Shown one piece after another: positions 1-64,000 of a DNA stretch of 64,000 bases (the first letter of the stretch is position 1; the number at the start of each line of letters is the position of its first letter). The notes beneath the pieces are model-generated. The model was not told the DNA's origin. It saw only the letters and a list, made by a program, of their open reading frames with translations, and did not search any database. The position numbers were made by a program, and so were the translations under genes. The stretch is from Edaphobacter sp. (GTDB taxonomy: Bacteria; Acidobacteriota; Terriglobia; Terriglobales; Acidobacteriaceae), in NCBI RefSeq assembly GCF_028283685.1, contig NZ_JAPWKF010000003.1:1-64000 (forward strand). Reading direction: 5' to 3'.

Positions 1-1875
1 GAGGCGTTGGACGAAGGTGGTGGGGTCTTTTAGCGGCACGCCTTCTAGTAGCAGCGCCTGGTCGAAGAGGAGCCAGGCGGCGTCGGCTACCTTGGTCTCT
101 TCGGGGTTGGCTAGTAGCTTGCGGATGATCTCGTGGTCGGGGTTGATCTCGAGGGTGGGTTGCAGGTCGGGCAGGTTCTTCTGTCCCATGGCCTGCATCA
201 TCTGGCGCATGCGGGCGGAGGGTTCGTCTTCGTCCGACACGATGACCGAGGGGCTGTCGGCGAGGCGGGAGGAGGCGCGGACCTCCTTGACGCTGTCGCC
301 GAGGGTGGCCTTGATCTTTTCGAGCAGGGGCTTGAGGGCCTCGGCCTTTTCGGCGGCCTGCTCGGGTGTGGAGTCGTCCTTGAGGTCGTCGGAGGTGGTG
401 GACTTGTTGACGGCCTTGAGGTCGATGTCGCCGTACTTGGGGACGCTGGAGAAGACGATCTCGTCGATGTCGTCGTCGAGGATGAGGACTTCGATGCCCT
501 TCTTCTTATAGACCTCGAGGAGGGGCGAGTTGCGGAGCAGGCTCTCGTTGCCGCCGGTGATGTAGTAGAGCGCCTTCTGTTCGGGCTGCATGCGCTCCCG
601 GGCCTCGGCGAGCGAGGTGAGGCCTTCGACACTGGAGGACTTGAAGCGCACGAGGTCGAGGAGCGTCTCGCGGTTGGCGAAGTCGCCGTAGACGCCTTCC
701 TTGAGGGGGCGGTTGTACTCGGCGATGAACTGCGCGTACTTGTCCTTGTCGTTGGCCGCGATGTTCTTCAGCTCGGAGAGAATCTTTTTGACGCTGGCGG
801 TCTTGATGGTGTTGAGGACCTTGTTCTGCTGCAGGATCTCGCGGGAGACGTTGAGCGGAAGGTCTTCGGAGTCGATGATGCCGCGGACGAAGCGGAGGTA
901 CTGCGGGAGGAGCTCCTTGGAGTCGTCCATGATGAAGACGCGCTTGACGTAGAGCTTGATGCCGCCCTTGTACTCGGCCTGGTAGAGGTCCATGGGGGCC
1001 TTGGCCGGGATGTAGAAGAGGGTGGTGTATTCGAGGGTGCCTTCGGCGCGGGTGTGGAACCAGAAGAGGGGGTCTTCCCAGTCGCCGGTGATGGACTTGT
1101 AGAACTCCTTGTAGTCGTCGTCGGTGAGCTCGGACTTGGAGCGCTGCCACATGGCGGAGGCGGCGTTGACCTGCTCGGTGACGCGGGACTTGGTGGACTC
1201 CTTCTTCTCGGCGTCCCAGTCGCTCTTGTCGTAGGTGAGGAAGATGGGGAAGGCGATGTGGTTGGAGTACTTCTTGACGATCTCCTGCAGGCGCCAGGAG
1301 TTGGCGTAGGGCGCGCCCTCTTCGTTGAAGTGGATGAGGACGGTGGTACCGGCGGTGGCGCGGGCGTTGGAGCCGGTGGCCTCTTCGATCTCGAAGCCGG
1401 TCTTGCCGTCGGAGGTCCAGCGATACGTCTTGTCTTCACCGGCCTTGCGAGAGAAGACTTCGACCTTGTCGGCGACCATGAAGACGGAGTAGAAGCCGAC
1501 ACCGAACTGTCCGATGAGGTTGGAGTCCTTCTTGGCGTCGCCGGAGAGCTGGGAGAGGAAGTTCTTGGTGCCGGAGCGGGCGATGGTGCCGAGGTGAGCG
1601 ATGAGGTCTTCCTCGTTCATGCCGATGCCGGTGTCGGAGATGGTGAGGGCCTTGGCCTCCTCGTTGAGGTCGAGGTCGATGCGCGGGGAGGCGATGGTGG
1701 AGCCGAGGAGCGCCTTGTAGGTGTCGTCGGTGAGGGTGAGGTGGCGCAGCTTGTCGAGCGCATCGGAGGAGTTGGAGATCAGCTCGCGCAGGAAGATCTC
1801 GGGGTGCGAGTAAAGGGAATGGACGATCAGCTGGAGCAGCTGGGAGACTTCGGTCTGGAATTGTTGCTTGGACAT
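1..1875 (-). CDS. htpG: Molecular chaperone HtpG (Hsp90 family), 3' end cut by window
   Basis: Cytosolic ATP-dependent chaperone of the Hsp90 family. The translated complement starts MSKQQFQTEVSQLLQ. It shows the GHKL ATPase motifs in order: NSSDAL near residues 35-40 (Mg/ATP-binding Asn), DTGIGM near 81-86, and GQFGVGFYS near 122-130. The middle domain has the expected VSREILQQNK stretch. 625 codons are present without a stop and the family is about 630-640 aa, so only the last few residues lie outside the window. The ATG at 1875 fits the family start. The coding strand is C-rich at third codon positions, opposite to most minus-strand genes further right. Confidence 0.97.
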   Translation of the reverse strand, partial: MSKQQFQTEVSQLLQLIVHSLYSHPEIFLRELISNSSDALDKLRHLTLTDDTYKALLGSTIASPRIDLDLNEEAKALTISDTGIGMNEEDLIAHLGTIARSGTKNFLSQLSGDAKKDSNLIGQFGVGFYSVFMVADKVEVFSRKAGEDKTYRWTSDGKTGFEIEEATGSNARATAGTTVLIHFNEEGAPYANSWRLQEIVKKYSNHIAFPIFLTYDKSDWDAEKKESTKSRVTEQVNAASAMWQRSKSELTDDDYKEFYKSITGDWEDPLFWFHTRAEGTLEYTTLFYIPAKAPMDLYQAEYKGGIKLYVKRVFIMDDSKELLPQYLRFVRGIIDSEDLPLNVSREILQQNKVLNTIKTASVKKILSELKNIAANDKDKYAQFIAEYNRPLKEGVYGDFANRETLLDLVRFKSSSVEGLTSLAEARERMQPEQKALYYITGGNESLLRNSPLLEVYKKKGIEVLILDDDIDEIVFSSVPKYGDIDLKAVNKSTTSDDLKDDSTPEQAAEKAEALKPLLEKIKATLGDSVKEVRASSRLADSPSVIVSDEDEPSARMRQMMQAMGQKNLPDLQPTLEINPDHEIIRKLLANPEETKVADAAWLLFDQALLLEGVPLKDPTTFVQRL

Positions 1876-1997
1876 AGCTCTCTTATTTTGCCAAAACATG
1901 GAGATTGGCGTTTGGGGCGGGGTCTGTGGGCAGGGAGGCTGTGGTGGGGCTGGCCTTTTTGGTGGAGAAGCGGGTCTCTTCCACCCCAATGAGCAAA

Positions 1998-2107
1998 GCT
2001 CGCTGGGGACCAGCGGTCTCTCCGCTGCGCGGCGCTTTGCGCCTTCGGTCGAGATGACTTTTTAGAGGTAGTGGCGGGCCCACTCATGTCATGAATGGGG
2101 CACCCGG
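1998..2107 (-). repeat. Dispersed repeats R1 and R2 (reverse orientation)
   Basis: R1 lies at 1998-2058 on the complement. It begins GTCATCTCGACCGAAG and carries the hairpin GGCGC-TTT-GCGCC at 2031-2043. R2 follows at 2071-2107, read on the complement as GGGTGCCCCATTCATG through to the GTGGG end. The pair fills most of the gap between htpG and the divergently transcribed MutS-like gene. The promoters of both genes must therefore lie within or very close to the repeats. Confidence 0.85.
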
Positions 2108-2134
2108 GTAGTGGCGGCGGTAGGATGAAGGGCG

Positions 2135-3994
2135 ATGAACATGATGGCGGATGTTGAACCGGCAGTGACGTTTTATCCTGCGCGGCTTGCGGTTCTGGAT
2201 GCGGCGTACAAGCGTTACTTCTCGCGGACGGACGCTCTGCAGAAGGCGATGATCGCGGGCTTTGTGCTGGCGGGCGTGTTGCTGTACCTGTTGCTGCGCG
2301 GCGTGGTGACGGGAACGCCACTGCTGGTGGTGCTGGCGGCGACGGTGGCGGTGATTCCGCTGTACCTGCACATGATGCGTCTGCGCGATCGCACGCTGCG
2401 GCTGTTTGTGCACTATGAGCTGGCGGTGGGGCGCATCGACGGGACGAAGACGCAGTCGGGCAATACAGGCGAGGAGTTTCGCGTGGAGGGCCACCTGTAT
2501 GAGCGCGATCTGAATGTGCTGGGCGCGGACTCGTTGTTTGGCATGCTGGATACGGTGAGGACGGGCGTGGGGCAGCGGGGGCTGGCGAAGCTGCTGCTGT
2601 ATCGCGATGCGGGGAAGGCGCGCGGGGCGGGTGGTGCTCGTGATGCGGGCGACATTCGGGATGCGATTCTGGCGCGGCGGGCGGCGATCGAGGAGCTGAC
2701 GGGGAGGAACGATCTGCGCGAGCGGATTGCGATGCTTGGGCCGTCGCGATTTCAGCAGGTGCCGGCGGCGTTCTTCGACAAGTGGCTGGATGAGCCTGCG
2801 CCGGTGTTTCATCGGGCAGGCCGTGTGGGCATGGTGGCGACGACGACGGTGGTGGCGCTGCTGACGATCCTGGGGCTGGCGCATGTGCTGCCGTGGGATG
2901 TGGCGCGGCCGAATATTGTCTGCGCGCTGGCGATCCAGGCGACGATTGCGCTGACGCTGCGCAAGAGGGTGCTGCCGCTGCTGGAGTCGTCGAAGAGTAT
3001 CTCGGCGCAGATGCAGCTGTTTCGCGATGGACTGGAGCTGGTGCAGGGCGAGAACTTCACGTCGCAGCGTCTGCGCGAGCTGAAGCAGGTGATGGCGACG
3101 CCGGGCGATGCGGTGCGGCTGCTGAAGAAGATTCAGCAGCAGTTCGTGATCGTGGAGCAGAGGACGAAGGAGTGGTTCCTGATTCCTTCGCTGCTGCTGT
3201 GCGCGGGGACGCATGCGGCCATCTCGATTGCGATGTGGAAGCGGAGAAACGCGGCGGCGATGATGTTGTGGCTGACGGCGTGGGCGGAGTTCGAGGCGCT
3301 GAGCGCGCTGGCGACGTATGCGTATGAGCATCCGGAGAACACGTATCCGGAGATTCTCGACGAAGGCACGGCGGTCTTCGAGGCGACGACGCTGGCGCAT
3401 CCTCTATTGCCTGCGAACGCGGTGGCGAACGATGTGGCGTTGAACGCGGAGACGAGGGTGTATCTGATCAGCGGATCGAACATGGCGGGCAAGTCGACGC
3501 TGCTGCGGTCGGTGGGAGCGAATGCGGTGCTGGCTGCGACGGGCGCGCCGATTCGCGCGACACGGGCGAGGATGTCGCCGCTGGTGATTGGAGCGTCGAT
3601 TGCGCTGAGCGATTCGCTGGCGGAGGGCAGGAGCAAGTTTCTTGCAGAGGTGGAGCGTCTGCATGCGATCCTCGAGGCCGCTCGCAGCGCGGGCGAGGTG
3701 CGGGTGCTGTTTCTGATCGACGAGATCTTCAGCGGAACGAACTCGCTGGACCGTAAGGTTGCGGCGGAGGCGGTGACGCGGGCGCTGGTGGGTCACGGCG
3801 CGGTGGGCGCTCTGTCGACACATGACCTGACGCTGACGGAGATGGGAGAGTTTGCCGAGCTGCGTGCAGTGAACGTGCATATGGCGAGTGCGGACGCGAG
3901 CGATCCGCTGGCGTTTGATTACCGGCTGAAGCCAGGGGTAAATCAGAGCTCGAATGCGCTGGCGATTGTGCGGATGATGGGGATTGGGGTTTAG
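2135..3994 (+). CDS. Membrane-associated MutS-family ATPase
   Basis: 619-aa protein with the C-terminal MutS domain V ATPase: Walker A SGSNMAGKST near 446-455, Walker B LFLIDEIFSGTNS near 525-537, and the STHD switch near 570. It lacks the mismatch-recognition N-terminal domain. Instead it has hydrophobic, membrane-spanning stretches near residues 39-80, 232-275 and 348-398, interrupted by a coiled lever-like segment. Such MutS-related membrane proteins occur in Acidobacteria and Bacteroidetes and are of unknown function; classical mismatch repair is unlikely. Several ATGs cluster at the start (2135, 2141, 2144); the first is used here. The coding strand is G-rich at third positions, unlike plus-strand genes after 5 kb. 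Confidence 0.85.
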   Translation: MNMMADVEPAVTFYPARLAVLDAAYKRYFSRTDALQKAMIAGFVLAGVLLYLLLRGVVTGTPLLVVLAATVAVIPLYLHMMRLRDRTLRLFVHYELAVGRIDGTKTQSGNTGEEFRVEGHLYERDLNVLGADSLFGMLDTVRTGVGQRGLAKLLLYRDAGKARGAGGARDAGDIRDAILARRAAIEELTGRNDLRERIAMLGPSRFQQVPAAFFDKWLDEPAPVFHRAGRVGMVATTTVVALLTILGLAHVLPWDVARPNIVCALAIQATIALTLRKRVLPLLESSKSISAQMQLFRDGLELVQGENFTSQRLRELKQVMATPGDAVRLLKKIQQQFVIVEQRTKEWFLIPSLLLCAGTHAAISIAMWKRRNAAAMMLWLTAWAEFEALSALATYAYEHPENTYPEILDEGTAVFEATTLAHPLLPANAVANDVALNAETRVYLISGSNMAGKSTLLRSVGANAVLAATGAPIRATRARMSPLVIGASIALSDSLAEGRSKFLAEVERLHAILEAARSAGEVRVLFLIDEIFSGTNSLDRKVAAEAVTRALVGHGAVGALSTHDLTLTEMGEFAELRAVNVHMASADASDPLAFDYRLKPGVNQSSNALAIVRMMGIGV

Positions 3995-4162
3995 TGGCTG
4001 GGGAAGCCGGCATACCGTCTGGGAAGCCGACTTATCGTTACCAATCCGGCTCGATGCGTGACTTGGCGATAACGCGCTCGTTAACGGAGTCTCTTTACAA
4101 GGCAGTAACTTCCGGGCGGGTGACCACCCCCAGAACACCGGGCATGAAATCATCAGGCTTTA

Positions 4163-4205
4163 GAATGCCCTGTGTGAACTCCCTGGGAGCTCGCATAGGG
4201 CATTC
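4163..4205 (+). promoter_or_regulatory. Strong hairpin in the lepB leader
   Basis: GAATGCCCT (4163-4171) is perfectly complementary to AGGGCATTC (4197-4205). The arms extend inward through GTG/CAT (with one G-T pair) and a GAACTC/GAGCTC-like inner part. The hairpin ends directly before the Shine-Dalgarno GAGGAG at about 4208 and the lepB ATG at 4221. It could be a translational control element or a transcript-stabilising leader. No T-run follows, so it is not a typical terminator. The regulatory role is inference. Confidence 0.45.
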
Positions 4206-4220
4206 CTGAGGAGCCTTTGG

Positions 4221-5054
4221 ATGAGTCCAACGACGAAGATCTCTCCTGATTCAACGAAATCCGCGGCTTCCGCCAACATCAATCGGGAGGAGACTCCTTT
4301 AGAGTCGTTGTCCAGCACCTGCACAGTCTTGGTGGTGGGCCTGTTCATTCTGACCTTCTTAGCCCAGAACTACCTCATTCCGTCGGGCTCGATGAAGAAC
4401 ACTTTGCTTATTGGTGATCATCTGGTGGTCGACCGGATCACGCTCATGTCACCCGCTTCGTGGATGCCGCTACCTAGGTATCGCGAGCCGAAGCGCGGCG
4501 ATATAGTGGTGTTCTACAAGCCTGTTTATCAGCCTGGAATTGATCAGCCCAATGCGGATGGGACACCTCAATATACGACCCTAGTCAAGAGATTGATTGG
4601 TGTACCGGGTGATCATATTCATTTGCGCAACGGCATTGTGACGATCAACGGTGTCGCACAGCCTGTAGGATCCGCGCAGCCTACGACGCCGGATAATTTC
4701 AACAAGTTCCTCGATGATTTCCCCGCAGTGCCTCCAACCGGGGTGCCTGGGACAACTGAGTCGTGGGCCGTGAGCTTCTCGAATAGCGCCCAGGGCGGCG
4801 ATCTGGTGGTTCCGCCCGGCATGTACTTCATGATGGGCGACAACCGGCACAACAGCCTGGACTCGCGTTTCTGGGGCTTCGTACCGCGTGCCAACATAAT
4901 TGGCCGTCCTCTATTTAACTATTGGTCGTTCAATGCTACAGATGGGCAAATTGAACAAATAGGACTGGGTCGCGAACTCGTGTGGATTGGCCACGTTCTG
5001 ATGCATTTCTTCCCAGACACTCGGTGGAAACGCACTTTCCATGTTGTTCGTTGA
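4221..5054 (+). CDS. lepB: Signal peptidase I
   Basis: 277-aa type I signal peptidase that removes signal peptides from exported proteins at the inner membrane. One N-terminal membrane anchor (about residues 34-52) is followed by the catalytic serine box PSGSMKNTL (Ser57), the catalytic lysine box TLVKRLIGVPGD (Lys123), and the C-terminal box MMGDNRHNSLDSRFWG. All residues of the Ser-Lys dyad are present. The start at 4221 has GAGGAG at good spacing. Base composition is visibly less GC-rich than the neighbours, and the gene sits where strand skew changes sign, so the locus may be a rearrangement or insertion boundary. It has no operon partners. Confidence 0.95.
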   Translation: MSPTTKISPDSTKSAASANINREETPLESLSSTCTVLVVGLFILTFLAQNYLIPSGSMKNTLLIGDHLVVDRITLMSPASWMPLPRYREPKRGDIVVFYKPVYQPGIDQPNADGTPQYTTLVKRLIGVPGDHIHLRNGIVTINGVAQPVGSAQPTTPDNFNKFLDDFPAVPPTGVPGTTESWAVSFSNSAQGGDLVVPPGMYFMMGDNRHNSLDSRFWGFVPRANIIGRPLFNYWSFNATDGQIEQIGLGRELVWIGHVLMHFFPDTRWKRTFHVVR

Positions 5055-5295
5055 ACCGAAATCGTAAGATCGCAATTCGGCTTTTCTGCGTTTAGGTCGA
5101 GTGACCACCGCGTCGGCAGAAACCTGATGCCAGGCCGGTCATGCGCCAGCAATCCGTCATGGCGAGCTTCTTGGTTGACGCAAAACAGGCCAATACCCCC
5201 ATGAAGCGACGGGTTGAGCAGACTGGGCAACATGAGTCCTGTGAAACGCCTCTCGCGTCATCGACGATCGCACCCACAAGCCAACCTCCCGCTCC

Positions 5296-5718
5296 TTATG
5301 CAGAAGAACTCTTCAACGTTTCGAACGCCGGGTGTTCGGAGATGCTGAGAATATTCCCATCGGGATCGCGGAACCATGCGACCTTTGCCCCGGTAGGGGA
5401 AGACCAGATCCCCTGTTCGTCCTGGACGAGCCCATCGAAGCGTTCCAACGAAACTCCCGCCTTCTGCAGCTCCTCCACCACCACCTTGATTTGAGGAACC
5501 TGCCAGCCGAGCACGGTTCCATGGGCCTCGGGCAGCTTCTTCGCCATCCCCAGGCGCACCATCGTGCCGTTTGCGTCGAAGACCAGCGCGAAGGGCGGCT
5601 CTTCGTTCACCAGCGTCAGGCCTAACGTGTCGCGGTAGAAACGTTTTGCCCGCTCCACATCCACGATCGTGGCAAAAGCGATGAGTTGGCATGCGGCCAG
5701 CGGTCCGGTGCTTTTCAT
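5296..5718 (-). CDS. VOC-family (glyoxalase/bleomycin-resistance fold) protein
   Basis: 140-aa single VOC module: the start LIAFATIVDVERAKRFYRDT gives the first beta-alpha unit, and the end has VAWFRDPDGNILSISE, the usual second half with a terminal Glu metal-ligand candidate. Such proteins are small metal-dependent lyases, isomerases or dioxygenases, or drug-binding proteins; the substrate cannot be inferred. Stand-alone gene on the minus strand. The 241 bases to lepB and the 231 bases upstream show no further gene. Confidence 0.8.
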   Translation of the reverse strand: MKSTGPLAACQLIAFATIVDVERAKRFYRDTLGLTLVNEEPPFALVFDANGTMVRLGMAKKLPEAHGTVLGWQVPQIKVVVEELQKAGVSLERFDGLVQDEQGIWSSPTGAKVAWFRDPDGNILSISEHPAFETLKSSSA

Positions 5719-5949
5719 GCCAAGGATTTTCCATCTCGCACGCCGGATGGCGCAAGAAGATTAACGCGACATACCGCGCCATCCACGTGAGAGCGGACCA
5801 GGCTCATTGATCCAGCCCCACACAAGGTCCTTTCTGCACATCGTCGAACGCATCCGCCCAGGCAGACGATGCACCGGCAGCTCCGGCGCGTTCAAAAGCC
5901 GAGAGCCAAGGTCCCCGGTCAATCTCCCACCACCACACCACACCCCGCT

Positions 5950-8137
5950 CTACTCCCGCGTCAGCACAAACGCCGCAGCCTGAAAATCCCCTTTCAACAT
6001 CACATCCACGCCATGATGCATCCAGTACCCGCCCGTCGCCTTCACCGGCGTCTCCTCGCTCGCCTTCCCCGCAATCGGCTTCAGCGAATACACCGCATCC
6101 TCCTCCAGCCCGCGCAGCTTCACCCGCGGAAACGGATAGTTCTTCGTGCTCGAGTGCAGAAACGCGAACAGCACCGCCTGCTTTCCATCTCTTGCAACCG
6201 ATTCGGTTACAGATTGCTCGCCCGTCTCCGGCTCCATCAGCCGGTACAGCTCTCCGCGCTGCACCGTCTCACGAATCTCCTTGTACGCCGCAATCATCTT
6301 CGAGGCCGTCGCAAAGTCCTCATCCTTCCAGTGGTTCAGGTTCGCCCCCACGCCCAGCGAACCCTGCATCGACGACAGGAACCTGTACTCCAGGCTCAGC
6401 GTGCGATTGTTCACCCACGTCGGCGAATCCGTCACCCACGCCATCATCGCCGCCGGCGTGTACGCATACGTGAAGCCGTTCTGAATCGTCAGCCGGTCGT
6501 ACGCGTCCGTGTTGTCCGACGTCCACACCTCGTCCGTCAGCTTCATCACGCCAAGATCCACGCGCCCGCCGCCGCCCGAGCAGCTCTCGATCTCTACCCC
6601 GGGATGCCGCTTTCGCAGCTGCTCCAGGATGTCGTAGTAGTTGCGGATGAAGTCCACATACACATTCTTCTGCTCCTCAGGCGAGACCGCAGGCCATCCC
6701 GGCTCCGCCCAGTTGCGGTTGTAGTCCCACTTCAGAAACGCAATCCTGTTCTCCGTCAGCAGCTTGTCCAGCCACTCCAGCGTGTAGTCGTGTACATCCT
6801 TGCGCGCCAGGTTCAGCACCAGCTGGTTGCGTCCCTCCGTGCGTGGACGGCCGGTAAAGTTCAACACCCAGTCAGGATGCTTCCGGTAGAGATCGCTGTC
6901 CGGGTTCACCATCTCCGGCTCCACCCAGATGCCGAAGTCCATGCCCAGTCCATGCACCTTGTCGATCAGCGGCTTCAGCCCCTGCGGAAACTTCTCCTTG
7001 TTTACATACCAGTCGCCCAGCCCGGCGTGATCGTCCTTGCGCTGACCGAACCATCCATCATCGATGACAAACCGCTCCACGCCCATCTTCGCGGCCTTCT
7101 CCGCCAGCGCCATCTGGCCCTCGGCCGTCACCGCAAACGTCGTCGCCTCCCACGAGTTGTAGAGCACCGGCCTGATCTTCTCGTGCGGATGATTCGGCAG
7201 AATGTTGTCCACCTCAAACCGATGCAACAACCGCGAAGCTCCACCAACACCAGCATGCGAGTAGCCGCCATAGAACCACGGCGTCTCGAACGTCTCTCCC
7301 GCCTTCAACTGGTAGCCGAAATCGAATGCATTCGACCCGCCCGTCACGCGGACATCCTTCACAACGTTCTGCTCGATCGCAATCTGCCACGACCCGCTCC
7401 ACCCCAGCGCGCCGAACCAAACCTCGCCCGCATCCTGGTCCTCGCTTGTGCCGTCGTCGATCATGAACCACGGATTGTTCTGCGCCCCCGTCGTTCCTCT
7501 CCTGCTCTCCAGCACCGTCTTGCCGCCCTGCACCGGCTGCACCTTCAGGCTGTCCTCACCCGCCCAGCGGCCCGTCACATAGTGCAGACGATAGTGATCG
7601 CCGCGCGGCAGATTCCACGTCGCCGCCTGCACCTGCTCCAGCCGGATCGGCCCCTTCGTCTCGTTCTCCACCACCGCCTCGCGCGCCAGCACGCCCGTCG
7701 CCGCATCCATGCGATACACCAGCGTCACAAACACTGCGCGCTCGATGTCCTTCATCCGCACGCTGATCTCGTTCGCCTTCGCCTCGCTCGACACGTACTG
7801 CAACACCAGGTCGCGATTGCCGTCGGGAAACGTCACCTTCAGATCCGGCTCGACATACAGCACACCGCCCCAACCGATGTACTCATGCGGCGTCACCGTC
7901 ACGGGCCCGTCGAACGACGCGACCTCCTTGCCCTGCTTCGGCGCGGCAAACTCCTGCGACGCAGGCAGACGATGCCCCCAGTACATCGCCTGCAGCTCCC
8001 TTGTGATCGTTCACGCCAAACACATACGTCACATCGCCGCCATCCAGGCGAAAGACCTTCGCCTCCTCACCCCTCGCAGCAACAACGCCCACCACACCCG
8101 CAAGCAACACCACCATGCCACGAAGACCAAACCCCAT
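5950..8137 (-). pseudogene. Secreted alpha-galactosidase (GH36), frameshifted near its 5' end
   Basis: The main frame (5950-7986) encodes a GH36 alpha-galactosidase: beta-sandwich N-domain, then a TIM barrel with NSWEATTF, DDGWFG, the nucleophile box FLKWDYNRNW and the acid/base box WTSDNTDAYDR preceded by SCSGGGGR. The start codon, signal peptide (MGFGLRGMVVLLAGVVG...) and first beta-strands (VFRLDGGDVTYVFGVNDHKG) are in another frame, starting at 8137 behind AAAGGGG. The frames meet near 7995-8002. Family members read HKGELQxMYWG here, so a two-base loss in a GAGAG run (or one added G) explains it. Total length is 3n+1 (about 729 codons). All catalytic residues are intact, so the lesion is recent or a sequencing error. 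Confidence 0.88.
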
Positions 8138-8277
8138 CGAACAACCCCTTTCACCACAAAGAAAAGCAGACAACATCACGCTGCCATCCTAATTCGGCGC
8201 AACAGGCATTGTCGTTCCGCCGCCACCAGCACTCCCCAACTCCACCCCACATGCACTACCCTGTCATCCAACAACCC

Positions 8278-9042
8278 ATGAGCTTCGCCACCTATCCCTC
8301 CCTCCGCGACCGTATCGTCCTCATCACCGGCGGCGCCACCGGCATCGGCGCCGCGCTGGTCGAAGCCTTCGCCCAGCAGCACGCCCGTGTCGCCTTCCTC
8401 GACATCGACCAGGACGCCGGCATCGCCCTCGTCGAACGCCTCGCCACTGCCAACCTTCCCCAGCCCCTCTTCCTCGCCTGCGACCTCACCGACATCGACG
8501 CCCTCCGCGCCGCCATCGCCACCGCCGAACAGCGCCTCGGCGGCCTCGACGTCCTCGTCAACAACGCCGCCAACGATCAGCGCCACACCCTCGAAGACCT
8601 CACCCCCGAGGCCTTCGACCAGGGCATCGCTGTCAATCTCCGCCACCAGCTCTTCGCCGTCCAGGCCGTCGCGCCCGTCATGAAGGCCGCAAACCGCGGC
8701 TCCATCATCAACATGAGCTCCATCAGCTGGATCATCCCCAGCACCGGACTCCCCGTTTACATCGCCGCCAAAGCCGCCATCGTCGGCCTCACCCGCACCC
8801 TCGCCCACGAGCTCGGCCCGCACAACATCCGCGTCAACGCCGTCCTCCCCGGAGCCATCCTCACCGAAAAGCAGCAGCGCCTCTGGCTCACCGACGACTA
8901 CAAGCGCGAGATCCTCGCCCGCCAGGCCCTCAAACGCCACCTCGACCCCGAAGATGTCGCCCGCCTCGTCCTCTTCCTCGCCGCCGACGACTCCTCCGCG
9001 ATTACCAATCAGAGCCACGTCATCGACGGAGGTTGGGTCTAA
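8278..9042 (+). CDS. Short-chain dehydrogenase/reductase (SDR)
   Basis: 254-aa classical SDR. Cofactor motif TGGATGIG near residues 15-22, NNAA near 90, catalytic Ser in NMSSISW, and the YIAAK active-site Tyr/Lys near 161-165. The C-terminus ITNQSHVIDGGWV is typical of sugar/polyol-oxidising SDRs in this group. It is next to the alpha-galactosidase, so a role in sugar oxidation is plausible but unproven. An alternative ATG lies at 8251; neither has a clear ribosome-binding site. A near-copy of its last 15 codons follows after the stop. Confidence 0.9.
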   Translation: MSFATYPSLRDRIVLITGGATGIGAALVEAFAQQHARVAFLDIDQDAGIALVERLATANLPQPLFLACDLTDIDALRAAIATAEQRLGGLDVLVNNAANDQRHTLEDLTPEAFDQGIAVNLRHQLFAVQAVAPVMKAANRGSIINMSSISWIIPSTGLPVYIAAKAAIVGLTRTLAHELGPHNIRVNAVLPGAILTEKQQRLWLTDDYKREILARQALKRHLDPEDVARLVLFLAADDSSAITNQSHVIDGGWV

Positions 9043-9055
9043 CCTCGCCCAGACT

Positions 9056-9103
9056 CTGGTCATCACAAACCAGAGCTATGTTGTCGATGGAGGATGGGTC
9101 TAG
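9056..9103 (+). pseudogene. Relic of a second SDR gene: last 15 codons plus stop
   Basis: Reading from 9056 gives LVITNQSYVVDGGWV and a stop. This parallels the end of the preceding SDR (AITNQSHVIDGGWV and a stop), with many base differences. Spacing between the two stops is 61 bases. It looks like the surviving 3' tail of a paralogous or tandem SDR whose body was deleted, possibly by recombination between the two copies. It has no start codon or function of its own. Confidence 0.7.
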
Positions 9104-9179
9104 CCATCCCGACCATCAGTCATCACTGCTCAAGCAGCAGGCGACAGGTGTACGCTTTCTGGCAACGAGGAAGTACACG

Positions 9180-9467
9180 GTGACCAACAAGATCGTCTCT
9201 GCACTCATCTGGCTCTACGCCATCGCCTGCGCCCTGGTTCTGTTCCTGGTTCCCCCCACCCGCGAAGACCGGTTCGGCATCCTCCGCCATCCCCACGGCG
9301 GCGTCCCCGGCCTCATCCTCGCCCTGCCCTGGAGCCTCGCCATGCGCCTGCTCCACTACCACGGCACCGCCTACACCACCACGCTGGTCGTCTTTGCCAT
9401 GGCCATGAACATCTACCTCTTCATCAGCCTCTACCGCTGGCTCACCAGCCGCCGCTCCAATCCATAG
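9180..9467 (+). CDS. Small integral membrane protein, unknown family
   Basis: 95 aa from the GTG at 9180, which has GAGGAAG seven bases upstream. The frame is open further back to 9033, but that part overlaps the SDR end and relic and does not look protein-like. Three hydrophobic segments: IVSALIWLYAIACALVLFLV, then GVPGLILALPWSLAMRLL, then TLVVFAMAMNIYLFISLY. A short basic tail ends the protein. No recognisable family or catalytic motif; function unknown. Confidence 0.6.
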   Translation: MTNKIVSALIWLYAIACALVLFLVPPTREDRFGILRHPHGGVPGLILALPWSLAMRLLHYHGTAYTTTLVVFAMAMNIYLFISLYRWLTSRRSNP

Positions 9468-9634
9468 CCGCACAGCCCCTCGCCGCCAGCACTCCTTCCG
9501 TCCACCCAGGGCTCAGCCACCGAGCCCCCCAAAACCGCGCCTCCAGCATGGTTCACGCCAATTTATTCCCCGCAATACAACGAACGATGTAGTATCTTGC
9601 ACTCAACACAGGGCCCACTTAAAGGAGATCTGCC

Positions 9635-10114
9635 ATGCGTTCCAAACTCCTCGGCCTCTCTCTAGCAACCCTCGCCACCACAGCGCTATCAGCCGCCACA
9701 TCGCTCTCAGCCGCAACGCTGAGCTCAAGCACCACGGCGTTCTCAGTCCCAACACACTCCACCACCGCCACCTCCGTCGTCTACGACAGGGGAGCCGGCT
9801 TCGGCGGAGGCCAGAGCTCCGTCATGATGAAGGGCACGCTCCGCGGCAGTAACGACGTCAGCTATCTCGTCGGCGCACACACCGGCCAGACCCTCACCGT
9901 CACCCTCAAAGGCAGCACCTGGGCCTACTTCGACGTCTACGCTCCCGGAGACGCCGACGCGGCCATCTATACCTCCGACTCCGCACCCACCCGCAACCAC
10001 GCCACCCTCCGCCTGCCCGCCAACGGCAACTACATCGTCCACGTCTACCGCTATCGCAACGAGATGCTCCGCAAACCCACCAGCCCCTACACCGTCACCA
10101 TCGGGGTCCAGTAG
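9635..10114 (+). CDS. Secreted protein resembling the g-type lysozyme inhibitor (PliG-like) fold
   Basis: 159 aa with a signal peptide (about residues 1-26, Ala/Ser-rich) and a low-complexity Ser/Thr/Ala linker to about 50. The compact domain has GQTLTVTLKGSTWAYFDVY and later LPANGNYIVHVYRYRNEM, the pattern of PliG-like periplasmic lysozyme-inhibitor domains that I recall. Start has AAAGGAG nine bases upstream. The resemblance is from memory of family consensus, so the function is tentative. Single gene; a 12-bp inverted repeat follows its stop. Confidence 0.7.
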   Translation: MRSKLLGLSLATLATTALSAATSLSAATLSSSTTAFSVPTHSTTATSVVYDRGAGFGGGQSSVMMKGTLRGSNDVSYLVGAHTGQTLTVTLKGSTWAYFDVYAPGDADAAIYTSDSAPTRNHATLRLPANGNYIVHVYRYRNEMLRKPTSPYTVTIGVQ

Positions 10115-10133
10115 CGCAACTCAGCTACAAACA

Positions 10134-10170
10134 GGAGATCCCACGCCTCACCCTGGGACGTGGGATCTCC
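10134..10170. terminator. 12-bp perfect inverted repeat between convergent genes
   Basis: GGAGATCCCACG (10134-10145) pairs perfectly with CGTGGGATCTCC (10159-10170) around a 13-base loop. It lies between the secreted protein gene (plus) and the cNMP/DUF1003 gene (minus), so it could terminate both. There is no T-run on either side, so intrinsic termination is uncertain. It could instead be a member of a hairpin repeat group. Confidence 0.45.
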
Positions 10171-10194
10171 AAACATCTCCGCCACCACCGCGAC

Positions 10195-11028
10195 CTACCC
10201 CCTCATCTCCCGCAGCTGATCCTCCACATCGCCGATCTTGTCCGTAATCAGGTTCAGCTTCCGGCTCAGCGCCTGGATCTCCGCCTCCGCCCTGCGGTTC
10301 ACATCGAAGTCCAGCTCACTCCGCAGACGATCCTTCGTATCCTGCCGGTTCTGACTCATCATGATCACCGGGGCCTGGATCGCCGCCAGCATCGACAGGA
10401 ACAGGTTCAGCAGAATAAACGGGTACGGGTCCCACATCCTCTGCTTCAGAAAGATGTTGATGCACGTGTACACCACCAGCACCACGAGAAACGTGATGAT
10501 GAAGTTCCACGATCCCCCGAACCGCGCCACCCCATCCGCGATCCTCTCCCCAAACGTCTCCGCATCGTCGATCATCTCGTTCGCATTGCGCGACGCCCGC
10601 AGCTGGATCAGCCGCTGCGACGCATGAAACTGCCGCCCCAGCATCGTCAGCATATCCAGCCCGGCCATCGGCTTCCGCTTCAGCAGCTCCGTAATGTCAT
10701 GGCGATCCAGCTCCAGGCACTCGCTCGCCTCCACCGCCATCGCATTCGACTGGTGCGGCGTCTCGTCCAGCATCGACGCGAAGCCGAAGAACCCGCCATG
10801 CCCCGGCTCCTCGATCAGCACCTCCTGCTGGTCCTCGTCCACCGTCGTCACCCGCACCACGCCCGACAGCATCACAAACGCCTTGTTCCCCGGATCGCCG
10901 ATCTTGAAGATCCTCTGCCGCGCCGCAAACCGGCGGATCTCCACCTGCCCCGCCAGCACCGCCAGCTCCTCGTCATCCAACAGCTCAAACAGTGGAATAT
11001 GCTTCAACTCTTCCGGCGCACACGGCAT
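10195..11028 (-). CDS. Cyclic-nucleotide-binding domain fused to DUF1003 membrane domain
   Basis: 277 aa. Residues about 10-125 form a CRP-like cNMP-binding beta-roll (LFELLDDEELAVLAGQ, GDPGNKAFVMLSG, GGFFGFASMLDETP). There is no helix-turn-helix afterwards. Residues about 165-270 are DUF1003: two transmembrane segments (WNFIITFLVVLVVYTCIN and PFILLNLFLSMLAAIQAPVI) and the conserved tail MSQNRQDTKDRLRSELDFDV, ending in a coiled coil. The layout suggests a ligand-sensing membrane protein rather than a transcription factor. Divergent from the DUF1353-HU gene; the shared 139-base gap holds both promoters. Confidence 0.88.
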   Translation of the reverse strand: MPCAPEELKHIPLFELLDDEELAVLAGQVEIRRFAARQRIFKIGDPGNKAFVMLSGVVRVTTVDEDQQEVLIEEPGHGGFFGFASMLDETPHQSNAMAVEASECLELDRHDITELLKRKPMAGLDMLTMLGRQFHASQRLIQLRASRNANEMIDDAETFGERIADGVARFGGSWNFIITFLVVLVVYTCINIFLKQRMWDPYPFILLNLFLSMLAAIQAPVIMMSQNRQDTKDRLRSELDFDVNRRAEAEIQALSRKLNLITDKIGDVEDQLREMRG

Positions 11029-11167
11029 AACAGACCTCTCCTTCAGACACGCTGCAAAATCAACATTCGCGAACCGCAGATTAGCAGACGGCTCTTAAAC
11101 CCGATCACTGCCCGACCATAGAAAATTCTTCTTGCCACCTCTGCCCGCACAACCATACGTTGTCGGC

Positions 11168-12016
11168 ATGGCACAAAATGTGAAGGGCCGTTACGAAGGC
11201 CGCGCCGCGCTCGAGCTGCTCGACGACGGCCGCATCGCACGCCTGCTCGAGGCCTACGCCTACATCGACTGCTTCGACCAGCGCTGGGATGTCCCGGCCC
11301 TCGCCCAGGTCGACGGCGCCTCCATCCCCCGCGCCCTCTGGACCCTCATCGGCGGCCCCTTCGAAGGCCGCTACCGCAACGCCTCCATCATCCACGACTG
11401 GTTCTGCGACCGCCGCACCCGCCCCTGGCAGCGCGTCCATCGCATGTTCTACGAGGCCATGCTCACCTCCGGCGTCTCCGCCACCAAGGCCCGCATCCTC
11501 TACACCGGCGTCTTCCTCGGCGGCCCGCGCTGGTCCCAGACCGTCATCGACAACAACCAGCTCGCCGATGGCATCTCCGGCGCAAACAAGGCCGAGCTCA
11601 GCCGCGCCATGGCCGAAAAACTCGACCTCACCGCGCCCCAGACCTCAGCTCTCCTCGACCTGCTCGCCACCACCGCGGTCAAAGAGACAAAGACGACCGG
11701 CGAGTTCACCATCCCCGGCATCGGCAAGCTGGTCAAAGCCGAGCAGAAGGCCCGCATGGGCCGCAACCCTCAAACCGGCGAAGCCATCAAGATCAAGTCC
11801 AAGACCGCCGTAAAGTTCCGCGTCTCCCGCGCCGCACTCGACTCCGTCAATACACCCGCAAAGCCCATCGGCAAAGCAGCCAGGCCCGCCAGCTATCGCT
11901 ACGAGTTCAAGCCAGACGACCTCGACACCATCCAGGCCATCGCCAAACAAACCGACGACCTCGCCGAGATCGAACGCCTCGTCGACCAGCAGCTCAAAGG
12001 CCGCAAGCGCAGGTAA
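11168..12016 (+). CDS. DUF1353 domain fused to an HU/IHF-type DNA-binding domain
   Basis: 282 aa from the ATG at 11168. Residues about 1-130 match DUF1353: VDGASIPRALWTLIGG, then SIIHDWFCD and VHRMFYEAM, the Asp-Gly-Ala-Ser and His-Asp signatures known from phage-encoded and chromosomal proteins. Residues about 138-226 match an HU/IHF subunit: NKAELSRAMAEKLDLT, GEFTIPGIGKL, the arm motif GRNPQTGEAIKIKSKTAVKF, and a closing helix (SRAALDSV). A basic C-terminal tail of about 55 aa follows, rich in Asp/Glu/Lys and ending KGRKRR. I know of no described DUF1353-HU fusion. One continuous frame, no sign of chimerism in base use. Confidence 0.82.
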   Translation: MAQNVKGRYEGRAALELLDDGRIARLLEAYAYIDCFDQRWDVPALAQVDGASIPRALWTLIGGPFEGRYRNASIIHDWFCDRRTRPWQRVHRMFYEAMLTSGVSATKARILYTGVFLGGPRWSQTVIDNNQLADGISGANKAELSRAMAEKLDLTAPQTSALLDLLATTAVKETKTTGEFTIPGIGKLVKAEQKARMGRNPQTGEAIKIKSKTAVKFRVSRAALDSVNTPAKPIGKAARPASYRYEFKPDDLDTIQAIAKQTDDLAEIERLVDQQLKGRKRR

Positions 12017-12149
12017 TCCCGCAGCATGTGGGTCTAAAGCTGGACATCAAACCGTAAGCGCCAGCCGTTCGCTCTGGCCGCTCTCCCACGCCGGCTTCAC
12101 CTCGCTCAGAGGCCTCGCAGCCATCCCAGCGAACAAAGCAGCAGCAGCC

Positions 12150-12953
12150 CTACTCCACCACGGACGTCTTAATCTCGCGCGGCTTCCACCCCGCCGCCTC
12201 TTGCACCAGCCGCGTAAAGATCGCACGGCTCGCCGCCGAGATACCCCGGCTGCGCTCCGGATGCCACTGCACCCCCAGCACAAAGTGCGACTCCGGCCGA
12301 TGCGGGTCCTGCCCGCCCTCCACCGCCTCAATCACGCCATCCTGCGGACACCGCGCCACCACCCGCAGACCGTCCCCCGGAATCCCGATCGCCTGATGAT
12401 GCGACGAGTTGATCGGCAGCGACAGAAACGCATCCGCCTCCACCGCCTCCGGCGCGCCATCCGCCGCCTTGGCATCCGCCACAATCTCGCCCAGCGTCGA
12501 CTGCGGAGCCACCAGCGCGTTATGCGCCACCGCCACCGTCTTGCCCGCCGGATGATTCACCGGCATCGGCGCCAGATGCTGCACCAGCGTCCCGCCCCGC
12601 CACACATTCAGCGACTGCGTCCCGAAGCAGATCCCCAGCAGCGGCTTGTAAAGATTGTGCGCATCCTGGATCAGCAGCTCGTCCACATTCTCCCGCGCCG
12701 GGTCCGCAGGCGAGGTCTCAGGCGCCGCCTCGTGCCCGAACTTCTGCGGATTCACATCCGCCGGCGACCCCGGCAGCAGAACCCCCTGGCACGTATTGAT
12801 CAGGTCCGCGATCTCGCGCGGCGAAAGATCCAGCCGGATCTCCACCGGCTCCCCGCCCGCCTCCCGCACCGCCTCCGCATACTGCGGCCAGGACTTCGCG
12901 TTGTACTCAACATTCGTGCTCGTCGGCACCGGGATGGCAATTCGCGGACTCAT
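12150..12953 (-). CDS. Class-I glutamine amidotransferase-like protein (peptidase C26, PuuD-like)
   Basis: 267 aa. Catalytic Cys in LLGICFGTQSLNV, catalytic His-x-Glu in GVQWHPERS, and the oxyanion region GVLLPGSPADVNP. These fit the gamma-glutamyl-gamma-aminobutyrate hydrolase group, which hydrolyses gamma-glutamyl conjugates in the cytosol. No puu pathway genes are adjacent, so the physiological substrate is unknown. It starts at ATG 12953. The 133-base gap to the DUF1353-HU gene (convergent) shows nothing clear. Confidence 0.88.
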   Translation of the reverse strand: MSPRIAIPVPTSTNVEYNAKSWPQYAEAVREAGGEPVEIRLDLSPREIADLINTCQGVLLPGSPADVNPQKFGHEAAPETSPADPARENVDELLIQDAHNLYKPLLGICFGTQSLNVWRGGTLVQHLAPMPVNHPAGKTVAVAHNALVAPQSTLGEIVADAKAADGAPEAVEADAFLSLPINSSHHQAIGIPGDGLRVVARCPQDGVIEAVEGGQDPHRPESHFVLGVQWHPERSRGISAASRAIFTRLVQEAAGWKPREIKTSVVE

Positions 12954-13000
12954 CTTCGTTCAAACCCCACTCTCAACATGATAAGCCGCACCGCAACGAA

Positions 13001-13066
13001 GCCGGGTGCCCCATTCATGGCGCAAAGCGACATGAGTGGGCTCATTCGCGCGAAAGCGCGAACCCC
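13001..13066 (+). repeat. Dispersed repeat R2 with hairpin tail
   Basis: Contains GGGTGCCCCATTCATGG and CATGAGTGGG. It is followed by the tail hairpin TTCGCGC-GAAA-GCGCGAA near 13044-13061. It lies between the amidotransferase start and the hemB terminator. Confidence 0.8.
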
Positions 13067-13073
13067 ACCCAAA

Positions 13074-13113
13074 ACAAAAGAGGCACAGCCAAAGGCCGTG
13101 CCTCTCCAATCCA
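13074..13113 (-). terminator. Rho-independent terminator of hemB
   Basis: On the minus strand the arms AGAGGCACGGCC and GGCTGTGCCTCT (one G-T pair) flank a TTT loop. They are followed at once by TTTTGTTTTGGG. It starts about ten bases after the hemB stop. This is a textbook intrinsic terminator in orientation and spacing. Confidence 0.85.
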
Positions 13114-13123
13114 ACCAAGAAAT

Positions 13124-14113
<990 letters not shown>

Positions 14114-14580
14114 GTCTTAAGTGTACGCAACATGGACATGCAACATGGACACGCTCATCGGACCCACAAACCGTACACACAAACTGGACGCCCGATTAAA
14201 GTCAAAACACACAAACAGATACGCTGAAGCGGACACGCGAAGTCGACACACAAATCAATGCCCTCCGCTACAACCATCGCTCAGTGTCGTCCATCAGGCA
14301 GAAGTCGTCCGCCCCCCAAAGACTCTTGGCAGCACACGTAGTCTGGCAGGGCAGAAACATCGTCAGGCTAAGTAACAACGACCACCGGTATTGGACGTCC
14401 TCCCGGGACGCTGAAAGCCGGCTGCCTGCCGCCATGCTCCCTGTCCCCCCAGACAGGTCGAGCCGGCGGCAGACAAACTCAATCCCAAATCGAATCGGCC
14501 GAGAACGTCACGCCCTGCACGCAGCGGAAGGAATCTGCTTTCGACCACGAATGCCCGAGCCACCCAACCCGTCACACCCC
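14114..14580. other. 467-bp gene-free gap with a multi-hairpin segment
   Basis: No convincing coding frame. 14114-14260 is A/C-rich with loosely repeated ACACACAAA (14173, 14207, 14245 approx.) and two GGACACGC. 14396-14472 is strongly structured: CGTCC/GGACG (14396-14410), then CTGCCGCC (14426-14433) pairing with GGCGGCAG (14465-14472) around an inner CCTGTC/GACAGG stem (14440-14457). It could be part of the hemB leader, a terminator structure for the zinc-ribbon gene, or an ncRNA. I could not match it to 6S, SRP, RNase P or tmRNA. 14521-14545 holds an R3 fragment. Confidence 0.5.
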
Positions 14581-15132
14581 TTACCCCGGCTCCGCCATCG
14601 CGTCGTACTCCAGCGCCGAAGCCGCCGGCAGCAGCACCCACAGCGTATAGATCCCCACCGCCGTCCCCAGCGGCATCTTGAACAGCATCAGCACCGCGGC
14701 CACAATCGCCAGCACACGCCCATACGACCGCCGCGTCAGCAGGCTCCAGCCCACGAACGCCGTAAACAGTGCAGCCGCCACGGCAAAGCCCATGATCACC
14801 GGCAGCAGGTGCATCCACGGCGGCATAAATCCCATCCGATCCGGCCAGTCGCCGTGCCAGTGCCGGAAGACGAACACCTTCACGAAGAACATCCCCAGCA
14901 GCCCTTCAATCACGCGCCACACCGCCAGCACACACCACAACGTGCCCAGCGTCTGCAGATGCCGCTGCACCCTCACCGGAGGGGTATAGCTCATCGGCGG
15001 CGCATACATCGGGTACGCCGCATACTGCTGCGGAGGGGCAGCCGTCGGAGGCACAGCAATCACCTGCGCCCCGCACAGTGAGCAGAACCTCACCTCGGGA
15101 GTTACCGGACCGCCGCATGCCTGACAAACCAT
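14581..15132 (-). CDS. Zinc-ribbon membrane protein, unknown function
   Basis: 183 aa. The N-terminus MVCQACGGPVTPEVRFCSLC carries two CxxC knuckles, a zinc ribbon. A Pro/Ala/Tyr-rich linker to about residue 55 leads to four hydrophobic segments (LGTLWCVLAVWRVIEGLLGM, LLPVIMGFAVAAALFTAFV, VLAIVAAVLMLFKMPLG, TLWVLLPAASAL). Such zinc-ribbon plus polytopic proteins are common in Acidobacteria and uncharacterised. Minus strand, monocistronic as far as visible. An R1 copy (15225-15302) lies upstream. Confidence 0.75.
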   Translation of the reverse strand: MVCQACGGPVTPEVRFCSLCGAQVIAVPPTAAPPQQYAAYPMYAPPMSYTPPVRVQRHLQTLGTLWCVLAVWRVIEGLLGMFFVKVFVFRHWHGDWPDRMGFMPPWMHLLPVIMGFAVAAALFTAFVGWSLLTRRSYGRVLAIVAAVLMLFKMPLGTAVGIYTLWVLLPAASALEYDAMAEPG

Positions 15133-15224
15133 CTCGCACCTCCAACCGTCTCAGGGGCCCTGTTGCCGCACACTCTTCCTTACGCACACACGTCCACCAA
15201 GGTTCCATGCCTCCCTCCAAAACC

Positions 15225-15302
15225 GCCATTTCAACGAAAGCCGCGCAGCGGAGAGACCGACTCCTCGGCGAGAACACTCACTGGGGCGATAGAAACCCGT
15301 TG
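15225..15302 (+). repeat. Dispersed repeat R1 (degenerate)
   Basis: Has the R1 flanks in diverged form (CATTTCAACGAAAG, then GCAGCGGAGAGACC) and the long optional arm CTCGGCGAGAACACTCACTG. It fills most of the divergent gap between the zinc-ribbon gene and mutS2. Confidence 0.6.
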
Positions 15303-15342
15303 CCCTCCACCGCCAACACCCCCGCAGGTTTAAACTGAACCC

Positions 15343-18225
15343 GTGCCCCCACAAGAACTCACCGCGCACATCCCCGCGCCGCTCGCCGAATCCTCCTCCA
15401 CCGCGCTCGAGTGGCCGCGCCTCCGCGAGGCCATCGCCGCCCGCACCTTCAGCCCCCTCGGCCGCGCCTGGACCCTCGCCCTCGAGCCCTCCGCCAACCT
15501 CCCCTGGATCGAGGCCCAGCACCAGCGCACCCACGAGATGCGCGCCCTCTACACCTCCGGCGGCAGCTTCGACTTCCACGGCCTCTTCGACCCCACCAGC
15601 CTCCTCGAAAAGGCACGCATCGAAGGCTCCGCCCTCGAAGCCCTCGAGATCCTCGCCCTCGTCACCGTCGTCGAACGCATCGCCGCCTGGCGCAAGCTGA
15701 TCACGACCCCCGGCGAAAACGCCTTCCTCAACACACCGTCACCCCAATCGCCTGTCATCTCGACCGAAGCGAAGCGCAGTGGAGAGACCCGCCTCTCTAC
15801 TGCGAATGTTCCCGCGCCACGCGAAGCAAGTTACACCCACTCCAACACCAACGGCATCGCCATCCTCTCCACCCCCATCCGCGACGCCTCCCTCGAACCC
15901 CTCCTCCGCAATCTCTCCGGCAAGATCGAGCCCGACGGCTCCCTCTCCGACGACGCCTCTCCCGAGCTCCGCCGCATCCGCCGCGCCATGGAGCAGCAGC
16001 ACCGCGCCATCGAGGAGAGCCTCCGCCGCTCGCTGAACCGCCTCGCCGCCGAAGGCGCCACGCAGGACGCCGTCATCACCATCCGCGGCGAGCGCTTCGT
16101 CATCCCCGTCCGCGCCGAGTTCAAGCGCCGCATCCCCGGCGTCGTCCACGGCTCCTCCTCCTCCGGTCAGACCGTCTTCGTCGAACCCCTCGAAACCATC
16201 GAGCAGAACAACGAACTCGTCCGCCTCCTCGACGAAGAGCAGTCCGAGATCCACCGCATCCTCGTCGCCATGACCCGAGCCCTCGCCGCCGACGCCCCCA
16301 CCATCCTCGCCGGCGCGCGCATCCTCGCCGAGATCGAGTCCCACGCCGCCCGCGCACGCTTCGCCAACGACCTCAACTGCTCCCGCCCACACTTCACCAC
16401 CGCAGCCTCTACGTTCCCACCTGCAGCCTCTGCGTCGTCATCCAAAACACCCTGGTTGTCATCCCGCAACACAGCGTCATCACCCGACGTTCCTTCGCTG
16501 TCATTCCAAGGTGCAGCATCATTTCAAGGCGCAGCCGAGGAATCCGCTTTTCCTTCTTACCCACCCAAAAATCCAGTCATCTCGACCGAAGGCGCGCAGC
16601 GCCGCAGTGGAGAGACCCGCTTCTCTACCTCCACCCTCTCCCAGCCAAGCGAAGCCCACAGCCAACAATCCCACCTCTCCCTCACCGCCGCCCGCCACCC
16701 GCTCCTCGAACTCCGCATGATCGCCGAAGCCCGCGCCGCAGGCACCGAGCCCAAGGCCCCCACACCCCTCACCGTCGCCCTCGCCGACGACGCGCGCCAG
16801 CTCATCATCAGCGGCCCCAACACCGGCGGCAAGACCGTCTCCCTCAAGACCATCGGCCTGCTGTCGTTGATGGCCCAGGCAGGCGTCCCCGTCCCCGCCG
16901 ACGAGGCCGTCCTCCCCCTCTTCACCGCCATCTACGCCGACATCGGCGACGCCCAGTCCATCGAGCGCAACCTCTCCAGCTTCTCCGCCCACGTCGTCAA
17001 CCTCGACCGCATCTCCCGCGAGGCCACCTCCTCCTCGCTCGTCCTGCTCGACGAGCTGGGCTCCGCCACCGATCCCGAAGAGGGCGCCGCCCTCGCCGTC
17101 GCCGTCTCCCAGCACTTCCTCGACGCACGCGTCTGGTCCTGCATCACCACCCACCTCACCTCGCTCAAGATCTACGCAGCCAACCGCCCCGGCGTGCTCA
17201 ACGCCGCCGTCGGCTTCGATCAGGAGACCCTCACTCCCACCTACCAGCTCCGTCTCGGCGTCCCCGGAGCCTCCGCCGGACTCAACATCGCCGCACGCCT
17301 CGGCCTCTCACCCGACATCATCGCCGCCGCCCGCGCGCAGCTGTCGACACAGACCGCCGACATCGCCGCCTTCCTCGACCGCCTCCATCAACAACTCGAA
17401 GCCGTCACCGAAGAGCGTGCCTCGCTACGCGAAAAAGAAGAGCAGCTACGCAAAGACAAGATCCTCCTCGACCTCGAAGGCCGCGCCGAGATCAAGCAGC
17501 GCACCCGCGATCTCGAAAAGAAGCTCGACTCCCTGCTCAACGACTTCGACTACCAGCTTCGCGAGTCCGTCAAAGCCATCGGCGACAAGGCCGTCGCAAA
17601 AAAGATCCAGCGCGACTCCGCCACCACCATGGCCCGCGCCCGCCGCGAGTTCGGCGAACAGTTCAAGTCCACCGTCGTCGCCCACATGACCGGCGCCGAC
17701 AAGAACGACCCCAACGCCCAGCCCCACATCGTCAAAGGAGCCGAGGTCGGCGATCTCGTCAAACTCAAATCCCTCGGCCGCCAGGCCCGCGTCGAACGCA
17801 TCCTCGACCGCACTCCCACCGGCGCAGCCAAAACGCTTGAAGTCTCCATGGGCGCGATGAAGATGAAGATCGCCGCCGAAGACATCGCCGACGTCGAAAA
17901 GGTCAAGGTCGTCACCCCGCTCGAAGCCGCACGCAAAAAGGGCGGCATCACCGTCTCCACCAACGAAGACCCCGACACCATCAGCTCCGAGATCAACGTC
18001 ATCGGCCGCACCGCCGACGAGGCCCACGAGCAGGTCGCCCGCTTCCTCGACCGCGCCTTCCTCGCCGGACTACCCCGCATCCGCATCGTCCACGGAACCG
18101 GCATGGGCATCCTGCGCCGCACCCTGCGCGACTACCTCCGCTCCCACCCGCACGTAGCCAACATCACCGAACCCCCGCCAAACCTCGGCGGCCAGGGAGC
18201 CACCGAAGTCGAACTGCGGCAGTGA
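15343..18225 (+). CDS. mutS2: Endonuclease MutS2, enlarged by two in-frame repeat insertions
   Basis: 960 aa, compared with about 780-800 aa for usual MutS2. N-terminal core and clamp regions come first, then the ATPase with Walker A SGPNTGGKT (about 490-498) and Walker B LVLLDELGSATDPEEG (about 566), a coiled coil (about 680-760), KOW-like part, and C-terminal Smr nuclease domain with HGTGMG (about 916). The extra length is at residues 137-153 (VISTEAKRSGETRLST) and about 351-443, which includes VISTEGAQRRSGETRFST. Both are translations of the dispersed repeats. All catalytic motifs are intact and the frame is open. Family roles include suppression of recombination and ribosome-collision rescue. 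GTG start at 15343, without clear Shine-Dalgarno. Confidence 0.93.
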   Translation: MPPQELTAHIPAPLAESSSTALEWPRLREAIAARTFSPLGRAWTLALEPSANLPWIEAQHQRTHEMRALYTSGGSFDFHGLFDPTSLLEKARIEGSALEALEILALVTVVERIAAWRKLITTPGENAFLNTPSPQSPVISTEAKRSGETRLSTANVPAPREASYTHSNTNGIAILSTPIRDASLEPLLRNLSGKIEPDGSLSDDASPELRRIRRAMEQQHRAIEESLRRSLNRLAAEGATQDAVITIRGERFVIPVRAEFKRRIPGVVHGSSSSGQTVFVEPLETIEQNNELVRLLDEEQSEIHRILVAMTRALAADAPTILAGARILAEIESHAARARFANDLNCSRPHFTTAASTFPPAASASSSKTPWLSSRNTASSPDVPSLSFQGAASFQGAAEESAFPSYPPKNPVISTEGAQRRSGETRFSTSTLSQPSEAHSQQSHLSLTAARHPLLELRMIAEARAAGTEPKAPTPLTVALADDARQLIISGPNTGGKTVSLKTIGLLSLMAQAGVPVPADEAVLPLFTAIYADIGDAQSIERNLSSFSAHVVNLDRISREATSSSLVLLDELGSATDPEEGAALAVAVSQHFLDARVWSCITTHLTSLKIYAANRPGVLNAAVGFDQETLTPTYQLRLGVPGASAGLNIAARLGLSPDIIAAARAQLSTQTADIAAFLDRLHQQLEAVTEERASLREKEEQLRKDKILLDLEGRAEIKQRTRDLEKKLDSLLNDFDYQLRESVKAIGDKAVAKKIQRDSATTMARARREFGEQFKSTVVAHMTGADKNDPNAQPHIVKGAEVGDLVKLKSLGRQARVERILDRTPTGAAKTLEVSMGAMKMKIAAEDIADVEKVKVVTPLEAARKKGGITVSTNEDPDTISSEINVIGRTADEAHEQVARFLDRAFLAGLPRIRIVHGTGMGILRRTLRDYLRSHPHVANITEPPPNLGGQGATEVELRQ
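15752..15800 (+). repeat. R1 repeat inside the mutS2 reading frame
   Basis: Complete R1: GTCATCTCGACCGAAGC ... GCAGTGGAGAGACCCGC, matching the intergenic copies nearly base for base. It is read in the frame giving VISTEAKRSGETRLST. It sits in what should be a linker of the MutS2 N-terminal region. Confidence 0.9.
16500..16630 (+). repeat. R3 and R1 repeats inside the mutS2 reading frame
   Basis: An R3 unit (TGTCATTCCAAG ... GAGGAATCCGCTTTTCC, 16500-16553) is followed by R1 (16575-16630) with the hairpin GGCGC-GCA-GCGCC at 16591-16603. Upstream, 16448-16500 holds further GTCATC-headed fragments, so the segment appears built from several successive repeat pieces. Together they lengthen the protein by about 90 residues just before its ATPase domain. 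Confidence 0.85.
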
Positions 18226-18240
18226 TCCACCCCCAAAAAC

Positions 18241-18392
18241 TGTCATCTCGACCGAAGCGAAGCGCAGCGGAGAGACCCGCTTCTCGACCGAAGCCCTCTC
18301 CCAGCCGCGCGAAGCCACGTGCCACAAACCGGGTGCCCCATTCATGACGCGACAGCGGCATGAGTGGGTCCATTCGCGCGAAGCGCGAACCA
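18241..18392 (+). repeat. R1 followed by R2 with hairpin tail
   Basis: R1 at 18241-18290 directly after the mutS2 stop. R2 at 18329-18370 (GGGTGCCCCATTCATGA ... CATGAGTGGG) with the tail TTCGCGC-GAA-GCGCGAA at 18373-18389. The block lies between convergent mutS2 and the acyltransferase gene. Confidence 0.88.
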
Positions 18393-18403
18393 CCCAGCCA
18401 CAC

Positions 18404-19540
18404 CTATAAAGCAGGCTCCCGCAGCATCTCCACCTCCAGCCGCTTCCTCTCCCTGTGATCCCGCAGCCAAAGAAACGGCCGCTCCACCCCCACATGCAAC
18501 ACCCACGCCGCAGCAAAACAAGTCACCGCATACAGCGCCCACGACGCAGGCCCATGCGCCGTCGTCACCCGCGAAAACCGCTGCATGACGAAATGCCCCA
18601 CCGACTTATGCGTCAGATACAGCGCGAACGCCAGCGACGCCATCATCTCCGCGCCCGGCACCCGCACCCGCGACAGCACACCATCGCGGCTCACACTCGA
18701 AGCCACCACCATCCCCAGCCCCAGCGACAACACCGGCAGCCCGAAGATCATCCCCCACTTCGCCGGACCCTCGCTGCTGCCCACATCCAGCCCGCGAAAC
18801 ATCCATGCCACCGCGCCGACACACACCACGCCCGCGACCATCAACCCATGGCCGCGCTGCATCAGCCGCTCCCACCACAGCGGACGAAACACACGCACCA
18901 CCGCCAGCGCCACGCCCACCGTCAGACCATCCAGCCGCGTATAGCTCGTGTAATAGACCTGCGCATACACCTCATCCGGAAACCTCCAGATCAGCCACGC
19001 GCGCAGCGCCACGCCCAGCACCACCACCGCCGCAAACATCGCTGCCGTCTTCTTCGCCGAAGGCCGACGCATCAGCCACGTCACCAGCAGCGGCAGCACA
19101 AGATAGAAGTGCTCCTCCACGCACAGCGACCACGCATGCGAGAACGCCCGCCGATCGAAGTTGAACCCGAAGTTCATCGTGAACGTCAGAAACTTCCAAA
19201 GCGGCGCCAGCCGCGGAGCCTCCCTCCACACCGGCACAAACACATACAGCGCCAGCACGACGAGATACGCCGGAAGAATGCGATACGCTCGTCTCCGATA
19301 AAACTCCGCAATCGAGTGCCGCTCGCCGCGCAGATACGGCTTCAACACCTGCTGGCCGATCAAAAATCCGCTCAGCACAAAGAAAAGATCGACGCCCATC
19401 CATCCGTGGTACGTCACCGGCAGCCAACGCATCGGCAGCTCGCCAAAGATCGTCAGGTGATACAGCATCACCGCCATCACCGCGAACGCGCGCAGGGTAT
19501 CCAGGCCATGCAGCCTGATAGGTGCAGCAACAGTTTTCAT
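18404..19540 (-). CDS. Acyltransferase-3 family membrane protein (OafA/YrhL-like)
   Basis: 378 aa from ATG 19540. N-terminus LHGLDTLRAFAVMAVMLYHL contains the conserved Arg and the catalytic-type His of acyltransferase-3 (PF01757) proteins, followed by DLFFVLSGFLIGQQ and about ten membrane segments. A second signature, SHAWSLCVEEHFYLVLP, lies near residue 135. Family members O-acylate surface polysaccharides or lipids with acyl-CoA. The acceptor is unknown and no polysaccharide cluster is adjacent. The start is chosen because it begins the conserved domain; the Shine-Dalgarno is weak. Confidence 0.9.
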   Translation of the reverse strand: MKTVAAPIRLHGLDTLRAFAVMAVMLYHLTIFGELPMRWLPVTYHGWMGVDLFFVLSGFLIGQQVLKPYLRGERHSIAEFYRRRAYRILPAYLVVLALYVFVPVWREAPRLAPLWKFLTFTMNFGFNFDRRAFSHAWSLCVEEHFYLVLPLLVTWLMRRPSAKKTAAMFAAVVVLGVALRAWLIWRFPDEVYAQVYYTSYTRLDGLTVGVALAVVRVFRPLWWERLMQRGHGLMVAGVVCVGAVAWMFRGLDVGSSEGPAKWGMIFGLPVLSLGLGMVVASSVSRDGVLSRVRVPGAEMMASLAFALYLTHKSVGHFVMQRFSRVTTAHGPASWALYAVTCFAAAWVLHVGVERPFLWLRDHRERKRLEVEMLREPAL

Positions 19541-19655
19541 GATTTGAAATTGCGAAGAAGGGAGCGAGAGCCAGCACAGACTACTACAGCACTCGCATCG
19601 CGCTGTTGTGCAAATCACAAACGCGCACAAAAAATTCGCGCAGCGTTCCAACCAT

Positions 19656-19709
19656 TTCATTTCGACCGAAGCGGCAAAGCCGCGCAGTGGAGAAACCCGC
19701 TTCTCGACC
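19656..19709 (+). repeat. Dispersed repeat R1
   Basis: CATTTCGACCGAAG flank, hairpin GCGGC-AAA-GCCGC (19671-19683) and CAGTGGAGAAACCCGCTTCTC end. It lies between divergent acyltransferase and GH32 genes. Confidence 0.88.
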
Positions 19710-19785
19710 TAAGGCGTCATCAAGCCAAGCACCACACTCCGCCACATTTGATACCCACCACCCCAATGCGCGATCATGGCCCACC

Positions 19786-21384
19786 ATGCGTGTGCTGCCT
19801 CTCCTCGTCGCCATCCTCCTCGCCGCCGCCCTTCCCACCCACGCACAAACCTCCGGCTACGAGCAGCCCCTTCGCCCGCAGGTCCACTTCTCCCCACAAC
19901 ACAACTGGACCAACGACCCCAACGGCCTCGTCTACTTCCACGGCGAGTACCACCTCTTCTTCCAGTACAACCCCTTCGGCGACCAGTGGGGACACATGAG
20001 CTGGGGCCACGCCGTCAGCCGCGATCTCCTCCACTGGAAAGAGCTCCCCGTCGCCATCCCCGAGCTCAAAACCCCGCAAGGCACCGAGATGGCCTTCACC
20101 GGCAGCATCGTCGTCGACGAGCACAACACCAGCGGCCTCTGCACCGGCAACAAGCCCTGCATGGTTGCCGTCTACACCGGGCACCATCTCTCGCCCAACC
20201 CCGCAGACAAGACCACCCTCCAGAACCAGAACCTCGCCGTCTCCAACGACGACGGCCGCACCTGGCAGCGCTACTCCGGCAATCCCGTCCTCGACCTCCA
20301 CCTCTCCGACTTCCGCGATCCCTCCGTCTTCCGCGACGAAGAACGCAACCGCTGGGTCATGGCCGTCGCCCTCTCCCTCGAGCACAAGGTCCGCCTCTAC
20401 GCCTCCGCCGACCTCAAGCAGTGGACCCCCCTCAGCGACTTCGGCCCAACCGATACCACCGGCGGCGCGTGGGAGTGTCCCGACCTCGTCCGCGTTCCCG
20501 CCGAACGCAGCGAGGCCACCATGTGGGCCCTCAAAGTCGGCCTTGGATCCAACACCCCCCACGGCGGCTCCGGCGAGCAGTACTTCCTCGGCACCTTCGA
20601 CGGCACGCGCTTCACCCCCTCCACCCTCCCCGGCGCCCACGGCTGGACCAACTACGGCAAGGACGACTACTGCGCCATCAGCTTCAACCACCTGCCGCCC
20701 GACAAGGAACCGCGCCCCATCCTCCTCGGCTGGATGAGCAACCTGCAATACGCGTCCAAGCTCCCCACCGCACCCTGGCGCGGCCAGATGAGCCTTCCCC
20801 GCCGCCTCTCCTACATCAGCGACGAGGACGGCATCGCCCTCCGTCAGCAGCCCATCACCGAGCCCCTCCGCGGCGCGCGCAGCACCATCTCCTCCGCACG
20901 CGACCTCAACCGCCTCCCACCCTTCGAGCTGTCATTGACCTTCGACGAGAAGGCCCCCGGTACCACCGGCCTCCGCCTCTACACCGACGACACCCACTAC
21001 ACCGAGATCGCCTACGACAACACCAGCCACGTGTTCTACACCGACCGCACCCGCTCCGGCGCCGACGTCGCACCCGGCTTCCCCGCACGCACCACCGCGC
21101 CCCTCGCCCCCAACCGCGCCCACGACCTCCGCCTCATCGTCGACCGCATCTCCGTCGAGTCCTTCGCCCAGCAAGGCACCATCGCCATGACCGACCTCAT
21201 CTTCCCCACCGAAAAGAAGAGCCGCATCGTCTTCTTCACCACCACCGAACCAACAACTCCGGCAACCTCAACCAACGCCGCCAAACCAGCACCGGAAGCC
21301 ACAGCCAAACCCACCGTCAAAGGCGACCTCTGGATCCTCAGATCCATCTGGCAGCAGCCATCACCACAGTCGTCGCAACCATAG
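19786..21384 (+). CDS. Secreted GH32 glycosidase (levanase/invertase type)
   Basis: 532 aa. Signal peptide MRVLPLLVAILLAAALPTHA, then the five-bladed GH32 propeller. Nucleophile motif NWTNDPNG (about 40-47), transition-state motif DFRDPSVF (about 174-181), and acid/base motif WECPDL (about 228-233). A C-terminal beta-sandwich domain follows, with an Ala/Thr/Pro-rich stretch near 500. It hydrolyses terminal fructosides (sucrose, inulin or levan) outside the cytoplasm; which one cannot be told. The frame stays open upstream to 19606, but the ATG at 19786 begins the signal peptide. Confidence 0.94.
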   Translation: MRVLPLLVAILLAAALPTHAQTSGYEQPLRPQVHFSPQHNWTNDPNGLVYFHGEYHLFFQYNPFGDQWGHMSWGHAVSRDLLHWKELPVAIPELKTPQGTEMAFTGSIVVDEHNTSGLCTGNKPCMVAVYTGHHLSPNPADKTTLQNQNLAVSNDDGRTWQRYSGNPVLDLHLSDFRDPSVFRDEERNRWVMAVALSLEHKVRLYASADLKQWTPLSDFGPTDTTGGAWECPDLVRVPAERSEATMWALKVGLGSNTPHGGSGEQYFLGTFDGTRFTPSTLPGAHGWTNYGKDDYCAISFNHLPPDKEPRPILLGWMSNLQYASKLPTAPWRGQMSLPRRLSYISDEDGIALRQQPITEPLRGARSTISSARDLNRLPPFELSLTFDEKAPGTTGLRLYTDDTHYTEIAYDNTSHVFYTDRTRSGADVAPGFPARTTAPLAPNRAHDLRLIVDRISVESFAQQGTIAMTDLIFPTEKKSRIVFFTTTEPTTPATSTNAAKPAPEATAKPTVKGDLWILRSIWQQPSPQSSQP

Positions 21385-21393
21385 CCGCTGTGG

Positions 21394-21490
21394 CAGGAAG
21401 CGGAATCTGCTTTCCTTCAGCCCCAAATCGCGTCATCTCGACCGAAGCATCGCTCGCGATGCGCAGTGGAGAGACCCGCTTCTCCACCGC
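21394..21490 (+). repeat. R3 fragment and R1
   Basis: R3 remnant GGAAGCGGAATCTGCTTTCC at about 21398-21417, then R1 at 21432-21487 with the seven-pair hairpin GCATCGC-TC-GCGATGC (21447-21462). Confidence 0.85.
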
Positions 21491-21590
21491 AGACCATCCC
21501 CGCCACAACCAAACCTCATGCCGCAGGCATGAGCCTTCGCGCAAAACCGCGAACTCGCTTAAGGGCGCGGCTTCGTCCACTCGCTCAACC

Positions 21591-23333
21591 CTACTTCTTC
21601 GCCAATCCGCCGCTCACCTTGCAGACCCAGCTCGAAGCCTCCACCGCATTTCCTTTACCCGAGTACACCGCCATCTGCGGATACGGGCACAGCGGCCGCG
21701 ACCGGTCCAGCACGCCCTCCGTATAGTGCGACGCCACAATCTTCTCCGGTGCCGTTCCCTCATCCACCCAGCGTTGAATCGCCGCCACTGCGTCGAATGC
21801 ATCCGGCCCGGGGCCGCCGCCGCAGTGCTGCATCCCCGGCGCCAGAAACAGGCGAGCGAACCCCGGCGTCTGCGGCCCCACAATCTCCGTCACCCGCTGG
21901 TAGAAGTTGATCGTGTTCACCGCCGAAATATCCGGGTCGCTCAGCCCGTGATACAGAATCAGCTTTCCGCCACGCTTCATAAACGGCCGCAGATCCGCAT
22001 CATCCGCGTTCAGCATCGGCGCCAGCCTGTCCAGCATCTTCCTGTCGTGCTCGCGGTTGTAATCGAAGTCCAGGGCGTCATAACTCTCATCGCCCATCAC
22101 CATGTAGCGAAAGAAGCTGTCCGCCGCTCTCCAGTGCGTGCCATGGTACGGAGCCGAGCCCGTCACCCACGCCTGCCATCCATTCGCTCCACCCTCGCCG
22201 CCCGGCAGCAGCCCCGGAAAGAACTGTTTCCCGTTCTCCTCCTTCGAGCCCGCCCAGATCTTCTTCACCACCTCAATCTGCTTCGGCGTAAAGCAGCCGC
22301 CAACGTCCTCGCCCTCCTTGCACGCGATCTGGCTCAGATCCACCTTGCACGAGAACGGATCGTTCACCACGCCATCCGCAAACCCATCCTTGCCATCGCA
22401 CGCGCGGTTCACCGCATCGGCCAGAATCTTTACCTTCGCCGGCTGAATATAGCTCTCCGGGTCCTTCAGCACTGCCTGCGAGTAGTACAGGTGCGCGCCC
22501 GCATAAAGATGCGTCCAGTTGTAAGCCGGGTCTCCCGCCACAATCCCGTCAAAGTCGTTCGGGTAGCGCTCCGCCTCCATCAGCCCCTGGCCGCCGCCCT
22601 TCGAGCAGCCCACATAAATCGAGTGCTTCGCCGGACGCCCATAGAACTCCCGCGTCAGTCGTTTCCCATTCACCGTCGTCAGGTGCAGCGCGCGATGCCC
22701 GAAGTCCTCCACCAGCTCCGGCTTGTCCATCGACCAGCTCGCATCGAATCCCTCGCCCGGCAGATTCGCATGACCCGTATTCGTCGAAGCCGTCGCATTG
22801 CCACGCCGCAGCCCACCCGCCAGCGAGCTGTAGTTGACCACGCCCGCCATGCCGCCGTTCCCCACCACCTCGTACCGCCCCGACCAATGCTCCATCGGCA
22901 GCCACACCTCAAACCGGATCGCAGGCCGCGTCACACCCACCACGCGACAGAAACGCGGCAGGTTGCGATACACCGCCGTCGAGTTCGGCACATTAAACCG
23001 CGGCGTGTCCACCACACCCGCCGCCTCAATCGCCGTATCCTCAATCTTCAGCGACCGCAGCCCCTCGCAGGCCTCCTTCGTGCCGGTCATCGGCCCCATC
23101 ATCGTCATCACCGGAGGCAGCGGAGGAGCCGCAACCGTTGGAATCGTCTGCTGACTGGGCGGCACATTCACCGGAGCCATCGGTACCTTCGGCTGCTGCG
23201 CCCCACCCGAGGCACCAGCCTGCGCCTTCGTCGTCACCTTCGGCGAACCCAGCGCCACCCCGCCACCCAGCAGGAACACCAGCGCGAAAGCGCACACCCT
23301 CTCTCCGAGTTCAGCAGCCCAACGCGAGTTCAT
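21591..23333 (-). CDS. Secreted tannase/feruloyl-esterase family protein
   Basis: 580 aa from ATG 23333 with GGGAGG upstream. Signal peptide (AFALVFLLGGGVALG) then a Pro-rich linker. The catalytic Ser motif GCSKGGGQG (about residue 243) and His motif GMQHCGGG (about 502), each beside a Cys, form the CS-D-HC arrangement typical of this family. The Asp lies in YHGLSDPD (about 463). Family enzymes hydrolyse gallate or ferulate esters of plant polyphenols or cell walls. It ends 53 bases after the end of the next gene upstream, same strand, and may be co-transcribed with it. Confidence 0.9.
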   Translation of the reverse strand: MNSRWAAELGERVCAFALVFLLGGGVALGSPKVTTKAQAGASGGAQQPKVPMAPVNVPPSQQTIPTVAAPPLPPVMTMMGPMTGTKEACEGLRSLKIEDTAIEAAGVVDTPRFNVPNSTAVYRNLPRFCRVVGVTRPAIRFEVWLPMEHWSGRYEVVGNGGMAGVVNYSSLAGGLRRGNATASTNTGHANLPGEGFDASWSMDKPELVEDFGHRALHLTTVNGKRLTREFYGRPAKHSIYVGCSKGGGQGLMEAERYPNDFDGIVAGDPAYNWTHLYAGAHLYYSQAVLKDPESYIQPAKVKILADAVNRACDGKDGFADGVVNDPFSCKVDLSQIACKEGEDVGGCFTPKQIEVVKKIWAGSKEENGKQFFPGLLPGGEGGANGWQAWVTGSAPYHGTHWRAADSFFRYMVMGDESYDALDFDYNREHDRKMLDRLAPMLNADDADLRPFMKRGGKLILYHGLSDPDISAVNTINFYQRVTEIVGPQTPGFARLFLAPGMQHCGGGPGPDAFDAVAAIQRWVDEGTAPEKIVASHYTEGVLDRSRPLCPYPQMAVYSGKGNAVEASSWVCKVSGGLAKK

Positions 23334-23386
23334 CGTCCTCCCATTGCGTTGCAGCCGATTGTATCGAATCAACTTCCTCTCCCCAC

Positions 23387-24478
23387 CTACTTCATCAACG
23401 CCGCCATCGTCCTGGTAAACCGCTCCGGTGCGCCCATCGCCTCCAGAATCAGCGGATACAGCTTCTTTCCGTTCTCCCCGTTCGTCAGGATCACCGCGCC
23501 GCTCCCGTCCTCGCGCACCAGGTACGCCAGCGTATGCACCCCGGGATCGTGCCCCCCATGCATCATCACCGTCGTTCCGCCAAAGCGCATCAGCTGCCAG
23601 CTCAGTCCGCTGCCCGCAGCATCCGGACAAAGTCCCGCCGCCAGCCGCGAGCACATCTCCTCCCGCACATCGATCTGCATCCTGTCCCGCTCCGCCGCGA
23701 CCTCCCGCGTGATGCCCGTGTTCGCCATCACCGCCTTCAGCAGCAACGCATAGTCATGCGCCGTCGTGTAGACCATATCGGCGGAGATGGGCTTGTCCGC
23801 GAATCGCGGCATCATCCACACGCCCTTATCGTCCGCAGGCACCGCTACCCTCCCGATAAAGAACGGCTGCGGCGTAAACGCCGTCTCCTTCATCCCCAGC
23901 GGATCGAAGACCAGCCGCTTTGCATTCCTGTCCAGCGGCACGCCCGTCTTCTTCTCCATAAACCGCGCCAGGTACTCAAAGCCCTCGCCCGAGTAGCCAT
24001 ACCGCGTCCCCGGCTCGAACTGAAACGTCAATTTGCCGCCCGTCATCGAACGCCAGTTCGCAAACCCCGTCTGATGCGTCAGCGCCATTCGCGGCGTCAG
24101 CAGATTCCTCCGTGCATCGTCCGCAATATCCGGGTCCGTCCACACCGGCGCCATCGGCTCATCCAGCGTGAACACCCCCTGCGAGAGCAGCCGCATCGCC
24201 ACCTGCGCCGTAATCGGCTTCGTCAACGAGGCGATGTTGTACAGCGTGCGCGGCGTCGCCTTCGTCGTCGCATCCTGCATCCCATACGCCCGCTCCATCA
24301 CAATCCGCCCATGCCGCAGTACAGCAATCGAGACGCCCGGCACATGGTTCTCCGCGAGCAGCCGGGGCACCTCGCGATCCAGCCGCTCCGCCACCCCGGC
24401 AGACTGCGCCATCGCCAGCACCCGCACCAACAGACAAAACAAAACCACCACCACGCGGCGAGCCAATATCCATCTCAT
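23387..24478 (-). CDS. Secreted serine hydrolase (beta-lactamase class C / PBP4* family)
   Basis: 363 aa. Signal peptide to about residue 25 (VVVVLFCLLVRVLAMAQ). Active-site S84-x-x-K87 in ASLTKP, the YSG motif Y162-S-G replacing the usual YxN, and HGGHDPG near 307 replacing KTG. This is the pattern of class-C-like esterases and peptidases rather than true beta-lactamases. It lies directly upstream of the tannase on the same strand. Substrate not inferable. Confidence 0.9.
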   Translation of the reverse strand: MRWILARRVVVVLFCLLVRVLAMAQSAGVAERLDREVPRLLAENHVPGVSIAVLRHGRIVMERAYGMQDATTKATPRTLYNIASLTKPITAQVAMRLLSQGVFTLDEPMAPVWTDPDIADDARRNLLTPRMALTHQTGFANWRSMTGGKLTFQFEPGTRYGYSGEGFEYLARFMEKKTGVPLDRNAKRLVFDPLGMKETAFTPQPFFIGRVAVPADDKGVWMMPRFADKPISADMVYTTAHDYALLLKAVMANTGITREVAAERDRMQIDVREEMCSRLAAGLCPDAAGSGLSWQLMRFGGTTVMMHGGHDPGVHTLAYLVREDGSGAVILTNGENGKKLYPLILEAMGAPERFTRTMAALMK

Positions 24479-24576
24479 GCCGCCGTTAGACAACCGCACC
24501 CCACCGAAGTTTCACCGGGCAACACTTTGTGACGAACGTCCGCGCCCTCAATACCGAAAACACCGGCCGGAATCCT

Positions 24577-24717
24577 GGGTGCCCCATTCATGGCGCGAAG
24601 CGACATGAGTAGACCAGCGACAAACTCTCAGGAAATCGTAGTCATCTCGACCGAAGCGAACCGGTCCCCGGCGAGTTTGCTCGCTGGGTCAGGAAGCGCT
24701 GTGGAGAGACCCGCTCT
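24577..24717 (+). repeat. R2 followed by long-arm R1
   Basis: R2 at 24577-24613. R1 at 24640-24717 with the extended arm CCCCGGCGAGTTTGCTCGCT before the closing GTGGAGAGACCCGCT. The same extended arm occurs at 28745 and 56391. Confidence 0.82.
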
Positions 24718-24771
24718 GAACCACCAAAGCCCCCCACACACACCATGTACCCTGATGGAAGGAGCCGCACC

Positions 24772-25062
24772 ATGCCGCACACCGACCCCGCCATCGAACT
24801 CACCAAAGAGCAGCGCGCCGATGCCATCGACTCCCTGCAGCGCTACTTCGAAGAGAACCTCCCCGAGCCCATCGGCGAGATGCCCGCAGGCCACCTCCTC
24901 GACTACTTCCTCGAAGAGATCGGCTCCGTCATCTACAACCGCGCCGTCGCCGATGCACAATCCCGCCTCCACCTCCGCCTGGAAGACCTCACCGGCGAAC
25001 TCCACACCCCCGAATTCACCTACTGGCAGCGCATCGACAACAAACGCCGCACCCGCCGCTGA
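24772..25062 (+). CDS. DUF2164 protein
   Basis: 96 aa from ATG 24772 with AAGGAG nine bases upstream. It matches DUF2164: IELTKEQRADAIDSLQRYF, then GEMPAGHLLDYFLEEIGSVI and YNRAVADAQSRL, with a terminal acidic/hydrophobic helix. Small cytosolic protein of unknown function, widespread in Proteobacteria and Acidobacteria. Monocistronic. The start further upstream (24745) is rejected because the Shine-Dalgarno lies between. Confidence 0.85.
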   Translation: MPHTDPAIELTKEQRADAIDSLQRYFEENLPEPIGEMPAGHLLDYFLEEIGSVIYNRAVADAQSRLHLRLEDLTGELHTPEFTYWQRIDNKRRTRR

Positions 25063-25104
25063 CCGGCTTTTCACCTGCAAGCATCCTCCTGGATGCGCGG
25101 GTGC

Positions 25105-25130
25105 CCCGCGTCCCGCCTCTGAGACGTAGG
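25105..25130 (+). repeat. Short hairpin repeat R5 (ACGTCTC type), diverged
   Basis: Contains GCGTCCCGCCTCTGAGACGT followed by AGGTTCAC. It resembles the hairpins at 44903 and 55246, which share the CTCTGAGACGT or CTCTAAGACGT core and a GG.TT.(A/G)CC end. Upstream of the methyltransferase gene. Confidence 0.5.
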
Positions 25131-25251
25131 TTCACACCCATCACCACTTTGTGACAGAATGCAGCATCCCCCGGGCACACCCTCATCTCATACCTGCGAA
25201 TCCATCGCATCGGGCCGCGCACCACCGAACCTCCACAGGAGTTCACCCGAT

Positions 25252-26280
25252 ATGAGCGCCACCACAGCAACACCTCCCCGGACCAACGTCTCCCCCGAAC
25301 GCATCCTGCAGTTCGCCTGGGGATACGCCCCCACCCTCGCCATCGAAGCCGCCATCCACCACCGCGTCTTCGACGTCCTCAACGACACCCCACGCACCCT
25401 CGCTGAGACCGCCGCCGCCACCGGCGCCTCCGAGCGCGGCCTCCGCGCCATCATGAACCTCCTCACCGGCCTCGGCCTGCTCGCCCGCGAAGGCACACGC
25501 TACGCCCTCACCCCCGAGAGCGCCGCCTTCCTCGTCAGCACCAAACCCGGCTTCCAGGGGGGCTTCTTCAAACACACCTCGCAACAGCTACTGCCAAAGT
25601 GGCTAAAGCTCAATGAGATCGTCGCCACCGGCCACCCCGCGCGTTCCGTCAACACCGAAGGCGACGGCAGCGCTTTCTTCCAGCGCTTCGTCCACGACAT
25701 CTTTCCCCTCAGCTACCCCGCCGCCACCACCCTCGCGAAACACCTCGCGCTCGGCGACAGGCAGGGAAGCATCCGCGCCCTCGACCTCGCCGCCGGCTCC
25801 GGCGTCTGGGGCATCGCCCTCGCCGAGCAGGCCCCCAACGTCACCGTCACCGCCTTCGACTGGGAGGGCGTCCTCCCCGCCACCGTCAACATGGTCGAGC
25901 GCTTCGGCCTCTCCCCGCGCTTCGAGTTCATCGCCGGCGACCTCAACATCACGCCCTTTGGCGGGGACTACGACGTCGTCACCCTCGGCCACATCCTGCA
26001 CAGCGAAGGCGCCGCCCAGAGCAGGGAGCTGCTCAAAAAAACCTTCGCCGCACTCAACCCCGGCGGCACCGTCGCCATCGCCGAGTTCCTCGTCAACCAG
26101 GACCGCACCGGCCCCCCGGGCTCACTCATCTTCGCCGCCAACATGCTCGTCAACACCGACGACGGAGACACCTTCAGCTTCGAAGAGATCAGCCAGTGGC
26201 TCACCGCCGCAGGCTTCACCAAACCCCGCACCCTGGAAGCCCCCGGCCCCTCACCCCTCATCCTCGCCACCAAAGTCTGA
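25252..26280 (+). CDS. SAM-dependent O-methyltransferase (acetylserotonin type)
   Basis: 342 aa. N-terminal winged-helix dimerisation domain (residues about 15-100: YAPTLAIEAAIHHRVFDVL, LLTGLGLLAREG). Rossmann fold with SAM motif LDLAAGSGVWGIALAE (about 180-195), acidic residue after VTAFDWEG, and VTLGHILHSEG, where the His is the usual catalytic-base region. Matches PF00891-type methyltransferases that methylate hydroxyls of small aromatic or polyketide molecules. No biosynthetic cluster is adjacent. ATG 25252 with AGGAG upstream. Confidence 0.9.
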   Translation: MSATTATPPRTNVSPERILQFAWGYAPTLAIEAAIHHRVFDVLNDTPRTLAETAAATGASERGLRAIMNLLTGLGLLAREGTRYALTPESAAFLVSTKPGFQGGFFKHTSQQLLPKWLKLNEIVATGHPARSVNTEGDGSAFFQRFVHDIFPLSYPAATTLAKHLALGDRQGSIRALDLAAGSGVWGIALAEQAPNVTVTAFDWEGVLPATVNMVERFGLSPRFEFIAGDLNITPFGGDYDVVTLGHILHSEGAAQSRELLKKTFAALNPGGTVAIAEFLVNQDRTGPPGSLIFAANMLVNTDDGDTFSFEEISQWLTAAGFTKPRTLEAPGPSPLILATKV

Positions 26281-26314
26281 CACCACGCGAAGCGCATCAG
26301 CACCAACACACCAA

Positions 26315-26402
26315 CCGGGTCCGGGTGCGGGTGCCGGGTGCCGGGTGCCCCATTCATGACGCGACAGCGGCATGAGTGGGCATTCGAGCGAAGCTCGAAC
26401 CG
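26315..26402 (+). repeat. R2 with expanded 5' satellite and hairpin tail
   Basis: Before the R2 core there are about four slipped copies of CCGGGTG/CGGGTGC (26315-26347). The core runs from about 26342 to 26380. The tail hairpin is TTCGAGC-GAA-GCTCGAA (26383-26399). It lies between convergent methyltransferase and phosphatase genes. Confidence 0.82.
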
Positions 26403-26524
26403 TCCCGCTTAAGCGCACGACTTCAGCCGTGCCACAAACTCACCACAAAAGAAAGCGGTTTCAGCCGCCGAGGACACCGCACCCCGACCACTCCCTCTCT
26501 CGAAAAAATAAGCTCCTGAAACAG

Positions 26525-27778
26525 TTACAAATCCCCCACCCGCTTCTGCACCACCTTCACAAACCCCTCCACCGAACACCCATACCCTGGCGCACCTTCA
26601 CTGCACCCCGGCACATACACCGGCGACACCGAAGGCCCATCGCCCTCGGTCAACACCGCAAGCGAACGGATCTGATCCAGCGTCTGCGCCACAAACCGCA
26701 CCCGTACCACGTCGCCCTTCGCGCCGTGCCACAGCTCAAACACCATCGCCGACCCCGGAGGCGTCGCATTCTGCGTCTCGTCGCTCACCTTCCAGTCCAT
26801 CTGCAACAACCCGCCCAGCCACCCCAGGTTCGCATCATGCGCCGAAAGATATGCCACCTTCGCACTCCCATCGCCCTTCGCCTGCACTTGCAGCAGCTGC
26901 GCAATCTTCAACGCCAGCGGCCCCGCCGCAGCCTTCGACCAGTACGGCGTCCGCAACATGAAGTCGTGATAGCGCGTATTCATCTCCATCAGCTCATCCA
27001 GCTTCGCGCGATCCACCCGCCCCCAGCCCACATCCTTCATGGGCATCCCTTCGATGTACTGCAGCAGAAAGTTCTCCGCGAAGTCCGCACCCGGCGCCAC
27101 CGCATTCTCTCTGCGCGCATCGCGAGCGACCACCTTCACCGCAGCATCACGCGCCGCCTCGCCATGCATCATCGCAGGCACCTCTCCCTCGATCATCATC
27201 GTGCGAAAGTCCGGCACCGTCCTGCATCCCGCACACTGCGTCAGCACGTCATGCATCGTCTCCAGCGGTCGCGCGTACGTGCCCGTGAACCACAACGGAT
27301 CGTCGCCCATGCGGCCATTCACCGCATCCCCCAGCTTGCCCTTATCCAGATCCGGAGGGTCAGTCGTCAGAGACATTTCAATACTGTGCGCATCGCACTG
27401 CGGCATCTCGTGGAACAGCTCCCCAATCACCACTACCGCCGATGCAAACGCCCGCGGTGATTTCGTCGAATACGCCAGCACACTATGGCAGTTCGTAATC
27501 AGCCCGCCATACTGCTGCCTGTAGTACTCACCCATTTGCTTCAGCGCATCGATGCCATGCGGCGTCAATAGCCCCGCCTGCACCGGCCACTTCGGCCACG
27601 GCTGCGCGTTGAACACGCCGCTTCGCATCTCGCTCTCGATCGGCGCCCTCAATCCATGCCGCGCCACAATCACCACACCGCGCAGCTCTTCCTTCGCAGC
27701 AGGAGCCGCACCCTGCGCCCGAACATCGCCAGCTGCGCACGCAGCCAGCAACAGAAGCATCAAACTTCGTCGCAACAT
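26525..27778 (-). CDS. Secreted histidine acid phosphatase (phytase/glucose-1-phosphatase type)
   Basis: 417 aa from ATG 27778, with GGTGAGG upstream. Signal peptide MLRRSLMLLLLAACAAGDVRA. Phosphohistidine motif VARHGLRAP (His41) and proton-donor motif SAHDANL (about 312-318), as in AppA and Agp periplasmic enzymes. Several Cys pairs (e.g. CAGC near 190) suggest disulfides. It likely releases phosphate from phytate or sugar phosphates in the periplasm. A GTG twelve bases upstream is an alternative start. Confidence 0.9.
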   Translation of the reverse strand: MLRRSLMLLLLAACAAGDVRAQGAAPAAKEELRGVVIVARHGLRAPIESEMRSGVFNAQPWPKWPVQAGLLTPHGIDALKQMGEYYRQQYGGLITNCHSVLAYSTKSPRAFASAVVVIGELFHEMPQCDAHSIEMSLTTDPPDLDKGKLGDAVNGRMGDDPLWFTGTYARPLETMHDVLTQCAGCRTVPDFRTMMIEGEVPAMMHGEAARDAAVKVVARDARRENAVAPGADFAENFLLQYIEGMPMKDVGWGRVDRAKLDELMEMNTRYHDFMLRTPYWSKAAAGPLALKIAQLLQVQAKGDGSAKVAYLSAHDANLGWLGGLLQMDWKVSDETQNATPPGSAMVFELWHGAKGDVVRVRFVAQTLDQIRSLAVLTEGDGPSVSPVYVPGCSEGAPGYGCSVEGFVKVVQKRVGDL

Positions 27779-27947
27779 CGTCGACCTCACCCGCTACCCG
27801 TCAAAAACTGATGCCGTACGCAACATGTGCGCATGCTCGTCCTGAGGCACCGCACGCCGCAGGTGGATACTCGTTGCTGCTGCGCGGTAAACCCGGTTTT
27901 CGGTGCCCACATCATACAGACGTAACGATCAAAGGATGATGCCCTCC

Positions 27948-28685
27948 ATGCGCGCAGTGCCTCAACACCTAGCCTCTTCCTCACGATGTGCAACGCCCTG
28001 CGCGACCATCTCCCTCCGCACAACTCTCTGCCTCTGCACCTCACTCTTCTTCCGCACAACGCTCTGCCTCTGCGCAGCTCTCTGCCTAAGCACCGCAGCT
28101 GCCGCACAGGCGAAGCAGGCATCCGCACAACAGCATTCCGCACAGCTGATCTCTGCGCAACAAACATCACCATCGGCACAACAGCCGCCATCCTCCGCCA
28201 CGCAACAACCCGCCGGACCACCGCCCGTCAAGATGGGCCTCTGGAACTCCACCACCGTCACCACCATCAGCGGCCTGCAGCTGCCGCCCGCGGTGCTCGA
28301 TCAGCTCAAGTCCATGGGCCGACCCGACCCCACCGCGCCAAGAACCATCAACTCGCAGTCCTGCCTCACCCCCGAGAAGTGGAAGGAGATGTTCACCGCC
28401 GCACAGGACCGCAAAAACTGTACCGTCGCCAACCTGCACCAGGACGACCATGGCATGTCCGGCGACATCACCTGCCAGTCCGGCAGCGGAGGCACCGGCA
28501 ACGCCAAAGGCCATCTCGAGATGACCTTCCTCAACCCCGAAAAGGTCCACGGCACCATGCACATGGAGGCCGTCACCTCCCGTCAGACGCAGCCCATCAT
28601 CGTCGACATGCTCATCGACTCCGCCTACCAGGGCGCCGACTGCCAGGGCATCTCCCCCGACACCCCTAAAGTCATCATGAAGTAG
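27948..28685 (+). CDS. Secreted DUF3617 protein with repeat-rich leader
   Basis: About 245 aa. A long N-terminal region holds a duplicated hydrophobic block (RTTLCLCTSLF then RTTLCLCAALC), followed by a Ser/Ala/Gln-rich linker with repeated SAQQ. The C-terminal DUF3617 domain starts at about KMGLWNSTTVTT and includes the conserved Cys pairs (SCLTPEKW, NCTVANL, ITCQSG, DCQGI). The family is secreted, abundant in Acidobacteria and of unknown function. Start uncertain: ATGs at 27936, 27939 and 27948 share one AAGG. Monocistronic. Confidence 0.78.
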   Translation: MRAVPQHLASSSRCATPCATISLRTTLCLCTSLFFRTTLCLCAALCLSTAAAAQAKQASAQQHSAQLISAQQTSPSAQQPPSSATQQPAGPPPVKMGLWNSTTVTTISGLQLPPAVLDQLKSMGRPDPTAPRTINSQSCLTPEKWKEMFTAAQDRKNCTVANLHQDDHGMSGDITCQSGSGGTGNAKGHLEMTFLNPEKVHGTMHMEAVTSRQTQPIIVDMLIDSAYQGADCQGISPDTPKVIMK

Positions 28686-28722
28686 CCAAATCTAACTCGG
28701 CCTCACGCTTGCTCTTTTGGCT

Positions 28723-28894
28723 TGTCATTCCGTAGCGAACCGGATCCCCGGCGAGCTTGCTCGGGGCAGGAAGCGCCGTGGAGAGATCCGCGTCTCGAAC
28801 CAAACACCGACCACCGGGTGTCGGTGTCCGGGTGTCGGGTGCCCGGGTGTCGGGTGCCCCATTCATGGCGCAAAGCGACATGAGTGGGCCAGCC
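28723..28894 (+). repeat. Long-arm R1 followed by R2 with expanded satellite
   Basis: R1 variant at 28723-28800 with the arm CCCCGGCGAGCTTGCTCGG. At 28814-28856 there are four to five slipped CGGGTGTC/CGGGTGCC units, then the R2 core to 28890. It lies between convergent DUF3617 and NAD(P)-binding genes. Confidence 0.82.
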
Positions 28895-28921
28895 ACAACC
28901 CCCTCAAGCAAAGCCCCTCTC

Positions 28922-29563
28922 TCAATAGCTCAGATAAACACCCTTCCGCACCCACTCCCGTCCTTCCACCTGCCGCATCATGAACTCCGCCACATCCTCC
29001 CGCGAGATCCACCCTCCATTGCGCGGCAACGCCTCCCCATCCACCCGGTAGCTCCCCTTCGCCCTCCCATTCGTCAGCATCGGAGGCATCACCATCGTCC
29101 AGTCCAGCCCGCTCGACGACAGCCGCAGATACTGCACCGTCTGCTCATGCACCGGCCACTTCAGCGCCGTCCGGTAGACCACCCTCTCCACCAGCCACCG
29201 CCGCCACGCCGGCTGCAACTTCAGCGAATCCCCCCGCGCCCCCGCCGAGCCCAGCGCGATCACCCGCCCTGGACCCTTCTCCCGCATCACCGCCACCAGC
29301 ACCGGAATCGCCCTCGGCAGCACATTCTCATTCCGCAGCGGAGAGTGCGCCCCCAGCGCGCTCAGCACCACCTCCGACCCCTCCAGCGCCCTCGCCACAT
29401 CCTCCGGCTCGAACACGCTGCCCTGCACCACACGAACTTTTTCTTTAAATCGAAGCTCCGCCGGACGCCGAACCAGGGCCGTTACCTCGTACCCGGCCGC
29501 CAGCGACCGCTCCGTCAACAGGCCTCCGGTCGCGCCGTTAGCCCCCAGGATCGTCACACGCAC
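28922..29563 (-). CDS. NAD(P)-binding oxidoreductase-like protein (atypical SDR)
   Basis: 213 aa. N-terminal dinucleotide motif ILGANGATGG (residues 5-14), then LVRRPAEL (NADP-preferring Arg pair), VLSALGAHSP, and VIALGSAGARGDS. Fits NAD(P)H-binding PF13460 proteins (biliverdin-reductase-B/NmrA-like). No YxxxK catalytic pair is evident. Such proteins are reductases, isomerases or redox sensors; the role here is unknown. Transcribed away from the dnaN upstream region. Confidence 0.82.
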   Translation of the reverse strand: MRVTILGANGATGGLLTERSLAAGYEVTALVRRPAELRFKEKVRVVQGSVFEPEDVARALEGSEVVLSALGAHSPLRNENVLPRAIPVLVAVMREKGPGRVIALGSAGARGDSLKLQPAWRRWLVERVVYRTALKWPVHEQTVQYLRLSSSGLDWTMVMPPMLTNGRAKGSYRVDGEALPRNGGWISREDVAEFMMRQVEGREWVRKGVYLSY

Positions 29564-30211
29564 GCGATCTCTCCCTTTTCACCTGTAACCGGATATTGGA
29601 CGAGTTATCCTCGGTTTCCGCATGCCGCTGTTGAAAAATAGCTTTATATAAATCCCTCTAGAAAAACCGCTTGACCGCTTAATTCATTAAGCGCGGGTAG
29701 ATTTCCGCACCGGTTTTCCGCACCGCCTGTGGAAACCGTGGATAATTTCGGACGCTTTTCCGGGTTTCCCTCCCACTTTCCCCTTAATGCTTTCGGGGGG
29801 GCCACGTTTTCTAAAACGGGACACGAACCTTAAGTGCTTTAAATAAAAGACATTGGCACGTTATCCACTTTTCAGCAGACAACGGTTACGGAGACGATCT
29901 CTATATCCCCTTTTAAAGTCTTTTCTTCTTAATCTTCCCTCGCGCTGCGCTTCCGTTTTCCTCGCCGCTTCGCTCAGCCGCGCCCCGCACCCCATCCCGG
30001 CCCTTCACACATCGTCAAACGCCTTCCTTATAAGAGGAGCGGATCTCCTCAGTTTCCGCATTGGGCCTCCGTTTTGCACATCGCAGCGCACCCTTCCCGC
30101 GCCCTAGAATCAGCAAGGCAATCAAACACACTCCTGCCCACCCGATCCGCGCTCTGCCCGGCCTGTTTCGGTGTTACATTTTGGGCAGGTACTGCTTTTC
30201 AACAGCCTGCG
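29564..30211. other. AT-rich gap with DnaA-box-like sites upstream of dnaN (possible origin or dnaN control region)
   Basis: 648 bases without a convincing gene, and much more AT-rich than the surroundings up to about 29940. DnaA-box-like nonamers: TTATCCTCG (29605), TGTGGAAAC (29728), CGTGGATAA (29737, complement TTATCCACG) and TTATCCACT (29861). TTTCCGCA occurs near 29615, 29702, 29715 and 30053. A palindrome sits at 29676-29693, and pyrimidine-rich tracts run from 29905 to 29960. These are features of bacterial origins and of DnaA-controlled promoters. Against an origin: plus-strand composition stays C-rich on both sides, and dnaA is not here. Confidence 0.5.
29676..29693. promoter_or_regulatory. 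18-bp palindrome CGCTTAAT-TC-ATTAAGCG
   Basis: Perfect 8-bp arms around a two-base centre in the AT-rich dnaN upstream region. It could be an operator for a dimeric regulator or an origin-associated motif. No second copy was noticed in the window. Confidence 0.45.
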
Positions 30212-31405
30212 ATGGGGGATCACGTGACGACAGCAACCCAGGACTCCGAGATGAACGCCAACACTGCCGCTACCGGCAACCTCGAGATCACCGTCTCCCG
30301 CGCCGAGCTCCTCCGCGAGCTCACGGCAGCCCAGTCCGTCGTCGAGCGCAAGACCACCATCCCCATCCTCTCCAACTTCCTCTTCGAAGCCACCGAGGAA
30401 GGTACCCTCACCATCACCGCCACCGACCTCGACCAGTCGCTCAAGACCTCCTGCGCCGCCAAGGTCAAGAAGCCCGGTGCCTGCACCATCCCCGCGCGCA
30501 AGCTTTACGACTACATCAAGCTCCTGCCCGAAGGCGACATCTCCATCAAGCTGATGGACAACCACTGGGTCCAGATCCGCGCCGGCCGTTCCAACACCAA
30601 GATGGTCGGCATGGCCCGCGCCAACTACCCCCAGGTGCCCGAGTTTCCCGCCGCCGGCTTCGTCAAGCTGCCCACCGCCAGCCTCAAGAACATGGTCTCG
30701 AAGACCATCTTTTCCATCTCCAGCGAAGAGTCGCGCTACACCCTCAACGGCGCCCTGCTGGTCCTCAAGGCCGAGTCCATGGCCATGGTCGCCACCGACG
30801 GACACCGCCTCGCCCACATCGAAAAGCTCGGCGAGAACCTAGAAGGTATCCAGGGCGAAAAGAAGACCCTCATCCCCCGCAAGGCGCTCGGCGAGCTGCA
30901 GGGCCTGCTCAACAACACCGAGTCCACCGACATCGACTTTGCCGACGACGACCAGACCCTCTTCTTCAAGGTCGGCGGCCGCGTCCTCACCAGCCGCAAG
31001 CTCACCGGCCAGTTCCCCAACTACGAGGCCGTTCTTCCGCGCGACAACAACAAGTTCGTCATCGTCCGCAGCGAAGACCTCATGAGCGCCATCCAGCGCG
31101 TCGCCCAGTTCGCCGACGAGCGCTCCGGAGCCATCAAGATCCGCCTCGAGCAGAACGAGCTCAAGCTCAGCTCCTCCTCCACCGACGCCGGTGAGTCCGA
31201 GGACTCCATCGAGACCCCCTACAACTACGACCCCCTCGTCGTCGGCTTCAACAGCCAGTACCTCATCGACTTCCTCAAGGCCATCGGCAACACCGGCGAG
31301 GTCCGCCTCGAGTTCAAGGACGCCCAGTCCGCCGGCCAGATGCGCCCCGAAGACGGCAACGAAGAGGTCCGCTACCGCTACATCCTCATGCCCATGCGCA
31401 TCTGA
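30212..31405 (+). CDS. dnaN: DNA polymerase III beta subunit (sliding clamp)
   Basis: 397 aa from ATG 30212, or 384 aa from ATG 30251, which has AGG nine bases upstream. Three clamp domains are recognisable: LEITVSRAELLRELTAAQSVV and VERKTTIPILSN (domain 1), VATDGHRLAHIEK (domain 2), and the C-terminal YRYILMPMRI end. The protein encircles DNA and tethers polymerase III. About 10-30 residues at the N-terminus exceed the usual 366-380 aa, so the shorter start is credible. Followed by an intrinsic terminator. dnaA is absent nearby. Confidence 0.96.
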   Translation: MGDHVTTATQDSEMNANTAATGNLEITVSRAELLRELTAAQSVVERKTTIPILSNFLFEATEEGTLTITATDLDQSLKTSCAAKVKKPGACTIPARKLYDYIKLLPEGDISIKLMDNHWVQIRAGRSNTKMVGMARANYPQVPEFPAAGFVKLPTASLKNMVSKTIFSISSEESRYTLNGALLVLKAESMAMVATDGHRLAHIEKLGENLEGIQGEKKTLIPRKALGELQGLLNNTESTDIDFADDDQTLFFKVGGRVLTSRKLTGQFPNYEAVLPRDNNKFVIVRSEDLMSAIQRVAQFADERSGAIKIRLEQNELKLSSSSTDAGESEDSIETPYNYDPLVVGFNSQYLIDFLKAIGNTGEVRLEFKDAQSAGQMRPEDGNEEVRYRYILMPMRI

Positions 31406-31439
31406 TTCCTCCGTGGAGGACGGTAAACAACATTTCAAG

Positions 31440-31462
31440 GCGCGCCAAACGGCGCGCTTTTT
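31440..31462 (+). terminator. Rho-independent terminator of dnaN
   Basis: GCGCGCC (31440-31446), loop AAAC, GGCGCGC (31451-31457), then TTTTT (31458-31462). It lies about 35 bases after the dnaN stop. Confidence 0.85.
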
Positions 31463-31487
31463 CCTTCGATAAATCGGCACTTCCTGT

Positions 31488-31602
31488 TGTCATTTCGCCG
31501 CGCAGCGAAGAAATCTGCTTTCTTCCACCCAACCCAAAATCCTGTCATCCCGACCGAAGCGAAGCGTTGGGGTTGAAAGAAACGGTTTTTCGAACTTCGG
31601 AC
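31488..31602 (+). repeat. R3 followed by R1
   Basis: R3 at 31488-31530 (TTGTCATTTCG ... GAAGAAATCTGCTTTC) and a diverged R1 at 31542-31602 (GTCATCCCGACCGAAGC start). It fills the gap between the dnaN terminator and the GyrI-like gene. Confidence 0.78.
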
Positions 31603-31667
31603 TCCTCCCTGACCCTCAATCCCGGAAAATCTCCCCGGAAGAAGATTAAAATCAATAAGTAACCCTC

Positions 31668-32135
31668 ATGATCACGACCCCGGAAATCGTCTCCTCCCCC
31701 GAACAAACAGTCGCGTACATCCACCTCCTCATCCCCGGCCAGGAGATCGCCACCGCCCTCCCCGCCGCGCTCAACGAGCTCCGCGACACCCTCCACGACC
31801 AGCAGATCGCCATCACCGGCCCCTGGTACTCCTGGCATCTCCGCTGCCCCCGCGAGACCTTCGACGTCCGCATCACCATGCCCATCGCGCGCGCCGTCCA
31901 GCCCACCGGACGTGTCGAAGCAGGCACCCGCGAAGCCGCCACAGTCCTCCGCACCACCTATACCGGCAACTACACCAGCCTCCCCGGCGCCTGGGGCGAG
32001 TTCCACGACTGGATCGACAAAAACTCCTCCCACCAGAAGCTCCGTGCCGACCTCTGGGAGGTCTACCTCGTCTGCCCCGACACCAGCCCCAGCCCCACCG
32101 ACTGGCTCACCGAGATGAACCGCCCCATAGCCTGA
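31668..32135 (+). CDS. GyrI-like / AraC effector-binding domain protein
   Basis: 155 aa stand-alone small-molecule-binding domain. It shows VAYIHLLIPGQEI, a mid-section with FDVRITMPIARAV, the conserved TTYTGNYTSLPGAWGEFHDW stretch (about 100-119), and a final WEVYLVCPDTSP strand. This is the double-SHS2 fold of GyrI and the BmrR/Rob effector domains. It lacks a DNA-binding domain. Possible drug-binding or small-molecule hydrolase role; ligand unknown. ATG 31668 has GGAAGAAG about 25 bases upstream only. Confidence 0.78.
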   Translation: MITTPEIVSSPEQTVAYIHLLIPGQEIATALPAALNELRDTLHDQQIAITGPWYSWHLRCPRETFDVRITMPIARAVQPTGRVEAGTREAATVLRTTYTGNYTSLPGAWGEFHDWIDKNSSHQKLRADLWEVYLVCPDTSPSPTDWLTEMNRPIA

Positions 32136-32303
32136 CCGGGCACCCCGGCACAAATTCCCGTAACGGTCCGTATCCCCCAAAAAGGTAACTAACCCAGCAG
32201 GGTACTGTCGGTTACAATTCATTCAATGTAAATGGCGATCGTTGAATCCCATTCGCGTCCCCGCATCACCCGTTCGTGAATCCACCCCAGGAGACCGTCA
32301 ATT

Positions 32304-33047
32304 TTGGCCTTGACGCCTTCATCTCTTCGTTCCTTTGTCTGCACCCGCAGACTCGCCGTCCTGTGCGCCGTCCTCCTCATGGGAGTGCTCCCCTCCTCGG
32401 CTGCCACGCGCAAGTCTTCCGCCCGCAGACACCCCGGACTGCACCGCCTGACGCATGCCTTCGTCAACGTGGCGCTCCCCGGCGCAGGGCTCCTCCCGGA
32501 CGAGGAAGATGATCTCCCCACCGACGGCCAGCAGTATGAGCTCAAGCTCGTCCGCGCCTACACCGGCGAGGTCATCGACGTGGTCTACCGCATCGGCGAC
32601 ACCTACATCCCCGACGCCCTCGACAAGCTCAACCAGTTCCTGCGCGACAGCCACAACGAGGAGGTCACCTCCTTCGATCCGCGCACCTTCGACGTCCTGC
32701 ACACCATGCTCGCCAAGGTCGGCAAGGCCGGCAGCAGCGTCAACATCCTCTCCGCCTACCGCACCCAGGAGACGAACGACACGCTGCGCGAGAGCGGCAG
32801 CACCAACGCCGCCCTGCACTCCCAGCACATTGAGGCCAAGGCGCTCGACATCCGCGTCCCCGGCGTCTCCGCGCCCACCCTGCGCGACGCCGCTCTCTCC
32901 CTCGACGCCGGCGGAGTCGGCTACTACCCCCGCAGCCAGTTCATCCACGTCGACGTAGGCCCCGTCCGCCAGTGGACCTACTCCCCCCACGCCCACCGCG
33001 TCTCCCGCCACACCCATCGCCGCTCCAGCCACTCCAAAAGCAGCTAG
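32304..33047 (+). CDS. Exported DUF882 (YcbK-like) peptidase-M15-fold protein
   Basis: 247 aa from TTG 32304, which has AGGAG ten bases upstream; no ATG precedes the signal peptide (LAVLCAVLLMGVLPSSAA). Conserved DUF882 features: ILSAYRTQETNDTLR (Tyr-Arg), the metal-ligand region SQHIEAKALDIRVPG (SxH...D), and GGVGYYPRSQFIHVDVGPVR ending with W. In M15/DUF882 enzymes these His and Asp residues bind zinc, so a role in peptidoglycan cross-bridge or L,D-bond cleavage is likely. A His/Arg/Ser-rich basic tail of about 20 residues is unusual. Confidence 0.88.
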   Translation: MALTPSSLRSFVCTRRLAVLCAVLLMGVLPSSAATRKSSARRHPGLHRLTHAFVNVALPGAGLLPDEEDDLPTDGQQYELKLVRAYTGEVIDVVYRIGDTYIPDALDKLNQFLRDSHNEEVTSFDPRTFDVLHTMLAKVGKAGSSVNILSAYRTQETNDTLRESGSTNAALHSQHIEAKALDIRVPGVSAPTLRDAALSLDAGGVGYYPRSQFIHVDVGPVRQWTYSPHAHRVSRHTHRRSSHSKSS

Positions 33048-33141
33048 GTAAGCCAGAAGCAACCAGGTAAGCGAGAGCAGCCAGGCAAGGCACGCCCAAA
33101 ACTAACCCACCCTCACCATTCAGCCGATAAATCCCGCAGCA

Positions 33142-33489
33142 ATGCCTGCGACCCCACGAGAACGCCGCCGCTCCCCGCGCCACCGCGCCCAGGGCCCGGT
33201 CGAATTCCGCATCGAGAACTGGCACCTCCGCCGCGGCCGCATCCTGAACCTCTGCCTCCAGGGCTGCCTCATCGAACCGCAGCACGCCACCGACTGCATC
33301 CCCGGCGACACGCTCGATCTGCGCTTCGAGATCCATCGCCTGGCCTTCCGCGCGCGAGCCATCGTGCGCAGCCATCACCCCGGCGGCCGCCTCGGCGTCG
33401 AGATCACGGAACTCAGCCCACGCAGCCACGTCCGCCTGCAGCAGCTCATCGCTGAACTCGCCGAAGCGAAGCAGAACAATCCTGGTTAG
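33142..33489 (+). CDS. PilZ-domain protein (c-di-GMP binding)
   Basis: 115 aa. First c-di-GMP motif RRSPRHR (residues 9-15). The second motif, normally D/NxSxxG, appears as NLCLQG (about 36-41), with Cys in place of Ser. The barrel strands follow (DTLDLRFEIHRLAFRARAIV, GRLGVEI). A c-di-GMP receptor role is known for the family; the Ser-to-Cys change may alter affinity. A GGDEF protein lies at 59221-60579, too far to call a functional link. Monocistronic. Confidence 0.85.
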   Translation: MPATPRERRRSPRHRAQGPVEFRIENWHLRRGRILNLCLQGCLIEPQHATDCIPGDTLDLRFEIHRLAFRARAIVRSHHPGGRLGVEITELSPRSHVRLQQLIAELAEAKQNNPG

Positions 33490-33578
33490 GAACCGTCAGC
33501 CTCCCACTGGAAGGCCTCATTTAAAGGCACATGGAACACATGGGCTATACGAAACGCAGCCTCCAGCGAAGGCGAGTC

Positions 33579-33622
33579 CTGTCACTCCACAGCGTAGAGG
33601 TGGAATCTGCTTTCTTCGACCA
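33579..33622 (+). repeat. Dispersed repeat R3
   Basis: TGTCACTCCACAGCG ... GGAATCTGCTTTCTTCGACC upstream of rnpA. Confidence 0.7.
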
Positions 33623-33673
33623 AGCCCCCCTGCGGTATCCCACCCGCACCGGCAAAGCGTTTAAACTCAAAGC

Positions 33674-34036
33674 ATGACCCCGCTCATCTTCCGCCTGCGC
33701 AAACACGCCGACTACCAGCGCGTCTACCAGGCCAGCCGTAAGCAGTTCTCCAAACAGATGAGCTTCTTCGTCGCCGCACGTCCGGCCGACTGCACCTTCA
33801 CCGAGCCCAGCCCCCGCATCGGCCTCACCGTCGGCAAGGTTATGGGCAAGGCCCACGACCGCAACCGCATCAAGCGCCGCATGCGCGAGGCCGTGCGCAA
33901 AAACCTCCCCGAACTCACCGCCCCGGTCGACGTCATCCTGCACCCCCGCCGCTCTGTCATCGATCTCGACTTCGCCGCCCTCACCCGCGAGGTCGCCCAG
34001 GTCTTCCGCACCATCCAGAAGACCGCCACCAGGTAA
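33674..34036 (+). CDS. rnpA: Ribonuclease P protein component
   Basis: 120 aa. Basic protein that binds the RNase P RNA for tRNA 5' maturation. N-terminal FRLRKHADYQRVYQ, the RNA-binding signature RNRIKRRMRE at residues 63-72, and the hydrophobic strand VDVILHPRRSVIDLDF. Normal length. rpmH, its usual upstream partner, was searched for in 33490-33673 and is not there. yidD follows after a DedA-like gene on the other strand, so the classic rpmH-rnpA-yidD-yidC cluster is broken up. Confidence 0.95.
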   Translation: MTPLIFRLRKHADYQRVYQASRKQFSKQMSFFVAARPADCTFTEPSPRIGLTVGKVMGKAHDRNRIKRRMREAVRKNLPELTAPVDVILHPRRSVIDLDFAALTREVAQVFRTIQKTATR

Positions 34037-34176
34037 CTCCATCCGACTTACTACCCCTTGTCATTTCAACGCGCGCCTGCGCAGACAACAGTCAGTCTCA
34101 AGGCAGCGGAATCACTTTATGTCGGCTTGTGAAAGCGATGAGCTTGGATGAGAGTGTTGGACAGGAGCCGTCGTGC

Positions 34177-34854
34177 CTAAACCAAGTCGGCATCCGACGA
34201 CGTGTCTTCTTCGCCGTCAGCGTTGGTTTTGCGGCGGCGACCGAAGAGTCTGCGAGTGATAGACACGGCAAGCACGACGAGCAGCAGGCCGGCGCAGGTG
34301 AGGAAGAGGGCGGCGTGTTCATCGAACTCCCGATGAACAGTGTGGATGATGGTTGCGCCGTAGACGACGGCGATGATGGAGACGAGCAGGAAGCGGAGGA
34401 ATTTTCCGCAGAAGATACCGGCAGCGTAGGGAAGGGGCTTCACCTCGAAGACACCGGCTGCGAACTCGAAGACCTTCAGCGGAAAGGGTGTGGGCAACAT
34501 CGCGGCAATGGCGATGACGAAGAACTCCTGCCGGGCGAAGCGGTCGCGGAGTTGCTCGTATCGCTTGCGGTTGATGCGTTTGAGGAGGAAGATCTCTCCT
34601 CCGGCCCGTGCGATGTAGTAAGGGATAAGGCTGCCGAGAGCAGAGCCGAATGCGGCCACGAGCGCGTAAAGGACAAGCCGGGGGCGGTTTCCGTTCACGT
34701 AACCGATGAGGACGAGGTCGAAGGCGGGCGGGATGGGAAAGATACCGGAATCGATGAAGGAGAGGCCGCCCAGACCCCAGATACCGAAGGGTTTGAGCAC
34801 CGCCATGATCCAAATCGCGGCTTTGCGGAACCAGATGACAGGATGAAGTTTCAC
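34177..34854 (-). CDS. DedA/VTT-domain membrane protein (YqaA-like)
   Basis: 225 aa integral membrane protein with the VTT/SNARE-associated domain: FIDSGIFPIPPAFDLVLIGY (re-entrant loop with the conserved Pro pair), GSALGSLIPYYIARAGGE, and FFVIAIAAMLPTPFPLKVFE. DedA proteins are lipid scramblases or undecaprenyl-phosphate/membrane homeostasis factors. It interrupts rnpA and yidD on the opposite strand. Its DNA is G-rich on the plus strand, opposite to all flanking DNA, so the segment may have been inverted or inserted. Confidence 0.88.
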   Translation of the reverse strand: MKLHPVIWFRKAAIWIMAVLKPFGIWGLGGLSFIDSGIFPIPPAFDLVLIGYVNGNRPRLVLYALVAAFGSALGSLIPYYIARAGGEIFLLKRINRKRYEQLRDRFARQEFFVIAIAAMLPTPFPLKVFEFAAGVFEVKPLPYAAGIFCGKFLRFLLVSIIAVVYGATIIHTVHREFDEHAALFLTCAGLLLVVLAVSITRRLFGRRRKTNADGEEDTSSDADLV

Positions 34855-35067
34855 GGTATCGCTTTTAGTCTACCGGGGCTGGCCGGAAGGCTTTCGAGGA
34901 GGGTGTCGTTGGAGGTGTAGTGAGGACGGAAGCTCAATCCTCAGGCTTCCATTCCACCGTTTGTCGCCAGGAACGAAAATCCCGGCCGAAAAAGTAGGTC
35001 GCTGGCATCGAATTCGCCCATTTCAGGCTGCAGAAATACACTCGATAGAAGTCATCCACTCAGCGCC

Positions 35068-35307
35068 ATGCCCGAAGAACCCTCCCCAGCCGCGCTCGCC
35101 ATCTTCCGCTTCTACAAGAACGTCCTCTCCCCCGTGCTGCACACCCTCAGCCCCTCGCAGTGCCTCTATCTCCCCACCTGCTCTGAGTATGCCTACATCG
35201 CGCTCACCCGCTTCGGCCCCGTCCGCGGCACCTGGCTCGCCCTGCGCCGCCTCGCCCGCTGCCACCCCTTCGCCAAGGGCGGCCTCGACCCCGTCCCCGA
35301 CCGCTGA
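35068..35307 (+). CDS. yidD: Membrane protein insertion efficiency factor YidD
   Basis: 79 aa. Signature [20 protein letters not shown], then [11 protein letters not shown] and the [13 protein letters not shown] end, as in all YidD proteins. It assists YidC-dependent membrane protein insertion at the inner membrane. yidC is not adjacent. Its last codons are the first unit of a tandem repeat that continues after the stop. Confidence 0.95.
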
Positions 35308-35384
35308 CGCTTCAGATAATCGCTGAGGCTTCCAGATAATCGTTGAGGCTTTCAGATAGATGACGCTTCCTGACCGCTGAGGCA
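35302..35384 (+). repeat. About four tandem copies of a 20-bp unit at the end of yidD
   Basis: Units: CGCTGACGCTTCAGATAAT (35302), CGCTGAGGCTTCCAGATAAT (35321), CGTTGAGGCTTTCAGATAGA (35341), then the partial pieces TGACGCTTCCTGAC and CGCTGAGGC to 35384. Copies differ at a few bases. The first includes the yidD stop codon, so the array grew from coding DNA by slippage or unequal recombination. Confidence 0.85.
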
Positions 35385-35449
35385 CACACAACCCAGCCGC
35401 TGATCACGCAACGTATTGAAGCCGCTCCCCGGAGAGGCCATAATGTCCC

Positions 35450-36520
35450 ATGGCGTCCCCGCTCCACATCGTCTCGTCGCCCGATCCGGCAAAGCCTCCC
35501 GTCACCCTGCCCCGCGACTGCAGCTTCTCCGAGTCCGACTGGCGCGCCCTCGCACCCCACTGGTTTCCCGTCGCCTTCTCCCACGAGATCACCCGCCAGC
35601 CCTACGCCGCGCGCCTCCTCGACGAGCGCGTCGTCCTCTACCGCCTCACCGACAACACCATCGCCGCCGCCAAAGACATCTGCTACCACCGCGGCGCGCC
35701 CCTCAGCATGGGACACGTCGAAGGCGACGAGATCATCTGCAAATACCACGGCCTCCGCTACGACCCCACCGGCCGCTGCACCTGCATCCCCGCCCATCCC
35801 AACGGAGCCATCTCCCCGCGCCTTCGCCTCCACATGCTCCGCGCCCGCGAGGCCTTCGGTCTCGTCTGGGTCCAGCTCGTCGAAGACGACACCACCACCC
35901 TGCCCGTCATGGACGAGTGGAATGATCCCGACTACCTCCAGGTCCTCCCCAACAGCGTCCCCATGGAAGCAGCCGCCGGTCGCCAGATAGAAGGCTTCCT
36001 CGACGTCAGTCACTTCGCCTTCGTCCACCTCGAAACCTTCGGCGAGTCGCAGAACCCCGAAGTCCCCGACTATCCCGTCACCCCCACGCCCCACGGCTTC
36101 GTCGCCGACTACATCTCCACCGTCAGCAACTACTCCGTCGACTTCAAGCACCTCAATCCGCCCGGCTTCCTCTGGCGCCGCCGCTTCGAGGCCTTCCTGC
36201 CGTTCACCGCCAAGCTCACCGTCTTCTTCCCCCAGGGCGGAGAGCTGCACATCCTCAACGCCGCCTCGCCCGTCTCCGCCCGCAAGACCCGCCTCTTCGT
36301 CCCCATCTGCCGCAACTTCGACAAGGACGGCCCGCTGCAGGACACCCTCGACTTCAACCACACCGTCTTCGCCGAAGACCAGGCCATCGTCGAGCAGCAG
36401 TACCCCGAAGATCTCCCCCTCGACCTCCACGCCGAGGCCCACTTTCCCGCCGACCGCAGCTCCATCGCCTACCGCCGCGGCCTCGCCGCCCTCGGCCTCG
36501 GACGCACCTTCACCGCCTGA
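35450..36520 (+). CDS. Rieske non-heme iron oxygenase (ring-hydroxylating / demethylase type)
   Basis: 356 aa. Rieske [2Fe-2S] ligands CYHRGAP and CKYHGLRY (about 78-101). Mononuclear iron site FLDVSHFAFVH (His-x4-His, about 184-194) in the catalytic domain. Layout matches VanA/PobA-like oxygenase alpha subunits and pheophorbide-a-oxygenase relatives, which need a separate reductase; none is nearby. Substrate unknown. The ATG at 35450 is preceded by no strong Shine-Dalgarno. Confidence 0.9.
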   Translation: MASPLHIVSSPDPAKPPVTLPRDCSFSESDWRALAPHWFPVAFSHEITRQPYAARLLDERVVLYRLTDNTIAAAKDICYHRGAPLSMGHVEGDEIICKYHGLRYDPTGRCTCIPAHPNGAISPRLRLHMLRAREAFGLVWVQLVEDDTTTLPVMDEWNDPDYLQVLPNSVPMEAAAGRQIEGFLDVSHFAFVHLETFGESQNPEVPDYPVTPTPHGFVADYISTVSNYSVDFKHLNPPGFLWRRRFEAFLPFTAKLTVFFPQGGELHILNAASPVSARKTRLFVPICRNFDKDGPLQDTLDFNHTVFAEDQAIVEQQYPEDLPLDLHAEAHFPADRSSIAYRRGLAALGLGRTFTA

Positions 36521-36552
36521 CCCCACCCAACACAAGCCCACCACCCACTGTC

Positions 36553-36690
36553 GTCATCTCGACCGAAGCCGGGTGCCCCATTCATGGCGCGAAGCGACAT
36601 GAGTGGGCCAGCCACATCCTCTTCAAGAATCCTCTTCAAGAAAAGCAGTCATCTCGACCGAAGCGCAGCGGAGAGACCTGCCGTTCAACC
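36553..36690 (+). repeat. R1 interrupted by R2, then a second R1
   Basis: At 36553 the first 17 bases of R1 (GTCATCTCGACCGAAGC) run straight into R2 (CGGGTGCCCCATTCATGG, to 36609). A full R1 follows at 36648-36690. The first is a nested or junction-type composite. Confidence 0.85.
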
Positions 36691-36815
36691 CCGTGGAGAC
36701 CCCTGCTGTTCGGCCAACCCAGCCCCACCCTCCACTCCGGGTTCACCCGCTTATCTCAAACATCAAAACAATCGATACCCCAACCCTCCCTCCGCAGGCT
36801 CATAATGGACGCACC

Positions 36816-37739
36816 ATGACACGGCATCTCTGCTCGACCCTGCTCCTCCTCGGCGCATCTCTCGCGCCTGCCGCTCTGCACGCCGCCGACCCACTCACCC
36901 AGATCACCCTTCCCGGCGACCACCTCTACACCGAGAGCATCACCTCGCTCAAAGACGGAACCCTCTTCATCGGCTCCCTCGGCAAAGGCACCGTCAGCCG
37001 CATCCCCCACAACTCCACCGACGTCACCGTCTTCATCCCCGCCGGCACCAACGGCCTCAACTCCGTCTTCGGTGTCTACGCCGACGAGAAGAGCAACACC
37101 CTCTGGGTCTGCTCCGACAAGAGCGACAAGTCCCCCGACGTCGCCGCCAAGTCCTTCGACCTCAAGACCGGCGCCGCCAAGGGCAGCTACCCCCTCAGCC
37201 CAGCCTCCTTCTGCAACGACTTCGCCGTCGGCCCCAAAGGCATCGTCTACATCGCTGACACCTCGCTCGCCACCGTCATGATGCTCCGCCCCGGCGCCAC
37301 CACCCTCGAAGTCGCCATCAAGGACCCGCTCCTCGAAGGCATCGACGGCCTCGGCTTCGGCGACAAGCACACCCTCTACGTCAACAGCGTTCGCAAGAAC
37401 AAGCTCCTCCGCGTCGACCTCGGCCCCGACGGCAAAGGAACCAGGGTCACCGACCTCAAGCTCTCCCGCGCCATCTCCAGGCCCGACGGCATGCGCGCCC
37501 TCGGCAAGAACCGCTTCCTCCTCGCCGAAGGCGACGGCCACATGGACATCGTCACCATCGGCGCCGACAAGTCCAGCGCCGAGATCACCACCCTCAAGGA
37601 CGGCATGGAACTGACCCCCGCCGTCACCGCCACCAAAGGCATGGCCTGGGTCGCCGAAGGCAAACTGGCCTACCGCAACACCCCCGACAAAGACCCCGGC
37701 GCCTTCCACCTCTACGCCGTCCCCCTGCCAAAGAAATAG
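36816..37739 (+). CDS. Secreted SMP-30/gluconolactonase-like beta-propeller
   Basis: 307 aa. Signal peptide MTRHLCSTLLLLGASLAPAA, then repeated four-strand blades typical of SMP-30/NHL propellers: LYTESITSLKDGTLFIGSLG, FCNDFAVGPKGIVYIADTS (conserved N-D metal-ligand region), LYVNSVRKNKLLRV and RPDGMRAL. Probable periplasmic lactonase-like or ligand-binding role; substrate unknown. Monocistronic with a strong terminator downstream. Confidence 0.82.
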   Translation: MTRHLCSTLLLLGASLAPAALHAADPLTQITLPGDHLYTESITSLKDGTLFIGSLGKGTVSRIPHNSTDVTVFIPAGTNGLNSVFGVYADEKSNTLWVCSDKSDKSPDVAAKSFDLKTGAAKGSYPLSPASFCNDFAVGPKGIVYIADTSLATVMMLRPGATTLEVAIKDPLLEGIDGLGFGDKHTLYVNSVRKNKLLRVDLGPDGKGTRVTDLKLSRAISRPDGMRALGKNRFLLAEGDGHMDIVTIGADKSSAEITTLKDGMELTPAVTATKGMAWVAEGKLAYRNTPDKDPGAFHLYAVPLPKK

Positions 37740-37771
37740 CAAAGCAGCGCAAACAGAAAACTCGCGCAAAC

Positions 37772-37809
37772 AAAAAAGGGGGAGCGGCGCAAACCGCTCC
37801 CCCCTTTTT
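37772..37809. terminator. Bidirectional intrinsic terminator
   Basis: AAAAAA precedes GGGGGAGCGG (37778-37787). The loop CGCAAA separates it from CCGCTCCCCC (37794-37803), followed by CTTTTT. The A-run and T-run allow termination in both directions between the beta-propeller gene and the convergent secreted protein gene. Confidence 0.9.
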
Positions 37810-37921
37810 GCTCCCATAAAAGTTACAAATAATCCCGCTCCCCCAACACCCTGATTTCCAACCCCAAACCACCCCACAAAGCAGAACCACTAAATACCCC
37901 ACCAAGCACAACCACTAAATA

Positions 37922-38027
37922 CTGTCATCTCGACCGAAGCGGCGTAGCCGCGCAGTGGAGAGACCTGCTTCTCAACCACCAAACTCCACCCAGCCGGGGC
38001 CCCATATCTGGTCACGCCAGATGTGGG
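37922..38027 (+). repeat. R1 and a hairpin related to R2
   Basis: R1 at 37922-37980 with GCGGC-GTA-GCCGC (37939-37951). At 38000-38027, CCCATATCTGG and CCAGATGTGGG form an 11-pair hairpin with one G-T pair in an R2-like CCCCAT...GTGGG frame. Confidence 0.8.
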
Positions 38028-38111
38028 TTTGCAGGATGCCCATGCACCCACAAAAGCAGCGTGTGGCAACTAATCCCCACCCACCAAAAATCCCCCACCA
38101 AAGTTACAAAC

Positions 38112-39365
38112 TCAATCCGTCTCCGAAGAATCCTTCTTCAGCGCCCCACCCGTATGCCGCCACGCACTCCCCGCGGCATCGCGAACGCTGTTTGCACTCT
38201 TCCCCAGCGCCTTGCCCGTACTGTGCGCTGCAGTGTCCAGCGCCGCACCCGTCTTGTTGTTCGCCAGCACCAGCGCCGTATTCGTCTGGCGATCGCTCAG
38301 GCTCAGCGCATTCGCCGTTGAATTCGCTCCAACCAATGTCCCGTCGACACCTGCATTCCCCCCGCGGATCGCCGCCTGCACCGGACGCTTTGAAGGCTCC
38401 GCCCACGCCACATCGCTCTCCGGCAGCGCCTCCAGGCGCTCCACCCTTGCCGCCGAAAAGTCGCTGCGCTGCATCTTCTCCAGCAGCGGCCACTGCGACG
38501 ACTTCGCCCATATCGCGCCGTTCATCAGTGCATTCGGCTCGCCCACATTGATCACCGAACGCACCGCCATCCGCTTCATCGACTCACACCGATCCCCGCC
38601 GCAACCCTTCCGGCACAGCTCATGGTTCAGAAACGATCCATGCTTCCCATACGACAGCCACACCCGCGCCCCATGATCCTCCGCGCCCAGCGCCGAGGCC
38701 CGCGTCAGCTGGCTCGCATCGCATGCCGTATCCTCATGCGCCGCCGCATACCAGTACACCGCGCGCCATCCCTCCGCCGAATCGCCCGTGCCGCCCGTCA
38801 GCAGCACCGACACATGCTCCGCATCCAGCGCATGCCCCAGGCGCCCACAGTCCGTGCGCCACAGAAAGTAGTAGTGCAGCTCGATCCTTCGGCCACGCAG
38901 AGAACCCAGTGCCACCACCGACGACGCTCCCGCCGTAGCCGATGAGGCTGCCGCTGAAGGCGTAAACGCAGCCGCCGACGAGGCCGAAGACACCGCCGCC
39001 GCCTTCAGCGCGCCGCGTCCCTTCTCCTCCAGCAGAGTCGCCTGTCCATACAGCGTGCCGTTATCGGCCAGCACATACGGCGTCGCCGTATTCGTCAGCA
39101 GCTCGCCCGGCATCGCCGAACAGTCCTGGCCACTCACCATCACCTCGGGCACAAACTTGTCCAGCAGCGTCTGCTCCAGCGCATCGCTCAACCCATCGCC
39201 GTCGCTGTCCACCCGACTGCCCGGAACCTGCGCCTGCGCGATGCCGCCCATCACGCAGCCCAGCGCCAGCACGCACATCACCCCACGCGCCCGCCTGCCG
39301 GCAACGCCGGAAGCCATCGGCACGCTCGAAACCATCAACAAACGCCCAGTAAACAGATTGCGCAT
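38112..39365 (-). CDS. Secreted protein with calcium-binding DxDGDG motif, unknown family
   Basis: 417 aa. Signal peptide (VMCVLALGCVMGGIAQA) and then DSDGDGLSDALE, a thrombospondin-type-3/EF-loop-like calcium site. An Ala/Ser-rich spacer (about 120-145) precedes a Cys-containing domain with ELHYYFLWRTDCGRLGH, AEHVSVLL, YWYAAAHEDTACD and YGKHGSFLNHELC. The EHV...AAHE...KHGSF pattern recalls the VPS62/DUF946 fold, but I am not certain. The last 80 residues are Asn/Thr/Ala-rich and amphipathic, with no known domain. Monocistronic. Function unknown. Confidence 0.7.
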   Translation of the reverse strand: MRNLFTGRLLMVSSVPMASGVAGRRARGVMCVLALGCVMGGIAQAQVPGSRVDSDGDGLSDALEQTLLDKFVPEVMVSGQDCSAMPGELLTNTATPYVLADNGTLYGQATLLEEKGRGALKAAAVSSASSAAAFTPSAAASSATAGASSVVALGSLRGRRIELHYYFLWRTDCGRLGHALDAEHVSVLLTGGTGDSAEGWRAVYWYAAAHEDTACDASQLTRASALGAEDHGARVWLSYGKHGSFLNHELCRKGCGGDRCESMKRMAVRSVINVGEPNALMNGAIWAKSSQWPLLEKMQRSDFSAARVERLEALPESDVAWAEPSKRPVQAAIRGGNAGVDGTLVGANSTANALSLSDRQTNTALVLANNKTGAALDTAAHSTGKALGKSANSVRDAAGSAWRHTGGALKKDSSETD

Positions 39366-39383
39366 CGAAACTCACCCATCCTT

Positions 39384-39415
39384 CAGCAAACCGCAATTAC
39401 AGCAAACCGCAATTG
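39384..39415 (+). repeat. Two tandem copies of a 16-bp unit
   Basis: CAGCAAACCGCAATTA (39384-39399) and CAGCAAACCGCAATTG (39400-39415), one mismatch. It sits just upstream of the start of the minus-strand secreted protein gene, so it may touch that promoter. Confidence 0.85.
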
Positions 39416-39610
39416 CCAGGCGAAACAACGAAACAAGCGCAAGCAACCCAACCGCCCGCAAGTAATGACGCACAACCCCAACCCATAAGACATCATTCAT
39501 TGCCACCGGCGATGCCTGCCCACTCCGCATTTCCCGCCCCTGCGCCCCACCTCATCAGCAACCGCATTCATTGCAACAACTTCACCCAGCCACCTCGACA
39601 ACCCCTCTCG

Positions 39611-39765
39611 TTTGTCATTCCCCTTCGTTTGTTATCCCTTAGCGTAGCGGAGGAATCCGCTTTTCTTACCACCCAGCCATGAACCCACCCCACCCCTGCC
39701 CAAACAAAAGAACCGTCATCCCCACCGAAGGCGAAGCTGCAGTGGAGAGACTCCGCCTTTCGACC
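39611..39765 (+). repeat. R3 followed by R1
   Basis: R3 from TTTGTCATTCCCC to GAGGAATCCGCTTTTCTTACC (39611-39670). Diverged R1 at 39715-39765 (GTCATCCCCACCGAAGG ... AGTGGAGAGACTCCGCC). It occupies the gap in front of the padR promoter. The remainder of 39416-39610 shows no gene. Confidence 0.78.
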
Positions 39766-39814
39766 ACGGAAGCCCCACAGCCCAAAACCCCCTTCCAGCA
39801 TTCCACAAAAAAAC

Positions 39815-39843
39815 TTGCATACCCAGTCGCCATTCGATATAGT
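39815..39843 (+). promoter_or_regulatory. Sigma-70-like promoter of padR
   Basis: TTGCAT (39815-39820), a 17-base spacer, and TATAGT (39838-39843), ending 12 bases before the padR ATG. The transcript would have a very short leader, or start near the ATG. Autorepression by PadR at this site is likely from family behaviour but not shown. Confidence 0.65.
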
Positions 39844-39855
39844 CGGTTTCCGACC

Positions 39856-40197
39856 ATGAAACCCGACGCCCCGCTCTCGACCGCCGCTCTCTACATCCTT
39901 CTCGCACTGGCCCGCGAAGACCTCCACGGCTACGGCATCATCCAGGAGATCGCCCGCGAGTCCGACGACAACTACCGCATCGGCCCCGGCACCCTCTACG
40001 ACAACCTCAAGAAGCTCATGGACCAGAAGCTCGTCATCGACGCCCCCCGCTCCGCCCGCGCCAAAGACGACGACCGCCGCTTCTACCGCCTCACCACCGC
40101 CGGCAAGGCCGCGCTCTCCACCGAGGTCGAACGCATGCACAGCATCGTCCTTGAAGCCCGCCTCCGCCTCACCGGAAGGAGCCCGCGCAAAGCATGA
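39856..40197 (+). CDS. PadR-family transcriptional regulator
   Basis: 113 aa winged-helix repressor: LSTAALYILLALAREDLHGYGI, IGPGTLYDNLKKLMDQKLV (recognition helix) and RRFYRLTTAGKAAL (wing), with a C-terminal dimerisation helix. PadR proteins usually control an adjacent efflux or membrane gene. It overlaps the next gene by four bases (ATGA at 40194-40197), so the two are translationally coupled and the pair forms one operon. Confidence 0.92.
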   Translation: MKPDAPLSTAALYILLALAREDLHGYGIIQEIARESDDNYRIGPGTLYDNLKKLMDQKLVIDAPRSARAKDDDRRFYRLTTAGKAALSTEVERMHSIVLEARLRLTGRSPRKA

Positions 40198-40592
40198 GCC
40201 AATCACTCCGCCTCGCCTACCGCGCCATCCTTCGTCTTCACCCCATCGACTTTCGCGCCGAGTTCGGCAACGAGATGCTCTGGATCTTCGACGAAGAGGC
40301 ACGCAGCGGCCACGCCCTTCCGCTCTTCTTCGACGGCCTCCGCTCCATCCTCGTGCAGAACATCCGCCCCTACTTCCAGCAGCCCGAGCCCGCCGGCCCC
40401 ATCTACATCGAGATCGACTCCTCGCTCCCCTCCGAACGCATCGCGCAGACCTGGCTCGTCATCATCTGCGGCATCCTCTGCATCGGCCTCTTCCTCAGCA
40501 TGGTCGCCCCGCGCGTCGTCCTTCCCATCAGCGATCTCTTCTTCACCAGCAGCCATCAGCAGCACCACCACCTTCATCACGCAGACCGATAG
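40194..40592 (+). CDS. Small membrane protein resembling the N-terminal part of acidobacterial ADOP permeases
   Basis: 132 aa. Starts MSQSLRLAYRAILRLHPIDF then RAEFGNEMLWIFDEEAR, the pattern I recall at the N-terminus of acidobacterial duplicated orphan permeases (ADOPs), which are often paired with PadR. Here there is only one transmembrane segment (TWLVIICGILCIGLFLSMVA) and a His-rich tail, with no MacB or FtsX permease domain. It is either a truncated relic or an independent accessory protein. Coupled to PadR by a four-base overlap. Confidence 0.68.
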   Translation: MSQSLRLAYRAILRLHPIDFRAEFGNEMLWIFDEEARSGHALPLFFDGLRSILVQNIRPYFQQPEPAGPIYIEIDSSLPSERIAQTWLVIICGILCIGLFLSMVAPRVVLPISDLFFTSSHQQHHHLHHADR

Positions 40593-40630
40593 ACCACGAC
40601 ACGCACAGCGCGCAGAGGGAGGGAGAGAGC

Positions 40631-41947
40631 ATGAAGAAGTTCATCGCAGCATCATTCCTCCTCGTCGTGACAACGACGCTGCATGCACAGCAGATCACAG
40701 GCACCTGGCAGGGCACAGGCGACACAGGCGAAAAGCTTCGCGTCGTTCTGAACATCGACAAAGGCGCCGGCGACGCGCTCCACGGCACCCTCTACAGCAT
40801 CGATCAGACGCCCGACCCCGCGCCCGTCACCGCCATCACCTTCGATAGCAGGACATTGAAGTTCTCCATCGACACCTTCCACGCCTCGTATGAAGGCAAG
40901 CTCAGCGCCGATGGCAACACCATCACCGGCACCATGACGCAGGGCGAACCCAAACCGCTCGTCTTCCAGCGCGCCACCGCGAACACGGTTTGGAAGACCG
41001 ATGCCCTCGCGCACAGCTCGCAGATGATCGCCGTCGACAAAGACGTGAAGCTCGAAGTCCTCGATTGGGGAGGCACCGGCCGTCCACTCGTCCTCCTCAC
41101 CGGCCTCGGTGACAATGCACACGTCTTCGACAAGTTTGCTCCAAAGCTGGCCGCGAAGTATCACGTCTACGGCATTACCCGCCGCGGCTTCGGCAACTCC
41201 AGCAAGCCCGATCCGGTCACCGCCAACTACAGCGCGGCGCGTCTCGGCGACGACGTGCTCGCCGTCATCGAGGCACTGCATCTCGACAAGCCCATCGTCG
41301 CCGGACACTCCATCGCAGGCGAAGAGCTCAGCTACATCGGCGCCCGGCACGCAGACAAAGTCGCAGGCCTCATCTATCTCGACGCCGGCTACCCCTACGC
41401 TCTCTACGATCAGCTCAACGGCGCTTTCTTCTTCGACGTCAGCGACCTGCGCCAGCAGCTCAGCACCGTTGTTCCCGGCGCAGCGCCGCCGCAGGATCAG
41501 AAGAAGGCGCTCGACGATCTCATCGCCGCACTCCAGCAGGTGCAGAAGGAAGCGGCCTCCATGCGCCACACGGTAGAAGACCTGCCGCCGCCATCGCCCG
41601 GCCCGCGTCACCCACCTCCGCCTGTAGGCGCCGCCATCATGAACGGCGAGCAGCGCTTCGACACCATCAGCTCTCCCGCACTCGTCATCTTCGTCTCGCC
41701 GCACGACCTCAGTTCGATGTTTAAGGGCAACCCCAAGGGACAGGCCGCCATGGAAGCCAACGACAAGCGCAGCACCGAGAATCAGGCCCTCGCCTTCGAG
41801 CGCCAGGTCCCCTCCGCCCACGTCGTCCGCATCCCCAACGCCAACCACTACGTCTTCCGCTCCAACGAAGCCCAGGTCCTCAGCGAGATCGACACCTTCA
41901 TCGCCACGCTGCCCGCTGCGAACGAACGGACGCAGTCAACAAATTAG
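40631..41947 (+). CDS. Exported alpha/beta-hydrolase with N-terminal beta domain
   Basis: 438 aa. Signal peptide MKKFIAASFLLVVTTTLHA. Residues about 22-115 form a small beta-rich domain (ITGTWQGTGDTGEKLRVVLN, DGNTITGTMTQGEP). The hydrolase fold starts near VLDWGGTGRPLVLLTGLGDN, with nucleophile GHSIAG (about 233-238), acid region LVIFVSPHD, and His in NANHYVF (about 410). Probably the third gene of the PadR operon (39 bases after the previous stop, GGGAGAG before the ATG). Substrate unknown. Confidence 0.88.
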   Translation: MKKFIAASFLLVVTTTLHAQQITGTWQGTGDTGEKLRVVLNIDKGAGDALHGTLYSIDQTPDPAPVTAITFDSRTLKFSIDTFHASYEGKLSADGNTITGTMTQGEPKPLVFQRATANTVWKTDALAHSSQMIAVDKDVKLEVLDWGGTGRPLVLLTGLGDNAHVFDKFAPKLAAKYHVYGITRRGFGNSSKPDPVTANYSAARLGDDVLAVIEALHLDKPIVAGHSIAGEELSYIGARHADKVAGLIYLDAGYPYALYDQLNGAFFFDVSDLRQQLSTVVPGAAPPQDQKKALDDLIAALQQVQKEAASMRHTVEDLPPPSPGPRHPPPPVGAAIMNGEQRFDTISSPALVIFVSPHDLSSMFKGNPKGQAAMEANDKRSTENQALAFERQVPSAHVVRIPNANHYVFRSNEAQVLSEIDTFIATLPAANERTQSTN

Positions 41948-42002
41948 CTGGCTAACTCATTTCGCCAAGCCGTCTCACCTACTCAATTTCAGGAGCTCAT
42001 CC

Positions 42003-42767
42003 ATGCTCGAGCTGGTCAACCTCACCAAGTCCTACTCCGGCCTGCACGTCGCCTCCAGCATCCGCTTCACCGCGCGTCCCGGCGAGGTCACCGGCTACCT
42101 CGGCCCCAACGGCTCCGGCAAGTCCACCACCATGAAGATGATCACCGGCCTCATCGAGCCCTCCAGCGGACACGTCTCCTTCAACGGCCAACCCATCCGC
42201 GACGACCTCATGGGCTTCCGCCGCGTCATGGGCTACGTTCCCGAAGAGCCCTACCTCTACACCCACCTCAGCGGCATCGAGTATCTCGTCATGGTCGCGC
42301 AGCTCCGCGACATGGACCGCAACGTCGCCAGCACCCGCATCCGCGGCCTGCTGCGCCTCTTCGGCCTCTACTCCGACCGCGACGTCCCCATGAGCAGCTA
42401 CTCCAAGGGCATGCGCCAGAAGATCCTCCTCTCCGCCGCCCTCATGCACGACCCCGAGCTCATCCTTCTCGACGAGCCCTTCTCCGGACTCGACATCGGA
42501 TCTTCCCTCATCCTCCGCTCGCTCATCGAAGAGCTGGCCCGCTGCAACAAGGTCGTCCTCTTCAGCTCCCACGAGCTTGAGACCGTCGAACGCCTCTGCG
42601 CGCACGTCGTCATCCTCCACCGCGGCAAGGTCGTCGCCGACGACTCCATCGACAACCTCCGCAATCTCATGCAGCTCCCCTCGCTCGAAGACATCTTCGC
42701 CCAGCTGGCCATCGAGCAGGACTACCTCGCCGTCTCCCGCGAGATCGTCAACCTCATCCACACCTGA
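42003..42767 (+). CDS. ABC transporter ATP-binding protein (ABC-2 export type)
   Basis: 254 aa single nucleotide-binding domain. Walker A GPNGSGKST (about 37-45), Q-loop VMGYVPEEPYLY, signature region SSYSKGMRQKILLSAAL, Walker B LILLDEPFSGLD, and H-loop FSSHELE. The SKGMRQK signature is typical of ABC-2 and drug-exporter ATPases. It has CAGGAG upstream of ATG 42003. Its partner is the frameshifted permease at 43085-44789, separated by a repeat block of about 300 bases. Confidence 0.93.
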   Translation: MLELVNLTKSYSGLHVASSIRFTARPGEVTGYLGPNGSGKSTTMKMITGLIEPSSGHVSFNGQPIRDDLMGFRRVMGYVPEEPYLYTHLSGIEYLVMVAQLRDMDRNVASTRIRGLLRLFGLYSDRDVPMSSYSKGMRQKILLSAALMHDPELILLDEPFSGLDIGSSLILRSLIEELARCNKVVLFSSHELETVERLCAHVVILHRGKVVADDSIDNLRNLMQLPSLEDIFAQLAIEQDYLAVSREIVNLIHT

Positions 42768-42837
42768 GAAGGGAAGCGCACGCACCACACCATCAATCCC
42801 CTCGCTCTTCGTCGTTTGTCATTCCGAGCGCCGCGAT

Positions 42838-43040
42838 CCAGGGTGCCCCATTCATGGCGCGGAAGCGACATGAGTGGGCCCGCCACAAAACGCTGAAGAA
42901 AACCACATGAGCAGGTCCACCCACAAACTCTCAAGAAGCGCAGTCACCTCGACCGAAGCCAAACGAAAGCGCAGTCACAAACTTTAAAGAAACCGCAGTC
43001 ATCTCGACCGAAGCGAAGCGAAGAGAGACCCGCTTCTCAA
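42838..43040 (+). repeat. R2 plus partial and complete R1 copies
   Basis: R2 at 42838-42880. A partial R1 begins at about 42942 (GCAGTCACCTCGACCGAAGC). A complete R1 runs 42995-43040. A short unit, CACAAACTnTnAAGAA followed by GCAGTC, is repeated at 42922 and 42976 in front of the R1 heads, so this block has itself duplicated. Confidence 0.78.
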
Positions 43041-43084
43041 CTTCCGAATCACCCCGACCACCACCCCAAAGACCGGAGTCGCCC

Positions 43085-44789
43085 ATGAACCCGACCCTCA
43101 CCAACCGCTGGCATCCCCTCCGTGTCCTCTACCGCGTCTTCCTCCTCCGCGTCATCGACCTCGAACTCCTCTCCGCCGACGGCGACCCCTCGCGCCTCAT
43201 GGGACAGTTCGCCGCCGTCTTCGTCACCATCAGCTTCTTCTGCAGCTTCCCCGTGCCCATCTTCCTCGTCGGCCGCACCGCCATCCCGCATCCGCTCGCC
43301 TACATGTTCGAGCACTTCCTCATCGAGACCTCCATGACCATCGCGGGCATCATCGCCGTCCTCGGCTGGGACTCCGCCTTCCCCGACCGCCGCGACATGC
43401 TCGTCCTCGGCCCGCTTCCCGTCCGCTCCAGCACCCTCTTCACCGCCAAGATAGCCGCCCTCTTCGCCGGACCCCTCCTCGCCGGCTGCCTCCTTCAATC
43501 TCTTCACCGGCTTCAGCTGGCCGCTCGTCTTCGCCGTGGGAGTCGGCAGCAGCTTCAGCCTCCTCCGCACCCTTCCCGTCTACTGGCTCACCATCGCGCT
43601 CGCCGCCGCCTTCCCCGTCCTCTGCCTCCTCGCCATCCAGGGACTCGCCGCCAACCTTCTCCCACGTCAGATCTTTCTGCGCCTCTCCGCCTTCCTGCAG
43701 GCCGGCCTGCTCTGCCTGCTGATGACCAACTACTTCCTCGGGCCTTCCTTCAACTCTCCCGCCGCGCTCCTCGCGCCCGCGAACCAGCACACCCTGCACC
43801 TGCTCCCCGGCTACTGGTTCCTCGGCCTCTTCAACCAGCTCAACGGTTCGCTGCAACCCGAGCTCGTCCCCCTCGCCCACCGGGCCTGGGCCGCCCTCGG
43901 CATCGCCGCCGCAGGAGCCGTCGCCGCGCTCCTGCTCTCCTACCTCCGTATGCTGCCCCGCATCGTCGAGCAGCCAGAGATCGTCCCCGCCATGCGCAGC
44001 CGCTCGCTCCCCCTCGGCAACTCGCTCGCCTCCGTCGTCACGCTCTTCAGTCTGCGCACCCTCACCCGCAGCCGGCTGCACCGCATGATCCTCAGCGTCT
44101 ACCTCGGCATCGGACTCACCATCATCTTCGGCTTCCTGCACACCCGCTTCGCCAACACCGGCCTCCGCTTCGCCGAAGGGCACACCCAGCCCCTCCCGCT
44201 CAGCCTCACCTACCTGCTCTCCAGCATCCTCACCATCGCGCTCACGGCCCTCGCCCTGCGCATCGTCGTCGGCATCCCCATCACCCTCCGCGCCAACTGG
44301 ATCTTCCGCGCCACCCAGGTGCGCCCCGCCTGGCGATACCACCACGCCACGCGCCTCTCCTTCTTCACGCTTGCCACCGCGCCCGCCGTGCTTCTTCTGC
44401 TCGGCGCCGGGCTGCTTCGCGGCCGCGGCACCATCCTCGCCGTCGCCGAACACCTCGCCATCATGGCCCTCTTCGGCGCGCTCCTCGTCGAGCTATGCCT
44501 CTTCACCTTTCGCAAGATCGCCTTCGCCTGCTCCTACCTCCCCGGCAAGGCCAACCTCCACTTCGCCTTCTGGATCGCCCTCTTCGCCTCCATCGAGTGG
44601 ATCCGCGACGCCGCAGGCTACGAGGGCCGCACCCTCACCCACCCCTCCAACACCACGCTGCTGCTGCTGGGCCTCGCCGCTGCCGCAACCCTCATCCACG
44701 CTCTCTCCAACCAGCACTCCCGCCGTACGGCAGACCTCCTCTTCGAAGAAGAAGACCTCACCGCAATGGTGACCCTCAACCTCCGCTGA
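43085..44789 (+). pseudogene. ABC-2-type export permease, frameshifted
   Basis: Two frames together give a polytopic permease of about 568 aa. Frame one (43085 to about 43487) begins MNPTLTNRWHPLRVLYRVFL and includes VTISFFCSFPVPIFLVG and TAKIAALFAGPLLAG. The continuation SFNLFTGFSWPLVFAVGVGS and all later membrane segments are in another frame to 44789. The join is near 43486-43490; the total is 3n+1, so one base is extra or two are missing. At least ten hydrophobic segments. It follows the ATPase gene and is its likely partner. If the lesion is real the exporter is inactive. Confidence 0.82.
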
Positions 44790-44829
44790 AACTCACTCTG
44801 AGACGTTCGCTACCATCACCACCAAAACC

Positions 44830-45003
44830 GTCATCTCGGCCGGGTGCCCCATTCATGGCGCAAAGCGACATGAGTGGGCCAGCCACAACCGCCGGGCGCT
44901 CTACGTCTCACCTCTAAGACGTGGCTTCACCACCACCACCGCCCACTCAAAACTGTCATTTCGACCGAAGCGCAGCGCAGTGGAGAAACCCGCTGTTCGA
45001 CCC
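44830..45003 (+). repeat. R1 head fused to R2, R5 hairpin, then R1
   Basis: GTCATCTCGGC (R1 head) joins R2 directly (CGGGTGCCCCATTCATGG, to 44880). R5 hairpin ACGTCT-CACCTCTA-AGACGT at 44903-44922. Complete R1 at 44954-45003. The whole gap between the convergent permease and esterase genes is made of repeats. Confidence 0.85.
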
Positions 45004-45013
45004 CGCTGCTACC

Positions 45014-46159
45014 TCAATGGCCACCATACCCGGCCCACACATACTCCAGCGCCTCACCCAGCGTCTGCGCCCGCACTGCCCTCGCCACATGCGCCGCATT
45101 CCTCGCAAACACAAACTGGTAGGGATACCCCTTCGCCTCCAGCACCTTCGCCATGCGCTCATTCGCCTCCACCCAGTCATGCATGTTGTCGCGCATCGCA
45201 TTCGGGTTCAGCAGGTCCATATCTCCCACCTCCATCCAGATCCGCAGCGGCTTCTTCGGCGAGTTCGGAATCAGCGTCTCGTGAAATCCCCACGCCCCAT
45301 GTGGTGTCGCCGCACTCCACGGCCATTGCTGGTTCACATATGTACCCGAGTACGTCAGCACCCGGTGATACAGCTCCGGGTGATACCACGCCATCGCCAG
45401 CGCCGCCGACCCGCCCGAGCTGTTGCCCGTCACTGCTCGTCCCTCCGGGTCCTTCGTCAGCGTCACGCCATACCGGCGCTCCACCTCCGGCAGCACCTCC
45501 GCCTCCACAAACTCCGCATACTTTCCCGACATCGTGTCGTACTCCAGCCCGCGCTCCGACCCCTGCGCATCGCCACTGCCATTGCCGATCGAGATCGCAA
45601 TCATCGCCGGAACCTTCTTCGCCGCAATCAGGTTGTCCAGCACCGTGAACAGCAGAGCATCCGGTCCGTCCGCGCCCACGATCAACGGAGCCGCCGTGCC
45701 CTTCACATACTGCTGCGGCACATACACCGTCACCGTCCGCGTGTAAGCAGCCCTGTGGCTCGACGGCACCATCATCCGCTCCGCATGATTCGGGTCCGGC
45801 GCGCCATACGTCCCCGGCGTCCGCGCAATCCCCGGGTAAAAGTGGCTGTCCGCTGAGTTCATCGTGAAGTGCTCCACCCTGCCGTGCGGCACGTCGCCCG
45901 ACACCGTCGCTTCCTTCGCCGCATCATGCGTCGGTCCCAGGATGAAGTTCCCATCCTCGCGCGGAGAAGGCACCACGCCGTCCGGCAACTCCTTCGCCTC
46001 CACCATCCCCGATGCATGAGGATCGCGCACCGGCATCTCCGGACGAGCCGGATGATCCGCCGTCGCAGGCTGCGCCGGAACCTGCCCCCGTAACCCGCTG
46101 CACGCAATCAGAACCGCTGCAACCACTGCCGCTAACCCCGCAATCCATCCCCGTCGCAT
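45014..46159 (-). CDS. Secreted esterase (enterochelin-esterase-like, PF00756)
   Basis: 381 aa with an N-terminal signal peptide (IAGLAAVVAAVLIACSG; the Cys could make it a lipoprotein). Nucleophile motif GNSSGGSAAL, acid region IWMEVGDMDLLNP, and His in RNAAHVARAV complete a serine-hydrolase triad. Fits the Fes/esterase-D superfamily that acts on siderophore or sugar esters; no siderophore genes are nearby. ATG 46159 with GAGGTGA upstream. Divergent from the next hydrolase. The shared gap contains an ACTCC...GGAGT dyad near 46209-46231. Confidence 0.88.
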   Translation of the reverse strand: MRRGWIAGLAAVVAAVLIACSGLRGQVPAQPATADHPARPEMPVRDPHASGMVEAKELPDGVVPSPREDGNFILGPTHDAAKEATVSGDVPHGRVEHFTMNSADSHFYPGIARTPGTYGAPDPNHAERMMVPSSHRAAYTRTVTVYVPQQYVKGTAAPLIVGADGPDALLFTVLDNLIAAKKVPAMIAISIGNGSGDAQGSERGLEYDTMSGKYAEFVEAEVLPEVERRYGVTLTKDPEGRAVTGNSSGGSAALAMAWYHPELYHRVLTYSGTYVNQQWPWSAATPHGAWGFHETLIPNSPKKPLRIWMEVGDMDLLNPNAMRDNMHDWVEANERMAKVLEAKGYPYQFVFARNAAHVARAVRAQTLGEALEYVWAGYGGH

Positions 46160-46293
46160 CGCTCACCTCGCCGTAACCCGGCATATCCCGAACGCGCGAA
46201 ATATAACACTCCACAGGTCTTATTTGGAGTATTCTGACAACACTTCCCCGACAATCAAGGGCCCCCCTCCCTCCAGCTCGTTTCGGAGTCTGC

Positions 46294-47337
46294 ATGCACG
46301 TCGTCACAAATCAATCCGTCGGAAGAAGTGCACGCCCGCTGCGTCAGCAACTCGCCCATCTGTTTCTCTTCGCCATCGCCTCGCTGCTCACCCTCGGCAT
46401 CCTTCTCTGGGCCGCCGACCGCGTCAGCCCCTGGCCCGGAGCCCTCGTCGCCCGCATCTTCCTCGTCCGCAGCGCGCGCGGCTCCTACCACCGGCTCGAA
46501 AACCGCATCCCCACCAATCTCTACGATCAGCGCGATCAGCACTACGATGCCTCCGACCCCGACGCCTACCTCGACGTCTACTCCACCGCCCGTTACGACG
46601 GCGCACCCCACCCCGCCCCCACTCTCATCTGGCTCCACGGCGGCGGCTGGATCTCCGGCGATAAAAACGACATCGCCAACTACGCCCGCATCGTCGCCTC
46701 GCACGGCATGACCGTCGTCACGGTCAACTATCCTCTGGCGCCCGCCAACCTTTACCCCGCGCCTCTGCTCGGCCTCAACACCGCGCTCAACTACATGCTG
46801 GCCAACGCCGACCGTCTCCACATCGACGCCTCGCACATCTTCCTCGCCGGCAACTCCTCAGGCGCGCAGATCGCCGCGCAGATGGCCAACATCGTCACCT
46901 CCGTCCACGAGGCCGATGCCCTCCGCATCCGCCCCGCCCTCCACGCCGACCAGCTCAAAGGCGTCCTGCTCTTCGGCGGCGTCTACGACTTCAACGCCCT
47001 CGATCTCCACGGCATCCACGGCTACTTCGTCCGCAACGCCCTGCGCTCCTACACCGGCAACCGGAACTTCGCGAAGACGCCCCTCTTCGCCCGCGCCTCC
47101 GTCCTTCACCACCTCACCCCCAGCTACCCGCCCACCTTCATCGTGGCAGGCGACGCCGATCCCCTCGCCTCGCAGTCCGCTGACCTCGCCCGCGAACTCA
47201 CCCGCCAGGGCGTTCTCGCCGACACCCTCTTCTACCCCTCCGGCAACCACCTCCACCACGACTTCCAGTTCAACCTCTTCACCCCCTCCGGCGACGAAAC
47301 CCTCACCCGCACCCTCCGCTTCATCGATAACCACTAA
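46294..47337 (+). CDS. Membrane-anchored alpha/beta-hydrolase (esterase/lipase, BD-FAE/HSL-like)
   Basis: 347 aa. N-terminal membrane anchor (LAHLFLFAIASLLTLGILLW). Oxyanion motif WLHGGGWISG (about 110-119), nucleophile GNSSGAQ (about 188-194), Asp in VAGDADPL, and His in PSGNHLHHDFQF. Typical of hormone-sensitive-lipase-like and BD-FAE esterases. The active site probably faces the periplasm. Monocistronic. A tandem GACCGCTACCGG element follows at about 47358-47383. Confidence 0.87.
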   Translation: MHVVTNQSVGRSARPLRQQLAHLFLFAIASLLTLGILLWAADRVSPWPGALVARIFLVRSARGSYHRLENRIPTNLYDQRDQHYDASDPDAYLDVYSTARYDGAPHPAPTLIWLHGGGWISGDKNDIANYARIVASHGMTVVTVNYPLAPANLYPAPLLGLNTALNYMLANADRLHIDASHIFLAGNSSGAQIAAQMANIVTSVHEADALRIRPALHADQLKGVLLFGGVYDFNALDLHGIHGYFVRNALRSYTGNRNFAKTPLFARASVLHHLTPSYPPTFIVAGDADPLASQSADLARELTRQGVLADTLFYPSGNHLHHDFQFNLFTPSGDETLTRTLRFIDNH

Positions 47338-47438
47338 AGCAGGACCCTGCTTCTCGACCGCTACCGGTTGACCGCTACCGGCTCCCCAGGGCACGACAAC
47401 CCTTCCCAACCCGCCCACGGCTCTCTATCATTAGCCCC

Positions 47439-47969
47439 ATGACCCGGATCCCAGCCTGGTTCGAACGCCGCTTCGACTTCACCTTTCCCGCTGAACTCCT
47501 GCCCAACCTGCTTGCCCGCCTCCGCGGCACCCCCGCACGCCTCGACGAGGCACTCCGCAACCGCCCCCACGCCACCATCACCGCGCAGCCCTCCGGCGAC
47601 ACGCGCCCCGGCTGGTCTCCGCAGGAGCACGCCGGCCACCTCCTCGACCTCGAGCCTCTCTGGCTCGCCCGTGTCAACGACTTCGTCGCCGGCACCGACA
47701 TCCTCACCCTCACCGACCTCCAGAACCGCCGCACCGACGACGCCCACCACAACGCCCGCCCCCTCGAAGACATCCTCTTCGACTTCCGCACCCATCGCAT
47801 CGCACTCCTCAACCGCCTCGCCGCCCTCGACGACACGCCCTACACCCGCACCATCCCCCACCCGCGCCTCAAAACCCCCATGCGCCTCGTCGACCACCTC
47901 TACTTCGTCGCCGAACACGACGACCACCACCTCGCCCGCATCTGGCAGCTCGTCAACAAAGCCCTCTAA
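47439..47969 (+). CDS. DinB-family (YfiT-like) metalloprotein
   Basis: 176 aa four-helix bundle. Metal-ligand histidines: GWSPQEHAGHLLDLEPLW (first His region) and FVAEHDDHHLARIWQL (C-terminal HxxxH). DinB-like enzymes are often thiol-dependent transferases or mycothiol/bacillithiol-linked; the precise role is unknown. ATG 47439. Monocistronic. The downstream gap 47970-48181 contains a 16-bp tandem repeat. Confidence 0.85.
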   Translation: MTRIPAWFERRFDFTFPAELLPNLLARLRGTPARLDEALRNRPHATITAQPSGDTRPGWSPQEHAGHLLDLEPLWLARVNDFVAGTDILTLTDLQNRRTDDAHHNARPLEDILFDFRTHRIALLNRLAALDDTPYTRTIPHPRLKTPMRLVDHLYFVAEHDDHHLARIWQLVNKAL

Positions 47970-48059
47970 GCCCCACGCGTCGAACGTCTTTCAATCCCAC
48001 GCCTCGTGTCCGGCGAATATGTAACCGCGTCACGAGCATTTGCACACCGCAAGCCTCTC

Positions 48060-48091
48060 CCTGCGCAAGCAATTCCCTGCGCAAGCAATTC
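48060..48091 (+). repeat. Two perfect tandem copies of a 16-bp unit
   Basis: CCTGCGCAAGCAATTC occurs twice without interruption (48060-48075 and 48076-48091), followed by ATTGAC. It lies upstream of the GNAT gene and may affect its promoter. Confidence 0.9.
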
Positions 48092-48181
48092 ATTGACAAA
48101 CCCCTCGCCCGATGGAACGCTGAACCCACTCACCCGATCGATCTATCCCCTGATCCACTTCCATCCGAGGAGATCCCCGTC

Positions 48182-48718
48182 ATGAAACGGACCATCGCCA
48201 CGCCCGGCTATACCATCCGGCTCGCCCAACCCGGTGACGCCTCCGTCCTCGCACTCCATCGCGCCCTCATGTTCCGCGACATGAACGCCCTCACCGAAGC
48301 CGCGCTCGATCAGCACACCTTCGACCAGCTCCTCCACTCCAGCACACCCTGGTTCGAGCGCCTCCTCGTCGACCGCGAATACATCGGCTGGCTCACCCTG
48401 CACGACGAAGCTCCGCACAACGAGATCGTCGTCTCCAGCGGAGGCATCCACCTCCGCGAACAAGGCCCGCTCCCCGCATGCCTCCGCACCGGCCGCTGGG
48501 GCCACATCGCCAACGTCTACACCGCCCCCGAACACCGTGGCCGAGGCCTCGCTCGCGCACTCATCTCCGAGATCCTCTCCTGGGCCAAAGCTGAAAGACT
48601 CGACCGCATCACCCTCACCGCCTCCAAAGACGGAGCGTCCCTCTACCGCTCCCTCGGCTTCACCCCAACCGCCGACATGGAGCTCCGCCCCAAAGACAAC
48701 TCGTCGTCAGTAGACTGA
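48182..48718 (+). CDS. GNAT-family N-acetyltransferase
   Basis: 178 aa. Acetyl-CoA-binding motif A: IANVYTAPEHRGRGLARALI (about 118-137), with the R/Q-x-x-G-x-G/A loop HRGRGLA. C-terminal LTASKDGASLYRSLGF is motif B. Acceptor substrate unknown. ATG 48182 with GAGGAG ten bases upstream. Monocistronic. Confidence 0.9.
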   Translation: MKRTIATPGYTIRLAQPGDASVLALHRALMFRDMNALTEAALDQHTFDQLLHSSTPWFERLLVDREYIGWLTLHDEAPHNEIVVSSGGIHLREQGPLPACLRTGRWGHIANVYTAPEHRGRGLARALISEILSWAKAERLDRITLTASKDGASLYRSLGFTPTADMELRPKDNSSSVD

Positions 48719-48839
48719 TTCGGCTTCCAATCGAATAACCCCCTGCACCTGCGCAGGAAGGCAGCAGGCCTCCTGACCGGCGCAACTCCACTCCATGCGA
48801 CAATCTCCCCAACCCCACCACACCGGAGTTCGAGCAAGA

Positions 48840-49833
48840 ATGGTCCCCCGCATCCTCCTCTTCTTCGCCGTAGTCCTCACCCCCATCGCCGCTGTCGCAC
48901 AGGGAGCCAGGGTCTCCTCCCCCGTCGAGCTCGCCCGCATCGCCGACGGCCTCAAGCCCGGCGAATGGGTCTGGGCCTCGCAGCGTCGCACCCTCCGGCC
49001 CCGTCCTCATCTACGTCGACCTCTCCCGCCAGCGCGCCACCGTCTACCGCAACGGCATCCGCATCGCCGTCTCCACCATCTCCTCCGGTAAAGAAGGACA
49101 CGAGACCCCCATCGGCGTCTTCACCATCCTGCAGAAGGATAAGAACCACCACTCCAACCTCTACAACAACGCGCCCATGTACTATCAGCAGCGCCTCACC
49201 TGGGGCGGTGTCGCGCTCCATGCCGGCGGCCTGCCCGGCTACCCCGAAAGCCACGGCTGCATCCACCTGCCCTACACCTTCTCCCAGCAGCTCTTCACCA
49301 TCACCACCCTCGGCGCTACCGTCGTCGTCGAAGGCAACGCCGTCAACCACATCACCACCACCGACGCCAGCCTCCTCGCACCCATGGACGCCAAAGGCCA
49401 GCAGGTCACCTTCGAGCACCTCGACAACGCCCAGTTCCGCTGGCAGCCCGAGCTCGCCCCCACCGGCCCGCTCACCATCATCATCTCCAAGAAGGACCAG
49501 CGCATCGTCGTCCTTCGCAATGGCATCGAGATCGGCCGCTCCGTCGCCCAGGTCAACGACAACGACGAAGGCTCCCACGTCATCACCCTCTCCAAAGGCG
49601 CCGACGGCAAGCTCCGCTGGATCTACATCGGCCTCCCCGGCCACGACGAGGACAAGGGCCGCGCAGTCGACGAAGCCATCCTCAACCGCGTTCGCATGCC
49701 GCGCCAGTTCTACGACGACGTCCACGCCGAACTCAAACCCGGCACCACCGTCCTCGTCACCATGTCCAGCGTAGGCACACAAACCACCGGCGAAAAACTA
49801 ACCATTCTCGACGCCGTCTCCCCCACCCAATAG
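48840..49833 (+). pseudogene. L,D-transpeptidase (YkuD), frameshifted after the signal peptide
   Basis: Frame one from ATG 48840 gives a signal peptide (ILLFFAVVLTPIAAVAQG) and IADGLKPGEWVW. The catalytic domain continues in another frame: PSGPVLIYVDLSRQRATVY, GHETPIGVFTILQK, and the YkuD active-site motif HAGGLPGYPESHGCIHLP. A C-terminal domain of about 160 aa contains a second half-site-like repeat (PLTIIISKKDQRIVVLRNG). The join is near 48974-48977. Relatives read VWAP here, so TGGGCCCCT losing two C explains it. Total length is 3n+1. The Cys and His of the active site are intact. Confidence 0.87.
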
Positions 49834-50060
49834 ACCGCCACACGGCGCAAACGCGTCACTAGGCATCGATACGAATCCTTCCCGAGAACCCGAATCGTCG
49901 GGCGTGTCGGGCCGGGTGGTAAACAGAAGCGTGTTTGTCGGTATCTGTCGCAGATGGAATTTTGAAGAGCTGTGGTCGAGGGTCCGATCTCGTGGACATA
50001 GCCGGGCATCAATCGTGACGATGACATGAGTTGTATTGCCATGTCGTGTGTACAATCAGG
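49834..50060. other. Gap without a gene; composition changes here
   Basis: No convincing gene and no R1/R2/R3 copies, unlike most gaps. From about 49880 the DNA becomes less C-rich and lower in GC, continuing through the TetR and SDR genes. This marks the left edge of a compositionally foreign segment. Confidence 0.5.
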
Positions 50061-50075
50061 TAGACGACCAGTCTA
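50061..50075. promoter_or_regulatory. Operator-like inverted repeat before the TetR gene
   Basis: TAGAC-GACCA-GTCTA, perfect five-base arms, 12 bases before the TetR ATG. The dyad size suits TetR dimers, and autoregulation is likely. A related half (GGTCTACT) precedes the adjacent SDR gene near 50723-50730. Confidence 0.65.
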
Positions 50076-50086
50076 TTATTAGAGCC

Positions 50087-50674
50087 ATGGCCACGACGTC
50101 CACAACCCGCGAGCATCTCCTCGAAGTTGGTCTAAGGCAACTCCGCGCCACTGGTTATACGGCAACTGGAGTGAAGGAGGTCCTTGATCTCGCTCAGGTG
50201 CCGAAGGGCTCCTTCTATCATTACTTCCCAAGCAAAGAGTCATTTGTAGGCGAGCTCTTTGAGCGCTATGCCAGGGAAGAAGGAGAGCGGGCGCAGAGGC
50301 TTTTGGGAGACACCTTTGTCCCTCCGCTTAAACGGTTGCGAACATATTTTGAGGAGTTGATCTCAGTGTATGGACAGCCGGGTGAGAGCGCAGGATGTCT
50401 CATCGGCGCGATGAGTCTGGAGATTGCGGACCATATCCCGAGGCTACAGGCTCAACTTCAATCGATGTATACCGGCTGGCAAGACGGAATCGCAGATGTG
50501 CTTCGCCAGGCGATCAGGCAGGGAGATCTCCCGAAGTCGACAAAACCCGGGCCGCTTGCGGAGTTCATTCTCAATAGCTATGAAGGCGCACTGGTTCGGA
50601 TGAAAGCCGAGCAGAACAGCAGCCCGCTGAAGAACTTTCTTCATTTCATCTTTGACGTTCTGCTTAAAAAGTAG
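50087..50674 (+). CDS. TetR-family transcriptional repressor
   Basis: 195 aa. N-terminal helix-turn-helix TGYTATGVKEVLDLAQVPKG then SFYHYFPSKESFV (recognition helix and following helix). C-terminal ligand domain with SAGCLIGAMSLEIAD, as in the YxaF/AcuR-like subgroup. It probably represses itself and the SDR gene 111 bases downstream. Lower GC and more mixed third positions than neighbours suggest recent acquisition of the pair. Confidence 0.92.
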   Translation: MATTSTTREHLLEVGLRQLRATGYTATGVKEVLDLAQVPKGSFYHYFPSKESFVGELFERYAREEGERAQRLLGDTFVPPLKRLRTYFEELISVYGQPGESAGCLIGAMSLEIADHIPRLQAQLQSMYTGWQDGIADVLRQAIRQGDLPKSTKPGPLAEFILNSYEGALVRMKAEQNSSPLKNFLHFIFDVLLKK

Positions 50675-50785
50675 AGTTCAGGATCAAAAAAAGGAGAAGG
50701 TTTTTGAATCTACTAACCAACCGGTCTACTCTTATTCCTGAACCGCCAAATCGGTCCGCCTCATTTCAGTTCCAAGGAGATCCAA

Positions 50786-51610
50786 ATGTCGAACTCAAGC
50801 ACTTCCTCAAAAGGCACAGCCCTTATCACGGGAGCATCCACCGGCATCGGTGCCGTCTACGCAGACCGTCTCGCGAAGCGCGGCTACGATCTGATCCTGA
50901 TCGCACGCAACGGCAAACTGCTGACCGAACTCGCGACCTCACTTTCCGTTGCTACCGGGCGCAAGGTCGAAGCGCTCCCTGCCGATCTTACGAATAAGGC
51001 TGACCTTCGCAGGATTGAGGAGCGCCTGAAGACGGATGCATCCATCACGACTCTCATCAATAACGCCGGTTTCGGCGGGGTCTCGACGCTGCTCGATTCC
51101 GATGTGGACCAGATGGAGAACATGATCGAACTAAACATCACGGCGCTCCTTCGCTTGACCAAGGCTGTGCTTCCCGGTCTTCTGGAACGCAGGAACGGTG
51201 CCATCATCAACATCGCATCGATCGTTGCACTGAATCCAGAGTTATTGAATGGCGTCTATAGCGGCACCAAGGCTTTTGTGCTCAACCTTACCCAGTCGCT
51301 TCACAAAGAAGTGTCAGACAAGGGCATCCAGCTTCAAGCGGTTTTGCCTGGAGCAACGGCATCGGAGTTCTGGGATCGCGCTGGCATTGGCGGCCATCAG
51401 AACCTTCCGTCCGAGATTGTCATGAGTTCGGAGGAGATGGTGGATGCTTCTCTCGTTGCATTCGATCGCGGTGAGCTGGTGACCATTCCGGCATTGCCGG
51501 AGGTCGCGGACTGGGATAAGTTCAACGCGGCACGAATCGCATTGGCTCCGAACCTGTCTCACAAATATTCAGCCGAGCGTTACGGCGTTCGCGGTCTGGC
51601 GACACGCTGA
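50786..51610 (+). CDS. Short-chain dehydrogenase/reductase
   Basis: 274 aa. TGASTGIG cofactor motif (about 15-22), INNAGFGG, catalytic Ser in NIASIV, YSGTK active site (about 156-160), and PGATASEFWDRAG. Belongs to the general ketoacyl-reductase-like SDRs. ATG 50786 preceded by AAGGAG. Likely co-regulated with the upstream TetR gene and perhaps serving detoxification of a carbonyl compound sensed by it (inference). Confidence 0.93.
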   Translation: MSNSSTSSKGTALITGASTGIGAVYADRLAKRGYDLILIARNGKLLTELATSLSVATGRKVEALPADLTNKADLRRIEERLKTDASITTLINNAGFGGVSTLLDSDVDQMENMIELNITALLRLTKAVLPGLLERRNGAIINIASIVALNPELLNGVYSGTKAFVLNLTQSLHKEVSDKGIQLQAVLPGATASEFWDRAGIGGHQNLPSEIVMSSEEMVDASLVAFDRGELVTIPALPEVADWDKFNAARIALAPNLSHKYSAERYGVRGLATR

Positions 51611-51731
51611 GCCCGCATGTTGATGCCCATCCCCTCAATTTGCCGGGGCGGATGGGCGTCATAAGATACGCTGGGCCGGCTTTGGTGGCCGATCACCCAC
51701 CTTGTGCGCGACCTCACAGAATTGTCCACGG

Positions 51732-52703
51732 TCAGGCATCCCGTTCCCGAACACGATCCTCCGCTCCCGTCTCCGCGCGCGAAAACAGCTTGTAGATCTG
51801 CGTGCGTATCCAGCGAATCCCTCGATCCTTCTGCGTGCGTTCGTGCCAGATCAATCGATAGCCAAACTCCGTATCGGCATGAAGCGCGACCTGTACCACC
51901 GGCGCCGACTTCGTCAGCGTCCGCGCCAGCAGCGAAGGCAGCAGAATCATGTTGTCCGTGTTCGACAGCAGAAGAGGTGCCGATGTGAAGTACGGTGTCC
52001 TCATCGCAATCCGCTCCGGAGGATGACCCAGCTGCGTAAGAACATCCTCGCCAACTAACTGGTCGCCGTCCGGGTACAGCAGCACGATCTGCGGGTAAAG
52101 CGCAGCGGCCCTTGGATTCATACTGCCGTCGCGCCGTAGTTTGCTCAGCACGGGATGGCCGCGACGAACCAGGCAGGCGTACTTGTCTCGAAACAGCGCG
52201 CGAGAATGAAAGTTCTCCGGAAGCTTGCTCTCCGCGTACAACGCCAGGTCCAATCGGCCACTCTCCAGGGCGGTCAGCGTCTGCGCACTCCACGGCGCAA
52301 TCTCGATGGTGACAGCCGGAGCCGACACGGCCAGCTGCCGCGCCAACGGTGCAAGTACCGTTGCGGCTCCATAATCGGTCGTCGCAACCCTCAGCCGCAG
52401 CTTCGCGCTCTTTGGTTCGAACGCATCCTTCACAAACAGCGTGGAGACGGCATCGAGTGCTTCCGCCACCAGCGGACGCAACGCCTCCGCTCTTGGCGTC
52501 AGCGTGTTGCCGCGCCGTCCCCGCACCAGCAACGGATCTCCCAAGGCAAGCCGCAACTGTGCAAGCACGCGGCTCGCAGCGGGTTGGCTGATCGCCAGCG
52601 CCTCTCCTGCCTTCGTCACGCTCGCCGTCTCCAGCAACACGTTCAGCAGACGCAGGGAGCGGAAGTCAATCTTATCGAGCTCCAGATTATCCATTTCTTG
52701 CAT
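51732..52703 (-). CDS. LysR-family transcriptional regulator
   Basis: 323 aa. N-terminal winged helix (residues about 8-70: LRLLNVLLETASVTKAGEAL and ISQPAASRVLAQLRLALGDP) and a periplasmic-binding-protein-like effector domain (LRVATTDYGAATVLAPLARQ). Diverges from the amidohydrolase gene across a 117-base gap, the usual LysR-target arrangement. Starts at ATG 52703 or 52694. The effector is probably a substrate or product of the amidohydrolase (inference). Confidence 0.92.
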   Translation of the reverse strand: MQEMDNLELDKIDFRSLRLLNVLLETASVTKAGEALAISQPAASRVLAQLRLALGDPLLVRGRRGNTLTPRAEALRPLVAEALDAVSTLFVKDAFEPKSAKLRLRVATTDYGAATVLAPLARQLAVSAPAVTIEIAPWSAQTLTALESGRLDLALYAESKLPENFHSRALFRDKYACLVRRGHPVLSKLRRDGSMNPRAAALYPQIVLLYPDGDQLVGEDVLTQLGHPPERIAMRTPYFTSAPLLLSNTDNMILLPSLLARTLTKSAPVVQVALHADTEFGYRLIWHERTQKDRGIRWIRTQIYKLFSRAETGAEDRVRERDA

Positions 52704-52820
52704 GAGCCTTATTCATCTATGGCTATGGTACTGATAATTACTTCTCGTCATACTACTCATCAGAACAAGAGTGTTGCGCTGCCGGGCCCATCCCGCGGCA
52801 GAAGAAAAGAGATCACGCAG

Positions 52821-53837
52821 ATGAAACTGATCGCTATCGAAGAGCACTTCGTAACCACTGAAATTCGCGCAGCGTGGGCAGCATCCTCCATCGGACAGGA
52901 GGGCGTCGCAGGCTTCGATCGCGGTGACATCGAGGAGCGCCTCAACGATCTCGGACAAGGTCGAATCGCGCTCATGGACGAAGGCGGCGTCGACGTGCAG
53001 GTCCTCTCCGTGACCACGCCGGCTCTGCACAACCTCGAACCGGAAGAGAGCGTCACCCTCGCGCGGCGCACCAACGATCTCGTCGCCGCCACCATCGCGA
53101 ACCATCCCACTCGCTTCCAGGGCTTCGCCACATTGCCCACTGCCGCACCAGCCGATGCTGCGCTCGAGCTTGAGCGATGCGTGCAGCGCCTCGGATTCGC
53201 CGGTGCAATGCTCTGTGGCCGCACCCGCGAAAAAAACCTCGATCACCCTGATCTCCGTCCTCTCTTCGCAACCGCTGCAAAGCTCGGTGTTCCCCTCTTC
53301 GTGCATCCTCAAATTCCGCAGCGCGCCGTCAGGGATGTTTACTACTCCGGGTTCGGCGAGTTGACCGACACCGCATTCGCGACCTTCGCCCTCGGATGGC
53401 ACTACGAGGCCGGCATCCAGTTCGTGCGCCTGATGCTCGCCGGCGTCTTCGATCAGTATCCCGATCTCCAGATCGTCCTCGGCCATTGGGGCGAGGTCGT
53501 CCTCTTCTATCTCGAGCGCCTGAACTCACTCGCCCGCGTCGCAGAACTGCAACGGCCCGTCTCCGATTACGTCCGCCAGAATCTCTACGTCACTCCAAGC
53601 GGGATGTGGAGCCAGTCCTACCTGCAACGCACACTCGAGCTCGTCGGGCCGGAGCGCATTCTGTTTTCCACCGACTATCCCTACCAGTACCGGCCCGGCG
53701 GCGGAGCACGTTCCTTCCTCACCGACGCTGCCCTCTCGATCGAGCAGAAAGAACTGTTCGCTCACGGCAACTGGGAGCGTCTGACGCACTCCTCCTCCTC
53801 GCCGCGCTCATTGCAAACTAACCAGCAGACGCCTTGA
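52821..53837 (+). CDS. Amidohydrolase-2 family metal-dependent hydrolase/decarboxylase
   Basis: 338 aa TIM-barrel of PF04909 (ACMSD/gamma-resorcylate-decarboxylase-like). N-terminal MKLIAIEEHFVT gives ExH in place of HxH. His ligand in LFVHPQIPQ (about residue 163), VLGHWGE (about 214), and Asp in LFSTDYPYQY (about 285). Such enzymes decarboxylate or hydrolyse aromatic acids. The last 25 residues after FAHGNWERL are Ser/Gln-rich and atypical, suggesting an altered 3' end. Likely regulated by the divergent LysR. Confidence 0.9.
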   Translation: MKLIAIEEHFVTTEIRAAWAASSIGQEGVAGFDRGDIEERLNDLGQGRIALMDEGGVDVQVLSVTTPALHNLEPEESVTLARRTNDLVAATIANHPTRFQGFATLPTAAPADAALELERCVQRLGFAGAMLCGRTREKNLDHPDLRPLFATAAKLGVPLFVHPQIPQRAVRDVYYSGFGELTDTAFATFALGWHYEAGIQFVRLMLAGVFDQYPDLQIVLGHWGEVVLFYLERLNSLARVAELQRPVSDYVRQNLYVTPSGMWSQSYLQRTLELVGPERILFSTDYPYQYRPGGGARSFLTDAALSIEQKELFAHGNWERLTHSSSSPRSLQTNQQTP

Positions 53838-53991
53838 TCGCAATCGATCTTCAAGCAGCCGGGCATCCTCTGTGCAGCATCCTCATGGCCCCTCGTCTCA
53901 TCTCCGCCGGACGGGAAAGAAGCCCTCATGCAGCCGCTCCTGCGTGAGACCCTATCCACAAGGCCCATCGCCCAAGGAGAGCAACACCCAG

Positions 53992-55086
53992 GTGCAGGAC
54001 CAACCGGCAGCAAACGCGAACTCCGCGCTCACCACAAAACCCCACTTCGTCGTCCTCGACGGCCTGCGCGGCGTCGCCGCTCTCTTCGTCGTCATCTTCC
54101 ACTTCATGGAGATGGCCATCTGGGACTACAGCAAGCTCTGGATCGGCCACGGCTACCTCGCCGTCGACTTCTTCTTCTGCCTCTCCGGCTTCGTCCTCGG
54201 CTATGCCTACGACGACCGTATCGCCACCATGGGCCTGGGACGCTTCTTCAAGTCGCGCCTCATCCGCCTGCACCCGCTCGTCATCCTTGGCTCCGTCCTC
54301 GGCCTCATCGCCTTCTACGCCAACCCCTATGGCATCATCCCCGGATACGGCCCCGGCAAAGTCGCGATGATCTTCCTCGCCTCCATCCTCCTCCTCCCCT
54401 GGGGAGCCATGCCCGAGCGCAGCAGAAATCTCTTCACCCTCAACGCGCCCGCCTGGTCCCTCTTCTGGGAGTACATCGCCAACATCGTCTTCAGCCTCGT
54501 CCTCTATCGCCTTCGCCGCAACACCCTCGCCGTCCTCACCTTCCTCGCCGCCATCCTGCTCTGCTACGCCGGCCACCTCTCCGGCAATCTCTCCGGTGGC
54601 TGGAGCTCCAGCAACTTCTGGGATGGCGGTGCCCGCGTCGCCTTCTCCTTCCTCGCCGGCCTCCTCGTCTACCGCATGAACTGGCGCCCGCGCACACGCC
54701 TCGGCTTCCTCGCGCTCAGCCTCCTGCTCGTCCTCGCCCTCATCTCGCCCTACGTCCGCGGCGCCTGGGTCCGCGAGGCCGCCATCATCATCCTCTACTT
54801 CCCGCTCCTCGTAGCCCTCGGCGCAGGAGCCACCATCTCCCCCCGCATGCACCGCCTCGCAAAGTTCTCCGGAGAACTCTCCTACCCGCTCTACATGACG
54901 CACTACTCCGTCATCTGGATCTGGGGCGACCTCGCCCAGAAACACCACCTCGCCACCCAGGGCCACGCCATCACAGGCTTAGGCCCCACCGTCGCCTGCG
55001 GAACCCTCCTCATGCTCGCCGTCGCCTACGTCGTCATGGTTGCCTACGACAAACCAATACGCGCGTGGCTCCGCACGAACGCGTAA
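53992..55086 (+). CDS. Acyltransferase-3 family membrane protein
   Basis: 364 aa from GTG 53992 (AAGGAGA 11 bases upstream); the frame is open back to 53872 but that part is not conserved-looking. Domain start FVVLDGLRGVAALFVVIFHF with the Arg/His signature, VDFFFCLSGFVLGYAY, about ten membrane segments, NAPAWSLFWEYIANI, and GELSYPLYMTHYSVI. O-acyl transfer to surface glycans or lipids is the family role; no glycan cluster is adjacent. Second such protein in the window. Confidence 0.9.
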   Translation: MQDQPAANANSALTTKPHFVVLDGLRGVAALFVVIFHFMEMAIWDYSKLWIGHGYLAVDFFFCLSGFVLGYAYDDRIATMGLGRFFKSRLIRLHPLVILGSVLGLIAFYANPYGIIPGYGPGKVAMIFLASILLLPWGAMPERSRNLFTLNAPAWSLFWEYIANIVFSLVLYRLRRNTLAVLTFLAAILLCYAGHLSGNLSGGWSSSNFWDGGARVAFSFLAGLLVYRMNWRPRTRLGFLALSLLLVLALISPYVRGAWVREAAIIILYFPLLVALGAGATISPRMHRLAKFSGELSYPLYMTHYSVIWIWGDLAQKHHLATQGHAITGLGPTVACGTLLMLAVAYVVMVAYDKPIRAWLRTNA

Positions 55087-55146
55087 ACCCCACCCGGCCT
55101 CACCCACCCACCAGCCTCACCAAAAAACCCCACCCAGTCACCAAGC

Positions 55147-55269
55147 TGTCATTTCGACCGGAGCGGCAAAGCCGCGCAGTGGAGAAACCCGCTGTTCGAC
55201 CACCACCCGCAAACCCACCCGCAACCGCGCCACAAATACGAGCGCCCACGTCTCGATTCTGAGACGTGG
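55147..55269 (+). repeat. R1 and R5 hairpin
   Basis: R1 at 55147-55200 with GCGGC-AAA-GCCGC. R5 at 55246-55269: CCACGTCTC-GATTCT-GAGACGTGG, nine perfect pairs. It lies between convergent acyltransferase and ccmD genes and may act as a terminator. Confidence 0.85.
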
Positions 55270-55309
55270 ATTTGCCACCATCAGCCATCCACAAAAAGCC
55301 GCACCGAGA

Positions 55310-55441
55310 TCAGCCCTTACGCTTCTCCCGCTCCAGAGCCGCCCACCGCCCCCAAAGCCACACTGCGAACCCCACATTCGCCACCACCACCACCACATAA
55401 GCGGCCCACAAAAAATGCATAGTGTTTCCCGTCGCTTCCAT
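55310..55441 (-). CDS. ccmD: CcmD-like small membrane protein of cytochrome c maturation
   Basis: 43 aa: start MEATGNTMHFLWAAYVVVVV, one membrane helix (to about residue 30), then a short basic cytoplasmic tail ending LEREKRKG. Size, topology and position two bases after the ccmC stop (TGA-GC-ATG) identify it as CcmD. This protein assists release of holo-CcmE from the CcmABC complex. Too short and too poorly conserved to recognise by sequence alone. Confidence 0.75.
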   Translation of the reverse strand: MEATGNTMHFLWAAYVVVVVANVGFAVWLWGRWAALEREKRKG

Positions 55442-55443
55442 GC

Positions 55444-56133
55444 TCAGGCCTCCAGCGCATTCATGGCCGCCGACTCCGCAGCCTCTTCCTCACGTACTGC
55501 AATCGCATACCGCGCCCAGATCAGCGTGCATCCCCAGAAGAACCACGCTGCCATATTCCACAACAACGCCGGCCACATCGACCGGTCCAGCGAACCATCC
55601 CCCGTCAGCACAGGCGCAGGATGCTGCGTTCGCCACCATCGAATGCTCATAAACACAATCGGCACATCGATACCCGCGAACACACTCAGCACCGCCGCAA
55701 TCACCGGCGACTGTTGCGACGAGAACCGGCGCACCAGCAGGTAGCTCACATACAGTAGAAACAGCATCAGGAAGCTCGTCAGCCGCGCATCCCACGTCCA
55801 CCAGATGCCCCACACCGGCCGACCCCACAGCATCCCCGTAATCAGGCCCAGCCCCACATACAGCACCGTCACCTCGGCCGTCGCCACCGCCAGAGCATCC
55901 AGCTTCGCTGCCAGCACCGGCCGCTTCCCGCGCACACAAAGAAACGCGATCGACGCCAGCATATTCACATACGGAAAGATCTCCGCCGAGATGTTGATCG
56001 GCACATGCCAATAGAAGATCCGATAGATCGAGCCCATCGTCGCTTCCACCGGAGCAACGAAGACAGCCTCATAGAAACCGATCAACAGTAGAGCGATGCT
56101 GAAGCCAAACAGCATCCAGAACAGGCGTCTCAT
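55444..56133 (-). CDS. ccmC: Heme exporter CcmC (cytochrome c biogenesis)
   Basis: 229 aa with six membrane segments. Tryptophan-rich heme-handling motif VWGIWWTWDARLTSF (about 108-122). Conserved His residues in RIFYWHVPIN (about 43) and TQHPAP (about 180). Transfers heme to CcmE in the periplasm during cytochrome c maturation. Only ccmD follows; ccmA, ccmB, ccmE and ccmF are not in the window, so the pathway must be completed elsewhere. Confidence 0.93.
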   Translation of the reverse strand: MRRLFWMLFGFSIALLLIGFYEAVFVAPVEATMGSIYRIFYWHVPINISAEIFPYVNMLASIAFLCVRGKRPVLAAKLDALAVATAEVTVLYVGLGLITGMLWGRPVWGIWWTWDARLTSFLMLFLLYVSYLLVRRFSSQQSPVIAAVLSVFAGIDVPIVFMSIRWWRTQHPAPVLTGDGSLDRSMWPALLWNMAAWFFWGCTLIWARYAIAVREEEAAESAAMNALEA

Positions 56134-56225
56134 AATCCATCCAGTCTATCCGTTGCCACCGCGAATCAAACGGAAGCGCCATTCAAGCCCTCAGCACCAC
56201 TCAAGTCGAGAGCGCCGGTTCAACC

Positions 56226-56419
56226 CGGAAGTGTCATTCCGAGCGAGCGCAGCGAAGCCGGGGAATCCCCGCATTCCGTCCGCATCTGCACTCTACCAAC
56301 AGGCCCCCCACCCACAACGCTGTCATTTCTATCGAAGGATCGCAACGCGATGCGCCGTGGAGAAACCGGGGTCCCCGGCGAGCCTGCTCGCTGGAGTTGT
56401 AGAAACCCGCTGTCTGACC
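56226..56419 (+). repeat. R3-like unit and long-arm R1
   Basis: R3-like TGTCATTCCGAGCGAGCG ... GGGGAATCCCCGC at 56231-56272. R1 at 56321-56419 with the inner hairpin ATCGC-AAC-GCGAT and the extended arm CCCCGGCGAGCCTGCTCGCT. It lies in the 341-base gap upstream of ccmC. The rest of that gap has no gene. Confidence 0.78.
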
Positions 56420-56474
56420 CCAGCTTCCACCCCAGCCACAACCCACCCTTGCACGATCACCCCAGCCCCCACCA

Positions 56475-57296
56475 TCACCGCCCCACAAAATACCGCGCAC
56501 ACCCGGCCTTCACATCCACCGGCACAATCCCATCCTTCGTCACCTGCACCACATCCACGTGCCCGCCCACGGCTTCGCTCCCCGCTGCAATCGACCCAAT
56601 CGTCTTCTTCAGCGCCGCCGTCCTCTCCTCCGTCGTCTTCGCCGAGAGCAGCAGCGTATTGATCTCCGTCTTAACCCTGCCGTCCGAGCCCGTCTGCAGC
56701 GGCTTCATCTCCCCCACGCCGCCAAACCCCTCGCCCTCCACCGCATTCGTGTGCACGCGAATCCCCACCCCCGGCGCATATGAGGCCTCCGACGTGTAAT
56801 GCAGCAGCTCGCCCTTCCAGTCGAACAACACAAACGTCGCCTGCAGAAACACCCCGTTCCTGTTCCGCTGATTGCTCTCCGCAAACCCCTTCGGATCATC
56901 CTCAATCGCCTGCTCATAAGGCTTCTCCACCCGCTTCAGCCACGCCGCAATCCCCGCCACCAGCTCCTCACGGCTCTGCGCCCGCGCAATCTCTTTCATG
57001 TCGAGATCGAGAACGCTCGTTATCCCGCTCACGCCCACCGTCCCTGCAACCCCCACCACCGTCCTGCCCATCGCACGCAGCTTGCAGGCGTCATACGTCG
57101 CCGCCCGCGCAATCGGAACCACCGTGCCGTCCCCACGCACCACGCTCGTCGAAGGAATCACCTTACTGTCCGCGGCGATCACGATCTCTTGCGCATCGTT
57201 GATCCACAGGATCGCCGTGCCATGCCGCGACGTCTCACCCCACGCCACCCCACTCGCCACCAGCAAACAAACCGCAACACCCCGGAAGATCCCCAT
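56475..57296 (-). CDS. Secreted proteasome-like (Ntn-hydrolase fold) protein
   Basis: 273 aa from ATG 57296, with GAGGG eight bases upstream; an ATG at 57311 is the alternative. Signal peptide MGIFRGVAVCLLVASGVAWG. Then RHGTAILWINDAQEIVIAAD followed by SK: this matches the first strands of proteasome beta subunits (GTTxxxI...DGVVLAADSR). Later GRTVVGVAGTVGVSGI recalls the GxxxG helix region. The mature N-terminal Thr required for Ntn catalysis would need cleavage before HGTA or ETS; this is not certain. No ATPase or partner nearby. Function unknown. Confidence 0.65.
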   Translation of the reverse strand: MGIFRGVAVCLLVASGVAWGETSRHGTAILWINDAQEIVIAADSKVIPSTSVVRGDGTVVPIARAATYDACKLRAMGRTVVGVAGTVGVSGITSVLDLDMKEIARAQSREELVAGIAAWLKRVEKPYEQAIEDDPKGFAESNQRNRNGVFLQATFVLFDWKGELLHYTSEASYAPGVGIRVHTNAVEGEGFGGVGEMKPLQTGSDGRVKTEINTLLLSAKTTEERTAALKKTIGSIAAGSEAVGGHVDVVQVTKDGIVPVDVKAGCARYFVGR

Positions 57297-57488
57297 ACCG
57301 CAAGCCCTCATCACACCAACAATTCTTGCACCGCATCCGCGATACGTCCCAGCCATTCCCCAGCGCAGCGAAGGAATCCACGCTCAACCGGCAGCGCCGC
57401 AGTCAACGACAGCATCGCTGCCAATGCAGTGCAGCAATGCAGCTAACGCAGCCCGCGCACAGCCTCATCAGCACACGAAGTAAAGAAG

Positions 57489-57764
57489 TGTCATCTCGAC
57501 CGAAGCGAAGCGCAGTGGAGAGACCCGCTTCTCAACCACCAAATTCCAAGCCTTGCATGTCATTCCGCAGCGGGACGGCGTCTCCAGCCAGCTTGCGGCC
57601 GTGGCAAGCAGCGAAGCAATCTGCTCTCCTCGCCCAGCCATCAAGACAGAAGCCCACGTCAAGCTCTGGGCGCGGCATCCTCATTCAAACCACGGCACAA
57701 CCGCGGGTGCCCCATACATGCAGTTTCATCGCATGTGTGGGCATTCGAGCGCAGCTCGAACCGC
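57489..57764 (+). repeat. R1, R3-like and R2 with hairpin tail
   Basis: R1 57489-57537 (almost consensus). R3-like 57558-57629 (TGTCATTCCGCAGCGG ... GAAGCAATCTGCTCTCC). R2 57703-57764, a diverged core (CCCCATACATG ... CATGTGTGGG) with the tail TTCGAGC-GCA-GCTCGAA. They occupy most of the gene-free stretch 57297-57854. Confidence 0.82.
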
Positions 57765-57854
57765 CTTGATCAAAGACACTCCCTCTTTGCCATTTCGCAC
57801 CAACGCAAAAAATGCCCCACGCTCGCCTGGCGAACGCGGGGCAACCTTCGAAGC

Positions 57855-58259
57855 CTACTTCGCTTCGCCCTTCAGCAACACACGCAGCGGAGCCAGCGGC
57901 CCCAGCGGCATGTACTCAAACTCCATCAGCTTCGCCTTACCCAGCGGAAGCTGCTCCAGCAGCGCACGCGCCTCATCCACCGACGTCACATTCATCAGGA
58001 ACACCACGCCCTTGCCGTCCTCGCGAAACCACCACTGATCGATCTTTCCATTCAGATACAGCTGCACCGTCTGCGGAACCTCGTGCGGCATAATCGTCGC
58101 CCGCTGCTCCGCCGTCATCGGTCCCGTCAGCGAACCGATTGCCAGAATTTTCGTCGTAGGTACCGATGGCATCGCCGCCACAGCCTGCGGGACCTGCGCG
58201 TGCAACGTTCCCGAAATACAAAGCGATGTTGCAATCAACAAAAGACGTGCGCGAATCAT
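57855..58259 (-). CDS. Secreted YciI/muconolactone-isomerase-like small protein
   Basis: 134 aa from ATG 58259 with AGGAGG upstream. Signal peptide MIRARLLLIATSLCISGTLHA. The domain has the ferredoxin-like pattern: IMPHEVPQTVQLYLNGKIDQ, WWFREDGKGVVFLMNVTSVD, EARALLEQLPLGKAKLMEFE. This matches YCII-related proteins. It starts 35 bases after the end of the TetR gene on the same strand, so the two are probably one operon. Function unknown. Confidence 0.8.
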   Translation of the reverse strand: MIRARLLLIATSLCISGTLHAQVPQAVAAMPSVPTTKILAIGSLTGPMTAEQRATIMPHEVPQTVQLYLNGKIDQWWFREDGKGVVFLMNVTSVDEARALLEQLPLGKAKLMEFEYMPLGPLAPLRVLLKGEAK

Positions 58260-58293
58260 GAAGCCTCCTCGTTGTTTGGGATCTACTGATGCA

Positions 58294-58890
58294 TCATCTG
58301 TGGTGCTGCAGAATGAACTCCCTCGTCTCCCGCAGAAATGCGTCGGCCAGCGAAGCATCATTTGCAATCCGCGAAAGCATCAGGCCTCCCACCATCGCCG
58401 ACACCACGCCGATCGCCCTCTTCTGCGCCTCGCGCCGCGAGCCCGCATCCACACGCTTCGCATCGACCTGCTTCGCGACCGCACGCACCAGCCTCTTCAA
58501 ACCATCCGTCGCCACCTGCGATGTCTCCTCATCCGCACGGCGCAGCTCCGTCCCCAGCGCGGCCAGCGGGCATCCGTCCGCCACCTGCTCGCGATGTCGC
58601 TTCGAAAGATAGCCCTTCACCAGCACATCGATCGCTGCACCCGGCTCTGCCTCTGCCGTCCGCCGCTCAACACCCGCGATCAGCTCATCCAGGCTCGCCT
58701 GCATTGCCTCCGTCACCAGCTGCCCCTTCGACGCGAAGTGCTTATAGAAGCCTCCCTGCGTCTCCAGCCCCGCGGCCTGCATCAGCTCGCTCAGCCCCGT
58801 GCCGTCGATGCCGTTCTCCCGAAACGCACGCGATGACGAAGCCACAATCCTCTTCCGCGTCTCCGCCGTCTCCTCGCGAGACTTCCTCAT
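58294..58890 (-). CDS. TetR-family transcriptional regulator
   Basis: 198 aa from ATG 58890 with GGAGG upstream. Helix-turn-helix GIDGTGLSELMQAAGLETQG and the following GFYKHFASKGQLV. Ligand domain has CPLAALGTEL and the C-terminal VGGLMLSRIAND, as in NemR/YcdC-like or LmrA-like regulators. Upstream of the YciI-like gene in the same transcription unit. A dyad at 58941-58960 is the probable operator. Confidence 0.92.
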   Translation of the reverse strand: MRKSREETAETRKRIVASSSRAFRENGIDGTGLSELMQAAGLETQGGFYKHFASKGQLVTEAMQASLDELIAGVERRTAEAEPGAAIDVLVKGYLSKRHREQVADGCPLAALGTELRRADEETSQVATDGLKRLVRAVAKQVDAKRVDAGSRREAQKRAIGVVSAMVGGLMLSRIANDASLADAFLRETREFILQHHR

Positions 58891-58940
58891 CCCAACCTCC
58901 GGTCGCTGAACCAATTCTCCAGTGGAACCCAGCTTTAAAA

Positions 58941-58960
58941 TAGATGGTATACAAAATCTA
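58941..58960. promoter_or_regulatory. Operator-like dyad upstream of the TetR gene
   Basis: TAGATGGTATACAAAATCTA: five-base arms TAGAT/ATCTA around a GTATAC core. It sits about 50 bases before the TetR start inside an AT-rich promoter region. Typical of TetR autoregulation. Confidence 0.6.
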
Positions 58961-59118
58961 AATTAATCACACGAAATTCTCCTCGATCCGGCAGCCTGCC
59001 AGTCGCTATCCATCGCAAAACCTACTGGCGCCGCTCATGCAGCAGAGCTGCGATGCATCCGCCTCGTCCACCGAAGCCGACCACACCTCATCCACCGAAA
59101 GCTCGCCGGAAGAAGCCT

Positions 59119-59175
59119 TGTCCTTTCACCGAAGCAGCGGAATGCTTCGCAGTGGAGAAACCCGCTTCTCCACCG
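59119..59175 (+). repeat. Diverged R1
   Basis: TTGTCCTTTCACCGAAGC head, hairpin GAAGCA-GCGGAA-TGCTTC (59131-59148), then CAGTGGAGAAACCCGCTTCTC. The rest of the 58961-59220 gap shows no gene. Confidence 0.75.
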
Positions 59176-59220
59176 CGGTAGTTTCTTCGCTGCCTCTCTT
59201 CAACCCAACCCGGGCGGCGC

Positions 59221-60579
59221 CTACTGTGACAGAACTACACCAGCCTCCGCCCTCCCGTCTGCGAAGACTAACCGGTTCCGCCCCTGCTCCTTCGCCGCGT
59301 AAAGCGCCCGGTCTGCGCGTCGCAACGCCGCCCGCAGCGGGTCCTTGCCCGGGCCTACCTCCGCCGCGCCGATGCTCACCGTCGTACCGACCGTCTGTCC
59401 TGCCACCGTCACGCGGATCACCTCGAACGCCTGCCTCAGTCGCTCCGCAATCGACAGCGCCTCCTTCTTCGAACAGTCAGGAAGCAGCATGCAGAACTCC
59501 TCGCCGCCATAACGGCTCAGCAGATCCTCCGCCCGAGTCGTCTGGCGTGCGGTCGCAACGAACGCGTGCAGCAGCAGGTCACCCGCCTCATGGCCGTACG
59601 TATCGTTCACCTTCTTGAAGTGATCCAGATCGAACAGCAGCAGCCACACCGGCTCAAGACTCTGCCTGCAGCGCTCGATCTCCGGCTGCGCCAGCTCGCG
59701 AAACCCCGCGCGATTCAGCGCGCCTGTCAGCCCATCGTGCCGGGCTACGTTCAACAGTTGATTCGCATAGCGCTCATTCAACATCAGCAGAATCGCCTGG
59801 CTCCACACCAGGAAGATTCCCAGGAACATCACCGCGAACGCAGGAGCCAGCCACTCCATGTCCAGGTTGTCTCTACTCGTCCACGCAAAATGCATCACCC
59901 GCAACACCGTCGTTACAAAGGCAAGCGCAAACGCAGTCATCGCCAGGCGACGCATGTCCAGCGGCTCTTCGCGTTGCCCCATCCAGCATTCGACGAAGCA
60001 CGCGACGCAGAAACACGCGCTCACCAGCGAGTACACGTAGATATGCCATGTCAGATTATCGACCGTTGAAATCGGTAGACTGAACAGCAGCGTGATCAGC
60101 ACCGGCGGCAGCCATACCACCGTCCAGATCACAGCCCTTCCATCGAAGCGCCGCAGCCCGGCCCACATCAGGCTGAAGAACGCGATCGCCAATCCGTTCG
60201 CGATCGCCGTAATGAAGTTCGGCCCCTGCATCGCAAACAAACCAAATAAAAGGCACCCGCACCCGCAACTCAGATTCGCAAAGCCCCACAACGGAAAGAC
60301 CGTCTCGGTAGGCCGTCGCATCCAGTGGAATAAAAACAATCCCCCAAAGATGCTCGCGCTTAGCATCATCACAATCAGCAGCGTAGCCGTGTCGAGATGC
60401 ATGTGCTGTTCAGCCGATGTCGCCTGCTGCGCGTTCAGCGGCGTACCGATCAAACTCAACAATAGCGCAGCAAACCCCGGGAACCTTCGAGCGACGGTCA
60501 GCATGAACGAACTTGTCCTTCTTGAGATCAGGCGATAGGGGAGTCTTGAAGGCAGAGCTGCCACCAGCAACGCCAGCAT
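59221..60579 (-). CDS. GGDEF diguanylate cyclase with seven-to-eight-helix membrane sensor
   Basis: 452 aa from ATG 60579 (CAGGAG seven bases upstream; ATG 60504 is an alternative). Hydrophobic N-terminal sensor with about seven membrane segments (LIVMMLSASIFGGLFLFHWM to PAFAVMFLGIFLVWSQAIL). The cyclase domain has HDGLTGALNRAGF, FDLDHFKKVNDTYGHEAGD and the active-site RYGGEEF (about 355-361). Makes c-di-GMP. The product-inhibition RxxD site is not obvious. The PilZ protein at 33142 is a possible but distant receptor. Confidence 0.93.
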   Translation of the reverse strand: MLALLVAALPSRLPYRLISRRTSSFMLTVARRFPGFAALLLSLIGTPLNAQQATSAEQHMHLDTATLLIVMMLSASIFGGLFLFHWMRRPTETVFPLWGFANLSCGCGCLLFGLFAMQGPNFITAIANGLAIAFFSLMWAGLRRFDGRAVIWTVVWLPPVLITLLFSLPISTVDNLTWHIYVYSLVSACFCVACFVECWMGQREEPLDMRRLAMTAFALAFVTTVLRVMHFAWTSRDNLDMEWLAPAFAVMFLGIFLVWSQAILLMLNERYANQLLNVARHDGLTGALNRAGFRELAQPEIERCRQSLEPVWLLLFDLDHFKKVNDTYGHEAGDLLLHAFVATARQTTRAEDLLSRYGGEEFCMLLPDCSKKEALSIAERLRQAFEVIRVTVAGQTVGTTVSIGAAEVGPGKDPLRAALRRADRALYAAKEQGRNRLVFADGRAEAGVVLSQ

Positions 60580-60674
60580 ATGCACTCCTGCTTCAAGTCT
60601 AGCGACGTTGAACGAGACGCATCATGAAAGAAGATGCAGACCCCAGTTTGGACCCGCTGTTCGACCACCAGCAC

Positions 60675-61532
60675 TCAACCCGCCTCGTCCACCGGCGGCC
60701 TCTCCGGCCGATGCGCCAGCGTCACCAGGATAAAGCTGATGATCATCAGCAGAAACCACGCACCGTACTTCGACGCATGCACCAGCCGCCACGCATTCCT
60801 CTGGTCGGGATACACCCAGATCGCGCCGAACGTCCCAACGTTCTCCGCACCCCAGATAAACAGCGCCACCAGCGCAAACCCGAGCAGCAGCGGCATCCGT
60901 CGATACACACGATACGGCTTGTAGTACACCCACGTGCTGCCATACATCACCGCCACCAGCGCAAACAACACCCAGCGGATGTCCGGAAGAAAGTGATGTG
61001 TGAAGAAGTTCGCATAGATCGCCGCCGCCAGCATCAGCGTCCATTCCCGCCGCGGATAGTGCGTGTACCGCATGTCGAGAATCCGCGACGCGCGCGCCAG
61101 GTAGCTTCCCACCGACGCATACATAAAGCCCGAGAACAGCGGCACATGCCCCACGCGAAACACGTTCGCCTCCGGGTAGCTCCACGATCCCACGCTCGTC
61201 TTGAACAGCTCCATCACGGTCCCGATCACGTGAAACATCAGGATCACCTTCGCCTCACGCAGCGTCTCCATGCGCAGCGCCAGCAACAGCAGCTGCATCG
61301 TCAGCGCCGCGAGAAACAGAAAGTCATACCGCGCCAGCCATGCATGCGGAGGCCACCACAGCTTCGTCGCCAACACCAGCAGCAGGATCAGCCCGCCAAA
61401 CAAACACGCCCATCCCTGCTTGAAGCCGAAGAGAAAGAACTCCCACCAGAAGGCGTTCCAACGGCTGCGCGCAACATGCCGCTCCAGCCGCAACCGTATC
61501 TCGTGAAATCGTGTCTTCGTCGTAGCCAGCAT
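60675..61532 (-). CDS. DUF817 integral membrane protein
   Basis: 285 aa with about eight membrane segments. Conserved DUF817 stretches: FFLFGFKQGWACLFGGLILL, YDFLFLAALTMQLLLL, MFHVIGTVMELFKTSVGSWS, VGHVPLFSGFMYASVGSYLA and ANFFTHHFLPDIRW. Function unknown; conserved His and Glu inside the membrane suggest metal- or substrate-binding. Stand-alone on the minus strand, 95 bases downstream of which the GGDEF gene begins. Confidence 0.88.
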   Translation of the reverse strand: MLATTKTRFHEIRLRLERHVARSRWNAFWWEFFLFGFKQGWACLFGGLILLLVLATKLWWPPHAWLARYDFLFLAALTMQLLLLALRMETLREAKVILMFHVIGTVMELFKTSVGSWSYPEANVFRVGHVPLFSGFMYASVGSYLARASRILDMRYTHYPRREWTLMLAAAIYANFFTHHFLPDIRWVLFALVAVMYGSTWVYYKPYRVYRRMPLLLGFALVALFIWGAENVGTFGAIWVYPDQRNAWRLVHASKYGAWFLLMIISFILVTLAHRPERPPVDEAG

Positions 61533-61586
61533 GGGGTAAGGATCACCACTACCTTAGCCCACATCCCGCTTCAGCCACTACTGCGT

Positions 61587-62078
61587 TCACTCGGCCTTCT
61601 GCGCTCTCCGCAACACCGTCACCGGAATCGATCCATCGGGACGCGCCGCCACCTTCCACTCCAGTTCATCGCCGCGCAGGGTATACGCCCGCACCTGCGT
61701 CGTATCGTCCCAGTTCGGGTTCGATGCGCGATCGACATGAAAGCTGATCGTGCCCTTCGCCGAATCCAGCATGTACGTTCCGAAGTGCACACTCATCCCC
61801 AACGCTGCCTGCTTGTATTCGTCCGCCGTCACCTTCGTCTTATCGTCCGAAGAAAACCTCGCACGATCCGCGCGATAGATCTCCACCATGTAATGACCAT
61901 CCTTCGTGAACACCACCAGCCCATGCGGATTCATGCCGTAGTCGGCAATCCTCGTGCCGTCCGGCAGAATCTTGTCCGCGCCCGTAAGCAGCCACGTACC
62001 CGCGATCGAATCCGTTTGCACATGCATCGCCACCGACGGCACAAAAAGAAGAGCGAGAAGAATCATCCACCTGGTCAT
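61587..62078 (-). CDS. Secreted lipocalin-like protein (Lipocalin_5)
   Basis: 163 aa. Signal peptide MTRWMILLALLFVPSVAMHV. GTWLLTGADKILPDGTR starts the barrel. Conserved YGMNPHGLVVFTKDGHYMV and later GTYMLDSAKGTISFHVD match lipocalin-like domain PF13924, often secreted and of unknown ligand. It ends 54 bases upstream of the DUF817 start region on the same strand and may share a transcript. Confidence 0.8.
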   Translation of the reverse strand: MTRWMILLALLFVPSVAMHVQTDSIAGTWLLTGADKILPDGTRIADYGMNPHGLVVFTKDGHYMVEIYRADRARFSSDDKTKVTADEYKQAALGMSVHFGTYMLDSAKGTISFHVDRASNPNWDDTTQVRAYTLRGDELEWKVAARPDGSIPVTVLRRAQKAE

Positions 62079-62146
62079 GTCGCCAATCTAGCGACGCCAC
62101 ACCCGCAGCACAATTTGATAGTTCTCACCACACAAGTGATCGACAC

Positions 62147-63136
62147 TCACGAATGCATGCGCTGCTGCAGCGTCGATTCATTGGTCGCGTCATACATCAG
62201 GTGCCGCGTCTTTGCCGCGCTCTTCGCCACCGTCTTCATCGATGCATTCTTCATTACCTCTGTCTTTGCAGAAGACAACAACCCCACCAGTCCGTCCGCA
62301 AGCAGCGACGCCATCCGATCCATCGCCACGCCACTTGAAGCCGCACTGCGATGCAGCGTGACCGGCAACGTACCCAGCGCCGGAAGATCGTGCAGCGATC
62401 TTCCCCACACCAGTCCCTGCGGCAGATTGAGCGCCGTCCTCGCCGTTACGCCAAGCCCGCCAAGCAGCGCGAGCCACAACCCATCCAGGCTCGGACTGTT
62501 CGCCGCAATGCGATACGCCATCGCTTTCTCATCCAGCTGCTCGATCGCGCGCCTGCGAAAGATGCATCGCGGCCCCAGAGCCGCCAGCGGCAGCGCCTGC
62601 CCTGTCTGCGGAACATAATTTTCCGCCGAAATCCAGACCAGCTCCACTTCGCCAACCTTCGTCGCCGCCGCCCGCTCTTCATGCCCCAGCACTACCGACA
62701 GATCGATCTGCGAACGCTCCGTCGCCTCCGCCAGCGCGGCATTGCCTTCAATACGAAGCTCCACCTGCATCTGCGGATACAGCGCCGTAAACCGCGACAG
62801 CACCGCAGGCAGCATCGACGAAAGATCCATCGTGCAGCCGATACGAATGTGCCCCGCAACGCTCGCGCCCTGCATCGTCTCCAGCAGTTCATCGTTCAAC
62901 GCAAGAATCCGTCGCGCATACTGCAGCGCAACCTCACCCGCCTCCGTCAACGCCAGGCCGCGTCCACGCTTGCGAAATAACGCTACGCCAACATCGTCCT
63001 GCAGACGCTTCATCTGCAGACTGATCGCCGAAGGCGTCCGCCCAAGACGCTCCGCCGCCTGCGCCAGCCCACCAAGATCGTGCGCCGCCGAAAATGTTCT
63101 TAACGTATCCAGATCGAGATTCATTCGCGTCGTCAT
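62147..63136 (-). CDS. LysR-family transcriptional regulator
   Basis: 329 aa. Winged helix: LDTLRTFSAAHDLGGLAQAA, RTPSAISLQMKRLQDDVGVA and LFRKRGRGLALTEAGE. The effector domain starts GHIRIGCTMDLSSMLPAVLS. The C-terminal 35 residues (Lys/Ala/Thr-rich) exceed the usual length. Divergent from the FAD/NAD(P)-binding gene across 136 bases containing a T-N11-A box at 63197. Confidence 0.92.
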   Translation of the reverse strand: MTTRMNLDLDTLRTFSAAHDLGGLAQAAERLGRTPSAISLQMKRLQDDVGVALFRKRGRGLALTEAGEVALQYARRILALNDELLETMQGASVAGHIRIGCTMDLSSMLPAVLSRFTALYPQMQVELRIEGNAALAEATERSQIDLSVVLGHEERAAATKVGEVELVWISAENYVPQTGQALPLAALGPRCIFRRRAIEQLDEKAMAYRIAANSPSLDGLWLALLGGLGVTARTALNLPQGLVWGRSLHDLPALGTLPVTLHRSAASSGVAMDRMASLLADGLVGLLSSAKTEVMKNASMKTVAKSAAKTRHLMYDATNESTLQQRMHS

Positions 63137-63196
63137 AACGAGTGCCTAGTTTAGACGCAGCCCGCCGCCGCAATCTCACAACGCCGCTCCGACGCA

Positions 63197-63211
63197 CTTA
63201 TACCGCATAAG
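63197..63211. promoter_or_regulatory. LysR-type operator CTTAT-ACCGC-ATAAG
   Basis: Perfect five-base arms matching the LysR T-N11-A consensus, located in the divergent gap, 61 bases upstream of LysR and 62 bases upstream of the oxidoreductase start. Likely controls both genes. Confidence 0.7.
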
Positions 63212-63272
63212 AATTTCCAAATTCCCTCACCCCCACCTCCACCGCTCTAATCAACACAGCAAGGAGGCACAC

Positions 63273-64000
63273 ATGCTCACCAACGCGAAGACCATCGCCA
63301 TCATCGGAGCCGGCGCATCCGGCACCCTCACCGCCTACCACCTCATTAGCCAGGCCGAGCGCAACCGCCTTCCTCTGCGCGTCCTCCTCATCGACCCCCG
63401 TCCGCAGCTCGGCCTCGGACTCGCCTACTCCACCCCCAGCCTGCGCCATCTCCTCAACGTCCCCACCGCGAAGATCTCCGCCATCCCCTCCGACCCCGAC
63501 CACTTTCTCCGCTGGGTCCGTGCCCACTACGATCCCACCGTGCAGCCCTTCTCCTTCATGCCGCGCGCCATCTTCGGCCGCTACCTTCGCTCCCTCCACG
63601 CCGAAGTCGCCTCTCGCATCGAACACATCCCCGCCACGGCCACAAGCCTCGTCCGCCGTGCCGACAACACCCTCCTCATCACCCTCAGCGACGAAGCCGC
63701 TCGCAGCGGCAACACAACAGTCACCGTCGACCACGTCGTCCTCGCCACCGGCAACTTCGATCCGCAACCGCTCCCCAACATCTCACCCGCCGCCCTCGAG
63801 CGCGGCCTCTACCGCAACAACGCCTGGGCACACGACACCTTCGACGACCTCGATCCCGCCGCACCCATCGCCCTCATCGGCACCGGCCTCACCGCCGTCG
63901 ATGTCGTGCTCCGCCTCCGCGAGCTAGGCCACCACGGCCCCATCACCTGCGTCTCCCGCCACGGCGTCTTCTCGCAGCGCCACATCGAAACCGCACCCAC
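63273..64000 (+). CDS. FAD/NAD(P)-binding protein (PF13454-like), 3' end cut by window
   Basis: 242 codons with no stop. Start has AAGGAGG. FAD-binding Rossmann motif IAIIGAGASGTLTAYHL (about 8-24), PRPQLGLGLAYSTPSLRHLL (conserved region after the dinucleotide fold), ATG motif VVLATGNFDPQPLP, and a second NAD(P) motif IALIGTGLTAVDVVLRL. The family includes flavin-dependent oxidoreductases and hydroxylase-like proteins of unknown substrate. Divergent LysR suggests it is inducible. Confidence 0.9.
   Translation, partial: MLTNAKTIAIIGAGASGTLTAYHLISQAERNRLPLRVLLIDPRPQLGLGLAYSTPSLRHLLNVPTAKISAIPSDPDHFLRWVRAHYDPTVQPFSFMPRAIFGRYLRSLHAEVASRIEHIPATATSLVRRADNTLLITLSDEAARSGNTTVTVDHVVLATGNFDPQPLPNISPAALERGLYRNNAWAHDTFDDLDPAAPIALIGTGLTAVDVVLRLRELGHHGPITCVSRHGVFSQRHIETAP

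Follow-up and report, generated by a model that had tools for sequence, protein, structure and literature searches.

The mutS2 gene and its two repeat-bearing linkers

The window analysed here, a stretch of 64,000 nucleotides from Edaphobacter sp., contains on its forward strand a mutS2 gene (15343..18222, +) that starts with GTG and encodes 960 aa. The product matches the TIGR01069 (mutS2) equivalog model with 689 bits (curated cut-off 400), contains the Pfam domains MutS_V, MSSS and Smr, and is the only full-length MutS2 match in the Edaphobacter assembly. The first-pass annotation had proposed that dispersed repeats entered this reading frame twice while leaving the conserved domains intact and creating no stop; indeed, the frame is open across both repeat copies and all three domains are present. 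It was also right that 960 aa is long, but the usual length of 780-800 aa that it gave is not the norm of the family: MutS2 has 807-917 aa across 78 relatives' loci, and 785 aa in B. subtilis.

Both repeat-bearing segments have an AlphaFold2 pLDDT below 50 and are flanked by well-predicted domains. Linker 1 (aa 132-168; 15736..15846, +) bears R1 copy 1 (15754..15812, +; covariance model, 69.7 bits), which is read as VISTEAKRSGETRLST. Linker 2 (aa 355-440; 16405..16662, +) bears an R3-type repeat (GTCATTCC...GAGGAATCCGCTTTTC; 16500..16552, +) with an 18-nt tandem duplication inside, judged by eye, and, 3' of it as previously annotated, R1 copy 2 (16576..16640, +; 83.6 bits), read as VISTEGAQRRSGETRFST. 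These two scores are not independent, because both copies were among the 26 from which the covariance model was built. When both linkers were compared by BLAST with the Edaphobacter stretches (self matches excluded), the R1 core was covered about 70-80 fold. For the 5' part of linker 2 (16384-16499), the sampled Edaphobacter DNA contained no more than one further match, and the further repeat pieces that had been described as stacked at 16448-16500 were thus not recovered.

In the alignment with relatives, the segment around linker 1 is 67 aa long in Edaphobacter, and no other row exceeds 49 aa; the segment around linker 2 has 108 aa, against 18-22 aa in many of the relatives. The MutS2 of G019 (locus L003), 89% identical over residues 166-356, has short linkers at both sites. 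R1-free relatives differ in sequence at these sites, and the extra segments are absent from some MutS2 proteins. The observation of two in-frame R1 copies in mutS2 is therefore confirmed as a whole by the covariance model, the BLAST coverage and the shorter linkers of relatives. From its kept frame, R1 in mutS2 is most likely read as an extra floppy protein segment. The low pLDDT between well-predicted domains is consistent with disordered linkers in which repeats would be tolerated, although a segment that lacks homologues would receive a low score in any case.

Structure of R1

R1 is an element of about 50-60 nt, beyond which the information drops. It starts with TGTC and has a YYC/GRR stem, a variable inner hairpin and a conserved 3' module, YGCTTYTCNACC. 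The stem is composed of 4+3 pairs with internal loops, T5 being paired with A43 and A4 standing opposite C. Its covariation amounts to 20 double-change cells, a value reached in 0/500 shuffles, and the YY/RR arms match in 85 of 90 copies (expected 24). At position -1 before GTC, T carries 1.22 bits in 77 copies; only this T of the TGTC counts as independent, because GTC belonged to the search pattern. The covarying arms fit a DNA or RNA structure, the latter having been one of the possibilities raised at first. Together with the short linkers of relatives and the genome-wide copies, the covariation led us to reject chance or low complexity as the source of the R1 likeness. A known RNA family was rejected as well, since a search of 15300-18400 against Rfam returned nothing at E<=1. 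No R1 was found in viral contigs with the one exact pattern searched.

Distribution of R1 and D3 copies

The window contains 15 R1 copies with E<=1e-6, only one of which is on the minus strand (1993..2058, -). An intergenic copy lies just downstream of mutS2 (18242..18300, +; 72.7 bits) and is followed by a second type of repeat, D3 (18330..18377, +; model R2, 57 bits), whose top-scoring copy in the window is at 13003..13049 (+; 63.1 bits). Other intergenic R1 copies were detected by the covariance model at 19656..19720, 21432..21499, 44955..45013, 55148..55212 and 57490..57548 (all +), and the best-scoring one (84.3 bits) is at 37924..37988 (+). R1 is present in 27 of the 31 genus genomes searched, the Edaphobacter source genome included.

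In 698 kb of Edaphobacter DNA, 10 of 90 good copies lie in predicted genes, the gene models, here and for the relatives, coming from a dicodon caller written for this analysis and not from annotation. The 90 copies satisfy E<=1e-6 (12 of 102 matches above this threshold were dropped before sorting between genes and spacers) and the counts are lower bounds, 150 candidates having been scored. The stretches were mostly picked for R1 hits; among the 7 of 33 that were not, the model found R1 in one and a short pattern occurred in a second. The R1-bearing genes are mutS2 (2 copies), metG (2), recQ, a P450, an MFS and a GDSL lipase gene, and an unrecognised ORF (2). Six genes recognised by Pfam or NCBIfam hold eight copies in-frame, and the strong MutS2, MetG and RecQ matches without internal stop support, at the sequence level, the earlier suggestion that the repeats may become protein segments. 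The MetG inserts are common to the Edaphobacter genome and G010. As a side observation, the frames of the ten in-gene copies are six SSRP-type, four VISTE-type and no HLDRS-type, too few to weigh. All ten are in the sense orientation; we draw no sense-orientation rule from this, because intergenic copies between same-strand genes are mostly sense too (28/38) and the MutS2 inserts of relatives are mixed.

Regarding a possible transposase, R1 flanked none of the 32 Y1_Tnp loci inspected, where only scattered partial pattern matches were seen. D3 (GGGTGCCCCAT...GTGGG) occurs within 14 of the 32 fetched loci (raw count), both Edaphobacter genes included, and R1 was accordingly rejected as the repeat of these two genes, which carry D3-type repeats. 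One Y1_Tnp locus (L145) has a relative of R1, GTCAT(T/C)CTGAGCGAAG.

Recurrence in the MutS2 of relatives

The scan of relatives by named organism kept 80 of 409. The 91 relatives' loci analysed include some single species under two labels (e.g. L015 and L094), and among the relatives that carry a MutS2 insert is the cultivated Granulicella aggregans M8UP14 (L061). At the thresholds used, all ten in-gene model matches in these loci are in MutS2, which makes up 33% of the coding DNA. R1 matches with E>1e-4 were dropped (L105 at E 0.003 and ten others above 0.05), as were eight D3 matches with E>0.001, and the dropped matches were left unsorted between genes and spacers. The MutS2 tree (FastTree) contains 92 of 105 rows: 13 rows whose last 500 residues were the same as another row were dropped (among them L108, whose twin L021 was kept), and four short rows had been excluded before the 105-row set. 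On this tree the fewest changes are four for R1, one of which is the Edaphobacter gene, and four for D3; for the relatives this implies seven or more additional gains or losses of one or the other repeat. The sister pair G001 (with insert) and G023 (without), joined with a support of 78, differs by a 90-column insert holding an antisense R1. A target-site duplication was not resolved in comparison with L003 or between G001 and G023, the insert edges being alignment-dependent. MutS2 linker 2 is a recurrent insertion site across Acidobacteriaceae. The mobility that had been proposed for the repeats is supported by the dispersed copies, the short linkers of relatives and the difference between G001 and G023.

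Strand polarity

Adjacent Edaphobacter R1 copies 0.3-20 kb apart have the same orientation in 54 pairs and opposite orientations in 5 (the figure for genes is 53%), and eight pairs less than 0.3 kb apart, outside this count, all have the same orientation. R1 lies along the locally C-rich strand for 24 of 25 copies on contig C4 (hand count from the table) and in 20 of 20 regions of a second species, G014, hand-picked around some of its 76 R1 matches. MutS2 inserts (R1 or D3) follow the C-rich strand in 9 of 9 relatives' loci, of which L124 and L064 are almost without skew, the sign for L064 depending on a correction; where all genes of a relative's locus lie on a single strand, the skew was corrected by a constant. 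The skew of relatives' loci with any repeat compared with none gives p 0.06, and that for repeats inside MutS2 p 0.0009. D3 follows the skew less well (4/6 on C4), and outside MutS2 its rule is broken in L089, L139 and L137. The excess of like-orientation adjacent R1 pairs is weak in G014 C1 (25/38, expected 21.8), G041 C1 (18/27, expected 14.6) and G023 (11/15, expected 9.4); the only clear case elsewhere is G014 C2 (27/36, expected 18.0). The number of R1 per 10-kb bin on C4 does not rise significantly with the skew (rho 0.22, p 0.13).

The placement of R1 along the C-rich strand suggests that its insertion is probably strand-specific, a behaviour described for Y1 transposases. We nevertheless considered that inversions moved repeats and composition together, insertion itself having no strand preference. 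Skew domains do reverse repeatedly along each contig, in many cases at full amplitude, and the sign changes exceed what one origin and one terminus allow. However, coherence of the copies within a block is not something that inversions can produce by themselves, and the 54 to 5 ratio would still need a prior strand preference or one-sided survival; we therefore regard this explanation as unlikely. More tentatively, and with rather less than an even chance of being right, R1 and less strictly D3 might insert into a single strand during chromosome replication, so that copies including those in MutS2, MetG and RecQ would record the direction of replication at landing. The chromosomes of these Acidobacteria would then be a patchwork of strongly strand-asymmetric blocks flipped many times, and mutS2 inserts would be sense or antisense in different species according to the block.

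Proposed explanation and alternatives

We propose, with a probability of about 0.76, that R1 is a REP-like, non-autonomous mobile palindrome with strand-specific insertion, which is tolerated in-frame in linkers and read there as protein. R1 would mostly insert between genes but also enter them, where it would survive if the frame is kept and a flexible linker is hit; linkers 1 and 2 of mutS2 may be two such surviving sites. From the kept frame, the inserted R1 would be translated into a probably disordered peptide. Its polarity would be set by whichever strand is C-rich in the surrounding compositional domain, regardless of gene direction, and may stem from single-stranded DNA exposed in replication. 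Y1 transposases are described as acting on lagging-strand single-stranded DNA (Di Nocera 2013; Quentin 2018, PMC6006769). A Y1 (HUH) transposase may act on the R1 hairpin, perhaps in trans because an R1-flanked transposase gene was not found among the Y1_Tnp loci inspected.

Rather than being merely tolerated, the insertions could be selected for a changed function of MutS2, MetG or RecQ, for instance a mutator effect. The recurrence of repair and translation genes, also met in the account of Di Nocera 2013 (PMC3733652), the confinement of in-gene matches in relatives to MutS2 and the MetG inserts shared with G010 point in that direction. Against it, sites, frames, families and orientation vary among species, the segments have the very low predicted confidence of disorder, and P450, MFS and lipase genes carry R1 too; moreover, the genes near MutS2 may just have fewer linkers. 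Selection thus appears improbable. Much less credible is a growth of the linkers by slippage and drift, their likeness to intergenic repeats being a convergence of low complexity: the 18-nt duplication, the near absence of matches to 16384-16499 and the wide variation in linker length among relatives would fit, but the mutS2 R1 copies retain covarying arms and consensus, their cores match dozens of other copies, and G001 and G023 differ by a single R1-holding insert. Finally, an intron- or intein-like removal from mRNA or protein, leaving a mature MutS2 without the repeats, is the least plausible of all, as the element is structured but has no Rfam match, leaves the frame open through both inserts and is, to our knowledge, too short for any known self-splicing intron or intein.

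If R1 behaves as the proposed mobile palindrome, soil bacteria have repeatedly built such elements into their housekeeping and repair proteins, in the same linkers across species, and inserts of both orientations in one and the same gene would provide natural data on strand, replication, protein tolerance and repeat survival. If the strand rule is general, short repeats could reveal how a locus was replicated in the past, and the origin of mosaic strand asymmetry would become a concrete question.

Comparison with known systems

Rickettsia palindromic elements (RPE) were reportedly the subject of Ogata 2000 and 2002. They are palindromes of about 150 bp found in-frame in unrelated protein genes (PMC10969869, as excerpted). 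Compared by description, R1 shares this in-frame insertion in unrelated protein genes, but differs by its smaller unit (about 50-60 nt), by its host, an acidobacterium instead of Rickettsia, with genes including MutS2, RecQ and MetG, and by the strand locking reported here, which the excerpted RPE account does not mention.

The CGTC-tagged REPs (Di Nocera 2013, PMC3733652) are described, in the portions used here, as short, mostly intergenic palindromes without dedicated transposase, with an 8-9 bp stem opening with complementary AT, a 4-5 nt loop and mainly inverted (HH) dimers. Some copies lie within genes for DNA repair and for tRNA synthetases, and the linker idea was already there; the terms 'muts', 'recq' and 'methionyl' do not occur in the main text of that paper. 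R1 resembles these repeats by its unpaired C/TGTC tag at one end and its lack of an associated transposase among the Y1_Tnp loci; it differs from them by its two-part stem, variable inner hairpin and conserved 3' module, and by neighbours that, in Edaphobacter, are mostly in the same orientation and not inverted dimers.

By position, D3 is like the RAYT/TIRYT-associated repeats described for Acidobacteria, since it occurs near Y1_Tnp genes (14 of the 32 loci), whereas R1 is unlike them in flanking none of the 32. REP insertions without frame disruption are also described inside tnpA_REP genes of subclass 2.4 (Quentin 2018, PMC6006769, in the sections consulted); in that case the transposase gene itself is the host, whereas the hosts of R1 are genes of unrelated proteins. 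In-frame palindromic repeats were thus already known from Rickettsia and REP-rich genomes, and it is the present hosts and the strand rule that appear new.

R1 copies in mutS2 and the segments they encode

Judging by its nearest named loci, the window belongs to an acidobacterium from the Granulicella/Edaphobacter group. The gene at 15343-18222 encodes MutS2 (TIGR01069, 689 bits for a cut-off of 400) with MutS_V, MSSS and Smr domains, and is the single full-length MutS2 match in the assembly. It contains, all in frame, two covariance-model copies of R1, a dispersed hairpin repeat (15754-15812 and 16576-16640), and, ahead of the second copy, one repeat of the R3 type (16500-16552). Alignment to Bacillus subtilis MutS2 (7qv3) covers only residues 20-123, 184-351 and 476-959, which places the two segments that bear repeats in the gaps between these blocks. 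AlphaFold2, run on this protein and 53 relatives, gave pLDDT <50 at residues 132-168 (linker 1) and 355-440 (linker 2), flanked after short ramps by ten-residue blocks reaching 94-98 before and 92-95 after; three more short stretches likewise fell below 50. Because the low values lie between well-predicted blocks, the repeat-encoded peptides are best read as disordered linkers, with the caution that inserts without homologues tend to have low pLDDT anyway. The MutS2 of genome G019 (locus L003), 89% identical over residues 166-356, carries GGEGSTAASSAG at the position of the linker 1 insert and VFAASAAPR at linker 2; in the relatives the protein measures 807-917 aa (78 loci).

The window has another MutS-like ATPase gene at 2135-3991, an ORF of 619 aa whose C-terminal part is 31% identical to the MutS2 ATPase. 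In G010 and G017, of the same genus (assemblies 99% and 96% complete), a strong MutS2 match was not found, only weaker ones to the ATPase region.

R1 and D3 are structured repeats

Within an alignment of 26 R1 copies from this genome, 20 stem cells were changed on both sides with pairing kept (0/500 shuffles), and slid versions of the alignment gave far fewer double changes than the true stem. In 90 copies collected by sequence pattern, the stem arms matched in 85 versus 24 expected, the two variable stem bases being CT/AG (28), CC/GG (26), TT/AA (17), TC/GA (14) or others (5). Compensation was also found in the inner hairpin, which is variable in length and sequence, and conservation falls off beyond about 50-60 nt. 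The covariance model detects R1 in 27 of the 31 genus genomes, this one included with at least 103 matches. The second palindrome, D3, shows equally strong covariation (33 cells).

At 36553-36616 of the window, the first 16-18 nt of one R1 copy directly adjoin a complete D3, as if the D3 had been inserted into the R1 or had recombined with it. A third palindrome-like sequence (GGTCCCC..GCGAG..) occurs within or beside R1 copies at 24641-24733 and 1993-2058; the window repeats therefore nest in one another. R1 is strongly clustered at 211-241 kb of contig C8, 199-206 kb of C4 and 388-397 kb of C1, and C4, read whole, has long stretches with few or no copies. At one of 32 loci with a Y1 transposase domain (Y1_Tnp) gene, L145 of G049, three GTCAT(T/C)CTGAGCGAAG repeats were seen, which are related to R1 and to the insert in MetG loop 1.

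Recurrence in the MutS2 of relatives and in other genes

The survey of relatives comprised 91 loci (811 kb, 84% coding), in which 8 matches were obtained with the R1 model (E<1e-4) and 21 with the D3 model (E<1e-3). Nineteen were intergenic and the 10 in-gene matches were every one in MutS2: R1 in L002, L004, L061, L064 and L124, D3 in L061, L065, L102, L103 and L108. Since 226 kb of the 682 kb that are coding belong to MutS2, the chance of 10/10 is 1.6e-5 if all matches are taken as independent, and about 4e-4, by arithmetic from the same fraction, with seven independent events in the relatives. The fewest changes on the MutS2 tree are four for R1, one being the gene studied here, and four for D3 (FastTree; some nodes are weak, and gains and losses are not distinguished). 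The sister pair G001/G023 differs by 90 columns, an insert containing an antisense R1.

In 698 kb of this genome, mostly picked for R1 hits and sorted with our own dicodon gene caller, 90 R1 copies had E<=1e-6, of which 79 were intergenic, 10 in predicted genes and one at a gene edge. Eight of the 10 sit in recognised genes: mutS2 (2), methionyl-tRNA synthetase (2), RecQ, cytochrome P450, MFS transporter and GDSL lipase (1 each). The other two lie in a perhaps spurious ORF that matched no family. Such an ORF at L174:7829-8932 (-), possibly spurious, has three R1 copies about 79 nt apart near its C-terminus, one tallied as gene edge.

MetG (NF008900, 703 bits for a cut-off of 598) occurs as a single full copy; the other match in the assembly is weak (27% over residues 4-124). 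Its two R1 copies score low (41.7 and 32.8 bits), and the inserts occupy 195-243 and 375-410, where solved MetG (9shc) has almost nothing; the latter directly follows the KMSKS motif. In G010, inserts of the repeat type occupy the two MetG sites as well as the RecQ site. The RecQ of this genome (L238) shows R1 and then D3 there, and the stretch holding the first HRDC domain of our protein is absent, a junction that suggests that the domain was lost at the repeats. As judged by eye, the same linkers of MetG and RecQ hold differing repeat-like peptides in further relatives.

R1 polarity follows strand composition

In this genome, neighbouring R1 copies 0.3-20 kb apart point in the same direction in 54 cases and in opposite directions in 5 (chance 2.5e-10), compared with 53% same direction for genes at matched distances. 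In most of its stretches, the R1-bearing plus strand is C-rich at third positions in plus and minus genes alike, and the reverse holds for minus-strand R1; the exceptions, L179, L185, L189 and L195, give a mixed or weak signal. On the complete contig C4 (454 kb), 24 of 25 R1 copies match the skew in the 10-kb bin where they lie (hand count), the lone disagreement lying in a bin that spans a skew flip, and D3 agrees in 4/6. R1 polarity is tied to strand composition.

In G014, R1 direction agrees with skew in 20/20 regions chosen by the analyst. Adjacent copies clearly share orientation on G014 C2 (27/36 versus 18.0 expected), and barely above expectation on G014 C1, G041 C1 and G023. All nine relatives' loci with MutS2 inserts obey the skew, hence inserts are sense in genes oriented along the C-rich strand and antisense in those oriented against it; skew is near zero in two of them (L124, 0.07; L064, 0.15 corrected and 0 uncorrected). 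It is larger in loci with MutS2 inserts than in others (median 0.35 versus 0.09, p 0.0009). The rule is looser outside MutS2, with D3 both ways in L089 and L139 and L137 contrary to it.

G000 C4 (this genome) and G014 C1/C2 (L274-L293) look like mosaics of strand-asymmetric domains, in which the GC skew at third positions reaches about 0.6 and changes sign several times along a contig.

Possible mechanism and comparison with known systems

R1 is a structured repeat, recurrently present in frame and positioned in linkers. It is probably mobile, and a Y1 transposase may insert it into single-stranded DNA at the fork; such enzymes are described as acting on the lagging-strand template (Quentin 2018, PMC6006769). 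Two observations count against this route. No R1-flanked transposase gene was found among the 32 Y1_Tnp loci (R1 lay around these genes in 0/32, D3 in 14/32), and skew flips outnumber those that one origin allows, so that inversions, or some other process, must play a part.

Intragenic REPs, many lying in replication or repair genes, are described in Di Nocera 2013 (PMC3733652), which suggests flexible linkers for them and mentions, in Acidobacteria, tyrosine transposases with inverted repeats; the Rickettsia RPEs (PMC10969869) are the classical case. Among the matches listed for palindromic or REP repeats, MutS2/MetG/linkers, Granulicella/Terriglobus and strand asymmetry in Acidobacteria, neither these hosts nor the strand rule is reported in any title or abstract opening. 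In-frame palindromic repeats are already known, and the present hosts and the strand rule appear to be new.
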